This document shows, one piece after another, positions 1 to 64,000 of a stretch of DNA of 64,000 nt (position 1 is the first letter of the stretch; each line of letters begins with the position of its first letter). The stretch comes from Trachythela sp. YZ-2020 (Eukaryota > Cnidaria > Anthozoa > Malacalcyonacea > Clavulariidae). The notes under the pieces were generated by a model. The model saw only the letters and a list, made by a program, of their open reading frames with translations, did no database searches and was not told where the DNA came from. A program made the position numbers and the translations under genes. Location: assembly GCA_016169945.1 (NCBI GenBank), contig JADLSH010000369.1, positions 4,712,001 through 4,776,000 on the forward strand, in the 5' to 3' direction.

Positions 1-29
1 TTGCCGACCATGTTTTATCGTTGAGTGAT

Positions 30-254
30 TAGCCGAATTCATATTAGGGACGGGAAACTCGTCTAATATGAATCCGGGGGCAGACGAGTTTCCCGTCCAA
101 CTTTCCCGTCCAAACGGACGGGAAAGTTAGACGGGAATCCCATCTAGACGGGAAACTCGTCTTAAATCCGTCCCTAAATTCATATTCAGACGGGTTTTCA
201 CAGACGAGTTTCCCGTCTAAGACGAGTTTCCCGTCCCTAATATGAATTTGGCTA
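30..254. mobile_element. Palindromic MITE with 35-bp terminal inverted repeats (TA target type)
   Basis: The first 35 bases and the last 35 bases are inverted copies with a single mismatch (30-64 against 220-254). The outer dinucleotides are TA, followed by GCC at one end and GGC at the other, as expected for a Tc1/mariner-like non-autonomous element. The interior is built from repeated GACGGGAAACTCGTCT-type blocks in both orientations, so the whole 225 bp can fold on itself. There is no coding capacity. Confidence 0.75.
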
Positions 255-357
255 TTTTAAAGGGAAAGACGTCGATTTTGTGTGTAAATGGCTGCAAGAC
301 AATTCTTGTACAACTAGCATTCTTGTATATTCTTGTACAACTAGCATTCTCTTCTTA

Positions 358-2193
358 TTAAAGTGCTTATATCACAAAAAATAATTTTTGATATTTAATA
401 GAGAACAAAAAGTTAGTTAATAAGTTCTTTTACAGTTTTTAATTTTCGATTTTCGTTTGCGAGGTATATGCATTTAAATGGTGATTTTCGTGAAAAAGTA
501 ATCGACCAAGAGTCTGGAACGAGCCTGTGTGGCGTAACTTAAGGAACTTCGTTTCGCTATATGTATTGACTTATCTGGCTTAGAGAAAACTGCTAGTGGG
601 ACTAAAAAATAAATATTATTCCATCAAAGCTAACCTTTATGTTGCCCACAAAATATACCAGAAGACTCTGAAGGTGTACAAAATGTGACTGGAGTTTGCA
701 ATGCAGAATTGACTGTCAATGCTTAAAGCAGACATGGCCTAAGTACGGCAGACAAGACACAATTGCCTTCGTCTATTTGTGCTAAACCTTGCGAGGTCAT
801 GTTTACAAAATATAACCAAAATATATATCCAGAAATTCTGATCAGAAAAGGCCAACATAATAACATAGAATATTTGCGCAACTACAACAAACATTCCAAA
901 ATATACAAGCCGGTTTTAGTTGCAAATAATGCCATATGAACTGTCTGCTTGTTTGGCGATATCCTACTGTTAGATCGTTGGCAATAGTTTGCAGACCGTA
1001 CTTCCTCTGCGGTGGGCTAGGAAAGAATTAGCTTCTAGCTTCTCCTTAGTGTAGTGAGCGACAAGAACGATTGTAGAACACTCGCCTCCCGGTATGGTTA
1101 TAATAATAAATGGCTGAAATATAATGCGCCATCATCTCCGACCGCAAGTATCTTAATTATATTACTTTATAACTGTCTGGAATAGTAACAAGTCCTTGTT
1201 TGTGCCATTTTAAAGCGTTCTTGAACTATTTTTGATTGCGTATATGTAATATGATTTACATAGAAATGATGTGTCTTCTCTATAGTAGCTGCAAACACCG
1301 AGACTGATCTGTCGGGATCATGCTTATGCTATACAGCTTATCATGTACGTTTTGTACAGGCTTATATTGCGCAAATTTAGCGCAGTCACTGCGAAAAGTA
1401 CAAGGCATTCTTATTTCCTTAGACAACGTTTTTAACACATTGTTGTCAAACATATTGGTGTTGTCCGACGGTTCTATTATATACAATCCGCTTGAAATGA
1501 CAATGTTTACTTTTCGAGACAGGTCTGTGGCTCTTTGCGAAGCTTGTCAGTTGAGCAGTCTGGAGCGCTATCGGTTCTGGAATTGGAAATGTGAGATAAA
1601 TCCACCACTGAAGAGCTATAATGGAAAACGTAGCCGTACCAAGGCTGTTTTCCATTCTTGAAAATTAAATTTCTCAAACACAAGAAATAAAAGAAGACTA
1701 GACTAGAGATCAAATAATCTATAATATTATATTATATTAAAGCAAACCATAGACGCACGCAGAGTTGTCACGCTTGTGCCGTGCGTTATTGTAATAATCG
1801 CCACGAAATTTCAGCCACACAGTACAGTCCATACTCATACTGGGTCTCTGCTGGGCTGTGATCTGGTCATCACTTTAAAATGGCAAAGCAATTCCTTTTT
1901 CAACTCAGTAAAATTATGTTTTGCCTTCCTGATGAAGCAATAATATACTAGTCAACACAGTAAAAGAAAAGCTTCCGTCCCTTAAGCTACGTCACACAAG
2001 TGTCGCGCCAGGCCTTTTCCTGTCCTTTTCCTGCCCGCGACTTTTTTTCGAAAATAGCCCATTTTGCCATGTTTAAAGACGTTTATCTCACAAACGAAAA
2101 GCGAAAACCAAAAACTGTAAAGGAACTTATTAACTAACTTGTTGTCCTCTATTAAATATCAAAAATTATTTTTTGTGATATAAGCACTTTAAT
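358..2193. mobile_element. 1.8-kb element with roughly 190-215-bp diverged terminal inverted repeats
   Basis: Positions 358-545 and 1977-2193 are inverted copies. Both arms begin AAGTGCTTATATCACAAAAA and stay alignable for about 190 bp, with scattered substitutions and some length difference towards the inner end. The interior holds only short ORFs (the longest, 1320-1661, matches no family I know). This looks like a non-autonomous long-TIR or foldback element. A tandem pair of an ATTCTTGTACAACTAGC motif lies just outside the left arm (302-350). Confidence 0.6.
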
Positions 2194-2204
2194 TTTACTA
2201 TTAG

Positions 2205-2370
2205 CAGGACCTCAAACTACAGCCCGGGGGTGGGGATATAGCCCAACATTTTTTGCCCGGGCGTGGGGCTTTAGCACACTATGCCTTTCCCCGGGGTGGG
2301 AATTTAGCCACAGTCTTTCTAAATATGGTCAATGCCCGGGGGTCGGCCCAGGGGGGGATGGGCACAGGTG
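2205..2370. repeat. C/G-rich dispersed repeat (CCCGGGGGTGGGGATATAGCCC type)
   Basis: Four imperfect copies of a short unit of the form CCCGGG(G)GTGGG(G), followed by A/T-rich sequence ending in TTTAGC or ATAGCC, lie in about 150 bp. The same kind of unit, with TTTGAC endings, recurs at 16485-16620 and 17075-17200. It stands out sharply against the AT-rich surroundings. I see no coding sense in it. Confidence 0.5.
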
Positions 2371-2874
2371 GAATTGACTGATACATAAAAGTGTCTAAAA
2401 CCTAGTAGGTTTCATATAAGGCCATATAAAAAAATAGGTACGCTAAGCGTACATGTATCTCCTCATGGTTATGGCGCCCGTTATGCCACATTTACCCATG
2501 AAGGAGTAATATTCAACAATAGGCAATTTTTCGTAATTATGCGCACCATTTTGCAAAGGGGGCAAACACAATAAAGCAACAAGAGCATGACTTGACGATC
2601 GTAAAGCGCATCGCTCTAAAACATCTGTACTCTACAAAATAAGTAAACAAATATAACCACAGAATTGGTCACAAAGTTTAAAATATTAGCGTATTGACAT
2701 TTCAAAACATAAGTGCCATGTTGAATTTAAGATCTAGCCTGCGAACAGTAAAAATTGAATGATGAAATGGACTTGGGGAACATTATGCCATTGCATTGTA
2801 AGCCACTTCTGATTGGTTATCAATTTAAATTGTGTGTGCTTCGTCATACATAAAACTATTTTTCATATTGTTAG

Positions 2875-3213
2875 CAGAGACGTAGCCAGGTTTTCCAGTC
2901 AAGGGGGGCCGAAAACATTTTTGGGGGGGCCAACTCAAAAACGTAAAATATAACCAGCGTGCCCGACGGCGACCCACATTTTGCACGTGTTGCACTTCGG
3001 TCACTCTTCGGAAATCAACGGAAGAATTCGTAATATTGAAATACGCCCAAATTCTCAAAACATCATGTAGTAAAAGTAAAATATAATATTTGCATGACGT
3101 ATAGCGTGAGAAAATAATAAAAATATTTTGCTAGCCAGAATTTTACCAAGGGGGGCCGAGAATTTCGCCAAGGGGGGCCCGGCCCCCAGGCCCCCCCTCT
3201 GGCTACGTCTCTG
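2875..3213. mobile_element. hAT-type MITE, 15-bp perfect TIR, 8-bp TSD ATTGTTAG
   Basis: The element starts CAGAGACGTAGCCAG and ends with its exact inverted complement. It is flanked on both sides by ATTGTTAG (2867-2874 and 3214-3221). An 8-bp duplication and CAG-type ends are diagnostic of the hAT superfamily. Inside the ends are G-rich tracts (GGGGGGCC). It sits in the 3' coding end of the LINE on this stretch, so it is younger than that LINE. Confidence 0.9.
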
Positions 3214-3295
3214 ATTGTTAGTACGTGGTTTTGGTAAACTAAGACCACTTGAAATGTCCCGAAGGTTGTAGTTATTGTTGTAGTTGTAGTTATTG

Positions 3296-3781
3296 TTAGT
3301 TGATTTTCTCATTTTTGTATGAAAAAAGATTAGTGAGTGATTTTGGACCCATATTATTTAATAGTTTATACATCATTTTTGTTTTAGCTTTCTTCCTTTC
3401 TGTTTCGAGTGGCTCCCAACCCAATGCACGTAAAGCAGTAGAATGATTTACGTCATTGCTCATGTTCATTATAATCCTAGCAGCTCTATTTTGTAGTTTT
3501 TTTAGTCGTTTTGATTGTGTTGCACCAAACACATCCCATACTTCACAACAGTAATCAAAGTATCGGCAAACAATAGCGTTATATATCAAAATGAGTGTAT
3601 CTTTGTCAACAAAAGGTTTGACACGATGGAGAGCAGAGATTCCTGCTGTTATTTTTTTGCAGATATTCCAAGATATATACTCGTCAACAATTACTCCAAG
3701 AGTTTTATATTCGTAAACTTGTTTAATTTGTTTATTTTCAATGAAAACATTCGGATGAGAATCAGAAACATTTTTTATCAT
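3296..3781 (-). pseudogene. LINE reverse transcriptase C-terminal fragment
   Basis: This is an open frame of 161 codons covering the thumb/connection and C-terminal part of a Jockey/CR1-type reverse transcriptase. It contains the YKTLGVIVDEYISW stretch, where the LGV(T)ID motif of these elements lies, and KRLKKLQNRAARIIM, the conserved basic segment after the palm. The catalytic (F/Y)xDD motif lies upstream in the broken part and is not readable as one frame. It belongs to the LINE spanning about 2830-5870 and has no independent promoter or start signal. Assignment to the LINE RT class is firm; the clade is not. Confidence 0.75.
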
Positions 3782-4714
3782 TGGTTTTGAACCTACTGTA
3801 TTAACATAAACTCAGTCTTAGCTACATTAATTAAGACTAAGTTTATTGGTGATTAACCATTTTCTGAGGTTTTCTAGATCAGAATTTACTGCAGCCTCAA
3901 GGTCAGTTATAGAATCTCCTGAAGCTGTCAGATTTGTGTCGTCAGCAAATAACCGAGGTTTTGTTTTATTTATTTAATAAACATCAAGGTAAATCATTAA
4001 TATATAACAGAAAGAATAGTGGTCCTAAAATATATAGAGCCTTGTGGTACGCCACATTTAATCAGTTGCTCTGATGAAAAGGAATTTTTTATTTGACATT
4101 TCTGATTTCGGTTTGTGAGATAAGATTTGAGCAAAGTTTGAGCTTGTCCTTTTATTCCATAGAGCTCTAATTTTGGATGATCAACAGTTCTGTACCAAAT
4201 GCTTTTTTCAAATCAATTAAACTACTAGGTTAAACATTTTTCTGTCTAGATTCACATACCAATCATTGGTACAATCCAGTAATGCAGTAGCTGTGGAGTG
4301 AAATTTTCGAAAACCAAATTGAGAATCACTAAGAAGTTCAAATTTTGTTAAGTAGTTGTACAGTTGATCATATAGAATTCGTTCCATAATTTTGCTAATG
4401 GCCGGTAGAACCGAAATTGGTCTGTAGTTTCCTGAATTATTTCGTTGGCTATTTTTATACAGGCCGAGGTATTAATACTCTAGCCACTTTCCATTCTTCA
4501 GGAAAAGAAGATCGATAGAGTAATAGCCTGATTAAAAATAAGCATCAGTGAGTCTGAAATGGCAGGTGCTGCTATTTTAATAATTTTACAAGAAATCTTG
4601 TCAATGCCAGTAGCTTTATTGCTAGAAAGCCCATGCAAAAGACGATAGACATTACTGACAGTGACAGGCTGGATGCAGCAAATTCTGATTTAGCATTAAA
4701 AAAATAATCATTAA

Positions 4715-5014
4715 TTAAAAGCCTTCTGCAATATCTTTTGGACTTTTCAATTTTTTTCCACCTAGATTAATCTCATTTACCACTTGTTGGTTATGTCTAC
4801 CTAGTAGGTTGTTTATACGTTTCCAAGCATTTTTTGGGATTGAATTTTGACCAGCTATTTTCGAGGAATAATAATCATTTTTGGCAATCCTTAGTTCTAT
4901 ATTTACTTTATTTCTAGTCGTTTTATAATTTGACCAATCATTTTCTAGTTTTGTTAAAATGGCTTTTCGTTTTAACTTGTCCCTTGTATTTATAAGTTTC
5001 TTTATGTCGCTCAT
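4715..5014 (-). pseudogene. LINE ORF2 linker between endonuclease and reverse transcriptase (fragment)
   Basis: Ninety-nine codons of basic, Lys/Asn-rich sequence start MSDIKKLINTRDKLKRKA. This fits the PWxxxDIKxLMxxRDxLKxKA signature that follows the endonuclease domain in Jockey/CR1 elements. Upstream on the same strand, the PW part of the signature can be read across a frame break. It ends before the RT palm. It is part of the dead LINE described at 2830-5870. Confidence 0.65.
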
Positions 5015-5870
5015 AATCCAAGGTACTTTTTTTTATCTGATTTTTTTGCTTTGAAGTGGTGCATGCTTATCTAGGACTTCTAAGAATATTTCTTTCCAAA
5101 TTTCCCACATATCATTTGGGTCATCTGCAAAAAAATACACTTTCCCATTGCTGTTTTAGCAGTTCTGAAATACTAGGCTTTGATCACTTATACCTGTATG
5201 AATGACACCAGAATCAGAAATTTTCTCTGGTGTATTGTTATAGTCACTCGAGTAGCTTTATATCTATCAGTTGCGATAATTGATATAGTTCATACAAGAA
5301 TTTTAAGACTTTATTTTCTTTGTTGACATGTTAGAATCTTCATCTTGTTTTAATAAATCACAGTTTAGATCACCCAGAATTTCTTTATTTTTTATTATCT
5401 ATAGCTTTGATCAATTTTTCAAGATGATCAAATAATTCAGATAATGCACTGGGTGGTCTATAAACTGTCGTAACAAGAAATGGTTTGCTATGCGGCTTAA
5501 TAACTTCAACACAAACAGCTTCCAGTTCATTCTTGATCATTGCCTGTTTAGGTTGTTTGTCATTTGGGTTGTGATGATGTCATTCTTTGTTGATTTACCA
5601 AACAAATTTGAGTCACTGTTAAGGTTCCCTAACCCGAGTGGTGGAAAAATAGTTGCCTTCCTTTGCACAACTGAAGACAAAAATTTCCAAATAATAATCG
5701 TCAACCTAAAAAATTTCCTGTGGCTGTATTTACATTTCCTGCAAGCAGTGCTCTTGTACTCAACTATCTTTTCCGGCCCTGCCTTGATTTTTGGGGCAAA
5801 TTCTTTCTGATACACATTAATCAGAGTGTGATAATTCAAGATTTTCAAGTATCTCAGTCACTAGTTCTCC

Positions 5871-6837
5871 AATAATTATTGCCAATAATTATAACAGCGA
5901 TGTAGATTGTAGAAAAGAAATGGGGTAGCATGGCCAATATTAAATTTAGAGGGCCAATAGTACCTATCGGCTATCTAATGGGTCTGAGGGCATATCAATG
6001 AGTCCCATAGATATCCACACATAATTATATAGAGCGCCCTTAAGGGCGTACTCCAGTCTATTTCTCAAGCCATTTGCAGCCATTTGCGAAGCTTCATGAT
6101 TGAAACAGGTTAAAAGTGATAATTTTCACAAACAAAAATGTTGTGGTTTGATAAAGAAATGATATGTCCAAGCAATGCATAGTTTGACACTAGTCTGTCT
6201 GGAACACCTCGTATATTGTGACTAAGAATTTAGAGAATGCAATGTACAGCATTGGCTAGTCTACTGACTGTAAATGAATTGCATCCTTGTCATAATTACA
6301 CTCTGGGGAATATTGGGGATTACTGTAACTATAGCTCTAATGTCACATTGTTAAGCCTAAATCAACAACTTCTGATGAGCAATTGAAAAGTGGATGCATG
6401 TTGGGTCTTGTTATTAAGGATGTTGAGATATTTACTGTAGTACAGTAGCTTTCTTCTGTTAGTCAGTTGCTTGCCAGTGGTCAGTTGCCCGGAATAAACT
6501 AAGATGTTCTTAATAGTTTTGTATATAAAGCATACAGTAGTTTTCTGAAAGGTCTCAGTTAGAACAAGACGAAAGCATATACAACACACAAAAAGACTCC
6601 AACATTCCTTAGTCCCATCAGTTGTCCTTGTATTAGTCCAATCTTTGACATGCCAAAACATGTTCAAGATGAATTTACACATACTGTACCACTATTATAT
6701 GTAGTGGCATCTTGAAAATTTGCTGGTCGTTTACCCTGTACAGTAGGTACAAGCAAAATGTAATTGTGCAGATAGTGAGAGTCCTGCATACTTATATCAT
6801 ACTTATCAGATCATTTACAATAAACTTTGTTTTCTAG
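5871..6837. other. Intergenic/intron sequence with no recognised element
   Basis: About 970 bp of AT-rich DNA. I see no coding exon with splice sites, no terminal repeats and no simple repeat. It would be the intron upstream of the first visible P450 exon if the missing N-terminal exon lies further left. Confidence 0.4.
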
Positions 6838-8695
6838 CAAAGGAAATTTTGAAGATATTCAGGATGCTGGAAGTCTTCATGAATTTTTAATAAATCTTCA
6901 TGAAGAATATGGTCCGCTAGCAAGCTTTTGGTGGGGAACACAACTTGTTGTCTCGTTAGCATCACCTGAAATGTTTGATGAAGTCAACGCACTCTTTGAC
7001 AGACCAAGTATATAATTATATAAAATTTGATGTAATTTATGTACACTACAACTACAAAATCCACAGGGCCTAAAGTTTCATTTTTCGCCACTGCTTCTGG
7101 CTAGGTCTAAAAATGTACGGTATATAAATTTTCGTTTGAATATTCCATCTACAAACTCCTACTATTTAGTCCTATCGAACGAGATGACGAGAAAAAATCT
7201 TGATATTTACCCATACCTTATACTGGCATCACTCCCATCATATATACACGAATTTGCGGTTAATGCTCAATGTATATAAATTTTAGAATATATAAAAAGT
7301 GTATATAAATTTTCGTTCGAATATTCCATCTACAAACTCCTTCTACTATTTAGTCCTATCAAACGAGATGCCGAGAAAAAAAGCTTGATATTTACAGTAT
7401 TAGTTATTCCTTTAATATTACAGGCCAGTTGTATTTTAGTATATGACGGTTAAACATTGGAGTTACTGTAAGTATCTATTTTCAAAGAAACCCTTTCTAT
7501 TTCTAGAACTTCTATTTGAAAGCTTTTCTGATTTAATTGGTCACAAGAGTATTCAGTTTGCGAATGGAGCAGAAGGTCGCAAGAGACGCCATCTGATGGA
7601 CGAAGGATTTAGTCAAACAGCTGTTGCTTATTATTATGATGATTTTATCAAGGTTTGTGCAATTCAAAACTGTGTTTGACCTAAATTAATGCTGTCAAAG
7701 CACAGTACCGTGTGTGTCTCTACACACGGATGCGCAGGTACATCAGCCACAGCCAAATATTCAACACTGAAGGGCCATGTTGCGGATAGAGCGTATTACA
7801 AATTATCACACAATGCACAAAACACTACGAGCCAACACAATGATATTGACCGACTGACTGACTGACTGAATTACAGACTGCGTGATCCAAATGGGGAAAA
7901 AATAATCAAGGGAGGGAACTAAACAAGGGGTGCTTTGCACGTACAGAGGATGGAGAACAAACAAACTAGTTGTCTAATCATGTATTTCATTATACCCAAA
8001 ATTTGAAATAATTTTCTGTGCAGGTTGCTACTGAACTTTCTGACAAGTGGGCATCTCAACCTTCAGACCAACATATTCCTCTCTCACAACATATGATTGC
8101 ATTAAGTATGAAAGCAGTTGCTCGTGCTGCTTTGGGAGATGGCATGAAAGACGAGAAAGAACTTCTCCAAATGTCCAAGGCTTATCATGTTGTGAGTAGA
8201 TCAATATATTACGAGCATTTCAATTTATACTTTTGAGTAGGTTCTTTAATAAGGCTTTCAAAAAGGATGTGGAATCACGGCTACGAGGGCCAACCATCTA
8301 TCATGCATCAAGCCAGGGCTTATATACTTGCAAAAAGTAATTAAAATGTGTTTGCATATTGACGACAGTGCTGGAAGGAAGAAGAAAATAGACTACAAGG
8401 AAATCTGCCTGAAGAAGGAGATGGGCGCATGGAGAAGTTTGCCGAAAGTGAGTAAGAAAATAATTTATTTGTTTTGCTTGTACAAGCTGCTAAATCTCAG
8501 GTGAATTCCTGAGTCGCACATGGTGCTTGAACCGCTGCTACTGCGACGACAACGACAACAGCGACAATGACAACAGCAATAATGACAACAGCGATAACGA
8601 CAACAGCGATAACGACAACAGCGATAACAACAGCGACAACAACAACAGCAACAACAACGACAACAGCAACAACAACAGCGACGACAACAACAGCG

Positions 8696-8776
<81 letters not shown>

Positions 8777-11700
8777 GGGACAACAACAACAGTGACAACA
8801 ACAACAACAGCGACAACAACATCAGCGACAAGAACAGCGACAACAAGAAGAGCGACAACAACAGCGACAACAACAACAGCGACAACAACATCAGCGACAA
8901 GAACAGCGACAACAAGAAGAGCGACAACAACAGCGACAACAACAACAGCGACAACAACAACAGCAGCGACAACAACAACAACAACAACAACAGCAACAAC
9001 AACATGGACAACAACAACAGAGACAACGACGACAATGACCAAAGCAACAACAACAACAACAACAACAAAGCGACAACAACAGCGACAACAACAACAGCGA
9101 CAACAACAACAGCGACAACAACAACAGCGACCACAACAACAGCGATAATGACAACAGCGATAACGACAACAGCAACAAAAAGAGCGACAGCGACAACAAC
9201 AGCGACAACAACGACAACAGAGACAATGACAACATCGATGACAACGACAAAAGCGACAACAGCAACAATGACAACAGCGACAATGACAACAGCGACAACA
9301 ACAACAGCGACCACAACAACAGCGATAATGACAACAGCGATAACGACAACAACAAAGCGACAACAGCAACAACAACAGCGACGACAACAACAACAGCGAC
9401 AACCACAACAACAGTGACAACGACAACAACAACAACAACAGGGACAACAACAACAGTGACAACAACAAGAGTGACAACGACAACAACAGCAACAACAAAA
9501 ACAGTGACAACGACAACAGCTACAAGAACAGCGACAACAAGAACAGCAACAAGAACAGCGACAACAACAGCGACAATAACAGCGACAACAAAAACAACAG
9601 CGACAACAACAACAACAGCGACAACAACAGCGACAACAACAGCGACAACAACAACAGCGACAACAACAACAGCGACAACAACAACAACAACAGCGACAAC
9701 AACAGTGACAACAACAGCAACAACAACAACAGCAACAACAACAGCAACAACAACAACAGCAACAACAACAGCGACAACAACAACAACAGCGACAACAACA
9801 ACAACAGCGACAACAAGAACAACAGCGACAACAAAATACTGTATAGTAATAAGGCAAGAGACGTGAATTGACAAAGTAACTCGTAGGTCGACAACTACTA
9901 GCCAACTTCATATCAGCCAACCACTATTTCATTCCTGCCTGCAGGGGATCAGAATTTTCTTTAGAAAGTGTATTATATATATATTTGTACTGTACTGTGT
10001 ACTGTGTACTGTGTACTGTGTACTGTGTACTGTGTACTGTGTACTGTGTACTGTGTACTGTGTACTATGTACGGTGTACTGTGTACTGTGTACTATGTAC
10101 TGTACTGTACTGTGCTGTGCTATGCTGTACTGTACTGTACTGTACTGTACTGTACTGTACTGTACTGTACTGTACTGTAAAACAAGCAACTCGCGTACCT
10201 ACGTTGAGATGTCGATATTGATATAGATCGAGACTATTTACGGAGTGTCATAAAAGATATAATTCGTAAAAGACGAGCACAGAAAGGCAAGGAAGATCGC
10301 ATCTTTCTTGATTCCATCATGGACGCTGACTTTATTGATGAGGAAGAGGTGGGTATTAATTTGAAAATTAAACGAAACTTACCTGTAAGTTGAAGTTTGA
10401 TTGAGATTCTACCGAAGAGGTCAATGCACGGCATGCCCCAAACGTTTACTAGCCGATTATATTCAAACACATCTAAGCACCATTCTATGTCGTCATTGAA
10501 TACACGACTGGCTTTGTCTGCCTCTATGTTTAATTTACCAGGCAAGTGAGCAATCACAAGGATTATTTCTCTAGCAATGTCATTACAGGGCCTAGAGTGG
10601 GTACCACCCATGTTCCTAATATAAGCTACAGCAGTTTGATTATCTGAGAGCACCTTAATGCATGTTGAATGCATTTCCCCACAGAGTGACGGAAGGCCCA
10701 ATAAAATTGCCTTCAACTCTAGATAATTTATGTGATTTAGTGACTCGGATTGGGACCAGCGTCCACCAGTGGATGATGAGGTACCATCAAGGATACTACC
10801 CCATCCCAAAAGGGAGCTGTCACATTTCAAGACACAATGGGGAATGTGTGGTAGAATTTGTTGTGCATCACGATTTGAACAATTAATCCACCACTCAAGG
10901 TCCTTAATGACCAGTTCTGTTAAATTCATATGAGAATCCAAATTGCCCAAGGCTAGTTTGAGTGCGTCAGTCTTTACATTTTCTAAGGAGCGATAAAAGT
11001 GGGGTCTATGTCTCACCCCGGGGAAACTAGATACCATAAGTCCCACAACTGATGCTACCTCTCTTATAGTGGGATATTTTTTCCTGAGAAGGCTTTGACA
11101 AGCTTGCATAAGTTTGGCACTTTTGGATGGGGTCATATGGACCTTCATGGTAACTGAATTTATCAGGAATCCAAGAAAACATGCTTCCTGAGAAGGCACA
11201 AGCAACGACTTGTTATAATTAATTGTGAAGCCTAGGTGACAACAATACATGCATCTAAATACAAAAAGAGAAATTTCATTTCCTGGAAAAATACGGAGAA
11301 CCAACAATCCTGGCCAAAACCATCAGCGACACTCTTTTAAAAATTTCCCCTTGGACTTTTGAACCCACAACTGCAAAATGTTTTCATTGACTCCCCCCCT
11401 CCGCCCCCCCCCCCTGAATGGTAGGGGTAAGGGCAAACTTGGGATAATATCACGAAAGTTGGTCCAATAATTGGTAGTGTCCCAATAATTGGTAGATGTT
11501 TTGTCCAGGATTGTAGTTCCTACTGTTGATTTTTGTTGTCTTTATATTTTTATAGCTAGTAGATCAGTCCATCACATTTTTTATTGGAGGCTTCCATACA
11601 ACCGGAAACAGTAAGTAATAATATTATTAACCGAAATTTCAAGTGAAAATTAATCCCTCACACTTGGTCATTAATTCGAAACCTCCACCCTTAAAATATA

Positions 11701-14700
11701 TTTTCAATACAATACAATAAAGTATACTATGACACGATTAGAATCAAACCGAAGCTCAACTTGTGTGTGTACATATTACACGCTCATATGTGTACATGGT
11801 CCATACCTACCATGTCTTAACATTTACTACCACCCGCGCTATCTATTTATAGTTGATGGCTTTACGATATCAGACTGAGTTCTATGTACATACAGTATCC
11901 GATTGTATCTCCCTAGAGGACATATATGGGTCATCCCTCATTGGTTTTATTACTTTTTACATCCAATCATTGGTAGATTTTATGATTATTATATAGCATG
12001 TGGGATTGTTTCTTTATAGCGTTGGCGTGGTGTTTATATTTTCTGGCTACACATGAAGAAGTCCAAGAAAAACTATACCAAGAATTTGTGAATGTTTTGG
12101 GAGAGGAAACTATTACAGCGCAGATAATACCACAATTGAAGTAAGCAACTTGAAGTCATATATAGTTCCTTCCTCGCAGTGGCGAGCACTTATTGGGGGT
12201 GCGAATTTAGGTTGCCAACATATAACCACCTTTTGTTGCTGCAATTCTAAGTTTTTAAAACCTTTTTGGCTTAAATCCCATGCAAAATTACGTAAATTAT
12301 AGCATATCAAGGCTTTCGTGGTTGTAAAATCATTGATACAGCTTTGTTACACAGTTAGTTATCGGTAGTTTAACATGTACATCCAACGGCGGAAGTAATT
12401 AGTATTCAGTCATAATTTGAGATGATGATATATTATTGGGGTGTGCGCACTAAGTAGGTGTGCGCACAAAGATAAGAATTTTAAATAATTTTATTTTTAA
12501 AATACTTCAGAGAAATGTATTTATTTAAAAACGGATATAAAGTTTAATAAATATTTTCATTAACACGTATAAAAGATAAATTTAAGTTTATTAATTCAAA
12601 AGGGCGAAAAAGGGAGTTATACGAATACGAAAATGTATACATTTTTATGTATAGCGCCGCTTGGATGCATGCATAAGTAAACAAGACAAGGCTTAAGTTT
12701 TTGTATACTTTATTGCTTAAAAGTAATTACAAGAGTACAATGACAATATTAGAGCTGTATTAATGTTCTTAAATATATTGTCCAACTTTTTACAGTATTT
12801 TCTAGCTTCGGGCGTAGAACTGTATGGGTTTAGTTAAGCTGTAATTCTATGGTCGCGGTGCAAGTCATGTTTAGGAGAGATTGTTTTTATGATAAAAAAT
12901 GGCTTGTGGCGAGAGTCGTTGGTACTCATTTACGGGACATATTTAGCAAGTCCCGTACAGGTGCTCATTTACGGGACCTTGTTGCGGGACATATTTAGCA
13001 AGTCCCGTACAGGTGCTCATTTACGAGACCTTGTTGCGGGACATACTTAGCAAGTCCCGTAGAAGTGCTCATTTACGGGACCTTGTTGCGGGACATATTT
13101 AGGCATGTCCCGACGTCCGAATTGCTAGCCATCTTTTTGCGGACATAATTTCAGAAACTTAGGACTTTTTCTTGCAGGACTGTTTTTAAAGAAAAAGTAA
13201 GAAACAAACTTGACTGATGCAAATGCTTTTTTTTAATATTATAGTTCTAATGATAATGTAAATCATTTTTCAATTGATAAGGTACGTCAGTATTGTAACC
13301 ACCTTCATCATCATCATCATCATCATCACTGTCGTGGAAATGCTGTCTGTCTTCTAACATACGTTGCAAGAGAAATTTCCTCTTTTCAATAGCAACACCC
13401 AAAGCTTCGTCAGGATCGAAAGAGTCGTCTTCGACGAATCTTTTTCTAGTTTCCATAATCTTCTTATGCACTGGATCCTTTTCATTTGCGACAACCATTG
13501 CAGGCGATCCGAATAAACATTTCCCAATTCCTTTTGAAGATTTGGTAGAATTTCTGAAAAGGCCTGTTTCTTTGCATCAATTTTACCAGATCCGTCATTT
13601 TAAAAGGATTGTACAAGTTCATCGTACTTTGTGCGAAGTTTCGGCGCTGCTTCGTGTATCAATACACTCCAGGGGTCAGCCTCTTCGTTCTCGTCAGAGT
13701 CGTTCGTCTCTTCGGAATTTCGCCGTCTTCTTCGTTTGATGAACTGAAAATATCTTCATTGGATACTGTTGACACTTCATCATCTGATTCATATCGCATT
13801 CTTTTTCGACTGGGTATTTCTTCACAGTCAGACTCCCTTTCGTCACTACGTGATCTGGCTTGAGAAAGGTATTGCTGCCTATCTTCGCGGGAGAGTTGAT
13901 GCATGTCTGCTAAATGGTTCGATAACTTCACGAGATTTCTCTTATCGCAAATTGGACAATCTCTACGCCTTCGTGGCATACTGCAAACTGAGTTTTGCTT
14001 CTAATTGCACCTCCTTAAAAACAGTCCCGCAATAAAAAGTCCTATGTTCCTGAAATTATGTCCGCAAAAAGATGGCTAGCAATTCGTTCGAACGGGACGC
14101 AAGGGACGTCGGGACCTGCTAAATATGTCCCGCAACAAGGTCCCGTAAATGAGCACTTCTATGGGACTTGCTAAATATGTCCCGCAAAAAGGTCCCGTAA
14201 ATGAGTACTTCTACGGGACCTTGTTGCGGGACATATTTAGCAAGTCCCGTAGAAGTACTCATTTACGGGACCTTTTCGCGCGACATATTTAGCAAGTCCC
14301 GTAGAAGTGCTCATTTACGGGACCTAATTGTTGCGGGACATATTTAGCAAGTCCCATAGAAGTGCTCATTTACAGGACTTTTTCTTGCCGTTTTCTTTTC
14401 CGTTTTTTTCGGATTTATACATCCTAGAAACTCTTCCTTCAGCACGCTGTGATGATTGTCAGGCTTATCGTTGCATATAGTTTTGTCCATCCTGCATGCG
14501 ACCATCTGATATCCATGGATCTCACTAACCGTTTTTGCACTACAGATACTGCAAACAGGTGACTGATGAGACATTGAGGTGTTGTGTAACTGCTCCTTGG
14601 GCAGCCAGATTTGCAGACTATGATTTACAGATTGGAGAGCACATTATACCAAAACAGGTATTGGCAAAAAAAATTTACTCATTAGTGTAGATAATATAAA

Positions 14701-15916
14701 GTTCTTTCCAGTATTATATATATATATATAGTCAAATCTGCAGACATGCATGTTTCGCCGTTCAACGGCTCGTCAGTGCAGCTTATGGCACCCAGTCTAG
14801 AAGTGCCTTCTTATTTACACCAACATACTCTTTCCCACCAAGTGCATGGCGCAATACTCAAACACAGACACATGCGCATCCAGACATGCGTGAAGTGTGT
14901 CTTGCCTCCAAAGTGCACAAAAAACCACACAGTGCTTTTGCAGCTTTTATATTAGCCGCAATTAACGTCCAATTAACGTCAACAACAACAGTGAGCATGA
15001 TAAGTGGGCATATCAGCAATAATGCGAACTTCGCCGTTTTTACATTCAGTGCAACATCGCAGCGGGTGACTAGATGTGAGGTGACTTCGTATTGCTACAC
15101 CATACTCCATATATAGATATTCGCTTACCTCAAAACTTGGCTGCAACAGGCTGTTTCATCTGTAAAAGAATCATCAGGCAGTGACAAGTATCGAAACTTG
15201 TCACTGTATACTTGTCACTTCCTGATGATTCTTTTACAGATGAAACAGCCTGTTGCAGACAAGTTTTAAGGTAAGCGAAAATCTATAATTTGCTCTAGCT
15301 ATATGTTGTCGAGCACTCTTTGCGTTTCGTAGACCTAAACCTACGTATATATATATATGCAAAACCTAGGAGAGGTAGAGAACAGCCTGGCAAAAACCAG
15401 AAGGCGGATGTGCGCTACTGTAGCGTGTTATTTCTAGTTGACAGTCCTTTTTTGATCTTTTTAGACTCCTATAATTACCGCGCTCGGTGTTGTTCTTAAA
15501 GATGAAGATATATGGCTAGAACCAGACAAGTATAGGATGCATATATCATACTACCTTTATACAGTGGTTTGCAGTCTTTCTGTCCGCGTTTAATTAATTT
15601 TCATACGATGCGCAAGATAAGTTCTTTGAATCCTTTACATAAATTTTACTTCCAATTCTGTTTCAGGTTTGATCCAGAACGTTTCAGTGAGGAGGAAATA
15701 AAAAAGCGTCATCCAATGGCTTTTCAACCATTTGGCTTTGCGGGCAAACGTAAATGTCCTGGTTACCGTTTCTCTTACGCTGAAGTTGCCGTAGTCCTTT
15801 CTGTTTTACTGCGTCGTTTTAAAATCCACTTGGTAGAAGGTCAGGTTGTTGAACCTGAGTACGCGTTGGTGACCCAACCCAAGGAAGAAATATGGATCAC
15901 TGTAACAGAGCGATAG
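6838..15916 (+). CDS. CYP20A1: Cytochrome P450 of the CYP20A1 family, ten exons, N-terminal exon not found
   Basis: A membrane haem monooxygenase related to the animal orphan P450 CYP20A1, assembled from GT-AG exons in matching phase: 6838-7007, 7507-7652, 8024-8191, 8369-8447, 10227-10348, 11556-11610, 12020-12140, 14546-14657, 15465-15529 and 15667-15916 (stop TAG). This gives about 429 residues; the human protein has about 460, so only the N-terminal membrane anchor (about 35-40 residues) is missing. Family-specific stretches include GSLHEFLINLHEEYGP, HIPLSQHM and a C-terminal EGQVVEPEYALVT. P450 motifs are GGFHTTG (I helix), ETLR (ExxR), DPERF and FGFAGKRKCPG with the haem-ligand Cys. As I recall it, vertebrate CYP20A1 has degenerate I-helix and haem motifs, whereas here both are near-canonical. 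The introns are stuffed with repeats but no exon is damaged, so the gene is probably functional. Confidence 0.93.
8527..9835. repeat. 1.3-kb imperfect CAA/CAG/CGA trinucleotide array
   Basis: Almost uninterrupted units of CAACAACAG and CGACAACAA type run for about 1.3 kb, with a pure CAA core near 8698-8775. All frames are open for long distances only because the array has no stop-forming triplets. The predicted poly-Asn, Thr, Gln, Leu, Val or Cys proteins are artefacts. It lies in the P450 intron between exons 8369-8447 and 10227-10348. Confidence 0.95.
9987..10180. repeat. TACTGTG / TACTG short tandem repeat
   Basis: A heptamer array (TACTGTG, with variants TACTATG and TACGGTG) passes into a pure pentamer array (TACTG) towards 10180. 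It is about 45 bp upstream of the acceptor of P450 exon 10227-10348. Long open frames across it are meaningless. Confidence 0.95.
10385..11250 (-). pseudogene. DIRS/Ngaro-like retrotransposon fragment: reverse transcriptase end plus RNase H
   Basis: On the minus strand this reads the last part of an RT domain (LGFTINYNKSLLVPSQ, FLGFLINS), the connection region and an RNase H domain. The RNase H part has CDSSLLGWGSIL (first Asp), YLELKAI (Glu) and VLSDNQTAVAYIRNMGG (Asp), then HLPGKLNIEADKASR. The pairing of that RNase H pattern with the N-x-EAD-x-ASR ending followed by an EWCLD-type stretch is typical of tyrosine-recombinase retroelements such as DIRS and Ngaro. The RT catalytic part is cut off at the 5' side and no recombinase is present. 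The open frame continues into the antisense of the P450 exon at 10227-10348, which is not part of the element. It lies inside the P450 intron. Confidence 0.75.
12388..12480. repeat. Solitary terminal fragment related to the ATPase element at 41.6 kb
   Basis: GGAAGTAATTAGTATTCA followed by GTGTGCGCAC-type sequence matches the outer end of the 41.65-44.69 kb element. No inverted partner is seen within the next 2 kb, so this is either one surviving end or an end of a diverged relative. The AT-rich sequence behind it, to about 12920, shows no gene I can recognise. Confidence 0.5.
12929..14379. mobile_element. 1.45-kb element with long inverted repeats made of about 52-bp tandem units
   Basis: Left arm 12929-13196 and right arm 14012-14379 are inverted copies. 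Each has an inner unique stretch of about 90 bp (GCTAGCCATCTTTTTGCGGA) and an outer array of units containing CATTTACGGGACC and GCGGGACATATTTAGCAAG. The right array contains an additional internal inversion. The 0.8-kb interior carries one broken gene on the minus strand. The whole insertion lies in the P450 intron between exons 12020-12140 and 14546-14657. Confidence 0.75.
13247..13979 (-). pseudogene. Broken zinc-finger plus acidic-tail protein of a virus-like element
   Basis: It starts MPRRRRDCPICDKRNLVKLS, a C-x2-C-x(n)-H-x4-H finger (CPIC, then HLADMH). The same start is used by the packaging ATPase at 43741. After about 80 residues the frame shifts into a DPWSVLIHEAAPKL stretch. There is a stop near 13603 and a further shift into SFDPDEALGVAIEKRKFLLQ, followed by an Asp-rich run (13310-13330 on the plus strand). 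So at least two frameshifts and one stop break one original reading frame. The C-terminal part matches the tail at 44082-44207. Function is unknown; the finger suggests DNA binding, by inference only. Confidence 0.7.
14738..14781 (-). ncRNA. Minimal type I hammerhead ribozyme
   Basis: On the minus strand the core is CTGACGA, then a GCCG-TTGAA-CGGC hairpin (stem II), then GAAA, a very short self-complementary stem III (ACATGCATGT) and the cleavage triplet GTC. Stem I closes as CTGCA against TGCAG. All conserved core positions of the CUGANGA...GAAA...UH consensus are present. Very short stem III is the form reported for Penelope-like elements and retrozymes. Confidence 0.85.
15130..15280. repeat. 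Head-to-head inverted junction (about 65-bp arms) of Penelope-type ends
   Basis: A segment beginning TTCGCTTACCTCAAAACTTG and running through CAGGCTGTTTCATCTGTAAA to AGTGACAAGTA is followed after a few bases by its inverted copy. One arm is also found at 35310-35350, directly downstream of the other hammerhead unit. This looks like two element ends fused or a long palindromic terminus. Confidence 0.7.
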
Positions 15917-15977
15917 AGTGAATGTTTGGAGTGAACTGTAGTCATGTCATCGTGCGTGAAAAATAGTAAAAAAGAGA
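15917..15977 (+). other. Short P450 3' flank before a transposon
   Basis: Only about 60 bp separate the P450 stop codon from a hAT insertion. No clear AATAAA is present before the insertion, so the natural 3' UTR may be split by the transposon or the polyadenylation site may lie inside it. Confidence 0.4.
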
Positions 15978-16306
15978 CAGGGCCGGACCTACGGGGGGGT
16001 TTGGGGGGTGTCACCCCCCCCAGAAATTCTGTTTGGAGTTTCAGTCGGCAGAAGTGCTATTTTAGTCGGCAGACAAAAATATTTTTGATTACTAACAATT
16101 GATGACTAATAATTGATTCATCAAGGACAAGTAGAGTGATTTCTACATGACTACATTAATAGTAATACATTAGTACATTAACTTTCTACATTTAAATTCA
16201 AAGTTGTTGACGTTTAATGTGTTGTTTATATATCATCAACGATAATAAAATATAATTACGTCGATTACTGTGCGATTACTGCGATATTAAATTAACGGGC
16301 GTCATT

Positions 16307-16410
16307 TAAGCCTGGTTTCCATATGGTCGTAACCGTGCAAGCCTATCTCCACGACAGTTACAACACGTTTACGTGTGACACGGTTACGACCATATGGAAA
16401 CCAGGCTTTA
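16307..16410. mobile_element. Short hairpin MITE (TTTAAGCCTGGTTTCC ends)
   Basis: Inverted ends GCCTGGTTTCCATATGGTCG (left) and its complement (right) enclose about 50 bp, making a near-perfect hairpin of about 104 bp. The same terminal AGCCTGGTTTYC motif bounds the larger MITE at 40728-41029. It is nested in the hAT element 15978-17313. Confidence 0.75.
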
Positions 16411-16741
16411 GTAGACCTTCATCGGGAACTTGACGAGGTTTTATCCTTAATCCATATAATGCGCCAATCAATTTATACTGTTAACATCCCCCCCCGGCAT
16501 AGCCCGGGCATTTGACACCTTGCTCTATCCCCGGAGTGGGAAATTTGACTTTTTGTACTGCTGTTGGGGTAGAGCATTTGACGCTGACTCACAAGACGCG
16601 TGGGACATTTGACTAGAGTTCACTGCATTTGGCCACAGAGTAGATGTGATTTGACACACTAGATTGCGCGAGGTCTGAGACTGTTACAAAGCTTCACAAA
16701 TCAAAATGGAGTACACTTTAGATGCTTTTAAGCAACAAAAC

Positions 16742-16902
16742 CAGGGACCGCGGAGCAATTTTTGGATTGAGGGGACCGAAGGCGGAGCTTCCTAGGGGGG
16801 GTGGGGGTGCGGGCTGGGGGAACCCCAATAGGAAAATTTTGGAATCTTAAATAATTATTGGGGGGCCAAGGCCCCCGGGCCCCCCCTGCTCCGCGGTTCC
16901 TG
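16742..16902. mobile_element. 161-bp hAT-like MITE nested in a larger hAT element
   Basis: The ends CAGGGACCGCGGAGCA and the inverted CAGGAACCGCGGAGCA differ at one base. The interior has G tracts like those of the MITE at 2875-3213. The flanking octamers AACAAAAC and AAAATACC share five of eight bases, so the duplication has decayed. Confidence 0.7.
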
Positions 16903-17321
16903 AAAATACCACTCACATGACAGAATGGCTCCGGAAAAATGAATTGGAGAAGGTGATTGACAGTTTTGAGCGTAAGAATTTAACACAGTGTTTCATTTAT
17001 TAAAATGTTGCTTCAGAATTCAGTGCATATGTTTTCACACAATTCCAAACTTGAACTGACAGAATTATGGTCAGAATGACCTGGGGGTGGGGGCATTTGA
17101 CCATCAATTTTACTTTGTATGTGGGGAATTTGAACAGCATTTTTGTCCTGGGGGTGGGAAATTTGACCACAAAGTTTCGAAAAGTTCAAATGCCCGGGGG
17201 GGATGTTAACAGTATAAATTCATTGGCGCATAATGTAGTCGGTACAAGCTCGTTAGTCAGTCGGTTGAAAGGACCTTGCACCCCCCTGATAAGAGAGATA
17301 AAGGACGGCCCTGAAAAGAGA

Positions 17322-17456
17322 GATAAAATGTTGAAATTGTTTTGAACGAAAGTACAAATAAAATCAGAAAAATATAATTAATTTTACATTGTGGTTAAAG
17401 ACATTTAAAAAAATTAGGAATGTAGACTTTAATAGAATTTGTAGAGTGGTACCTTC
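17322..17456 (+). repeat. Diverged duplicate of the IMP3 exon-1 end and its intron
   Basis: From GATAAAATGTTGAAATTG through GAACGAAAGT and on to AGGAATGTAGACTTTAATAG this stretch matches 38138-38275, which covers the last codons and first intron of the IMP3 exon. Matching intron sequence means the copy arose at the DNA level. It abuts the right TSD of the hAT element at 17314-17321. Confidence 0.6.
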
Positions 17457-17459
17457 CAT

Positions 17460-18840
17460 AAGGGAGTGGTCATTAAGTATGTGTCATGGGGGGCCGGAGG
17501 CTATTTTATAAAATTTGAAAAATGGTTCGTGCCCGTCGCATGCATTCGAGAAATTACTTGGTACCCCTCAATTATTAGAAATTTAATTTCATACCCCTCC
17601 TTGAATTTTTAATATCAAGAGGGTGTAAATAACTAAATATACAATAGATGCATATTGTTCTGGTGTAATCCATTAAATAGTTGCACACTGCTACCTTCTC
17701 TATGCCTATTTTTGTATCTGCGAATGCAGATATATTGCTATCGCCTTGTAAACCGGACCGTACCCTACCGTGCTTGTATCCAATCAGCGCAGCCTAGATT
17801 AAAATGACGTAATTATAATGATACTCTTTGATCTCTATGTTCAACTGGATTGATATTGATTATTTCAAGATGGCGGACTACTGAAGGGCGAGAATTGTAA
17901 ACATGAGTACTAGATATACACTCATGCAGAATCCCCCTCCTTCGAAACTCAGGAATATATTTTTAAAAAAAATTTATTATGTATAAACATGAAGTATTCA
18001 TTCAATCATTGTATTAACCATACACAATTTTTTACTTTTCGTACAAAATAGTAATATAAATATTTGTACTTTTGTGATATGTTAATATGTTTACATTTTT
18101 TTTTTTTGCTGCTTAGTTTTTATTAATAAAACCTTTAATCAATGAAAAAAAAAAAAAAAAAAATTTCAAGCTTTTTTGATTTTTTTTCGTTTATTTTTAT
18201 TATTAATTAAAAAAGTTTTTACCTTTTTAACCTAAAAAAAGAAATAAGTTACAGGTTTAGTCGATATTATATTAACATAACCTCACATATATCTTTATTT
18301 TTTAAATCCACAAATAAATACAAATATACGACAAACACTTTACCAGTTTAAAAAACTCAAAAGTGTCCTTTTCCATTTTTTGCTCTTTTTGTCGTTTATC
18401 TTGTTATGAATTTTATAAGATTCAATAATGATAGTATTAGAAATAAAAATCAATTTTTGAAAAATAACAAATCTTTAAAAAAAAATATATCCTTATTTAT
18501 TTTTATCCTTGTTTTTCTCGCATGCACACGTATACCTGGAACCGTAACGTAGAAAACCGGGACGACGGCGCGGATTCCGTTATGTTTCTCCATTTCGTTT
18601 TCCCGGTCCCAAACCGGGCGGAATTAGCGGAATTCGCGCGCGCCGGCTCGGGGAAAATTTTATATTTTACGGTGAAAATTATCCTGTGCTATTTTGAACA
18701 TGGCAAGAGTCGAGGGAGTATTTTTAGTAAGTATTGCCCTAGTGGTTTGATAGCATTTTACGCTGTGGAAATGATTCGCCAATTAACACAAAGTATTGAC
18801 TTGACTGCTATATATTAATGTCATTTGAATCAGGAAACAA
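17460..18840. other. Gene-poor AT-rich stretch with poly-T and poly-A runs
   Basis: It holds repeat-like G-rich sequence near 17463-17530, a poly-T run at about 18097-18108 and a poly-A run at about 18145-18162, then long T/A-rich sequence. A short GC-rich island (18540-18660) carries an open frame of 98 codons (18522-18818) with no recognisable features. I see no convincing gene. Confidence 0.4.
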
Positions 18841-18843
18841 GGT

Positions 18844-19320
18844 AAGCCTTTTTAAATATTGTACGAATATCCTGCATTATTCGAGCTTCTATTTCGACAA
18901 AATTCACTCATAAAAGTGTTAAAATAATGCAATATTTATTCTCAACACTATTTGTGTCAAAATCGTCAAATCGAATTGTCATTTCGATAGTCAACATCAC
19001 CTTATACTTTTGAGATATTTAATTGATATAAAGATATAAGCACAGTTTGGCATTTATTTCCCAAACTGTTGTGACTAGGGGGACGAAACGAGTTGATGGT
19101 ATGTAATATTTATATGTGGTGTGCCTTTTTAAATATTGTACGAATATCCTGCATTATTCGAGTTTATATTTCGACAAATTTCATTTCAATAGTCAACATC
19201 ACCTTATATTAAGTTTACTTTTGATATTTGATTGGTATAAAGATATAAGCACAGTTTGGCATTTCTTTCCCAAACTGTTGTGACTTGGGGGACTAAATTA
19301 GTTGATTATATATGGTGTGT
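18844..19320. repeat. Imperfect tandem duplication of a 200-280-bp unit
   Basis: Two consecutive copies share TTTTTAAATATTGTACGAAT at the start and AAGATATAAGCACAGTTTGG towards the end (18844-19122 and 19123-19320). The second lacks about 80 bp of the first. No coding potential is evident. Confidence 0.75.
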
Positions 19321-19657
19321 AAATAATGCTGCTAACATAACCTTTTACCTTTATTCTCAAGTATAAAAGACTAAAATCTTAAGGTTTCACAATTGTTTTA
19401 TAAATTTCTCCCATGGGCTATAGGCCCTCGTTCCTTTATGCACAGTTTTTTAAAAGCAGCATAAACGTTCATCCACTCATTGAATGACATTGACCTCATG
19501 CATTGACATCATTCAATTACGCTATTGAATTATACAATTATGCAAATACGCATAAGCAGTCAAGCAGATACATGTACGCTTGGCGTACCTATTTTTAATA
19601 AATAAATATCTAGTATTAATATTTCATATTTTTAATTGGTTCAAATGGTTTATTTAA

Positions 19658-20120
19658 CCCATTTACTGGCACTACCCTGCCATTAGCGATTAAAATCATC
19701 TGGCGTAAAACAGAGTTAACAAGAGGGTTAACTAATGGGTTAACAAGAGACAGTGGCAGATAGTTTTGTCATAGTTAATATAGAGATAACATGGTTAGGA
19801 AACTCGTCAAATTACAAAGCAGCTAACAATTGAATGGGATTTATGTTGAACGGTACCTGACCGTGCACAAATTTTTTGTTTTACATTCATTAATATTTCA
19901 GAAACACGGTTTGGAGATTAAGCCCAAACATTTCTATTGGTCGATTCATAAAACTACAATATATTCACTAACCGTGACCGTGCACAAATGCAAACAAAAA
20001 CATAGAACAAAAGCGAAATACGAGTTTCCTAACCATGTTATCTCTATATTAACTATGGTTTTGTCAACCCATTAACTGGCAGTACCCTATATCACTGGCG
20101 AGTAAAATCGTCTGGTCTTG
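19658..20120. repeat. Repeat family with ACCCATTAACTGGCAGTACC ends, split by a MITE
   Basis: Related blocks lie at 19658-19715 and 20066-20115 (ACCCATTWACTGGCA followed by TACCCT and AAATCRTCTGG). The family recurs as a compact hairpin at 22082-22198. Here a younger MITE (19770-20057) sits between the blocks. Confidence 0.6.
19770..20057. mobile_element. 288-bp MITE, about 37-bp perfect TIR, 7-8-bp TSD
   Basis: The first 37 bases (CATAGTTAATATAGAGATAA and on to AACTCGT) are repeated exactly in inverted form at 20021-20057. GTTTTGT(C) flanks both ends (19763-19770 and 20058-20065). The perfect termini argue for a recent insertion. The short ORF inside is not meaningful. Confidence 0.85.
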
Positions 20121-20222
20121 GACGCTTTGATGTGCTTATGCTTGCGTTGTTCTCACTGCGACGTAAGCCAGATTTACTCTGACATAAGCGTACACTGTAA
20201 AAACAAATTGGTTAAAAATGAC

Positions 20223-21092
20223 CATAGGCGTACGAGCGCAACTTCGTTTGTGGGCGCAACAAAATTTTGCCCGAATTTTAAAGCTTACCCAAAATGCCCG
20301 AATTTGGATAATAACATTGATAACAATAATAATCAATCTTTTAATCGTATTTTACAAATAAATATGCTGAATTTTCACTTGTGCATTGCTTCTGTGAACT
20401 CAAAATGAACGTTTACCAACTGAGCTGGAGTAGGAGGTTACATAACTTAGAAAAAATAGGACCGTAGCCACGATGATGTTTTTGGCGCAACTTTTTCGAG
20501 GCCAAAAGTCCGAGAATCTGTAGGATATTTCGATATTTCGTGCATTCTGAGACCACTCTGATACCCAGATAATATACATTCAAAATCGCGTACACTCATT
20601 GCCATGGTTCAATAATAATACTAATGGGGTTCAGAATATAAGTTACTAAATAATCATTCAGTCTAATTAGAAAAAAAAAATTTCTGTGAAATAATTGGTG
20701 CGACATGCAAATGTCACTCGCATTTTCTCCGTTCACTGTTGGCTACGGCCCTGCTTGTCAATGTTAATGAGAGCGATAGAATTGAAGCGTTCTTGGTCTA
20801 TTGATGTGCGAAGATAGGTTTTCATGCGCCGTTCTCGTTATAGCCGTTACAACTAGAGCCAATTCTTCTTCGGTCAGGCAAAGGCATGCAACTGAATTAC
20901 AGAAATGTTCAAATTATACTATTGTTTTCAAAACAACACGCAAACCAGATAAATATATACCGTACTTTATATTATAAATTCTGTTTTTGTTTAAGTTATG
21001 ACTACATAATTCTATTTTGCCCGAATGACTTAAATCTATTAATGAATTAAAATGGGGGGGGGGCAGGTGCCCCCACGGTCCGTACGCCTATG
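20223..21092. mobile_element. 870-bp hAT-type element with exact 8-bp TSD AAAATGAC
   Basis: Ends CATAGGCGTACG are inverted at 21081-21092, and AAAATGAC lies immediately outside both (20215-20222 and 21093-21100). There is no transposase ORF. It is inserted in a low-complexity repeat with TTGGTTAAAA and GACCAAAAA motifs that continues on both sides (20200-20222 and 21093-21260). Confidence 0.88.
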
Positions 21093-21364
21093 AAAATGAC
21101 CAAAAAAAATGGTCGTTTGGATGCATCTGAGACAACCAGTTAAAATTGGTCGTTTTAACCAAAACAATAATTGGTTAAATTGACCAAAAAATAATTGGTC
21201 ACAACAACCAATTCTTTTTGGTTACATGTTTTGACCAATTATTTTTTGGTTGTTTTGGGATCTTATTAATGGCACACAATATATAAAACTAAACCTATTA
21301 TTCCATCTCAGTTGAACATTCTCCCACGAAACAATATTAATGTATGGATCTGATATGCTGTGTT

Positions 21365-21557
21365 AGGGGCTGACAAATAGAATTCGTCCACCGATCGCGG
21401 ACTTGTTCCGCGATGGGGGGGGGGGAGGGGGTCAGCCTTGAATCCGCGATTGGAAAGACGTTGGACTGGTCCGCGATCGGGTAGGTGGGGAGGGGGTTAA
21501 AGCAATTGCGGAACAAGTCCGCGATCGCGGGACGAAATCTATTTGTCGACGGTCCCT
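21365..21557. mobile_element. Imperfect hairpin MITE with CGATCGCGGACTTGTTCCGC arms
   Basis: ACAAATAGAATTCGTCC plus GATCGCGGACTTGTTCCGC on the left is inverted on the right (GCGGAACAAGTCCGCGATCG, then GGACGAAATCTATTTGT). The interior is G-rich. About 190 bp, non-coding. Confidence 0.7.
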
Positions 21558-22081
21558 TAAATACTTTATACATTCTATTCAAAGACTAGATACATGGGTT
21601 ATACTCCTGATTTTCAACATTGTTAACATTTGCCACTGATGAATGGTCTTCAATAATATGACCTATTTGCTACTAATACATCCACGTGGAATAAACAGTT
21701 CATTTGTGTTCATTCATCCCTGAATACCACATGTTGACGTCGTGTATCAATGTGTAAAAGACTTTTGAAACGTGAGGGTGTATTAGCGACACCTGGTATT
21801 CTGACAACATCCATGCATCTACGATTTTCTCACACACCTGATTGTAGTATATTATGGACTATCGAGAAGATTGTGAACCTAACATGTTTCAGCAATGACA
21901 TCATAAAATTAAAGAAAATCTTTGGAAATTTATATCAGCCATTTTATTTTGTCATATGCATGTACTAAACTATCTGGCATAGTGATACTGTAAATCTTGA
22001 ACCCCATTTAACAATTAATATGAAAACCTTGTTCTACTGTGTATGATATATATTTTGTGATATTTATAAAAATATATTATT

Positions 22082-22129
22082 TTAACCATTAGCTGGCAAT
22101 GCGCCCTTTATATTTTGCAATACTTTAGT

Positions 22130-22171
<42 letters not shown>

Positions 22172-22198
22172 TAGGGTATTGTCAGTTAATGGGTTAAA
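22082..22198. mobile_element. 117-bp hairpin MITE (TTTAACCCATTAACTGRCAATACCC ends)
   Basis: TTAACCATTAGCTGGCAATG on the left is mirrored by ACTGACAATACCC/TTAACCCATTA on the right (inverted). The central part includes CAGACGATTTTACTCGTC. It belongs to the same family as the blocks at 19658-20120. Confidence 0.65.
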
Positions 22199-22445
22199 TA
22201 TCAATCTCTTATTCTTTACAAATTACTGGTTGAATGAAGTATATGTTTTTGTATAAAATATGTGTAACTTATACAATTCAGGGGCAAACAGAATTGGTAT
22301 AGCTTATAAACTAGTAAGGAAGCTCCCTACAGTTTCGGAAGCTCCCTGCAGAGGCTGCCATAGCTGAATTTTCAGACGTCATTCGCGCGTGGAATATTCG
22401 TGGATTTTTCGCACACAAATGTAATGCAGTTTTTCACAAACTAGG

Positions 22446-22735
22446 CAAATACATGTACGCTTAGCGTACCTATTTTAATGAATTGTATTTTTTACTAGTC
22501 TAGTATTCTTTTGGCGTGAAACTACACTTTAAAATTGTTTAAGGTTTTTTAAGAAACCGTTTCTACGTTTTGAACCGATTTTAACAACAAATACAATTTA
22601 AAGAACGGTTAAAAATTTATTCAATTTTACCGTGTTTGATATATTTTCCATTTAGTATTTTCATCTCCAACAAATAGTATCTATTTAATTCTTCAAATTT
22701 ATTGTGAAAATAGGTACGCTAAACGTACGTGTATC
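22446..22735. mobile_element. 290-bp MITE with ACGCTTAGCGTACCTATTTT inverted ends
   Basis: CATGTACGCTTAGCGTACC (left) and its inverted partner at 22705-22732 bound an AT-rich interior. Each end is itself palindromic (TACGCTWAGCGTA). Single copies of the end motif also occur at 2427-2455 and 19567-19592, so it is a dispersed family. Confidence 0.65.
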
Positions 22736-22942
22736 GGCGCAAAGGAATTTCCATGGTTGCGAATGGGTAGAACAGTCCATTTTACGTTTTAGAACTACCC
22801 ATTTTACATTTAGAACTGCCCATTTTGGAAAATGAGAGACCTTAGGATCGCGAGAATTTATGTCAAATTAGTAGAGAATATCTTACGCGCTCAAATTAAT
22901 ATGGATTAAATTTGTGCTTCGCTCTCCTTTGCTCTCCTCGAT

Positions 22943-22990
22943 AGCTCAACTCGTAGAGCGTGGTCAGGTTAAAATACGGTCTGACTCAAC
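22943..22990 (+). repeat. tRNA-like A-box sequence, probably a SINE remnant
   Basis: TAGCTCAACTCGTAGAGC matches the D-arm/A-box pattern of a tRNA. A following GGTCAG...CTGAC could be an anticodon-like arm, but a proper B box and a closing acceptor stem are not evident. I read it as a piece of a tRNA-derived SINE rather than a functional tRNA. Confidence 0.35.
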
Positions 22991-23214
22991 ACAGTTTCCG
23001 GTTCTTTATGAATATGTAATTATATATTTATATGTGTATTGTACATTTTCATCTAGATTTTCGCAACTATTAAAATTCACTTGAATTCTCGAATTTGCTA
23101 TTGTTTCAATTTTTTGGCAATTTTTCATGCAGTCAAAATTTCATTAAATGTAATCCTTGAAAGTTGAACAAAGAGTCGAAATGGCCAACCTGCGGCCTCA
23201 CGCTGAGCTCCACA

Positions 23215-23385
23215 AAGCGAGGGGCAAATCACTCCTAAAAAGTGTACGAGATTGAAAAATCATTGTTATTTTTTTGTGATTTTTTGTCTGATTTTTTTCG
23301 ATTTTGTGTATCATTTTTCCATATTTTTGTGATTTGTCTATTTTTTGGTGATTGTTTGTGATATTTTTGTGCTTTTTGTGAAGGT
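23215..23385. repeat. T-rich TTTTTGTGATT repeat bounded by TGTACGAGATT
   Basis: Low-complexity units of TTTTTGTGATTTT type are preceded by CAAATCACTCC. The inverted counterpart, with AAAATCACAAAA units and a GTGGAGTGATTTGTCCC border, lies at 30245-30372. It is therefore a dispersed repeat family. Confidence 0.55.
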
Positions 23386-23689
23386 GTACGAGATTTAAAC
23401 CAGTGACTTGCCACTCGCCACAAAGCGTGAAAAAGAAGACATGACCAAAAGCAAGACCCTGGACTGCCTAGTTATATTTAGGTACAATTCAATTGGCTTC
23501 AGCCTCGCCAGCACAATCTGTTCTCTTTTTTCAGTGAAATGGTCAGTTCTAGATTTTCTTAGGATAACCCCTGAGTCGTTTACTGAGCATATTTGTGCAT
23601 TAAATTTTGTTCGTTTTCTTGTTTGGACATTGCATTGCATTGCATTGTGGGATAAGTCTCATTTCTCCTCAGTGCTTTTCCCAGTTTGA

Positions 23690-25590
23690 AATTAATGAGT
23701 TTAAACGGAGCAGTTATACAATAACAACATGTGTAGGCTAGAATATAGGCTATTTATTTAAGGATCATGATATATTTTTACGGTCGATATAGCTATTGAA
23801 TATTGTATAACAACTGCTCAAGTATATTAAGAAAGATTCAGAGGCATATTCTATAATCATATATTTGGCCATTATTATATAGTGTATGTGCAAAAATTAA
23901 ATAAAGAAAGCACATTTTCTTATTTAGTTTTAGTGAAAATGTTTTCATGTATAATGCTAATGGAACTGAACGTTATAAAATAACTTTTAATAGTTAAGGA
24001 ATAAGGAAATGAAAGTAGTCTTATAATAAGGAAGTGCTGTTTATGAGTAAATGTCAAATATGAGAAGTGTCATGGCCCAGCCCGCAAGGAAGTTGAAGCG
24101 ATAAAGACGTTGATCAACGTTTAAGAATTCACCTTGTTTTGACAGCTATTGAGACTTAGCGCATTTAAGACGCTCTTAGAGTTTTGGCGCGTGCATATAT
24201 ACTTGTATGTATTCAAGTATGTTTAATAAACGGCAACATGCTTTAATTACAATATGTAAATGCTTAGCTATAGTGGCAGATGAAAACAGCTCTGTGCTTA
24301 TAGCTAAAGTTATAGTCAGTTACTAAAACACCAGGTGATTTACCTTAATGCGTGGGTATAAGGTATAGCACACATTAAAAACTATAATGTATAGCACACA
24401 TTAAAAGTAATCAAATTTGATCACGAATCGTATACTCAAATGTTAAATGGTTAAGATCAGTGCTTGTCTAAAGACTCCCGTTTTTTTAGGTGTTTATTGT
24501 GCTTTAATTAGAGAAAAATGACAAACTGTTAACAAGAGCCAGAACACTGCATAACGTTTACGTCCCTGGCGGGCGTTCAGTGGGGAGAAAGCAAACTAAT
24601 ACGCATGCATGGGTGCGACAGTGAGGTCACCAATCTTCCCTGGGGCCCGTGACTGGATCTCATCGGCCTTGTTTATACTGTATTTCGTCATATTTTGCTC
24701 AAAATAATACAAAAATAGATTCTTAAAAGAGTCCGTATAGTATGTCCGATTTTAACACATATTAAACTCTTTAAATAAAAAATAACAGGACAGAATACTG
24801 ATTTAACTATATCCGTCCATAATATTATTGAGTCGTGTAACATGTACAATGACATGCTGATTTTAATAGAGAGAAGAGCATGGGAACGAGGTTGATTTTA
24901 TCTTACTCTCTCTTTGACACCAATTATTTTACTTCTATTTTTATCACATATAAGAAAGTCACGAAGCCGGCATGCCATGAAAAAATCCTCGCGGGTCGGA
25001 CGAGAGAGTTACGTCTCCCTATATGTGGTTTCAATTCTCAATGCCCCTCATTAATCGTTATATACCCTAGACTAGCCTCTCTCAAATGAAATGCTCATAC
25101 ATGAAACGATGGGTTGGATTTAGGCATTTCCGTCACCACAAGCTTCCAGACGTGCTGTTCCCAAAAGAATTTACGATTATTCATTTTTTCAAGCATTTTG
25201 TTTTTCATGATATGAGGGTTTTTGCGGTCCTATAATGTCTTTGCGCATGGCCATAATAATGGTTTTACGCAAATGCCTAATCCCATACCCTTTATACGTT
25301 TTTGTATAATATTTAACCACATCAATATTAAACATATGGCTAGTACACGAAACGAAAAGTGTAATTTTAGTCGATCCTATGTTTAGGCCTGCCAATATTA
25401 TAATTACGTGCGCGCCTCCGCTCCCAAGACTTAACGTCAATTATACTTCATTTAATAAAGTCTTTTAATAATTGTTTAAGTGTCAACCGCGTCCCGGGTT
25501 CTTTGAAATGATGACGTTTTTGACGTTTTATGATGGCGAGAGAGCTTAATTGCATGTCCATTCATATATAGTGGCAGCACTTCACCCACC
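23690..25590. other. AT-rich intergenic DNA upstream of the IL-17-like gene
   Basis: No exon, terminal repeat or RNA gene is recognisable in about 1.9 kb. Two TGACGTTT half-sites lie close together at 25512-25530, about 160 bp before the TATA box, and resemble CRE/bZIP sites; this is only a suggestion. Confidence 0.35.
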
Positions 25591-25681
25591 TTTTGTAGTA
25601 TCTCAAGGATCTCTGCTCGACTGCGCGTCCAAGTTCCAGCTGCACCCATATTGGATCTATATTAAGTATCCGTGCTGAACG

Positions 25682-25689
25682 TATAAAAG
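25682..25689 (+). promoter_or_regulatory. TATA box of the IL-17-like gene
   Basis: TATAAAAG stands 105 bp before the start codon, with a pyrimidine-rich initiator-like stretch (TTTTACTATC) about 25 bp downstream. That gives a 5' UTR of about 80 bases. It fits an inducible secreted-protein gene, but no expression data can be seen here. Confidence 0.55.
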
Positions 25690-25793
25690 GACGCGTCGTT
25701 TGGTTTTACTATCGTATCAGAGAAGACTGCTATTGAATCCAGTTGAAGAAAGAAGATATATTGAAGATATACCATCCATAAAACACCAAGAAG

Positions 25794-28700
25794 ATGTACA
25801 AGGTATTATAATTTAACTTAGATATTCTCAAATCAAACAATTCATTACATTTATATTTAGCGTTACATTTACAACGTTCTTTTCAGGTCATTTCTATAAA
25901 AATTGTTTCACTATAAAATACAAAGTGTTTTTTTTGCTTCCTATTTCGATCAATTTTCAACAAAATGTCATGTTGCGTACATAATAACTGTTTACCAAAG
26001 TCAAAGACTCTCAGTTTTGACTATTTAATGATATTCTTCTTTTAGTTTAATGAGTTTTTCGATGCGGTTATATGTAATTTGTCAGTCTAAATTGCTTAAA
26101 GACAAAACCATTCGTGACATAACTGAGAGATTGGCAAATTAAATTGCATTTCAATCCTTTAAAACTTGATCCAAGTTTTGAACATTTTACATTTAAACTT
26201 GGCAAAATATTGTTGCTAGGAGCGAAGATAGTGAAAAATTCAGCTTCGACGTATGACTATAGGCGAAAAAGATCCTTTCTGTCGAGGTAGTGTTTCAGAT
26301 GTTTCAGTGAAATCAATGTTTCGAGTCAAGCCAAAGGAGAGCTTCAAGCATCCTGAGAAAGTTAAAACGGTTTATCTCCTGTATACTGAAATCTGAATAA
26401 AGCTTTAAAGACGTTTTCAGAACTGTTTAAAAGACCGCTAAAAGACCGCTAAATTCTTACGTAAGTTAACAGGAAGATAATGTACAATCAAATGGGACAA
26501 GGAAACGTACAACTATCAAGAAAAACTAATATTTTGAAGAAGTAATATTAGAATATTGGCCATATTAGAAACAACTCTACGAGGGTTTTGTGGCCAAAGA
26601 AATTCTGGTAATCGCATGTGCATGCTTCCTGAATTTGCAATTAATTTTCACACATGAAGGAAGCAAACACAACAAATTCCTTGTCATAAGTATTTATAAC
26701 ACATCACGTAATATAATCAATATAACTAAAAAGTAATATAGTCAAAGTTAGAATTCTTTTGGAGTTAAGTTTTGCATCTCCATGCAGTTCCTCACTACAT
26801 CTGCTTTAACTGGACGAGTGTTAATAATTATACTAAAAACTATTATTAAAACAAAAATTCCTTAAAATATTAAGCATGCAGGAAGTTATCTTGTCAATAT
26901 AACATTCATGCTTATAAGATTATATGCTTTTTGTTTATAGACTTTTGTGCTCGTTGTTGTATGCTTCATATTTGCAGATGCACGAAGACTCGACAGATAC
27001 ATTTGGAATGATGACATCGTGTAGGTATTTTGTAACTGAGTGAAATCCAGTATAATAATGTAAACCTTGTCTAGTTCAAACATCGAACTTTTTATGTGCC
27101 GAACATAATGCCAAGAGCTCAAACAATGAGTTTAGCCGGCCTTAGGCATTACATTACTCATTACGCATTAGGTTCGGCACATGATAATTATATAGTGCGA
27201 CTCATGTGCGACGTTTGAACTAGGCCTATAACTAAGTAAGGTGCGGGTTTGCACTATCGAAGTTTCTTTGACAAAGTGTGTATATTGCCATTGTACAATG
27301 TTGATTTCAAAATTTAAGCCTGATCTTAAATATTATCTGATGATAGCCAAATCAAACCAAATATTAACCAAAGAAAGTTTACAATTTTCACGGACTTGTC
27401 TTTTTTATCACTCAAAATGTATTTTGTCTTTGATCAAATAATCGCTGAATCGCATCTTCCTCTGGTGTCTGGGCCATAGAGTTGACTTAACGGTCGGGAA
27501 ACACAGTCATTTCGAATTTCAAATCCCCTCCAGACTTGTGTCTTTTACACTTTAGAGAGCTTAAATTAAAAGTTTGAATTGTCAAACGTTTTTGTCAACG
27601 CGACAACGCGGACGTGATGACTCATGTGTGCAAAATCAAGCCGTTGAAGATAGCGGCAGCTGTCCTTGCTTGAGATCACGAACGCATAGAGAAAGAAAGA
27701 ACTGTGGACACTATTATTGACCGGTTGAACATTACATCGTGACTTGTGTCGACTATTTTTTACAATAGCACGTATAGCAATATTGCCGCAACAATACCGG
27801 TGGTGCCATCTTGGAATCGCAGTGCTGTGCATTGTTGTCTATCTAGAGTTGCTCTAAGTCTGTCTCTTAAAGGGGTTTTTATTGTGGAGTTATAAAGGAT
27901 TGGGGGTTAAAGGATTGGGCGCTTTATATAATTCCCCAATAAAAACCTCTTTAAGAGACAGATTTGGAGCAAGTCTATGGTCTATCCTATATCCTCTACC
28001 TAACTATTTTCTGGGTTGGGTTGTGTACGATCGTAACCGCTTTTTCATTTGTTTTTAAATACACCCGTTTTGAAGTTGACGCGCTGCTCATTGAACTTTG
28101 TTCCAGACGAAGGGCTTTCGCTCGAAACGTCGAAGTTCTTGTTGAATTTTTCAGGTAGTTTTATCCTAAAGACCCGCAGCTGATTGCTTAGTTAACTTAA
28201 TGATAGTTAAATCTTAGCCTTTGGTCTTTCGATTCCGTATTGCTTGGTGCGCTGGCTTGAGAAGCCTTGAGAGAGGCTGAAAGTAAACTGTTTAAAGCAA
28301 AAAGATATTCTATTGCTGGCCAGTACATGGGTCGGTCTAGAATCAAGGTTTCTTTTCCATCTCTCCTCTCTTAAGGCGGCGTTTTTTGCGGAAAATGGTG
28401 AGTATTTCAAGCAGCCATTTTGATAGTGCTGAACATTATTTTGCAAGACTATTGAACGTACTGAATTCCTAATGTACATGCATCGCAGATCTTTTGTATT
28501 GGTGTAGGTTACCGTGTTTCTCTTAACTTTGTCATAATTGTTATATATGAAACAAAGCGTTTGAAGTGTTGGCTGTGTAATGTGTATGCAAAACTCCCCA
28601 CAACTAAAAAACCGGTTTATATTGTAAAGCATGACTTCACTCTTGGAGGGTTCTATGTAAAGCACGATGTTTAACTTAAGATCGTACCAACCTTTTAGCA

Positions 28701-31436
28701 GATACCTTGAACCTGCAAAGCGCACTGATTTGGCACTGTGTAATTAAACAGCGACGATTTGTAAGATCAAGGACGATGTCTGGAAACACATCACAGCAAC
28801 TGCGAAAGAGCATGGCAATGTTGGGTGCAACCGTGCAAGGTTACAAAAAACGTTTGTAGCCCTTCCGAAACGTGTGAACGGAACTTTAATCAATTACCAA
28901 TGACGTCGATTTATGGATTAATTTTTAATTATTTATAAAGTATTTATGTCGAGTACTCATTTTGTAGATACATTTAATAGTTGTAACTATATCAGTATTG
29001 TCAAATGTTGAGAAAGTAAAATAGGAATTGCACAATTTAATATCTAGTCTAATCAGTTTCAGCTTTCTTTCTTTCTCAATTCGGCTCCTGTAGTCACGCG
29101 AGAATATTACGTCATGCTAAATAATCCGCTATTTTGGCGGCATTATCAAGTCTAGAACTTTAGTCTAGAACTCGAGTCATTAAGGAAAGTTGGCGTACGT
29201 ATCAATGTCAGCCATGTTGGATTTAATTCGTTTGAATTTTCCCTGCTGTGGAATTTGGCCAAACAATTATGAGATGTGACGTCACATGCAAGGACTGAAT
29301 ATAATAACCAGTTCAAATTGATTTATAAATATCACGTCTCATAATTCTTTTTGGAAGACATGTTTAAACTTCTGTTCTTACCGTATAAATATACAAGTTT
29401 GGCAAGAGATTGATGTAAACACAGATGAAATCATCAAATCAGGCTGAGATTTCTAAGTTCATGAAAAATGAAGGAATAAACTTTAATGTTTTAACTTGAT
29501 AATTACTCAGTAATTCCACAAAAACCCACTTTAGTATTGACACCATGCACGTGTCTCACAAACGTTCCCTCTATAGCTTCTACTTTGAGGTATTACCACA
29601 GTAACATTCATACAAGTTGTAAATCGTTTTTACTCAGAAAAATAACTAACATTGGTCATTTTGTGGATTAATAATGGTTATTAGCTATGTTATTGAATTC
29701 TGATGTTAGAAATCACAGCAAAGTCATCTTAGCCTATGAAAACAGTTAGTATGATATATTATTTGCTGGAGTAAAACAGATTACAACTTATAACATATTT
29801 AATGTAGTAATATTTGAAAGTATAGGGTCATTTGACCGCATTTCGGAGCCGATTTTTCTCAAACACTGTATGACTGAGATTGTTTTATACTTTTATATAC
29901 TTTTCACTGACGTATTATCAAACATTTAGCACTGCTCTACAGAATTTTTAGCTGCTTTATTAACTAACTATATTTATCCTTAATTCCAAGGATATAGCCC
30001 ACAGCTTATTTGCAACTCATGATTTACTGAGTACTGCAGCCTCGTGCAGATTGAAAATGGGGAAGATAGAGGTGCACGCATGCTCCCAAGCAGCAAGGCC
30101 TATCCTTCATTTCTTGCCATTGCATATACTCATTGTCTCCCTTGAGCTATTTTTGATATATAATTCTTGAAAATATTTTGCAAACGAAGCTTATATATAC
30201 GTGCACACTAAAAATAGAAAAATGACAAAAATATTAAATAAATAACTGAGCCAATCGCAAAAAGAAGTGAATCGCAAAAAATGTAAAAAAATCACAAAAG
30301 AATCACAAAATGTCAAAACAAATCACATGAATTTTTGGTTTCGTACACCTTTGTGGAGTGATTTGTCCCTTCATGATTAATCCTAATGTCAGTATCGACA
30401 GTTGGTCTTGGAGTTACATACTTAAAATATTAAAAAGGTCGCAGTAATCTCCGCACAAACATTGTACAATGAAAGCTAATAATGAATAGGCAAATCAATA
30501 AATATAAACTAATTTAATACCATTTTCCAGGCTCTCCCCTCTGTGCAGCACAAGAAGAACCCAGTGAGCTCTATATATATATATCTGGAGTGAGAACTTA
30601 TGTCCAAAAAGTGAAGCCAAAGATGGCGGAAATTGACGTCCAGTGCCAATCCCTTTCTATTGTTTTCGACCGCGCGGTTTGCACAAGCCGGCAAGGAGTG
30701 TGCCGAAATTTCGTGTTTTTACTCCGATGTAAACAATAACATCATGATTTTATGAACTAATAACTTGATTAGCGATGCGATCTGTTAGTATAAACTGGAA
30801 TTAGCTAGAAAAATGGTATGAAAACTGTTTATGACCTTCATGAGTTTGGACGTCAATTGCCGCCATCTTTGGCTTCACTTGGCCTATTGGCCGAACATTA
30901 GAAGTTCTTACTCCAGATATATATATGGAGCTCACTGGAAGAACCTGGGTACGAGGTTATCGAACAGCATTCAAAAGAACAAACTTTCGACTGTTTGTGT
31001 TAAACGGTTCTTTTTGCGCAGCGAATATTACTATAGAACTATAAAAATTTCATCACTAAGATTATATGACCTGTGAACTTTAGTACAGTCAATAAATGTT
31101 TTTATATTACTGGGACAATTTAATATACTGGCTAACACCTTGCTATTCCCTCCTTTTTATATGAACTAAACTTTTCAAATTATATATTTCAGTAACGATG
31201 TTGAAATACGATATGCAAGTCCGCCAATACAACTCTGCCAAGATGTCAAGGACGAAAGACGGGTCAGTACGAGCACTTTCATCAGCGGTGATCGAAATTT
31301 ATATCCTCAACAAATCATGACAGTACGCTGCAAGACCGAGAAAAAAGATGCAAAGGGAATTAGCGACTCAAGCATCATTTGTCAAACCAAAAATGCATCT
31401 ATTGAAGTTTTGAAGCTGACAACAACGGAATCCTAA
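25794..31436 (+). CDS. Small secreted cysteine protein resembling interleukin-17 (three exons)
   Basis: Exons 25794-25802 (MYK), 26941-27020 and 31193-31436 join in phase at GT-AG sites to give about 110 residues. The N-terminus MYKTFVLVVVCFIFADA is a clear signal peptide followed by a dibasic RR. The mature part has RRVSTSTF, then GDRNLYPQQIMTVRCK, then IICQTKNASIEVLKL. This order follows the IL-17 pattern (RSxSPW, D-x-x-RYPxxIxxAxC, C-x(n)-VPIxxxVL). After IEVLKL the annotated frame ends in TTTES. The +1 frame continues NNGILTVTHSV and then NVPIDC to a stop at 31489, which resembles the conserved VxVGC ending. So a single-base change, or a sequencing error, may have altered the last 20 residues. 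Other cystine-knot ligands are possible. Confidence 0.6.
27064..27230. mobile_element. MITE with CTAGTTCAAACRTCG inverted ends
   Basis: CTAGTTCAAACATCGAAC on the left and the inverse CGACGTTTGAACTAG on the right enclose about 130 bp that includes a GTGCCGAAC / GTTCGGCAC inner pair. It is in intron 2 of the IL-17-like gene. Confidence 0.6.
27850..27972. mobile_element. 123-bp palindromic MITE
   Basis: TTGCTCTAAGTCTGTCTCTT through GGTTTTTATTG is mirrored by the inverted copy ending at 27972. Only a short central part is unpaired. It is in intron 2 of the IL-17-like gene. Confidence 0.65.
28093..28138 (+). ncRNA. Degenerate hammerhead ribozyme
   Basis: It reads GAAC-TTTG-TTC (stem I side), CAGACGA in place of the CUGANGA core, GGGC-TTTC-GCTC hairpin, GAAA, minimal CGT and GTC, then GAA-GTTC closing stem I. 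The shape fits a Penelope-type hammerhead but the second core base is A instead of U and one stem II pair is G-U, so it is probably inactive. Confidence 0.5.
28139..30240. other. Intron sequence of the IL-17-like gene without recognised elements
   Basis: About 2.1 kb of AT-rich intron. A 172-codon minus-strand open frame at 28207-28725 has no domain, no biased composition and no recognisable relatives; I regard it as chance. Confidence 0.4.
30245..30372. repeat. A-rich AATCACAAAA repeat, inverse of the copy at 23215-23385
   Basis: Units of AAATCACAAAA end in TTTCGTACACCTTTGTGGAG and TGATTTGTCCC, which is the inverse of the boundary seen near 23215-23240. Confidence 0.55.
30562..30937. mobile_element. 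376-bp hAT MITE with exact 8-bp TSD GAAGAACC
   Basis: CAGTGAGCTC with a following (AT)n and CTGGAGT on the left is inverted on the right (ACTCCAGATATATATATGGA, then GCTCACTG). GAAGAACC flanks both sides (30554-30561 and 30938-30945). Inner halves carry an inverted AAGTGAAGCCAAAGATGGC block. It lies in intron 2 of the IL-17-like gene. Confidence 0.88.
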
Positions 31437-31530
31437 CTGTGACGCACAGTGTCAATGTTCCCATCGACTGCATTGCCTATAAAATTTAGATTTTAGTATA
31501 ACTATAAGCCTATAAGGATGGCAGACATTC

Positions 31531-31536
31531 AATAAA
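31531..31536 (+). terminator. Poly(A) signal of the IL-17-like gene
   Basis: AATAAA, 95 bp after the annotated stop and 42 bp after the alternative stop at 31489, followed by T-rich sequence. It is the only canonical signal close behind the last exon. Confidence 0.55.
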
Positions 31537-31539
31537 TAA

Positions 31540-32935
31540 TTGCTTTGAGAATATGATTTAGGTTGTACGTTCAATTATACATTTATTATAGACAATTCTT
31601 CAGGTTTTCCTGCGTTATTATATGCAAGTAATTAAAAGTCGCACGACTGACAAATTGTATAAATGTAGTACCATAATTGCTTTAAATTTATATAGATTTT
31701 AAATTTGAATTGTGTATAGATATAATTTTGAACAATCTTGCAAATAAATGTATTTCTGCATGAGATGGTGTGGTTGTCAATCAGTTACATTATAGTCACA
31801 GTTCAATCTCTGCCCTCTTGGGTGCCGCTAGTTTAGGTTTTGAGCAACTACCAACATAGTACAGTGACGGCACGCTGATGTAAAAACTTGGGCTAAATAG
31901 TGCACCTATATGCCATGGAGTGACCACAACAAATCAACGAATATTATAATTGTGATTGGAAAATAATTTGAGATCATATAACAAACGATACTTAGTCGAG
32001 AAATTATCTTGACAAGAAAACGAAAATAAATCAGTTAAGCATTTTGGCAAAGGATCATCAAAATCAGGTAACTAAGGGCAAGGCTTTCAATTCATTTACT
32101 AACTTCACATGCAGGTTTAACAGTGGTTTAAGCTTCCATCAACTTGCTAATTTCTGTTCACATTACTGCGCGATCGATGCCAATACCGTTAAGATTGTTT
32201 TAATGTTTATTTTTGGAAGGATTTTAGAGTATGAAATATATGAAACAACCGAATATCTTTTCAAAAATTTTAAAATTGTTCTTATGCTACTTTTTCTTGT
32301 GTGGCAACAACAATATTGAAGTTTAAACAATTTCCACGCGACTATTGAAATAACTAAGTAAAATTAGGCCTACATATATATATATATATATATATATATA
32401 GGCTATAGCTATAAACGGCATTTAAAAATGATAAGTTTTACCAAACTGTCTCTTGTGGTAAAGACATGACTTGCAATAAAGACGCAATAGACCACTTCAC
32501 ACTTGTTCGATAGAACTTGTATTCTGAAAATTATTAAGCATATAATAACTGAAAGATGCATGGATTACGGATTTTATGCGAGGATTCTTAGAGTATAATA
32601 CACCCTCGTATGCACCCTGTATAGGCGATGATTCACTCCAAATATATCGCATTAAATTCCACTATAAAGTGTTCAAAACGTTCTAGAACTCATTAAAACA
32701 AGTTTGGGAGGGGATTCGTTCGCCCATCCCCCCAGGATTGACGCTCCTGGAAGTTACATCTTTCACGTGATATTGGAAACGACATTTTGCTTGGCAATAA
32801 AACGAATTTAACCTCCAACGATTAGATTTGTAAAAACATTTGACAGATCTAAAATTTCTCCTTATCATATATTCTGGCTTCAAAATTGTTCTATCCAGCC
32901 CAGTTTAAAGATCAGTGATCAAATGTTTGAATGAA
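31540..32935. other. Intergenic DNA with a (TA)n tract
   Basis: AT-rich sequence with a TA microsatellite at 32371-32401. The open frames in this stretch are short and show no domain. I see no gene. Confidence 0.4.
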
Positions 32936-32937
32936 AA

Positions 32938-33680
32938 GTGAGCCAAAGATGGCGCCATGGCGGATATTGAACATCAGTTTCAGTCCAATAAGATCAATAA
33001 TTTACCGTATGAGCTCACTGGCCGAGCTACTGATGTTAATTGATCCGATCTGTTAAAACTGTATACTCTACTTTTAAGCCCTCGTCAAACGATAAAGAGA
33101 GTTGATATAAGAGTCAATGAGAGTTGCAACAATCGCTTGCGTTTGACCACCAGCTCTCGATGACTCTCATGCACTTTTATCAACTCTCATCAACTTTGAG
33201 CTGGTTGAAATTTTGATGAGAATTGATTAGAATTATTGCTCATTTTACTGGTACGCGTGGTAATATCCAGGCAACACCGTTTCACCAGGGATTTAAGATC
33301 AATTTACATACAGCCCGGTGCATATTTCCCCCTATATCTACTTTATTTCGCATCTTTTTGCATTGTTTCCAGTTTTTCTAATCATCAAACAACTTCTATT
33401 GTTACACAGCCGCGATATACGGTCGATGCCTTTCCGTTTGCACCCACTGACTGAGCTTCACTTTTGACTAGAAAATAGATTGAGTCAATAATTGCCCGAC
33501 TAAAAGGTGAAACCAAAGATGGCCTAAATTGGACGTCAATCCCAGTCCCTTACGCGCACTCACCGTAATTAAGTTTTAATCACCATGCATCGAAGACTGT
33601 GCATTATCAAAATGGCTTTCACTTTCAGTTCCTAATATATAACTCCAGTATAATATTAAGCTCACTGGGTCCAAACGAAT
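32938..33680. repeat. Partial copies of the GAGCTCACTGG hAT MITE family
   Basis: GAGCCAAAGATGGCGCC (32942) and TGAGCTCACTGG (33009-33020), then AACCAAAGATGGCC (33510) and AAGCTCACTGGG (33658-33669), match the inner and outer blocks of the complete MITE at 30562-30937. Between them a palindromic ACTCTCATCAACT-rich stretch (33080-33240) suggests a further repeat. Confidence 0.5.
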
Positions 33681-34021
33681 CAGATTCAGATCTATGGATG
33701 CCAGCGAATCATTCATTCTCGCAAAGAAAAGCGAGAAATCCTAGATATGGAGGCGCGCGGGACAACCCACCTGTATATATCCTGTATATAGTAATGGTAC
33801 CCTAGATACGGTAAAAGATCTGATCGACTGAAATGCCGACCCAATCAAAAGCAAGTTCATTTTGGATGTCACATTCGCCTAAAAAGTTGGCGATCTTACT
33901 TGGAAGTAATGGCATTGGAAGTGAGAACATGTATGACGGCACACTAAGTATAGAGGACATTGCCCGGTTTCGGAGGTTTCGCACGTTTTGAAAAATAGCC
34001 ACGAGCGATCTTTCTGGAGAA

Positions 34022-34125
34022 CAAGGACCTGGAGGGAGGGTGGACGTGGGTATGGAGGCAACTTCCGGACCTGGAGAACAAGGACCTGAGGGAGGGTGGA
34101 CGTGGGTATGGAGGCAACTTCCGGG
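34022..34125. repeat. Two-copy tandem repeat of a 57-bp unit
   Basis: GGAGGGTGGACGTGGGTATG followed by GAGGCAACTTCCGG occurs twice about 57 bp apart, each time introduced by CCTG(G)AG. The open frames over it on both strands reflect the repeat rather than a gene. Confidence 0.75.
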
Positions 34126-34129
34126 GTGC

Positions 34130-34590
34130 AACAATATAACAGGACCCCTTACCCTTATTTGACAAAAGGCCACATATTGAAGGACTTCCTCACTCAAGTC
34201 CACGCCCTTGTCAAAAAGACCGACTGTCACGCCTACCTCATTAAAGTAAAAGAACAATCTATCGCGAACATGATATCTACAAGCATAAAAATCAAACTGG
34301 TACAACTCTCCGACGTTAATTCCACAATTGAAAAGTTCAAATCGTATCGACTTGCAGACGCAGAAAGAAACGTTTGCTGTGCAGTAAATAACTGTAGATA
34401 AATTAAATTATAGGATACATAACACATTCTACAGACATGACATCATACACACTGACAACCCACGCACAATAAAACAATCAAACATCTCAAGTTTCACACG
34501 TATTAACATCAGACGCGACGTTGACCTGACGAGTGTAATAGGCTCTCTAGCCTGCTATACGAAACAAATTTCTAGTCAATAAAGTTTTAT
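34130..34590 (+). other. Unassigned stretch before the hammerhead unit
   Basis: It carries an open frame (34096-34401) whose last 80 codons (from about PYPYLTKGHILKDFL to CCAVNNCR) look protein-like but match nothing I know. AATAAA occurs at 34471 and 34579. Its position directly before the hammerhead repeat suggests the 3' part of a Penelope-type element, by inference only. Confidence 0.3.
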
Positions 34591-35035
34591 AAAGTAACCC
34601 AAGTTTGTATTTATTTATTTATTTGGCTCTACTCCGGTATCGAGCACTCAACTTGTATGACTTCGAACCAGTGGATAGTCTACTATTCACTAATCTATAT
34701 AAAAATTATATAGTATGGTGTATAAATACGAAGTCACTCGCATCTAGACTGCGTTGCACTCGACGACGGTTGAACGGCGGAAACGGCACATGCTGCAGAG
34801 CAGATTTTATATGCCCTTCACTTGTTTTGTTGTGTTGTCACTGGCGAGTGTTAATTGGTACAGGTTATAACACAGCAAAAAGCTCACTTCCTTGTTTGAG
34901 CACTCTGGCCCCAAGACACTTCACGCATGTCTGGATGCGCATGTGTCTGAGTATTGTACCACATGCATGCGCTTGGTGAGAGCAAGAGTATGGTGTATAA
35001 ATACGAAGTCACTCACATCTAGACTGCGTTACAAG

Positions 35036-35079
35036 CTGCACTGACGAGCCGTTGAACGGCGAAACATGCATGTCTGCAG
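35036..35079 (+). ncRNA. Minimal type I hammerhead ribozyme
   Basis: CTGCA (stem I), CTGACGA, stem II GCCG-TTGAA-CGGC, GAAA, palindromic stem III ACATGCATGT, cleavage after GTC at 35074, TGCAG (stem I). It is identical to the minus-strand motif at 14738-14781. All catalytic core bases are conserved. Confidence 0.85.
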
Positions 35080-35107
35080 ATTTGACTATATATAATATAT
35101 ATATATA

Positions 35108-35220
35108 TATATAGCGTCGAACTAGTAATTCGAAGGTCGCGGGTTCGAAACCCAGCTGCGGCAGGCAGAATTTTCTGCTTACTGCGGTCTGGAAATTATG
35201 AAATACATCACTCGAGAACA
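35108..35220 (+). repeat. tRNA-derived SINE fragment (anticodon and T arms)
   Basis: GTCGAACTAGTAATTCGAAG forms an anticodon-like arm, and GCGGGTTCGAAACCC is a complete T arm with B box. The D arm and 5' half are replaced by a (TA)n tract, so it is not a functional tRNA gene. The body continues with a non-tRNA sequence to about 35220, followed by another (TA)n. Confidence 0.55.
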
Positions 35221-35364
35221 TTTTCTCCTTATTAATATATATATATATATATATATACGTGTAGGTTTAGGCCTACGAAACGCTCGACAACATATAGTTA
35301 GAGTAAATTATAGATTTTCGCTTACCTCAAAACTGGTCTGCAATAGGCTGTAAGTTATTAGATT

Positions 35365-36450
35365 TAAATTATACAGACTAATAGATGTAGTGTAGTTCTT
35401 TTGATATAACGGTAAATCAATGTAATATTGGGTCAGAGATGTAAATAGTTCTAACAATGATGTAACACATGTTAATTTAGCGTAATACTGCTATTGAAAT
35501 GTGTCAATAAATCCATTTCCAAGACCAAGTAGTCAAATCTCTCCTAACAGACACCCCCGCTGTCTATATATTACACACAGTTTCCAATGTCCCAAAATAC
35601 AAAATTCTCATATATATTGTTTAAAAAAACCTAGAATTACAGACCTCTCAACTTTGCAACCAAGTCAAGAGTGAGATTTGTGATTATAATGGACATAGGC
35701 GGCAGAAGATTAATTTGGTTGCGGGGGCTAGAGAAACTCTAGGGAGGCCCGGTGATGACGTTTCCTCTGTTCTTAAAGATGCGGTACAGTCGATTCGTTC
35801 GCAACAGTTGGCTTTGTTTACATTTAGTCTTGTATCCAAAATAATGAACTTTACGGACGAATATATTTTTTTACTTCCAGAATCAAATAAATGGTCAAAG
35901 TAGCATGATCAGGCTTTGCAAGAACATAGAACCTAAAGTTAAACTTGTCTGCCAGTGGTTTGTCAACCAGCTAGTCATTTTGTTCATTTTGCATGTCAGA
36001 CAGCGAAGAATCTGACATCTTCATATTAAGTTCTCCCATGCAGTCTGAACATACAGATTCTACAGCCCCCTAACCCCCGGTTCCGCCGCCTATATATGAT
36101 AACGCTATTGTCTTAAATGCCATTTCTTGCATTTTTACTATGAAATACCACATTAAACAATGTTCAAGATTTGGTGCCAAAAGTGACAGCGACAAATTGG
36201 TATTGCTTAAAAACAAGTTCAGAACAAAGTATACTTCTGGATGTAAATTTACCTGGTCTGAAGATTGGTGATTTTGAGACAAAATCATATCATCTTCAAC
36301 TCACCATTTGTTTCATTTAATCTTAAATGAGTTCTATGTAAGTCACTGTAAGTCTTAACTGAATAAAAATGTTAAATATCTATAAAACATAGTATAAAAA
36401 TGTTCTACGCATGATATTTGCAGATAGTTGAGGTGTATCTTTCCAGGGGG
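35365..36450. other. Intergenic DNA, nothing recognised
   Basis: No exon, terminal inverted repeat or RNA gene is recognisable. Open frames here are short and of ordinary composition. Confidence 0.35.
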
Positions 36451-36453
36451 TGT

Positions 36454-36930
36454 ATCTTTCCAGGTTTTCCGTACTCTACCGCCCTGGAGTTAGCTAACAT
36501 ACAATCCATTGACGATCATCACGAAGCCCTCACTAACAAATTATTCCAGAACATAAAGGAAAGTCCCGATAGCAAGCTGAAACACCTGCTACGGGAAAAA
36601 CACGAATCTAAAACTTATGACCTGCGGGTACAATACCCCTTAGTAGTGCCAAGAACTAAAACTAAACGTTTTTCTAACTCATTTATAATTGCTGGTAGCA
36701 AGGCATATAATCAATTAAATAAGAAATGTACATTTTAGGTTGACGAAACTTTTAAACGTTTTTTATAAGGAAATTTTGTAAATATAATAATTTACGGGTA
36801 TTTTAAGATTAGTAGAACCTTTAAGATCTTAGAGTAAATTACCTATGTAATAAGTCACGCAATTCAGTTCCTACTGCCATGTGATCTTAATTTTAATAAA
36901 TCAATCAAACCAATCAATCAATCATAGTTG
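36454..36930 (+). pseudogene. 5'-truncated LINE 3' end
   Basis: The frame reads ALELANIQSIDDHHEALTNK, then DSKLKHLLREKHESKTYDLR, then KTKRFSNSFIIAGSKAYN, the usual C-terminal end of a Jockey/CR1-type ORF2. It is followed by a short 3' UTR and a tail of AATC/AATCAATC repeats (36897-36926), as expected for microsatellite-tailed LINEs. Confidence 0.7.
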
Positions 36931-37470
36931 TGCGAGAGTGAAGCAATTGATGTGCGAGACTCGCACCGAATAGGTGGGACGTCTGGAATTAACTAACATC
37001 TCTCTAATATGGACACTTTGCTAGTATTAGGGAGGTCCAATTATACTGTAATGCAAATAAATTTCAAATTTCCAATGATTAGATGTTATGATGTTATGGT
37101 TTGTCAACAGGCCAGAAAGACAACGATGGAAAGAAAAGACCTTCATATGCATCTGTAGGAGCAGAGCTTCCTAGAGCTGATGCATCCCAAGACAACAGGG
37201 CAGAGTAGGGGAAAAATGAAGATAGTTTATGTGAAATAATGGCCGTCCTATAACATCCAGTACACTAAACAATCTGGTTTACCAGACATTATATATGGCA
37301 GCCATCTTTTCAGATTTTGACATCAATTATCTAACTGCCTCTTTTGCATGCACCAGGCAGTTAATTCTGTCCACACCGATACGATGTCTAGACCCAAGTA
37401 ATACACATTCAAAAAATATAGAATGATGTAGCTAGAAAGTTCACTTAAGAGTTAAACTAAATATTAACTT
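36931..37470. other. Intergenic DNA, nothing recognised
   Basis: About 540 bp without any exon or repeat structure that I can support. Confidence 0.3.
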
Positions 37471-37472
37471 GT

Positions 37473-37739
37473 CTATAAGATCTCGGCTAAAATAGCTACT
37501 AGCATATCAACCTTTTCAGGTTCAGGTGTGCTCGCGCTGAGGTTTTGATCCGCGCTGAGGTTAAAATCAAATAGAGTATTCGGAAGCTGTAACGTTTTTA
37601 GCGTAACTTGTCTTTTTGAAGAAGGGACTTCGGCATCGTTTAGAACGTACGATGTAGTTTTGAAATACATTTGAGACGTTAACAAAACTTGTCTTTCATT
37701 CATTTTTATTTCAACACACGTAGCAGTGGTTTTCTTCAA
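37473..37739 (-). CDS. Hypothetical 88-codon frame divergent from IMP3
   Basis: It starts MKKTTATCVEIKMNERQVLL about 200 bp from the IMP3 start on the opposite strand, an arrangement that would fit a shared bidirectional promoter. The sequence is hydrophilic with no membrane segment, low complexity or known motif. A possible splice donor (AAG|gttgat) lies near 37513, so it could be a first exon. I do not recognise the family and cannot exclude a chance ORF. Confidence 0.25.
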   Translation of the reverse strand: MKKTTATCVEIKMNERQVLLTSQMYFKTTSYVLNDAEVPSSKRQVTLKTLQLPNTLFDFNLSADQNLSASTPEPEKVDMLVAILAEIL

Positions 37740-37936
37740 TTTCTGAATTGGTTTTTAGGTTAGTCGGTTATCTAAAGATCAGAGTAACCGGTTAACCGCC
37801 TCAGCCTACTACTGGGTGAAGCTTCCTGATGTGCGTCTTATAGGATGGTGTAGAAAGCGGCACGCAAAGCACCTGGAAACGAGGCAGATATTTATGGCCT
37901 TCAGCTACGTGCTTATTTCTAATTTTTCCTTTCAAA

Positions 37937-38168
37937 ATGGTGAGATCTTTAAAGTTTCACGAAAAAAAGTTACTAAAGAAGGTCGACTTTATCTCGTGGA
38001 AAAGCGACAATAATATCCGTGAAGTAAAAATCTTGCGAAAATATCACATTCAGAAGCGAGAAGACTACACGAAATACAACAAACTTTGCAATATGGCCAA
38101 ATCTCTGGCACATAAAATCAAACAACTGAACCCCAAGGATAAATTGTTGAAACTGGTTTTGAACGAAA
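37937..38168 (+). CDS. IMP3: U3 small nucleolar ribonucleoprotein IMP3, first exon
   Basis: MVRSLKFHEKKLLKKVDFIS and REDYTKYNKLC match the N-terminal signature of IMP3 (human MVRKLKFHEQKLLKQVDF, REDYTRYNQL). IMP3 is the S4-like protein that joins MPP10 and IMP4 and assists U3 pairing with pre-rRNA in the nucleolus. The exon ends at a donor (GAACGAAA|gtaggt), with a stop nine bases later if unspliced. The remaining part, including the S4 domain, is not recognisable downstream in the window, where a LINE follows at 38640. Either the second exon is far away or this is a truncated copy. A diverged copy of the exon end and intron is at 17322-17456. Confidence 0.7.
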
Positions 38169-38289
38169 GTAGGTAATAAATAGATGCTATACTGCATGTA
38201 CAACATTCACATTGTGAATTAAAGACATTTAAAAAAGTAGGAATGTAGACTTTAATAGAATTCGCAGAGTAGCACCTTATGGAACTAGT

Positions 38290-38635
38290 TCCATAACGCA
38301 AAAAAGTGAAAGTATAGTCATGCAAGTGCAGCTCGTCTTAGCTAGATTAGGTGCAAAGTCGAAAAGTTTCGTCTGAGAAACTGAGAAAAACGTTTTACTC
38401 GCTTATTACGTAAAATTAATTTGACTTTTGTATTTTCTATGTACCCAAACAAAATCCAGAGGTATTAAATGAGTGTGTATGTGTGTGATGAGATGAAGCG
38501 ACCCAAATGCATGAGTATATATTTAGAATTTATTTAAAAATTTTAGACTTTACAACCACAAGGTTGCAATGCATCTATCATTTACATTCTGATACCAGAT
38601 CAATTTGACTATTTACAAATAGTTAAAAACCTAGG
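38290..38635. other. Putative IMP3 intron start, no other feature
   Basis: AT-rich sequence with a short GTGTGTATGTGTGTGATGAG tract. I see no exon. Confidence 0.3.
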
Positions 38636-38639
38636 TCCT

Positions 38640-40085
38640 ACTAAATAATAAAATATAAAATGAAAAATGTAATCAAAGTAATTTCAGTTTGAAGATTCAT
38701 TGTATATAGTTTTACGGACGACGGAATAAACGAGTCTCTAAAACGATTAGTTCTACATTTAAACGGAACAAGTTTTTTGGAAACACGTAAATTGTGACTA
38801 GGCCGACTTTTCACGGTTTCAACAAGTTCAGATAGTGGACTAGACTGAGGAAGAACCTTATTCTTAAAGAATGCCAAACACAAACGTTCACGTCTTGAAA
38901 ACAAGGTTGGAATATTGAATACTGCCAAAGCATCGTCGTATCATGCTAGTGATGGAGTGATGGACTGATAATTTTGAAAGCTCTTAACTGGATCCTTTCA
39001 ATATCTTTCGATAAGGATGTTACAATGCCAAATTTGGGTGCAATACTCCAAGATTGGTCATGTTACGTACACTTCAATCAAAGTTTTAGTGCGGGCAGCG
39101 CAAGCTCGCTTAAGAAGTCTTAGCATGTAAAGACGTTTTGAAGACTTTCTCATGATGTAAGTGACGTGGTCGTTCCATTTGAAGTCACCACTAAATATTA
39201 CGCCAAGCAATTTTGCTGACTTCACCACCTCAATGGGCTGTTCGTCAACGGTCATCGGGGAAAAAATTGGATTAGTTTTCCAAAAGCAAACAAGGATTTC
39301 TTTGACAGGAGGGCATGAGTTGTTGATAGGCCAGCAAGTGATCCAAATTGTTTTCGGTCAACAAAATGTCTGATTTGTCATGTGATCCATTCAGCAACAG
39401 AATGTTTCATCGTTTTTGAGAAGATTGGCGTTTATAATGATATTGGGCGTAAGTCATTTTCCATTTCTTTAATCGCATTTGATTTAGGAATTGGTTGACG
39501 TCTGCTTCTTTCCATGTATCTGCACGGAACAAACCTCTCTTGTATTGACGCGTTAAGAATTAAGGCGACATGCAGGTGACGAAAGCTCCATGGCAAAATC
39601 TTTCAAAATCCATGTAGGTAAGTTGTCAGGGCCTGATGCTTTAACACACTTTAGGTTATAGAGCTTTGTATAGACGTCCTCTGGAGATATCCGATACTTT
39701 GAAATTAACGATTTCGTTTTCCAATGTAAAGTCAGATTCAACATTTTCCACTTGGAGTAAAGGTCGCAAAGAGTTTGTAATACGCAGGAAACTTTGATTA
39801 ATTTTAGTAGCTAAGTCAGTGGAGTAGATTTCTATACCCGATTCAATGGCACTTGTTACTGATTTTTTCTTCTTTGGGATCCCTGCGAGCTGTTTAAGCT
39901 GTATTAAGCGAGCTCCGAAGCTGTATTATCACAGTTTTTCACTTTACTCTCAAAAAGGAACTCCTGAGACTGTTATTTAATCTATTAACTTTGTTTCTTA
40001 ATTTTCTGTAAGTAGGCGGGTCTTTAAACATGGCTTGTTTACGTTGCCGGATTAAAGTCTTCTTTGTGCTACCACCGCAAATTAA
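38640..40085 (-). mobile_element. Degraded LINE (Jockey/CR1-like), 3' half
   Basis: On the minus strand the pieces read, in order, KASGPDNLPTWILKDFAMEL (RT finger region, about 39680-39580), VKSAKLLGVIFSGDFKWNDH (39215-39160) with the following RRLYMLRLLKRA-like stretch, and the C-terminal RTNRFRDSFIPSSVKLYT (38760-38700). Between them stops and shifts break the palm region, and the catalytic motif is not readable. It is related to the LINE at 59790-61470, which shares the GPDN.P.WILKDF stretch. Confidence 0.7.
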
Positions 40086-40089
40086 ATAT

Positions 40090-40725
40090 ATGTTAATGCT
40101 GTAGTGTACAATGGCTTATCGGGCCAGTGCTTCTCCAAGATTTCTGATTCTGAGTGCTAAGAATATGAAAGCCAAACACTAGCTACAGTAATCAGTTGTA
40201 AGTATGGTGATTAATTTGTTGGTCTAATTCTGGTCCACGTATAGTAGGTTTCATTTCGGGAAAATACACAATGGAATCTTATCGTGACATTTAAGTGTAA
40301 TATTTTTCTCAGTATATATATATAGCTATTTTTCGGATATCTGCATGTCGGTTGATCGTTACGATGCGTATAGCACAGACTACACCAAACACTAACCATT
40401 GACATTGGCATTGATTTTCACCATGCATGCAATTTTTCGATAATATTTCTTAACTTTATTCATTTAATTGTTCGTCTGCTCCGTTAACAAATGCGAGAGA
40501 CAAAGGAGTATGCAGAGTATACGGAAATGCATGGGGAAACAGGAGGAGTTTTTATTTTAAACTCGTCTAATAGTGAATTTCTGTGCGAAACAGAAAAGGG
40601 CTTGTGCACAATTTTGTCAGTTTGACCAGAGAAATCATGTAGTCTATTTTCAAACTTTAATTAGAATATTTTGTTGATTGATAAATACGATAAATATTCA
40701 ATAATTTCTTGCGTTTCCGCTTTTT
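40090..40725. other. Intergenic DNA, nothing recognised
   Basis: AT-rich; only short open frames of no evident coding value. Confidence 0.3.
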
Positions 40726-40727
40726 TA

Positions 40728-41029
40728 AAGCCTGGTTTTCACTCAGAGGTTTTCACTGTGACCACAGTTAATACTTAATAGATGAAGAGCTGTGACATAA
40801 GCGTAAGCAGCAAGCGTAAGCATAAGGCCCTGAGCATAAGCGTAAGAGCTGAACGCTTTGATGTGCTTATGCTAGTGTTGTTCTCACTGCGATGTTACAT
40901 CGCGGTGAGAACAACATAAACGTAAGCGCAACAGAACGGAAGGTTTTGATATTCTTATATTTGCTTATGTTTATGTCGGAACGTTTGATCTTTTACGCTT
41001 ATAAGCGCGTTGTAGTGAAAACCAGGCTG
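40728..41029. mobile_element. 302-bp MITE with AGCCTGGTTTTCACT inverted ends
   Basis: AAAGCCTGGTTTTCACT at the left and AGTGAAAACCAGGCT at the right are inverted. Inner halves carry repeated CATAAGCGTAAG and TGTTGTTCTCACYGCGATGT blocks in opposite orientation. A fragment of the same inner sequence occurs at 20119-20195. End motif shared with 16307-16410. Confidence 0.75.
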
Positions 41030-41525
41030 AATTCAAATAAATATTTCCAGAGAATTATAATATTGTGTTCTAAAAATTTGGAATTAAATAAAGGCTTTCC
41101 AAACATTGCTAATATAAATGGTAAATAAATTTGATCAAATTAAACAGAACCAAAAAAATTGAAATCTACATTTACTAAAGAACAGAATTTAATCTGCTTC
41201 TTACCCAGGACCTATATAATAGGTTTACATGATGTATTACTATGGGTAAGCAATACGCAATGAGGACTAGATAACCCTTCCGTTCTTTTTTTGTAGCTCG
41301 TTAAATAACGCCTGGGAACGAGACAGGTTGGTTCTTACCGGAAGTCCTGACTAAAAATAATTAAATTCATGTCAGATTATCTTCAAACATGTCTTCTCTG
41401 TCTTTTTGTGTATATAGTGTATACCGCATTCAAGTATACTGTATACTGTATACCGCATGCATGCCCTCTATTTTATTAGTCTTCCATTGCAAAGGTATGG
41501 GATAAGTACAGTGAAATTACGTATA
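41030..41525. other. Intergenic DNA, nothing recognised
   Basis: No coding or repeat feature except a short GTATACTGTATACYGCAT tract near 41410-41460. Confidence 0.3.
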
Positions 41526-41731
41526 TTAAGGTGGTCTTCCACTCAAGAAATACGAAATTTTCCCCCCAAAATTTCAAAGATGACATTGGTGTGACCTTGG
41601 ATGACCTTGGGAGTTTTAAAGGCGCCATATGAGCATGACCGTGAGCTTGACCTTAGTAGCTTAACCTGCCTAACCACCGCCGGAAGTAATTAGTATTCAA
41701 AATGGCGTCGCGTGCGCACGGGCACAGAATA

Positions 41732-41960
41732 CTATACAGAAGGTCATCTCTAGATTGTTTTTGCGTAAGCGCTATTCGTCACTCAGCAAGTGCCCTAAAC
41801 AGAACTACAGAAGCAGTCACCCCCCTGGACATATAGCCATTTTGAATGTTTCCAGGGGGGTGACTGCTTCTGTTTAGGGCACTTGCTGAGTGACGAATCA
41901 TGACGAATAGCGCTTACGCAAAAGCAATAAGAGATGACTTTCTGTATAGGTTAGTATTCT
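41732..41960. mobile_element. Long-hairpin insertion within the left inverted repeat
   Basis: An arm of about 95 bp (from CTATACAGAAGGTCATCTCT to CAGTCACCCCCCTGG) is followed after about 22 bp by its inverted copy (CCAGGGGGGTGACTGCTTCT onwards). The insertion separates parts of the left repeat that are contiguous on the right side. Confidence 0.75.
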
Positions 41961-41977
41961 GTGGCACGGGTGTGCGC

Positions 41978-42178
41978 CAGTGAACTATAAGTAAACTGGA
42001 ACGCTAACTCCTATGATCAAGTCCTATGATTCGTTGAAGCCAATGCGCGGGAATGTGAACTTTCAAAAGGACTGAGGAGAGTTCCGAGGAGTGAGAAAAA
42101 TTCCGTCAAAAGTTTGTTTTTGAGCGAAAATGTGCAAGAAAAATACTTTTTACATCAGAAGATACTTATAGTTCACTG
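41978..42178. mobile_element. 201-bp hAT-type MITE with near-exact 8-bp TSD
   Basis: CAGTGAACTATAAGTA and its inverse bound the element; the flanking octamers GTGTGCGC and GTATGCGC differ at one base. It lies in the left inverted repeat of the ATPase element and is therefore younger. Confidence 0.8.
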
Positions 42179-42186
42179 GTATGCGC

Positions 42187-42482
42187 ACGGTAGTAATTAG
42201 TATTCAAAATGGCGTCATGATATGTGCGCACGGTGTGCGCACGATAGTATTTGACATTATAATAAATAAAGAGAGCAAGAAATTGTTTTAAAAAATATTT
42301 TATTGAAAGAATATAACGTATTTATTAGGAAAGGTACTATAACTTTTAAGTGTTTGTATATAAATATAGTTCCCTTATCTGTTCATCGATCCTCTTTAGA
42401 GATGTTGTTATATGCTTCGACCTCGACTTTTGCGCAATGTTGTTTTGTATTAAATTACACACAACAATTTAAATGTTTCTCT
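42187..42482. repeat. Inner part of the left terminal inverted repeat
   Basis: Nearly identical in inverted orientation to 44281-44577. The same 60-codon open frame appears in both arms with one difference, which only reflects repeat identity. Outer parts are rich in alternating purine-pyrimidine GTGCGCAC. Confidence 0.85.
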
Positions 42483-43815
42483 TAATAATGGTTTCTTTAG
42501 CAAAGTCTCGGACCGTAGACTCGTCTTCGTGCAGATTCACCCATTTTATATGGCCTGTAGATTGGTGCCTTATTTTGACAGGCCAATAATGTTCGCCGTT
42601 GCTGTAGACACCCGGATGGCTAGGATAAACACTATTGTGCGACGATTTATACATCTCTATGATAGCATATCCTTTGGGAATGACACGAACGGTATCGGTT
42701 TTGTCGGTGTATTTTAGCCACTCGGGGATAGTTGCATCCGACCAGGTAATATACCGATGATGTTTAGGTTGTTTTCTTCCAGGCTTGGTTTCGACGCCAG
42801 AGACCGGTGTGGGTGTAGTCACTTTAGTTTGGGTGGTGAAGGGATAAACATGGCAGTCGCCAAATAGGTCTCCAAGAACTTGCTTATCGGTTGGTGTGTC
42901 AGGCTTGTTATCCACCAATAAGTATCCAAACGGTTTTTCGGTCTCTTTGTAATAGGCAGTCATGAAGCGGTCTCTATTCTTATCAAACATTCGTTCTCCA
43001 ACAATTCCAATTTGTTTTCTATCACTAGGACTTCGGAAGAGAGCAAGATATTGGGCATTTCGACTAATATCTGTATAAAATTTCCCCTTAGGAAACATGT
43101 TCTGAAGCAAAAGGATAACACTAGCGTTTCTATGACGACCCTGGGTAAATAATCGAGCTACCACAGGACTGTCTGTCGCTTCGGCCATTAGATCATCCAG
43201 TATGATTATGTTGTTGTACTTGGTATTGATCTCACTCAGATCATCGGACAGCTCGGGAAGACCTCTCTCAAACCGGATGCTTTTCCCAAGGGATTTTCTC
43301 AATTCGTCGTAACGATCTTGCCATTGATTATAACACCACCAGATACGAATTCTTCTCTGCTCCTCGTACACGATACGATTGTTTTCCAAAATTTGTTGGA
43401 CAAAATACGTTTTCCCACTTTGACTTGGACCCACGACTAATAGCGAAAATTTATAGCGGAAGTTGAATTCCGGATAGGGTTTGATGGTCAAAGATGCTTT
43501 AGCTTGTACTGCTTTTGGTTTCTTAGCTGGCAATGAGTGTGCACTTCGGCTTACACGCTTTTCTCCTGGCTTTTCGGAGTTCGTATATGGAGACTGGTAT
43601 TGCCATGACGACACCTGTGCATGCTTAAGAACGTGTTGTCTCTCTATGGATGGTAAGCCGTGAACTTGTGAAAGATGTGTACTGATGTTCTTTAAATTAG
43701 GCCGGCCGCAAACCGGACAGGTCCGAGGAAATCGTCTCGGCATGAGTGCTCCCGCAAATGATTCAAGTTTATATATAAATACAGTTCTATATATCAATGC
43801 TTTAAGGGTTTGCAA
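42469..43815 (-). CDS. A32/FtsK-like DNA packaging ATPase with N-terminal zinc finger
   Basis: An intact 448-codon frame; the natural start is probably the Met at 43741 (MPRRFPRTCPVCGRPN), since the preceding 25 residues are not conserved in the relative at 13979. The first 40 residues form a C-x2-C / H-x4-H finger (CPVC, HLSQVH). The ATPase core has Walker A GPSQSGKT, Walker B IIILDDLM (hydrophobic run, then DD), and a sensor-like stretch SVILLLQNMFPKG followed by ISRNAQYLALFRSP. These features place it with the A32/FtsK-HerA packaging ATPases of Polintons, adintoviruses and nucleocytoplasmic viruses. The C-terminal 110 residues (after YPFTTQTKV) are basic and Pro-rich, without a recognised domain. 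An intact frame in a polymerase-less element suggests recent activity or selection. It reads towards the left inverted repeat and ends inside its inner edge. Confidence 0.85.
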   Translation of the reverse strand: MQTLKALIYRTVFIYKLESFAGALMPRRFPRTCPVCGRPNLKNISTHLSQVHGLPSIERQHVLKHAQVSSWQYQSPYTNSEKPGEKRVSRSAHSLPAKKPKAVQAKASLTIKPYPEFNFRYKFSLLVVGPSQSGKTYFVQQILENNRIVYEEQRRIRIWWCYNQWQDRYDELRKSLGKSIRFERGLPELSDDLSEINTKYNNIIILDDLMAEATDSPVVARLFTQGRHRNASVILLLQNMFPKGKFYTDISRNAQYLALFRSPSDRKQIGIVGERMFDKNRDRFMTAYYKETEKPFGYLLVDNKPDTPTDKQVLGDLFGDCHVYPFTTQTKVTTPTPVSGVETKPGRKQPKHHRYITWSDATIPEWLKYTDKTDTVRVIPKGYAIIEMYKSSHNSVYPSHPGVYSNGEHYWPVKIRHQSTGHIKWVNLHEDESTVRDFAKETIIKRNI

Positions 43816-43825
43816 GGATTCTTGG

Positions 43826-44035
43826 GAATTCTGTAGCGGTTCCCTGGGGGTTCTCTCGGGTTTCTGTAGGGGTTCTCTCGGGGTTCTGTAGGGATTCTGT
43901 AGGGATTCTGTAGGGGTTCTGTAGGGGTTCTCTCGGGGTTCTCTCGGGGTTCTGTAGGGGTTCTCTCGGGGTTCTGTAGGGGTTCCCTGGGGGTCCTGTA
44001 GGGGTTCCCTGGGGGTTCTCCCGGAGTCGACCTAT
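43826..44035. repeat. GGTTCTGTAGG / GGTTCTCTCGG minisatellite
   Basis: About 17-19 copies of an 11-bp unit, GG(G)GTTCTGTAG alternating with GGGGTTCTCTCG. It lies exactly between the two divergent genes of the ATPase element, where their shared promoter region and the missing start of the second gene should be. Confidence 0.9.
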
Positions 44036-44081
44036 GAGAGCTTTAAGCGTCTGCTCATAAAAGTGCCGGCATAAAAGTGCC

Positions 44082-44207
44082 GTGCATGACTTTGATCCAG
44101 GGGAAGCTTTAGAAGCTGCTATTGATAAGAGGAAATTTCTTATAAAAAGACTTTTAAAGGATTACGATTTTGATGAGGAAGATGATGACGCAGAAAGCGA
44201 TGATTAA
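44082..44207 (+). pseudogene. Surviving tail of the acidic companion gene
   Basis: The plus strand reads DFDPGEALEAAIDKRKFLIK, then an Asp/Glu-rich end and stop TAA at 44205-44207. It corresponds to SFDPDEALGVAIEKRKFLLQ of the broken gene at 13247-13979. Everything upstream, including the zinc-finger start, has been replaced by the minisatellite and a short unrelated piece. It reads towards the right inverted repeat, opposite to the ATPase gene. Confidence 0.75.
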
Positions 44208-44280
44208 ACTCAGTCAAACGGTTTAATGCGGTTCGAGCTTTTGTTAAAGAAACCATGGCTAACGAACAATAAAGCCAAAA

Positions 44281-44577
44281 CTTATTAGAAGAAACATTTA
44301 AATTGTTGTGTGTAATTTAATACAAAACAACATTGTGCAAAAGTCGAGGTCGAAGCATATAACAACATCTCTAAAGAGGATCGATGAACAGATAAGGGAA
44401 CTATATTTATATACAAACACTTAAAAGTTATAGTACCTTTCCTAATAAATACGTTGTATTCTTTCAATAAAATATTTTTTAAAACAATTTCTTACTCTCT
44501 TTATTTATTATAATGTCAAATACTACCGTGCGCACACCGGTGCGCACGCCCGTGCGCACATATCATGACGCCATTTT
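44281..44577. repeat. Inner part of the right terminal inverted repeat
   Basis: Inverse of 42187-42482. Beyond it, 44520-44640 is a run of alternating purine-pyrimidine GTGCGCAC / ACGTGCGCACG blocks interleaved with ATTTTGAATACTAATTAC units, leading to the element end. Confidence 0.85.
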
Positions 44578-45387
44578 GAATACTAATTACTACCGTGCGC
44601 ACGTGCTCACGTACGCACGTGCGCACGCGACGCCATTTTGAATACTAATTACTTCCGGCGGTGGTTAGGCAGGTTAAGCTACTGACCTTGACCTGACCTG
44701 ACCTTGACCTGACCTTGACCTGACATTGTCCTTGACCTTAAATTATCCGTACATTATATTAAGCATGAAAACAGTTTACCCAGCGCTGTTCTGAAGGAGA
44801 AGTAAGACTTCATGGTACATTCCCTTTTTCTAATACTCCAATTTTAACATTTGTAACTCGATTTGCCGCAATTCAGTATATTGGCCTATCTGCAATAGTC
44901 TGAAAAGGATATCTCAAGAAATATTGGTAGGAATCATTTGAAACTTCCACAAACACTTATCCTTATATTGCTTCATGTTCTGAACAAAAAAAACACAAAA
45001 TGTTTATAACATAGCTATTGATTGACATGTCGTTGTTAACTTGTTAGCCTGCAGGCAAAATTATCCATGTATGCGGAAGAGTAAATATATTTCCATTTCT
45101 CATAAAATATATTAGCATTTCTCTGGTTCAGAACAAAGAGCAGCCTTTGCTGAACATTTTAAGGCTTTTTTGGAAAATTTAGGACCATCGGTTCTAAAGT
45201 TATTTTTTGCACAATACGTTGCCGACTTTCTCAGTTGGTGGTCCGTAACATGGTAACCATGGCAACAACATGTCAATTGAAAACATAGTTATACTCAGTG
45301 ATATTTTATCTTTCTATTGATACCAAACAACTATAAATTAAATAAAAACTAAAATTTATTTAATTTCGAGTGGAAGACCACCCTTAC

Positions 45388-45908
45388 GGTGGCTCCCTAG
45401 GGTTTTTGCATTATAGTGCACTATTGTATTCAAGAGGCTCCTGTTTCTTCATCTTGCATGATACAAGGACTAAATTCAAAGCAAACATCGAGAATGCTCT
45501 CCTGAAGATGTCGGTGTACTACCTTTGTGTTGAATGTCCGTTACCATGGCAACAGCTTGCTTAGAATAAAGCTTACTTTTTGTCTTCTTCCTGTCATTTT
45601 AAGACTATCCTTCGGTAAAAACTTGCATAGGAAATAAGTTGGTTTAATGGTTCTATCTCCTCATTTTTAATGAGCAGACCCAAATAATTGATGAAAATAA
45701 ACAGGAGTTAGGTAAATTGACTAGTGATAATTTGCATTTAAAATCACGCTTGAGTTAATTGGAGGAGAAAGTATTCCCTAAGGAAAAATCTACTATTTTA
45801 ATTAATCAATCTTAAAGAGGGTCCTCCATCGGTCCATTGCATAATATTGAATTCAAAGTTGCACCGCTGAATAGTTTTCCTGATTGCCTTTCGGGGTCTT
45901 TAAAATAT
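45388..45908. other. Intergenic DNA, nothing recognised
   Basis: About 500 bp without a convincing ORF. A stretch at 45660-45810 (GAGCAGACCCAAATAATTGA and on) looks like decayed coding sequence of a LINE ORF1-type coiled coil, but it cannot be fixed to a frame. Confidence 0.3.
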
Positions 45909-45910
45909 AA

Positions 45911-46150
45911 GATTGTATTGTGTTGTGTTGTGTTGTGTTGTGTTGTGTTGCGTTGCGTTGCGTTGGGTTGCGTTGGGTTTCGTTGCGTTGTGTTGCGTTG
46001 CGTTGGGTTGCGTTGGGTTTCGTTGCGTTGCGTTGCGTTGCGTTGGGTTGCGTTGCGTTTCGTTGGGTTGCGTTGCGTTGCGTTGCGTTTCGTTGCGTTG
46101 CGTTGTATTGTGTTGTGTTGTGTTGTATTGTATTGTATTGTATTGTATTG
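45911..46150. repeat. TTGTG/TTGCG/TTGGG pentanucleotide array
   Basis: About 48 pentamers: TTGTG at the start, TTGCG with TTGGG and TTTCG variants in the middle, TTGTA at the end. Open frames across it are artefacts of the missing stops. Confidence 0.95.
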
Positions 46151-46214
46151 AAACTTTACTTAGGCACGGTAGAACCATGCATCAGTAAACATTTTACATT
46201 AGTATAAATATATA

Positions 46215-47640
46215 TATATATATATCTAAATATAGAAGAAACAAATAAAAGTAATACTATTTACAAAGAACAAAAAAAAATACTGATTTACATGGTTGCC
46301 GTGTGTGAGTCTGTAGAAGCTAACCAAATTTCTAAACTTCTTTTAAAGACACTGAGAGATTGTGCCGATCGAAGTTCAGTTGGTAAACTATTAAACTGCT
46401 CCGTCATAGCTGAAGGAGCGTTTTAGATAATCTGTGTGCGGCTTGGGGACAAACAGTTTATTCTCATTGTCTCTCAAGCTATAAGGACAAGATCTCCAGC
46501 TAAAAAGATCTTGTAGGTACTGAGGTACGCTCTTATTAATAGTTTTGTACATAAGGATTGCTTTGTGTTTTTTTGCGATTAATAGATAACTTGTGCCAAT
46601 TTAACTCCTCTAATAGAGAGCTCGAGGGGGTTTCGTATGTGCATTCTGCAATCATAACATGGTTCTTCCAGGTTAAGTTTTCATCAATGGTTAAGCCTAA
46701 GGATTTCGTGCGCTGAACTCTTTTGATTTGAATATTATCTACGCATATGTTGAGATTACTCACATCATGCCTTATAAGCCTCCGCCGAGAGCCAATGACC
46801 ATGAATTCTGTCTTAGCAATATTTAAGCTCAATCTATTTGCCAAGTGTTTAAGCTACTCAACTCAGTGTTCATAATAATTATCTTCGAGATCAATAAGAT
46901 TAGAGCTTTGGAAGCTAATATTTGTATCATCCGCGTACATACTCGATAAGCCGTTGTTCAAACAGTTTGCCAAGTCAATGATATAGACCAAGAATAAAAG
47001 GGGACCTATTATAGAACCTTGAGGGATCCCATAATTAATTGGTCGAGTACTAGATAGATGTCCATTTACACAACATCTTTGTGTACGACTTGATAGATAA
47101 GAATGGGACCATTTTAATGTGTTTTCATCAACTCCTAGACTTGCTACAAGTCGACTCGCATAATGACTGGGTTAATACGGACTGAGTTTACTGAGTTAAT
47201 ACGGACTAAGGGCGAGCTTGAGCTCCCGAGCGAAGCGAGGGAGCGAGAGCGACTGGGTTAATACGGACTGAGCGCGTCTGGGCTTTACCACGCGTCAATG
47301 GAGTCGACTTGTAGCAAGTCTAATCAACTCCATAATGAGTAAATTTGTCTAGAAGAATCGCATGATCAATAGTATCGAAAGCTTTTTTCAAGTCAATAAA
47401 GACTACACCATTGAGTAGACCATTGTCGATGTTTATCGACCATTTATTCGTGGTTTCAAGCAGCGAGGTGACCGTACTGTGCATCGCTCGAAACCAAGAT
47501 TGACAATTAGTGAGTAGCTCATTGCTTACTAAGTAATAATAAAATTGATCATGAATAACTCTTTCAAAGAATTTTGCAACAACTGAAATAATTGAGATTC
47601 GACGATAATTGTTTGTCATCCTCCCAGGTTGCTTATCGTA
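46215..47640 (-). mobile_element. LINE (Jockey/CR1-like), RT and 3' end, split by a mariner MITE
   Basis: From right to left the minus strand reads NNYRRISIISVVAKFFERVI (RT palm start), GVVFIDLKKAFDTIDHAILL (first catalytic Asp) and, after the MITE, IPQGSIIGPLLFLVYI with YADDTNISF (catalytic YADD, about 46940-46910). It continues with LSLNIAKTEFMVIGSRRRL, TKSLGLTIDENLTWKNH and the 3' terminal region. A frameshift follows the LGLTIDENLTW block. The last 230 bp are also present as a separate 5'-truncated copy at 62640-62870. Confidence 0.8.
47138..47320. mobile_element. 183-bp Tc1/mariner-type MITE, 20-bp perfect TIR, TA duplication
   Basis: GACTTGCTACAAGTCGACTC at the left is repeated exactly in inverse at 47301-47320. 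TA flanks both ends (47136-47137, 47321-47322). The interior has repeated GGGTTAATACGGACTGAG units and a CTCCCGAGCGAAGCGAGGGA palindrome. It lies in the RT frame of the LINE. Confidence 0.88.
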
Positions 47641-47649
47641 CAGGAGGGT

Positions 47650-48760
47650 GTAGCACAGATGCCTTAATTAAACTACAGTATACTGTATGTACTTGAAAGC
47701 ACTTGAAGAACCAAATTGTGATGCTGTGAGATTAGTTGTAATGGGTTTTCCCAAAGCTTTTGATAATGTAAAAAGCACGTTAAATTGAGTGAAAAATTGA
47801 AATCGAGTTCTATGAACCCTTATTTGGTAAATTGGTACTTAAATTTCTTGAAAGATCGAAGACAGAGAATGGTTTTCCAAGGGAATTATGCAATGTAACT
47901 GGACCACATTTCTTTAATTTATTCATTAATGATTTGGATATTAAAAGCTGTCCCAACACCCCCCCCCCCTTGTTAAATTCGCGGATGATTCCTCACTTTT
48001 GGTGCCGATTTTGAAGAATACTCTAGATTGTAGTTCTGAAGCTATAAATGAGTTTAATGACTGGTCCGAATCAAACTCTTTGCCTTTAAATCAAGATAAA
48101 TGTAAAGAAATGATTATATTGAGGAAAGGCAAATCAGAGGATTGTGTTGCACCAATTCATGGTTTTGAACGGTACTCTAGTCTAGAAATTCTGGGATTAA
48201 CTATTGAGATGACAAACAGATTTGAAAAACATGTTAAGAAAAAGCTGGTGAAAGCAAATAAATGCTTGTTTGTAATTCGAAAGTTGAAGAATGAAGGATA
48301 CAGTCAAGACGAATTTGACCTTCTTTTTATGTCATTAGTCCTGTCACAACTTACTTATGGCTTGTCAGTTATTGCTGCATCACCACGGACACCACCGGAA
48401 TTAACAACTATTCAAAACTTTTTAACTCGTTGTTATAAAAGAAGATACACATCAGATATTAATGTATTGTTAGAACAGACAGATAAAAAGTTGATTGAAA
48501 AGTTGTGTAAACAGAATAATCATCCGTTGAGAGAAATCTGTCCGAAAATTAAAGAATATACAGTTAGGCTTAGAACACAAGAGACACAGTGGCCAAAAAT
48601 TTCTACTGAGCGATTTAAAAATAGTTTTATTAATAGATGTATTTTTAGATATAACTTAGTTTTGCCATTTTAACTTACTAATAATATTATAACTTGTAAT
48701 TTTATTAACCGAAAGTGAGGTCTTTACGTACGGTAAAATATTAAACTGAGGTCTTGCCGT
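47650..48760 (+). mobile_element. LINE (second family), RT 3' half, head to head with the previous LINE
   Basis: Readable pieces are [33 protein letters not shown] and VKFADDSSLLVP (catalytic FADD, near 47975-48005), with a poly-C slip at 47960-47970. The long frame 47999-48673 follows, then a 3' UTR to about 48760. The elements meet at about 47640. Confidence 0.75.
47999..48673 (+). pseudogene. LINE reverse transcriptase thumb and C-terminal region
   Basis: A 224-codon open frame directly after the FADD motif. It contains SNSLPLNQDKCKEMIILRKG, EILGLTIEMTNRFEKHVKKK, YGLSVIAASPRTPPELTTIQ and a C-terminal ERFKNSFINRCIFRYN. This is the usual order RT thumb, connection, C-terminal end in CR1/Rex-like LINEs. 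The N-terminal half of the RT and all of the endonuclease are missing or shifted, so it cannot be active alone. Confidence 0.75.
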
Positions 48761-48778
48761 TAATTAGACATAGTAATA

Positions 48779-49685
48779 ATGGAACGCAAAATTACAAGTG
48801 GGGTACGTGGTAACGGTCAAGCAATACAGGGTGTATAAAAAAAAAGTGAACCCTTTGAAATTAAATACAATAGGGTACAATAGATTATTTGAAAGAAAAT
48901 GCAAATATGAAGTTCAATTTCAAAAGGTTCACTATTGTATTAAATTTCAAAGGGTTCACTTTTTTTTTATACACCCTGTAGATCAAATTCGTGCCGAAAT
49001 GGTTGTTATCAGAAAGGAACAGCAGAAAGTCGTACAACACGATAAAGCAAATATAGAGCTATTAACAGAGCAAAATATCGCTCTTTCTGATAAAGTAAAT
49101 ACTCTGCATTCAGATTTGGAAAAATTGAAAGTAAATTTACATAAAGCTGAACAAATCAGCGATGATCATTCAAATCAGCGATGCGTACCTAAATTGGCTA
49201 AAACAACAAAAGGTCACGAACCTGAAAATCCCCTGCCACAACAAACAAGTAAGCAACAGGTTAATGGCCCAGCTGACTCTCGTGTCAATTGCGCCCAAAT
49301 CAGTGAAACTTTGCACCCGATGACAAAACAAAACAGCGAGACTACTGATGAGGCGAAACAAACACATTTACATGAAGTCGGACAAAAACAATTATTAAAT
49401 AACTCCAAAAGCGTCATCAACAACAAAGGCTTAAGCGATAAATTAAGCCCCGATTCCGTAAATAATAAGCAGAATAAAGGTCACCCTTCCGCCAGTCAGA
49501 AAATCACTCACAAAACTGTCAACGGAGAAACTAGAGATACTGCCTCGCGACCGACACCACCGGAGTGGTTGAAATGCTTGCCTTTGATTGATATACCGAA
49601 TAACGAAACAAATAACAACTCGAATTTTCGTGGAAATTTTGGAAGGCGGAAAACTCGTCGGAGATCTCGCCGTTGGAAGTGGTGA
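48779..49685 (+). pseudogene. Coiled-coil ORF of unknown family, split by a mariner MITE
   Basis: A frame from ATG at 48779 (MERKITSGVRGNGQAI) is broken by the MITE at 48827 and resumes DQIRAEMVVIRKEQQ. It continues to a stop at 49683-49685. The part at 48990-49160 is a heptad-like coiled coil (LLTEQNIALSDKVNTLHSDL). A polar Asn/Gln/Lys-rich linker and a basic end (RRKTRRRSRRW) follow. Such a layout is seen in LINE ORF1 or gag-like proteins, but I cannot place it. It directly precedes the old BEL/Pao element. Confidence 0.5.
48827..48978. mobile_element. 152-bp Tc1/mariner-type MITE with long TIR
   Basis: CAGGGTGTATAAAAAAAAAG followed by TGAACCCTTTGAAATT is inverted at the other end. TA stands directly outside (48825-48826 and 48979-48980). 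Ends of this form, CAGGGTGT, are typical of mariner-type MITEs. It disrupts the coiled-coil frame. Confidence 0.88.
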
Positions 49686-49889
49686 GCGGATATGGTGAGC
49701 GAAATGACGATATCATAACGGAAAGCCTAATGAAGTCCACCGATCACACCACGAGAATGAACATTCCAACAATTGTATCTCAAAGAAAACTCCGTAAAAC
49801 CCAACAACCAAACATTTCTCCACTACCAGAAGTAATCTAATAAATATCCTTTAAAAGTTACGAACTCAACTGCGAGCCAAGGCTCACCT

Positions 49890-50079
49890 GCTAACGATAG
49901 CGGAACCAATTCGAAGCAGAAATCGATAAATCCGAAGTGGCATCTGTAACAAAGTTTTCCTATCTCCAAGAATTGGTAGAACCAAAGGTAAGAAGTAGCA
50001 TAGATGGCCTTCCATTTTCAACCGAAGGATACGAACGTGCCAAAACCATTTTAAAATCTAAATATGGTAAATCTATGTG
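49890..50079 (+). pseudogene. BEL/Pao gag fragment (DUF1759-type) of the old element
   Basis: NQFEAEIDKSEVASVTKFSY, then RSSIDGLPFSTEGYERAKTI and LKSKYGK are characteristic of Pao gag. The start is broken by a stop just upstream. The frame runs into the TSD ATGTG (50075-50079) of the young BEL/Pao copy and should continue after 56529. Confidence 0.75.
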
Positions 50080-50268
50080 TGTAATGAAGTCGTCCCGTAT
50101 AGTGATATAAATTTAATAGACTCACATAATTACAATGATAAAATAAACTAAAACTTGTAGCAGTTCACTGCAGTTGTTGTTGTTCTACTCGTAAAATTCC
50201 CCATAAGACTCTCGCACATGTTCAATCTAAAAGTACTACGTCATACATAAAACCGGAAGTTCGTTACA
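50080..50268 (-). repeat. 3' LTR of the young BEL/Pao element
   Basis: 189 bp; short for a BEL/Pao LTR. It contains GCAGTTGTTGTTGTTCTACT and TCTCGCACATGTTC and matches the 5' LTR along its whole length by eye. Confidence 0.95.
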
Positions 50269-50344
50269 CTCCCGAGGATATCATTCTTCAAATGAAATGA
50301 TATGAACCTAACAAATACAAAATATATAAAGACAGTCCAAAATG

Positions 50345-50764
50345 TCAACAATACTTCAGTACTTCCTTTCTAGCAGCATCACAATTTACCGCTGCCTTTC
50401 GTCTTGATCTCTCTTCGTTCGTAGAGCGCTCGCTCACCCCGACTTGATCTTCCGTCACTGCATGAACCTTCGCCACAGCTGGCTCACCCTGATCCTCTTG
50501 ATCATCTTCCTTTCGCGATGTAGAATGTAATTCTAACGGAATCAAATGTTGGATTGGGCGTCTCAAACACGATTGTTTTCCACCATTCTCGTTGACCACA
50601 CAAATCTTTGCAGCTCTGACAACATTATCTCGACTTGGGATAAGTTCTTCTACCTTTGCTACCTTCCAAAAGGCGCGCGAAGTCCGATCTGATTTCAAAA
50701 TCACCAAATCTCCTACGCTGACAACAATCTTGTTAGCTCCCGAGGTTTCTCTAGCTGTTTCCAA
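50345..50764 (-). CDS. C-terminal pol domain (DUF5641-like) of the young BEL/Pao element
   Basis: It is in the same frame as the polyprotein and separated from it only by the TAG at 50792. The sequence has VVSVGDLVILKSDRTSRAFW, KVAKVEELIPSRDNVVR and the RPIQHLIPLEL end, which is the usual C-terminal domain after BEL/Pao integrase. The 45-codon acidic/basic end that follows is less conserved. Either the single stop is a recent mutation or it is read through. Confidence 0.85.
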   Translation of the reverse strand: METARETSGANKIVVSVGDLVILKSDRTSRAFWKVAKVEELIPSRDNVVRAAKICVVNENGGKQSCLRRPIQHLIPLELHSTSRKEDDQEDQGEPAVAKVHAVTEDQVGVSERSTNEERSRRKAAVNCDAARKEVLKYC

Positions 50765-50791
50765 CAGACTTAAAAGATACTCAGCTCTCCA

Positions 50792-53700
50792 CTAGTTCGC
50801 AAAATGTCTCAATAGTGTTCGATGGTACTTTTCTCTACGCGTGAGTGCTTCATTCGTACTAATGATTTCATAATACTTATCGCTTGCGGTTGTGGCAATC
50901 GTACGACCGTAAATGAGTGAAGAAGGTGTCAATGGATATGATATACCCTGTTCATCATCGTAAACGTACGTTAATGGGCGGTTATTCAGAGTTCCTTCGA
51001 TCTCGATCAATAAGGTTCTCATTTCCTCAAAAGACAAACTTGCACGTCCAACCACTTTCTTTAAACAACGCTTGACGCACTTAACCATTCTTTCCCAAAA
51101 CCCCCCATGCCAAGGGGCTTTCTCGATAATATACTCCCATGTAACTCCCTTGTCTGTCATGTAGCGTTGCACCTCTGTAGATCTCGTAATCCTTTTGATC
51201 TCCTTTTCAGCTCCTTTAAATGTTTTTGCATTATCCGACAACATTCTAGAGGGTAGCCCTCTGCGTGCCACAAATCGTCGAAATGCTTGTAAAAATGCTG
51301 CTACCGATAAATTTGGCACCAGTTCTAAATGCAAAGCTCTGGTCGATGCACAGATCAAAAGACATACGTATGCCTTTTCCGTCGCTCCTTCCAACTGGTT
51401 TGGCACTTTCGAACTGACGTATAATGGTCCTGCGAAGTCGATACCTGTGTTCGCAAAGGGTGGTTCATCGCTGACTCGACTTGGCGGTAGTTGAGGAACT
51501 TTCGGCGTTCCGAATGGCTTACCTTCGAATCTTCTGCACACTACACATGATCTCGTTACCCGTTTGGTTACTTCGCGACCTCGTACAATCCAATATTTTT
51601 CTCGTATACTATTCAAAGTCTCCCTAATGCCGTTATGATGCACCAAATCATGATGCTCAACGATTACAAGGTCGGTGAAATAATGTTTACTTGGAAGAAG
51701 AATGGGTCGTTTGGAAGTGTCTAACACTGATGATTGATCGAGCCTAGCTTGGCAACGAATTAAATCTTCCTCATCACGAAACAGCCCTAATTGTTTCACT
51801 AGTTGCGGTGTTTTCGTCTTCGATTCAAACAAGCTACTCGTTTCTTCCGCGAAACAAGAATGCTGTATCGAACGTATCCATAATCTTTCTGCTGCTTTCA
51901 CTTCTTCCGCCGTTACTTCAATCGACGAAGGTCGCACCCTTCGTGTTTTGTCAACGAATCTCTTCACGTACGTCGTAACTCGTAATAACTTCGCTTTCGT
52001 GCTAAAACGTCGACAGTCTATAATGTTATCGAGATTTAAACTTGACTTCGTACTCATATTCGCCAACGACCGCGTTACTTCGGGTTTCGATTTCGACTTT
52101 GCTAATTCTTCGTTGGTTCGTTGATCGTCTCTATCGCTGTGGCCTGGATCGAGTGGCCAATGTTCTTCGGTTAGGTTAAGAAAATCTGCACCATTCCACC
52201 ACATTTCATTCTCTAGAAGCTCCGACGCATTACATCCCCGAGAGGGTAAATCTGCCGGGTTGAATTCTCCGGGACAAAATTTCCATTCTTCGATTTGAGT
52301 AAGTTTCCGTATTTCGTTCACACGATTTTGAACATACGTTTTCCAGGTCTTCGAGTTCCGAATCCAGCATAAAACCGTATATGAATCCGTCCACAACACA
52401 ACTCTAGGAACAACTGGCATTGAGGTAATTGCCTCTCGTACACAATTAACTAGTCTAGCGAGTATAACCGTACCTAACAGTTCGAGTCTTGGTATCGATT
52501 GTTTCTTTACTGGTGCTACTCTAGTTTTGGCAGCTACGAGTCTGACATCACTTCCGCCATACATGTACACAGTTCGCAAATATACCACCGCAGCGTATGC
52601 TTTACATGATGCGTCCGAAAAACCATGAAGCTCGAAAATAAGTGGGTTATTGGTAATGTCAAAATAACAGCGTGGTATTCTGAATGGGTTTAAGCTCGAC
52701 AAGTCGTTCATGATCACGTTCCATGCTTTCAACGCCTCCCCTGTTAAAGGGTCGTCCCAAACAACGTTCTCGATACAAAGAGTTTGAAATAACATTTTCA
52801 TAACAATCGTAAATGGTGAGAGAAATCCCAAAGGATCGAAAATCTTTGCAGACAATTTCAAGACAGATCGCTTAGTTGCAGGAAGAGTTTTAGCATATTC
52901 ATATAGCTTCGATAAATCATACTCAAATTCGTCGGAATCCACATTCCAAGAAACACCGAGAATTTTAACAGAACTTTCTTCGTTTTCATTGATTGTTTGA
53001 GAACTGTCATGTTCAATTTGTAAACTATCTTTAGCATTTAAACTGTCCGAAACATTTAAATCTTCATCTATTATTTCTCGCTTACCTTTGGCATTTGCTT
53101 CCGTTTCACTCTTCGACTGTTCGTTTTCGCTCCCGAGGGTTTCACCATGCTCGTTCTCAAGGAACTCCACAACTGAAGAATCCTCTGCAGTTGTCTGTTG
53201 ATCCAGTGCTACTTGCTCTCGAAATGCCTTTGAATTAGAGGTCCACTTACGCAACTTGAACCCGCCTTCCGCCATGATTTTGTTGGAATTCTCGTAAATC
53301 TCAACAGCTCCCGAATCATCCCATGCCCCGCTGATCAGATCATCGACATAAAAGGAGTCCTCCAACAATGAAACAATCTCTGAATGTTCCTCCACCTGAC
53401 TCTCCAGGTGATGCTCTATAAGGGCCGACAAAATTGCTGGGCTTGGCGTTAGTCCAAACACAAGATGGGAAAACTGGTAATGAACAAGTTCGGGTTGTTC
53501 CTTCGTAATATCATCAAACCATAAAAAACGAAGCATTCGTCGGTCCTTAGGATCTAGTTCAATTTGGTGGAACGCTTTCTCAACATCGGAGGCAATTCCA
53601 ATTGGAAATCCCCTAAACTTAATAAGCACATCGAAGAGATGAGGTACCAAATTCGGTCCCTTTTCAAGACACTCGTTAATTGATAAGGTGGCATTCCCGT

Positions 53701-56311
53701 GCTTTGCTGATCCATCAAAAACAACACGCAATTTTGTTGTTAGCTTTTCGCGTCGAACCACACCATGGTGTGGTAGGTAATGTGTTCCCTCAAGTTCCGT
53801 CGGATTTGAAACCTGTTCGATTATCCCCGTCTCTAGTTGTTGTTGAATAACATGATCATACTCGTTCAGTAACTCTGGCTCGGCTTTCAAACGCGAATAA
53901 ACATGTTCTAATCGTTTCACACACTGTGAATAACCATTTGATTCAGGCAAACAACCTTCTTTCCAAGGCAAGCCCACTTGATACCGCTTTCGTACTTCGT
54001 CGTACTTTACATCCCTCAAAAACTCTTTGTCGGTTACGTCTGATTCCTCCAGAATTCCAATTGCTTCTGTGTTCCAAAATTTCCCAAGTGCTTCCGTTAA
54101 ATCCCCTTGCTCACTCTTTACAAAGGTGTCATATTCTTGCATGTTTGCCCGCTCTGCAACAAAATTTGCACCCGTTACCTCTTTCCTCTGATTTTTGGTT
54201 TTGGCACTTCCACATATCAGCCAGCCAAATTCGCTGTTTACCGCACATGGACCTTCATCACCCCGCTGGATCTCTCCAGTTATAACATCGTAGTAGAAAT
54301 CAGACCCAATGAGAATGTCTATGTCAGATGATGATGCATTCTCACTAAGTAGATTATCGTCTGCAAGTTCCAAGCCGTTTAAATGTGGATATTCGGTAAT
54401 ATCCAATGTCAAAGAAAGTGGCGCACAAATCTTTGGGAATGACAGAGCAGATATCTCAATGTTCTTGGTCTGCCCTTGTAGCTGGAGTCGAACCTGGTCA
54501 CATCTACGCTTTTCGACTTGATCATTGCCGAAAGTGTTCAAGTTCAACACTTCTGATTTCTCAGGAATGAGTCCGAGTTTGTTCTTTAAAGAGTCAGTTA
54601 TATATGTGCGCTGACTCCCACTATCCATTAAAATTCGTACCTGTACTTGGTTTCCTTGTGCATAAGCTTCTGTTGTCGCCGTTTGTAGAAAAATCTTACG
54701 TTTATTCGTTCTCGAAGTTCCAGTTGCTGCCACAGTCTGGTTGGCAGTGATGACATGATCCTCACTTGTTGTAGTTGCTGTGATTAATGGTGCATTTCCC
54801 GATTGATTTGATTTTCCATCCCCTGTTGGTGAATTTGAACCCCCTGCCTTGGCCAAATTCGAATTCCTGTCACAAATCGATTGATGGTGTTTTCCGCTAC
54901 ATTGTCTACATTTCCGTAAACATTGGTTACCCCGGTGTCCGAATTGTAAACAAACAAAACATCTACCGTCCTTCCGCAAGATTTCCTTTCGATCGCTTAA
55001 CTTAGTTACTGTCTCACACGAGGCTGAATAATGGTGCTTTCCACAAAAAGCGCATTTAATTGTGAATGTGTTCTTGTCTTGGGTACCCTGTGCTACTAAT
55101 GATGCAGTCGAACCGGTATTCCTTGGGTATTGCACTCTCTTGGGTTCAGTATTAGCCTTAACATGCTCGGTCAGTTCTCTCGCCTCCACTTCCTTTCGAA
55201 TAATGTCTAACAAATCCTTTATCACCCACACATCCTTGTTGGTGTTTCTCGCTATTTGTAGACGGACATCACTAGGCAGTTTTGACATTATAACAGGTAT
55301 TAATAAACTTCCATATTGTTCACTTTGAACCCCCAACGCTTCCAACGCTCGTACATTCACACTGACTTTATCATAAATGTACCGTAATTGACTTGACTTT
55401 TCCCCACTACATGGTTGTATCTTAAGTAACTCATCCATGTGAGCCGAAATTATTTGTTGTGAATTGCCATATCGTTCTTTCAAAATATCTATGGCAGCCT
55501 GGTAATTATCTTCGGTTATAGCAAGTCCCTTAATAGAACGAAGGGCTTGCCCCTCAAGCAGAGAAACCAAATAATTAAACTTGTCGATACTTGATAACTG
55601 TGTATTCTTGTCCACAGCGCTTTCGAATATTTCCCAAAATGCTTTATAATTTGTCACCTCACCTTTAAACTTAGGTAATGTTAGCTTTGGTAGCTTCGAT
55701 CTAACATAATTATGTGTGTCCGTGCTCGATATTTGCGTGTTCGTGCTTTGCGTTGAATTCGTGCCCGGGCTTTGCGTGTTCGTGTTTTGCGTTGAATTCG
55801 TGTTCGTGCTCTGAGGTGAACTCGGTATAAAAATGGCTTGCTCACTAACCTGAGTTGCATTTTGTTCCGTATTAATATTGCTTGTTTCCGTTGTTTGCTC
55901 GGTATTTTTGCTCGTCGTATTGATAGGTTCGCTCGTAAACTTCGTTATTTTGGCTCGTACATCACATGCCCGTGAATATACTTCCTCCGTTTCGTCGATT
56001 TCTTGCACGATGTCGTCCACGTTGCATAGCTCTAGAATTTGACTATCTAGTTCCTTTAATCGGTCGATTTTCTCGTTTAATAAGTTCCCAATCGTATTCA
56101 ATCTTTCGCTCGTATTCGTCGATTTTTCCCCGCTGTTTAATAACTCGATTGATTCCTTCGTATACTTCGTAACTACGCCTCGATTACCCGATCGTATCGC
56201 CTTTAATCGCTTCAATTTCTCGTCGTTTTCCGCCATATTTTGCTCTCGATTCCGTGTATATTTTCGGTTAAAATACCGAAAATACTCGTCGATTTCGCCA
56301 GTTAACAACAC
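50792..56311 (-). CDS. Gag-pol polyprotein of the young BEL/Pao element
   Basis: 1,839 codons; a likelier start is Met 26 at 56236 (MAENDEKLKRLKAIR). Domains in order (rough residues): an N-terminal coiled coil (30-110), an Asn/Thr/Gln-rich linker (125-200), DUF1759 gag (206-390; KLTLPKFKGEVTNYKAFWEI) and zinc knuckles (about 420-480; CAFCGKHHYSASC, CFVCLQFGHRGNQC). Then an aspartic protease (about 565; ILMDSGSQRTYIT), RT (about 860-1040; ASDVEKAFHQIEL and YVDDLISG), a Peptidase-A17-type region, RNase H (FSDASCKAYAAVVY, DSYTVLCWIR, NPADLPSRG), the integrase HHCC finger (ending SCVVCRRFEG) and the integrase core (GIDFAGPLYV, LSDNAKTFKGAE, WHGGFWERM). All catalytic residues are visible. The frame ends at a TAG, after which the same frame continues at 50764. 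Confidence 0.95.
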   Translation of the reverse strand: MLLTGEIDEYFRYFNRKYTRNREQNMAENDEKLKRLKAIRSGNRGVVTKYTKESIELLNSGEKSTNTSERLNTIGNLLNEKIDRLKELDSQILELCNVDDIVQEIDETEEVYSRACDVRAKITKFTSEPINTTSKNTEQTTETSNINTEQNATQVSEQAIFIPSSPQSTNTNSTQNTNTQSPGTNSTQSTNTQISSTDTHNYVRSKLPKLTLPKFKGEVTNYKAFWEIFESAVDKNTQLSSIDKFNYLVSLLEGQALRSIKGLAITEDNYQAAIDILKERYGNSQQIISAHMDELLKIQPCSGEKSSQLRYIYDKVSVNVRALEALGVQSEQYGSLLIPVIMSKLPSDVRLQIARNTNKDVWVIKDLLDIIRKEVEARELTEHVKANTEPKRVQYPRNTGSTASLVAQGTQDKNTFTIKCAFCGKHHYSASCETVTKLSDRKEILRKDGRCFVCLQFGHRGNQCLRKCRQCSGKHHQSICDRNSNLAKAGGSNSPTGDGKSNQSGNAPLITATTTSEDHVITANQTVAATGTSRTNKRKIFLQTATTEAYAQGNQVQVRILMDSGSQRTYITDSLKNKLGLIPEKSEVLNLNTFGNDQVEKRRCDQVRLQLQGQTKNIEISALSFPKICAPLSLTLDITEYPHLNGLELADDNLLSENASSSDIDILIGSDFYYDVITGEIQRGDEGPCAVNSEFGWLICGSAKTKNQRKEVTGANFVAERANMQEYDTFVKSEQGDLTEALGKFWNTEAIGILEESDVTDKEFLRDVKYDEVRKRYQVGLPWKEGCLPESNGYSQCVKRLEHVYSRLKAEPELLNEYDHVIQQQLETGIIEQVSNPTELEGTHYLPHHGVVRREKLTTKLRVVFDGSAKHGNATLSINECLEKGPNLVPHLFDVLIKFRGFPIGIASDVEKAFHQIELDPKDRRMLRFLWFDDITKEQPELVHYQFSHLVFGLTPSPAILSALIEHHLESQVEEHSEIVSLLEDSFYVDDLISGAWDDSGAVEIYENSNKIMAEGGFKLRKWTSNSKAFREQVALDQQTTAEDSSVVEFLENEHGETLGSENEQSKSETEANAKGKREIIDEDLNVSDSLNAKDSLQIEHDSSQTINENEESSVKILGVSWNVDSDEFEYDLSKLYEYAKTLPATKRSVLKLSAKIFDPLGFLSPFTIVMKMLFQTLCIENVVWDDPLTGEALKAWNVIMNDLSSLNPFRIPRCYFDITNNPLIFELHGFSDASCKAYAAVVYLRTVYMYGGSDVRLVAAKTRVAPVKKQSIPRLELLGTVILARLVNCVREAITSMPVVPRVVLWTDSYTVLCWIRNSKTWKTYVQNRVNEIRKLTQIEEWKFCPGEFNPADLPSRGCNASELLENEMWWNGADFLNLTEEHWPLDPGHSDRDDQRTNEELAKSKSKPEVTRSLANMSTKSSLNLDNIIDCRRFSTKAKLLRVTTYVKRFVDKTRRVRPSSIEVTAEEVKAAERLWIRSIQHSCFAEETSSLFESKTKTPQLVKQLGLFRDEEDLIRCQARLDQSSVLDTSKRPILLPSKHYFTDLVIVEHHDLVHHNGIRETLNSIREKYWIVRGREVTKRVTRSCVVCRRFEGKPFGTPKVPQLPPSRVSDEPPFANTGIDFAGPLYVSSKVPNQLEGATEKAYVCLLICASTRALHLELVPNLSVAAFLQAFRRFVARRGLPSRMLSDNAKTFKGAEKEIKRITRSTEVQRYMTDKGVTWEYIIEKAPWHGGFWERMVKCVKRCLKKVVGRASLSFEEMRTLLIEIEGTLNNRPLTYVYDDEQGISYPLTPSSLIYGRTIATTASDKYYEIISTNEALTRREKYHRTLLRHFAN

Positions 56312-56317
56312 TGCAGT

Positions 56318-56335
56318 GCCCCACGTTGGGCGCCA
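56318..56335 (-). promoter_or_regulatory. Primer binding site matching tRNA-Lys
   Basis: TGGCGCCCAACGTGGGGC in element orientation starts directly at the LTR border. It is the 18-base complement of the 3' end of tRNA-Lys1,2 as known from several retroviruses that use that primer. Confidence 0.85.
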
Positions 56336-56524
56336 TGTAATGAAGTCGTCCCGTATAGTGATATAAATTTAATAGACTCACATAATTACAATGATAAAAT
56401 AAACTAAAACTTGTAGCAGTTCACTGCAGTTGTTGTTGTTCTACTCGTAAAATTCCCCATAAGACTCTCGCACATGTTCAATCTAAAAGTACTACGTCAT
56501 ACATAAAACCGGAAGTTCGTTACA
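56336..56524 (-). repeat. 5' LTR of the young BEL/Pao element
   Basis: 189 bp, same sequence as 50080-50268 by eye. Transcription of the element should start here and proceed leftwards. Confidence 0.95.
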
Positions 56525-56529
56525 ATGTG

Positions 56530-57290
56530 TCACATAAGGACACTGAGAGAAAACATGACAGTAGACCAAATCAACGGTTCCGATACCATCTGGGTCACGT
56601 GACCGAGCATATCAAGCTAAGCAAAACGAGGTAAGAAAGGGGTGTGTGTACTGTGAAACTCCTAACCATAGATCCAAGGATTGTGACAAAGTAGTTTCGA
56701 CAACCGACAGGGGGAAACTCCTTCAAGAAAAACATATGTGTTTTAATTGTACTGGCTCCAAACATCGAGCGGCGGAGTGTAGAAGCAAGTCGACCTGCAC
56801 GAACTGTGACAGAAAACACCACACCTCTATCTTATCCTGTTGTGATCGTTGAAATTCAAGGAGTGAAATGCCGTGCGCTAGTGAAATGCCGGAAGCTCTT
56901 ATGCCTCTGCCGGGTTACTTGACCACATCAAAGCAAGTCCAACAAAGTCGGATGTTCGAAGCATAGAAATGTTACTGGGGACAACAACACGGAAAATTGA
57001 CATTTTTCACATCAATGTCAAATCTGTCGATGGTAACTTTGAGTTAGAAGCAGACGTGACCAAGATCAATAAGCATCAGCTACTCTCGTTGCCAAACACA
57101 CACTATGACGAGCTTCTAGGAGAATATCAACATTTGAACGGTGTTGTTATAGAAGATAAGGATGTTAAGGAACAGCTACCAATCCACCTTATTCCGGGAG
57201 TTGGTGAGTATGCTAAGATCAAGACAAGCTGTGGGCAGAGAGTTGGTGTACCTGGAGAGCCTGTGGCCAAGTTTTATACTTTGCGATGTT
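56530..57290 (+). pseudogene. Old BEL/Pao gag zinc knuckles and protease fragment
   Basis: Zinc knuckles CVYCETPNHRSKDC, CFNCTGSKHRAAEC and CTNCDRKHHTSIL lie at 56643-56837, in frame with an upstream stretch that picks up after the TSD. A frameshift and a lost protease core follow. The frame 56969-57290 then reads HINVKSVDGNFELEADVTKI, HLNGVVIEDKDVKEQLPIHL and GEPVAKF. This is the segment after the retropepsin that is typical of Pao elements. It is cut at about 57275 by a Gypsy-type insertion. Confidence 0.8.
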
Positions 57291-57877
57291 AACGCTACAT
57301 ACCTTCCGCTAGAGTCCTGACGTTTGTTATCGATATACTCCTCTTGAGCCTTTGGTGGCGTTGAATCTGGCAAATTACCTTGCTGTTGGTTGCTATCCTT
57401 TGTAGTAGTAGCTGAAGTAGGAAAATTATTGTATGTTTCTGATGTTCGTTGAGCCGTGTCCAAAGCACGTGCTTGCTCAAAAGCAGTTTGTAAATTTAAA
57501 GTTTTATTTTCTAATAAGCGCTGACGAATGTTCCTGGATACCAACCCAGCAATAAACGCATCTCGCACTGCTTCTTCGCGATATTGGTTGGCTGTAACGC
57601 TGGAAAAATTACAGTCTTTACTTAAGATCTTTAATTCTTGAAGGTACTCGTCCAAAGACTCTCCGGATTGCTGCTTTCGCGTGGCCAGCTTGTGTCGTGC
57701 GAATATCACATTAGGCGTCTTCAGATACAAATTTTTCAACAAATTTATAGCTTCGTCGTACGTAGCTGCCTCGCAAAACAATTCATATACATCCGAGGAT
57801 ACATAATTGATTAAGACGTTTAATTTGTCCACGCTCTCGCCCGGGATTGCTGCAACGAAATTCTCGAACGTTGCCAA
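57176..57877 (-). pseudogene. Gypsy-type gag fragment inserted in the old BEL/Pao element
   Basis: The minus strand reads VAAIPGESVDKLNVLINYVS, ATYDEAINLLKNLYLKTPNV, RKQQSGESLDEYLQELKILS and EEAVRDAFIAGLVSRNIRQR, a Retrotrans_gag (UBN2-like) domain. The last 35 codons (below about 57290) are antisense of the BEL/Pao protease. Upstream, the start is broken near 57880. No pol of this copy follows. It is not the 5' part of the Gypsy element at 59396-62884, because the order is wrong for one minus-strand element. Confidence 0.75.
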
Positions 57878-57988
57878 CTAATGCCTCCATGATTTTGAAG
57901 CGTTCTGAGCATTCGGACTCGTATTGAATCTCTCTGGTCGTAGAACTTTGTCCATGCTTGTACTTCGATTCTTTCTTCACACAGGTAG

Positions 57989-58074
57989 TGTAGAGTAAAT
58001 TGACATAAATATATTTGTAAATAAATAGACTAATACAGAAAATACAACCTCATTTCTCAAGGCTTTACTCTACA
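57989..58074. repeat. 86-bp segment with TGTAGAGTAAA inverted ends
   Basis: TGTAGAGTAAA at the left is inverted at the right (TTTACTCTACA). It lies upstream of the minus-strand Gypsy gag, where its 5' LTR would be expected, and ends TG...CA. But 86 bp is too short for an ordinary LTR, so it may be a shortened LTR or a tiny MITE. Confidence 0.45.
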
Positions 58075-58124
58075 CTAAATAAATAACAACATGGCGTCCT
58101 TAAATACTGAGTTCAGTAAGTGGC

Positions 58125-59395
58125 CTAGTAACTACTGAGGTAATTATTATTCATGAAATTAGCACAATGTTTATGACTCAAACATCGGCTGTAGAATATG
58201 AAGAGCTTTGTCGATTGGATGTCCTGGACTAGCAGATTCCCTAGTCGGAGATCAAGAGACGGTGTACGACGAGTTTAAAGAGCAGCTACGCCGAAGCCCG
58301 GATGGTTGGTATGAATCTGGTCTCCCCTGGAAGGGAACCCACTCTCCGTTCGGGACAAACGAAGCCGACAGCCTGCGACGACTTCGGACCTTGGTGACGA
58401 AGCTTAAGAACACTGGTAAACTTGAAGATTATGACAAGGTGATTCGAGAGCAATTGGAAGAAGGAGTGGTGGAACCAGTGCCAGAAACTCCGGAAGGTAA
58501 AGAGTTTTACATTCCACACAAGAGAGTTTTTCGTGAGACCGCAGAGAGTACCAAACTACGCGTTGTTTACGATGTGTCAGCTCGGACATCCAAAGATTCC
58601 CAGTCACTGAATGAATGTCTGGAGCTAGATCGGACCTCCTTTGCAGAACAAACTGTGGTCGGTCCTAGTTCGTGGTAGATTCTACCCGGTTTGTCTTAGT
58701 GGAGACCTACGTAAAGCCTTCTTGTAGGTGAGAGTTCGTAACACCGAAAGAGATGTGCTCCGGTTCCATTAGCTGAAAGACATGAACTCGGACGAGATTC
58801 AAACCTTACGATTCACCAGGGCACTCTTCGGATTGACGTCCTCCCCATTTCTGTTAGGGGGAGTCATTCAGCAACATCTGGAGAGCTGGCGACCTGTGAA
58901 ACCTGCTGCAGTCGAAGAGATCGGTAAGAGTCTCTACGTCGATGATCTCGTCAGCGGAGCGACGACAACCGAGAAAGCATCTCAAGTGAAAAGTGAAGCT
59001 AAAGAAATCTTGCAGGATGCCACCTTTGAACTCCACAAGTGGCACTCAAATGCGAAGGAGCTAGAAACACCATCCACATCAGAGAAAGAAGATGAAACCT
59101 ATGCGAAACAACAAATGGGAGTCCCAACCGAAGAAAAGGGAAAGCTTCTTGGCCTCGACTGGGAAAAGGAGAAAGATAGGATAAGCGTGACTTTTCCTTC
59201 AGCTGAATTATCAAAGAGAGGCATCTTATCGAAAGTTGCAAGAGTCTTTGATCCATTGGAGCTAGTGTCACCAACTACACTAGCTGGAAAGTTGTTGTAC
59301 CGCGAAAGACATGTGATCGTAAGCTTGGCTGGGATGCACCACTCGATTAATCTTTGGCTAAACGCTGGCAAAAGTGGGAAAACGATCTACCGGAC
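58125..59395 (+). pseudogene. Old BEL/Pao reverse transcriptase region
   Basis: It resumes with TMFMTQTSAVEYEELCRLDV, then FKEQLRRSPDGWYESGLPWK, VIREQLEEGVVEPVPE and TKLRVVYDVSARTSKDSQSL. After a patch with stops and shifts (58675-58780) it continues LRFTRALFGLTSSPF, KSLYVDDLVSGATTTEK (catalytic YVDD) and SKVARVFDPLELVSPTTLAG. The end WENDLPD at 59395 is cut by the Gypsy TSD CGGAC. A TAG at 58229-58231 also breaks the frame. Confidence 0.85.
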
Positions 59396-59547
59396 TATAA
59401 TATTCGGGACTTCGCATAAGTTCGCAATACTCTTATTAATATATTTGTCTTGACCACTACGCGTAAACAACTTACTTATTACTTAGTCTTAATCTTCTAA
59501 TGTCAATTTCTAAGGGCGTGTCCTTTGTTATGGATTACATCACTATA
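59396..59547 (-). repeat. 3' LTR of the Gypsy element
   Basis: 152 bp between the TSD and the repeat of ATTACATCACTATA that also marks the other element end at 62871-62884. The size rests on only that 14-bp match, since the other LTR is deleted. Confidence 0.6.
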
Positions 59548-59789
59548 TCACTTCCCTTCGTCTTTCTGAATAATCAGAACATTCATCATCTGTATCGTCT
59601 TCCGGTTTCATTATTCGCTTGAAATGTGATAGTTTCTTGTTATTTTCTGACCAGTATTTATCTGAACCGTAATCTCTACACCGGTCTTCTTGATAACTTT
59701 GTACGGTTCTGGATGAAGTTCGTTGTTAGTTTATTTTTATTTTCCTGTCGAACTAAAACGTAGTCTCCAATTCTTATTTAATAATTTCG

Positions 59790-61470
59790 ATTTTTAATAA
59801 TAATTCAATCAAGGATTGAATTACACGTTCTTATATTATACATAGCTACATAATCATATAATTATATAAAACTTTGTTAAAATTAAGCTATAAGAAGAGT
59901 ATAATTGCGTTCTAATTGCGTATGGAATGAAACTATTTCTAAAACGCTCAGTTTTGGCTTTAATAGACGGAAGGCGGTCATTACGTAAATTATATTGATG
60001 TTCACTACTAGATGGTAAAATATTAAAAGACGATTACTTGGCATGTTTATCCGATTAAAATATTTACGACATAATGTTTCTCTTCGAGACTTTAGTGTCA
60101 TTAATGCAGTAGCTGGGCTCGTTTTTGAACTGATTCAACCTGTTCACATAAATATTCATACAAGAATGCCAAATAGGGCAAGCATATTCCAAAACTGGCC
60201 GAATGTAACAGCAAAAAACTTTTACTAAATCCACATCATCAAAACCCGCTCGTTGTAGGATTCTTAGGAAATATAAGCGTTCACTAGCTTTAGAACAGAT
60301 ATAGTGAATGTGATCATTCCATGTTAATTCATCTGAGATGGTAATACCCAAAAGTTTTGCCTTATTGACAACCGGCTACTAACAGGCTCGTTGTTAATCG
60401 TTAACTGATTACCAAAATCGAACTCATAGTCTGAGAATGTAATCCTTAATTCCTTTGTGTTTTTTTTGCCATTTAATTCCATGTAGTTATGCTCGACCCA
60501 CTCGCTCGTTTTAGATAAAGTTTGGTCCAGTTTAGATCCTGTATTCTGTAAAACGACTTCAAAAATTGAAGAATCATCAACAAATTTTATGATATCATTG
60601 GTTGGTTTGAAATCGTTAATCATAAGCAGGAACAATAATGGCCCAAGCTTAGTCCTCTGAGGTACTCCCGCCTTCACACTGATCCAACTAGATGTACACT
60701 CCCCCCCAATTTCACACGTTGATGGCGACCAGATAAAAATGCAATAATCTAATTGACCAATACAGGATGAATATTCGTATCTCTTAGCTTATTTATAAGT
60801 ACATTATGGTCAATTTTGTCGAATGCCTTTGAAAAATCTGATAAGCACACTCGAACTAATGATCCAGTTCCATCCAGAGCTTGAAACCAACGGTGAATCA
60901 TAAGCATTAAGGCATCGGTAGTACACGAGTTCTTTATAACACCAAATTGATTCGGGTCTATTCTATCTTCAATTGAATCTAACAACCACCTATAAATAAA
61001 AGACTCTCCAATCTTGCTCAATACGGGCGTTAATAAAATTGGTCTCAGGTCGGTGGCGGCATCCTTAACTGGAGTTGTTTTGGAGGAGGGTATGACGTCA
61101 GCTGATTTCCATATTGTTGGTAAATAAGCTTCTTCAATCGATGCATTGAAAATAGAACAGAGCGAAAGACTTAGAATATCTAAAAAGTCCTTCAAAATCC
61201 AATTCGGAAAATTGTCTGGACCTGTAGCTTTACGTGGATTAATACGAGATAATTCTAACTTAACATCGTCTACAGTAACTCTGTATTTATCCGGTACTTC
61301 AGTGATAGTAGATTGCACAGATAGTTCCCGCATATTAGTAGTCGCCTGAATGAAGCAATCGTTAATATGGTTGGCAAGGTCAGCACCTTCGAACAAACAA
61401 TCATTATAAAGAATGCCAGTCACTTGGCTAGTATTGTTCAATCCAGCAAGGCGTTTCACTTTTTTCCACC
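59790..61470 (-). mobile_element. LINE (Jockey/CR1-like) inserted in the Gypsy element
   Basis: RT from the finger region (NPRKATGPDNFPNWILKDFL, 61459-60749), with LSDFSKAFDKIDHNVLINKL (catalytic Asp), then GPLLFLLMINDF and IKFVDDSSIFEVV (catalytic FVDD, 60677-60324). After a shift come LGITISDELTWNDHIHYICS and VLEYACPIWHS (60351-60064) and a decayed 3' end to about 59790. It has one shift near 60740 and another near 60340, so it is less decayed than the other LINEs here. The 5' part, including the endonuclease, is missing. Confidence 0.8.
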
Positions 61471-61493
61471 ACTGTCGAGTATTTCACTCCTTT

Positions 61494-62639
61494 TCACGTT
61501 TCTTCGTTGGTCTGCATATTCTTTATTTCGTTCCTTCCTTTTTTCTCGTTGTTTTGAGCTTCCTTATGTCGATTGATTACTTTCTTATTGGTTATCACTG
61601 GTATTTTTCCTTTTACTGTTCCATTGAACAATAGTTCTGAAGGAGGTTCTCCGGTAGTACAATGTGGAGTTGTCCGATATTGTAAAAGAAAACGATTTAA
61701 CTCTTGTGTCCATTGTCGTCCCTCTAGTTTTGCGGTCTCCAACGCTTTTCCTAACGGTTGCATAAATCTTTCGACAGTGGCGTTGCCTTGAGGCCAGTAA
61801 GGTGTTGAAAACTTAGCCTGAATAGAATACCAAGGGTTTTCAGATATCGTGCAAACTCGTCTCCGTTAAAGGGAGGTCCATTGTCTGACATGATTATGTC
61901 AGGTATTCCATGGATAGAGAAGATTTTATCGAGTTTTGGAATCACTGTTGAAGCTCGTGTCGAATGAACAATCTCGACTTCTGGGAACCTAGAGTATCTA
62001 TCCACTACGACTAAGAGATATTCCGATGTGGGTAGTGGACCATAAAAGTCAACGTGTACTGTTCTCCACGGTAGTTCTGGCATTTCTGTCATGCGCAATG
62101 GTTCTGGAGGTTTTGACTTTCCTACAGCTTGACATGCTATACACTGTTAGATTGTGTCTTTTACTCGATTGTCAATTTGTGGAAACCAGATTTTCTCGCG
62201 AATAAGTGATTAGTTTTTTCGATTCCTAAATGTGTCTCATGTGCTAATGCCTTAGGCACGCTGTTCTGAGTAACGAAATTCATGTACTATTCCGTCATTT
62301 TCTCCTGTTTTCTCTTGCTTTCATTAGTAGGATGACGAGAAAGATAATCCGCAGGGTTGTTTGCACCCGATGTATAGATTATTTTAATGCATATGGTTGG
62401 AGGCGAAGTACCCATCTTTCAATACGTGCTGATGTTTTGGCTGTACGCTGTCCATGAATAATTTCTAAAGGTTTGTGGTCAGTTGCTAGTGTGAATTCAC
62501 TTCCAAATAGAAATAGATGGAAATGTTCGACTGCCCATACTATCGCCAACGCCTCTTTTTCCGTCTGTGAGTATCTCTTTTCCGTATCAGTTAATTGGTT
62601 CTTTAGATTCGAGTTGTTTTGCTTGATACGTATTGACAC
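61494..62639 (-). pseudogene. Gypsy pol: RNase H and integrase
   Basis: RNase H end: YSQTEKEALAIVWAVEHFHL, FTLATDHKPLEII and RIERWVLRLQPY (62580-62380). Integrase: a broken HHCC region (62380-62100), the core PWRTVHVDFYGPLPTSEYLL, DIIMSDNGPPFNGDEFARYL (catalytic Asp residues) and, after a shift, the WTQELNRFLLQYRTTPHCTT segment (61690). Several stops and shifts are present. The final chromodomain-side sequence IRIGDYVLVRQENKNK follows at about 59780-59730, on the far side of a LINE. Confidence 0.85.
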
Positions 62640-62870
62640 AGATTATCTAAAACGCTCCTTCAGCTATGACGGAGCAGTTGTATGGAATAGTTTACCAACT
62701 GAACTTCGATCGCCACAATCTCTCAGTGTCTTTAAAAGAGGTTTAGAAATTTGGTTAGCTTCTACAGACTCACACACGGCAACCATGCATGTAAATCAGT
62801 ATTATTTTTTTTGTTCTTTAGCAAATAGTATTACTTTTATTTGTTTCTTCTTCTATATTTAGATATATAT
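62640..62870 (+). mobile_element. 5'-truncated LINE 3' end
   Basis: TDYLKRSFSYDGAVVWNSLP and TELRSPQSLSVFKRGLEIWL are the standard LINE C-terminal end, followed by a 3' UTR and GATATATATA tail. The sequence matches the inverse of 46215-46440 closely, so both belong to one family. It replaces most of the Gypsy 5' LTR, gag and RT. Confidence 0.8.
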
Positions 62871-62889
62871 ATTACATCACTATACGGAC

Positions 62890-64000
62890 AGTGTAACTTT
62901 TCCCAGGAGTCTCGTAGGAAATCGAGAAGAAATCCACGAAATCAATCTGCATGCATTTGGAGATGCGAGTGTCAAAGGAGTTGCGGCTGCGGTATACGCG
63001 GTGGTGAGGCAACCTTCGGAAGATTCCCAGGGATTGGTTGCAGCGAAGTCTGGACTAGCAAAACAAGGGTTAACCATACCAAGATTGGAGTTAGTCTCGG
63101 GTCACATGACGGCGAACTTACTCGACAACGTGAAAGAAGCCTTGCAGGGATTTCCTGTCACCGACGTGACAGATTGGTTAGATAGCAACGTTTCACTTTG
63201 TTGGATCGAAGGACAGGGGCAATACAAGCAGTTTGTCCAGAATCGTGTCTGGAAAATCCAAGAAAAGAGTTACATCAAGTGGAGGCATGTGCCCACCGAT
63301 CAAAACCCAGCTGATATCGGAAATCGGGCTGGTATGGCGCTCAGCAGTAATCAGTTGTGGCAGAACGGACCGGACTGGCTCGGAAAGAAAGAGAGTTGGC
63401 CTTCGGAACCATTGACCGCGGACAATGATGTATCGAGAGCTGAAACTAAATTAACCCGCGAGGTCTTCTCGGCGGCGGTGACAAGAGAGGATGTTTTCAA
63501 TGAGCTACTCGGAAAGTTTAATATTTGGAAAGTGCTACGAATCGGGGCGTGGACTGCAAGGTTCATTTCCAACGCGAAAGCCCGGGCGACAGAGAGAACG
63601 AAGGGTCCTATTACAACAAATGAAATCCAAAAGCAGCTCATCTTTTGGATAAGAGTGCAAACAAGGAACGAAGCGACAGATATATTTCAAGATGATCAGC
63701 AACGCCTAAACCTACAAAAGAACGGTGTCGGTATCTACGAGTGTCGAGGAAGATTACAAGGACACGACCCAACGTACCTACCAGATCAGGATATCTTTAC
63801 CGAGAAGCTCGTGACTGATGCTCACATTCGTACTTTGCATGGGGGAGTGAGTCTTACCATGACTAAGCTACGAGAAAGCTATTGGATCCCACGCCTACGT
63901 CGGTTGGTGAAACGGGTGAGAAAGAATTGTAACGGCTGCAAACGTTTCCATGCAGAGATTCATCAATATCATTCCAAATCTGATTCTAAATTTACCATAA
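62890..64000 (+). CDS. Old BEL/Pao pol: RNase H and integrase zinc-binding region, open at the window edge
   Basis: A frame of about 370 codons without a stop from 62890 to the window end. RNase H: INLHAFGDASVKGVAAAVYA (Asp), PRLELVSGHM (Glu), DWLDSNVSLCWIEGQ (Asp) and VPTDQNPADIGNRAG. Then the linker region and the integrase HHCC finger with HIRTLHGGVSLTMTKLRESY, WIPRLRRLVKRVRKNCNGCK. The integrase core should lie beyond 64000. It is remarkable that this part is uninterrupted while the RT has stops and shifts. Confidence 0.85.

What the first reader, a model, noticed from the sequence alone, without database searches (positions are those of the whole stretch)
41650..44690. Polymerase-less virus-like element: zinc-finger packaging ATPase plus acidic companion between long inverted repeats
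An intact A32/FtsK-like packaging ATPase and the tail of a second gene are the only cargo of a 3-kb element with long, nearly identical inverted repeats. There is no polymerase, integrase, protease or capsid gene. The two genes diverge from a central region. This could be a satellite of an adintovirus/Polinton-like virus that supplies its own packaging motor, or a domesticated remnant. I know of no named family with this gene content.
Basis: partly seen in the sequence, partly recalled or inferred. Interest (0 to 1): 0.9.

Follow-up and report, generated by a model that had tools for sequence, protein, structure and literature searches.

The report
Small Polinton-like element carrying packaging ATPase
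A three-kilobase mobile element, present in many copies in an animal genome, carries a gene that looks like a virus DNA-packaging motor plus one small partner gene, and shares its ends with much larger virus-like elements that carry a DNA polymerase or an integrase, so it looks like a satellite of those elements.

Summary
The window copy (41655-44683, 3029 bp) has AGTAG termini, long inverted repeats and a 6-bp duplication. It encodes an intact A32/FtsK-type ATPase with an N-terminal zinc finger ('A') and the tail of a second gene ('B'), full length (about 190 aa, acidic) in relatives. A and B lie together, divergent, in 33 of 35 distinct copies read. Nine of these have matched ends 2.5-3.5 kb apart with exact 6-bp duplications. 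The ATPase core is under strong purifying selection (dN/dS about 0.08 between distant copies). The same terminal repeats also bound 14-16 kb Polinton-type elements with family-B polymerase and/or rve integrase. A and B were not found in those where sequence or lists could be checked, so a simple deletion of them is unlikely. Best reading: a non-autonomous Polinton satellite, mobilised by a helper Polinton with matching ends, that supplies its own packaging-type ATPase. That the ATPase packages DNA is inferred. My early idea that Polintons here lack an ATPase was wrong for ordinary ones. For the matching helper clade, no ATPase was listed near any of 35 polymerase genes, but the lists are capped, so a split-genome reading stays open, unproven.

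The parts
41655..44683 (.). whole element, 3029 bp
   Evidence: AGTAG...CTACT termini and inverted repeats
41649..41654 (+). left copy of 6-bp target-site duplication GACCTT
   Evidence: GACCTT-rich flank, weak alone
44684..44689 (+). right copy of 6-bp target-site duplication GACCTT
41655..41723 (+). outer part of left terminal inverted repeat
   Evidence: (I2), 99% to 44615-44683
41724..42181 (.). self-complementary (foldback) stretch, read as an insertion inside the left repeat
   Evidence: (I5, I8, I9, I15); related stretch in L002; boundaries are where the match to the right repeat stops and resumes
42182..42488 (+). inner part of left terminal inverted repeat; overlaps the 3' end of the ATPase gene
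   Evidence: I1, I3
44282..44683 (-). right terminal inverted repeat
   Evidence: I1-I3
42469..43743 (-). gene A: zinc-finger A32/FtsK-type ATPase, 424 aa from the first Met (the open frame continues to 44031)
   Evidence: Pox_A32; PHROG 2666 'terminase large subunit' E=2.7e-5; alignment A1
43660..43719 (-). zinc-finger-like motif CPVC...H...H, residues 9-28 of A
   Evidence: C9, C12, H23, H28 nearly invariant (90% or more) in 40 sequences; no Pfam zinc finger above cut-off
43408..43431 (-). Walker A motif GPSQSGKT, residues 105-112 of A
   Evidence: K111 and T112 invariant in 40 sequences
43829..44019 (.). 11-bp tandem repeat upstream of the A start codon, open in the A frame
44088..44207 (+). 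C-terminal remnant of gene B (acidic partner); the rest of B is missing in this copy
   Evidence: tblastn; full-length B in L006, L030 and others

Best explanation
This is one copy of a large family of non-autonomous Polinton-group elements. Shown: AGTAG termini, 6-bp duplications, terminal repeats shared with 14-16 kb elements carrying family-B polymerase and/or rve integrase, and a conserved two-gene cargo. Inferred: the helper's polymerase and integrase recognise the shared termini and copy and insert the small element in trans. Inferred, less certain: A is a dedicated DNA-translocating motor whose zinc finger recognises element DNA and loads it into capsids made by a helper, with B (acidic, helical) as its partner or adaptor. 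In effect it would be a satellite of an endogenous virus that brings its own packaging motor.
For: A and B together and divergent in 33 of 35 distinct copies read (overlaps). An AGTAG repeat pair in 13 of the 35, exact 6-bp TSD in 9 of those 13. Window ends: 61/61 bp identical to the left end of C96 (95% over 82 bp at the right) and 93% over 66 bp to both ends of C82, a single insertion (TSD AGCGTA) holding a 1347-aa PolB. Second repeat type (101 bp of L010): 96-100% identity at 13 opposed pairs, among them small A/B elements (C258, C142), C37 (14.2 kb) with PolB and rve, and C182 and C267:7619992 (15 kb) with rve. ATPase related to nine short A32-type ATPases of the genome (18.9-24.7 bits). 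Core dN/dS about 0.08 at dS 0.67-0.85. C82 carries a zinc-finger ORF matching the A profile (40.5 bits, E=1.7e-12).
Against: No capsid, particle, transcript or mobilisation evidence was available. Sequence motifs do not separate packaging from another DNA-translocation role. Of the 13 AGTAG pairs, four lack a 6-bp TSD: L013 and L019 look like inner repeats, L020 and L024 are complete-looking misses. In 22 of 35 distinct copies no AGTAG pair was found (some reads were too short to reach both ends). Except for C82 (read whole) and C96 (one end read), the long pairs were inferred from position and orientation of hits and not read. Two long second-type pairs (C368, C267:2148500) showed no listed gene. 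The window copy has lost most of B. No relative was found in two scans of viral contigs.
Confidence: 0.52

Rival explanations
1. Split genome: the helper Polinton clade with these ends has lost its own packaging ATPase, and the small element is its missing segment, so the two depend on each other.
For: A listed Pox_A32 hit lies within 18 kb of 45 of 70 other polymerase places but of 0 of 35 of the helper-clade places. C82, read whole, has no hit to the short-ATPase profile below E=0.26, and to the A profile only a zinc-finger ORF. 23 of 35 helper-clade polymerase places have the dedicated integrase within 14 kb.
Against: The A32 list scored 150 of 696 candidates, and 105 of those 150 have no listed polymerase within 22 kb, so both lists are incomplete; a divergent ATPase could be missed. 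Several of the 35 places are partial or broken copies, and copies are not independent, so the Fisher p (6e-12) overstates the case. No helper-clade element with integrase was read end to end (11 kb of C96 unread; C37, C182, C267:7619992 unread). C82 is of the subtype without integrase. An earlier form of this idea, for ordinary Polintons, was refuted.
Confidence: 0.2
2. Plain internal-deletion derivative of a larger Polinton that once carried A and B among its genes, amplified by its intact ends.
For: The ends are shared with long elements. Polintons lacking capsid genes are described (PMC4028283, passages), and a name of the form Polinton-1N1, presumably a non-autonomous Polinton, occurs once in a zebrafish paper (PMC9341505, search listing only).
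Against: A and B were not found in C82 or in the first 5.2 kb of C96 (C82 has only the related zinc finger), nor listed within 20 kb of 105 polymerase places (capped). The pair recurs with different terminal repeats and its genes are under selection, so it behaves as a stable unit.
Confidence: 0.13
3. A and B act in transposition itself (an ATP-dependent target selector or integrase helper, comparable to MuB or TnsC; comparison recalled) and not in packaging.
For: AAA_22 and AAA_14 match weakly, below cut-off; TniB appears at E=0.054, below cut-off, for the relative P0117. No capsid gene is in the element.
Against: The only Pfam match above a curated cut-off is Pox_A32; PHROG 2666 'terminase large subunit' E=2.7e-5; relation to the short A32-type ATPases of the genome.
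Confidence: 0.1
4. Decayed or domesticated remnant with no element function.
For: 38 of the 83 best A matches carry one or more stops, and the window copy has lost most of B.
Against: 45 of those 83 matches have no stop inside the matched stretch (counted). Core dN/dS is about 0.08-0.12. TSDs and high copy number indicate past mobility.
Confidence: 0.03

Closest known systems
Polintons / Mavericks (Polintoviricetes)
   Same: 6-bp target-site duplication; termini comparable to the AG/AGT-type ends reported for vertebrate Mavericks (PMC8097293, passages); an ATPase related to the short A32-type ATPases found beside Polinton polymerases here; terminal repeats shared with polymerase/integrase-bearing elements
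   Different: about 3 kb instead of 15-20 kb; no polymerase, integrase, protease or capsid; ATPase about twice as long (424 aa against about 200), with a zinc finger and a C-terminal extension
Capsid-less Polintons
   Same: reduced gene set
   Different: nine such elements listed in PMC4028283 (passages) lack capsid, protease and ATPase together; here the ATPase is the part retained
Named non-autonomous Polintons (e.g. Polinton-1N1 of zebrafish)
   Same: the name, seen once in the listing of PMC9341505, implies a non-autonomous Polinton
   Different: its gene content was not seen; cannot be compared
Virophages and transpovirons
   Same: dependence on a larger virus (inferred here)
   Different: transpovirons are 7-kb episomes associated with giant viruses (PMC7031253, start of abstract in listing); this is a 3-kb integrated animal element whose ends match its presumed helper
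Phage satellites that bring packaging factors (recalled, no call)
   Same: small element with its own packaging function
   Different: different hosts, ATPase family and termini

Membership tests
Polinton/Maverick | 6-bp target-site duplication | tested here: met
   9 of 13 copies with an AGTAG repeat pair
Polinton/Maverick | long terminal inverted repeats with AG/AGT-type ends | tested here: met
   end motifs in PMC8097293 (passages)
Polinton/Maverick | protein-primed family-B polymerase | tested here: not met
   no ORF of that size in the element; a PolB lies between matching repeats in C82 and C37
Polinton/Maverick | rve integrase | tested here: not met
   no ORF of that size besides the ATPase; rve between matching repeats in C96, C37, C182, C267:7619992
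Polinton/Maverick | FtsK/A32-type packaging ATPase | tested here: met
   by sequence only; a distinct, longer form
Polinton/Maverick | major and minor capsid proteins | tested here: not met
   no ORF of that size in the element
non-autonomous element of the Polinton group | termini shared with an autonomous-type element in the same genome | tested here: met
   whether any of these is autonomous is not shown
non-autonomous element of the Polinton group | mobilised in trans by that element | not testable with these tools
   needs experiment
satellite virus | encapsidation by a helper | not testable with these tools
   no particle data
segment of a split (multipartite) element | helper lacks the function encoded by the small element | tested here: inconclusive
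   0 of 35 helper-clade against 45 of 70 other polymerase places with a listed A32 hit nearby, from capped lists; C82 has none; integrase-bearing members unread

The most novel reading that the evidence does not exclude
An integrated animal virus-like element with a divided genome: a 14-16 kb part with polymerase and integrase but no packaging ATPase, and a separate 3-kb part with the same ends that encodes the ATPase and its partner, each needing the other to be packaged and spread.
Probability: 0.2. Interest if true: 0.93.

Novelty: new variant of a known kind. Interest (0 to 1): 0.68.

Why it matters
Polintons are thought to be endogenous viruses, yet their particles had not been observed when the papers seen here were written (PMC8097293 and PMC7805220, starts of abstracts in listings). 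A selected, ATPase-bearing element that shares ends with Polinton-type elements would point to packaging as a selected step and give a compact handle on it. It would also be a case of a satellite keeping the packaging motor while having no polymerase, integrase or capsid, the reverse of the loss pattern described for capsid-less Polintons (PMC4028283, passages). Whether the helper has its own ATPase is answerable from sequence alone.

Tried and rejected
Rejected: 'Polintons of this genome have no ATPase', my reading. That scan of the C189 Polinton found no Walker A because the gene straddles the seam between L060 and L061. One search placed an A32 hit there (C189:3495489-3495938) and one search found both halves.

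Two viral-contig scans found no relative, and the contig sizes also fit fragmented host assemblies. The source organisms were not shown.

Corrected on re-checking: the 38 loci are 35 distinct elements (L031, L035 and L037 overlap L006, L021 and L017), and the dN/dS pairs include these repeats. Of the nine short ATPases, only L063 and L069 lie near a listed polymerase; the other seven are of the same family by sequence. In one search I used 112 of 150 integrase rows (dropping the 38 rows at 59% identity and below) and 27 of 108 rows for the ORF of C82; one search repeats the count with all rows: 23 of 35 unchanged, 8 instead of 7, and one place (C151, through a match of 33% identity) with both.

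Weak or empty: PDB by sequence (nothing convincing); PHROGs and Pfam for B (nothing above cut-off; C2H2 zinc finger below cut-off in relatives P0127 and P0217); model of B (mean pLDDT 66.6, N-terminal third disordered, helices within 61-166; its fold search met a full queue). A structure of A was never accepted. The search with the penton-like ORF of C96 did not complete, nor that with the C189 capsid candidate.

Literature: no paper naming an ATPase-only Polinton family appeared in the listings of searches. Of their hits I read only passages of PMC8097293, PMC4028283 and PMC11071308. Only open-licence papers are held and Repbase was not available, so this is not proof of absence in print.
Full report
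WHAT IS THERE. The window element runs from 41655 to 44683 (3029 bp). It starts AGTAGCTTAACC, ends in the reverse complement, and is flanked by GACCTT on both sides. Its inverted repeats match in three main blocks at 98-100%; the left one is interrupted by a 458-bp foldback stretch. Gene A (42469-43743, minus) encodes 424 aa from the first Met; the frame stays open further upstream through an 11-bp tandem repeat. It has a CxxC...H...H motif at residues 9-28 and a Walker A at 105-112. Pox_A32 matches above its curated cut-off (28.6 against 22.8 bits), and PHROG 2666, 'terminase large subunit', at E=2.7e-5. Gene B is reduced here to its C-terminal end.

IT IS A FAMILY. A search of the host assembly (G000, 578 Mb, 396 contigs) with the A frame scored 83 of 3617 first-look candidates (92 matches); 45 of the 83 best matches have no stop inside the matched stretch (counted). 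A search with B scored 150 of 1522 candidates. I read 38 loci, which are 35 distinct elements. A was found in all and B in 33 of the 35 (missing in L005 and L029), on opposite strands and divergent where both were found. Of the 150 listed B places 47 lie beside a listed A, and 36 of 83 listed A places have no listed B. The lists are capped: all eight B loci read contained A, three of them (L034, L036, L038) where A was not listed. Full-length B is about 180-193 aa, with an acidic N-terminal half, a zinc finger in some relatives (P0127, P0217, below Pfam cut-off) and a helical C-terminal domain (mean pLDDT 66.6; block means 82-95 for residues 61-130).

ENDS AND INSERTION. A scan for AGTAG inverted pairs, chosen without regard to flanks, found them in 13 of the 35 elements; 9 of the 13 had an exact 6-bp duplication (1 in 4096 by chance for each), with lengths 2505-3519 bp. 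Of the four without, two (L013, L019) look like inner repeats and two (L020, L024) are complete-looking pairs without a TSD. In 22 of 35 no pair was found, partly because reads were short. Vertebrate Mavericks have AG/AGT-type end motifs and 6-bp TSDs (PMC8097293, passages). The C189 Polinton of this genome also begins AGTAG and has a 6-bp duplication, AACGTA.

MATCHING LONG ELEMENTS. The window's terminal 84 bp gave 53 matches (40 scored of 353 candidates). Besides pairs 2.8-3.2 kb apart on C185, C279, C280 and C155, whose content was not read, there were two long ones. C82 (14.3 kb; 93% over 66 bp at both ends; TSD AGCGTA) was read: a 1347-aa PolB, a GRF zinc-finger ORF, a zinc-finger ORF matching the A profile (40.5 bits), no ATPase core, no rve found, no B, and of A only that zinc finger. 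C96 (16.3 kb; 61 of 61 bp identical at the left, 95% over 82 bp at the right) was read for 5.2 kb: a disrupted PolB 88-91% identical in DNA to that of C82, an rve integrase (43% to that of C189) and an ORF I took for penton-like from recall, with no A or B. A second repeat type, from L010, gave 42 matches (40 scored of 302), which I paired by position and orientation into 13 pairs 1.5-18.3 kb apart. Among them are the small A/B elements C258 and C142, C37 (14.2 kb) with PolB and rve, and C182 and C267:7619992 (15 kb each) with rve. C392 (6.3 kb) holds a listed B. The long pairs C368 (18.3 kb) and C267:2148500 (9.2 kb) showed no listed gene. So two different repeat types each bound both small A/B elements and Polinton-type elements; only C82 was read from end to end.

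HELPER CLADE. The PolB of C82 belongs to a clade with 35 scored places of 1310 candidates, some of them partial or broken. With all listed rows, 23 of 35 have the dedicated rve within 14 kb; 8 of 35 have a relative of the ORF seen in C82 (417 aa there, open frames of about 720-875 aa in several copies); one (C151, through a match of 33% identity) has both, and five neither. A listed Pox_A32 hit lies within 18 kb of 45 of 70 other PolB places and of 0 of 35 of this clade (Fisher p about 6e-12). This is suggestive only. The A32 list holds 150 scored of 696 candidates, 105 of which have no listed PolB within 22 kb; a divergent ATPase could fall below the list; copies are not independent; and no integrase-bearing member was read in full.

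THE ATPASE. A profile of 40 A homologues matches all nine short A32-type ATPases that I sampled from this genome (longest open frames 194-231 aa), at 18.9-24.7 bits (E 6e-9 to 3e-7 in a search of nine sequences), across Walker A, Walker B and the following conserved stretch. Two of the nine lie near a listed PolB (C57, C373). Between the window copy and distant copies the core (residues 92-300) has dN 0.05-0.07 and dS 0.67-0.85, dN/dS 0.07-0.10; over all pairs the median is 0.12, rising to 0.30 for close pairs. This fits long-term selection on active lineages plus decay of individual copies. The zinc-finger end (0.41), the C-terminal end (0.67) and B (0.28) are less constrained. Divergence is mosaic: for L008, L010, L012 and L024 against the window copy, residues 92-240 have dS 0.82-1.31, residues 241-300 0.27-0.33, and the rest 0.19 or less, which suggests that ATPase cores have been exchanged between element lineages.

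DISTRIBUTION. A has 599 and B 618 homologues at E<=0.001 in the protein collection (the best 120 listed for each). Organism names were shown for three listed A homologues: Actinostola, Exaiptasia and Porites, all anthozoans. The host of the window is therefore probably an anthozoan (inference).

HOW IT MOST LIKELY WORKS. Shown: a high-copy two-gene element with Polinton-type ends, sharing them with polymerase/integrase elements, and a selected ATPase related to the genome's A32-type ATPases. Inferred: trans-mobilisation by that helper. Inferred, less sure: A loads element DNA into helper capsids, its zinc finger giving specificity, B being its partner. Main alternatives: a split genome, a deletion derivative, or an ATPase acting in transposition.

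NOVELTY. I found no description of an ATPase-only Polinton-group element in the listings of searches of the held open-licence papers. Non-autonomous Polintons as such seem to be named already (Polinton-1N1, one occurrence in PMC9341505, listing only). Repbase and subscription papers were not available. I rate it a new variant of a known kind.

Noticed in passing
G000 PolB clade of C82 (L073/L074 and listed places): Two largely exclusive subtypes: 23 of 35 polymerase places have an rve integrase within 14 kb, 8 of 35 have a relative of a different conserved ORF (417 aa in C82, about 720-875 aa open frames elsewhere), one has both through a 33%-identity match, five have neither. What that ORF does is unknown.
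   Followed up: partly
L073:358-783 and L074:6767-7192: The roughly 950-bp inverted repeats of the C82 element each contain the same 141-aa ORF, with a weak bZIP match (E=0.11, below cut-off).
   Followed up: no
L001 vs L008/L010/L012/L024/L027/L030, gene A: Mosaic divergence: residues 92-240 with dS 0.8-1.5, gene ends below 0.4, suggesting exchange of ATPase cores between elements with different terminal repeats.
   Followed up: partly
41724-42181: 458-bp foldback stretch in the left repeat, with a related stretch at L002:3567-3749.
   Followed up: no
41530-41561 and 45351-45382: Inverted repeat (32 nt, 78%) flanking the element from outside; possibly an older element into which this one inserted.
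   Followed up: no
40854-40938: Palindrome (arms 42 nt, 79% complementary, 1 nt between), foldback-like.
   Followed up: no
8547-9834: 1.3-kb array of a 15-bp unit CGACAACAACAACAG with strong strand asymmetry.
   Followed up: no
45918-46125: Pentanucleotide TTGCG-type array right of the element.
   Followed up: no
P0117 and relatives: A divergent ATPase branch (P0117 itself has two zinc-finger-like motifs) with 473 homologues at E<=0.001; most of the 120 listed sit on contigs of about 1-18 kb; source organisms not shown.
   Followed up: partly
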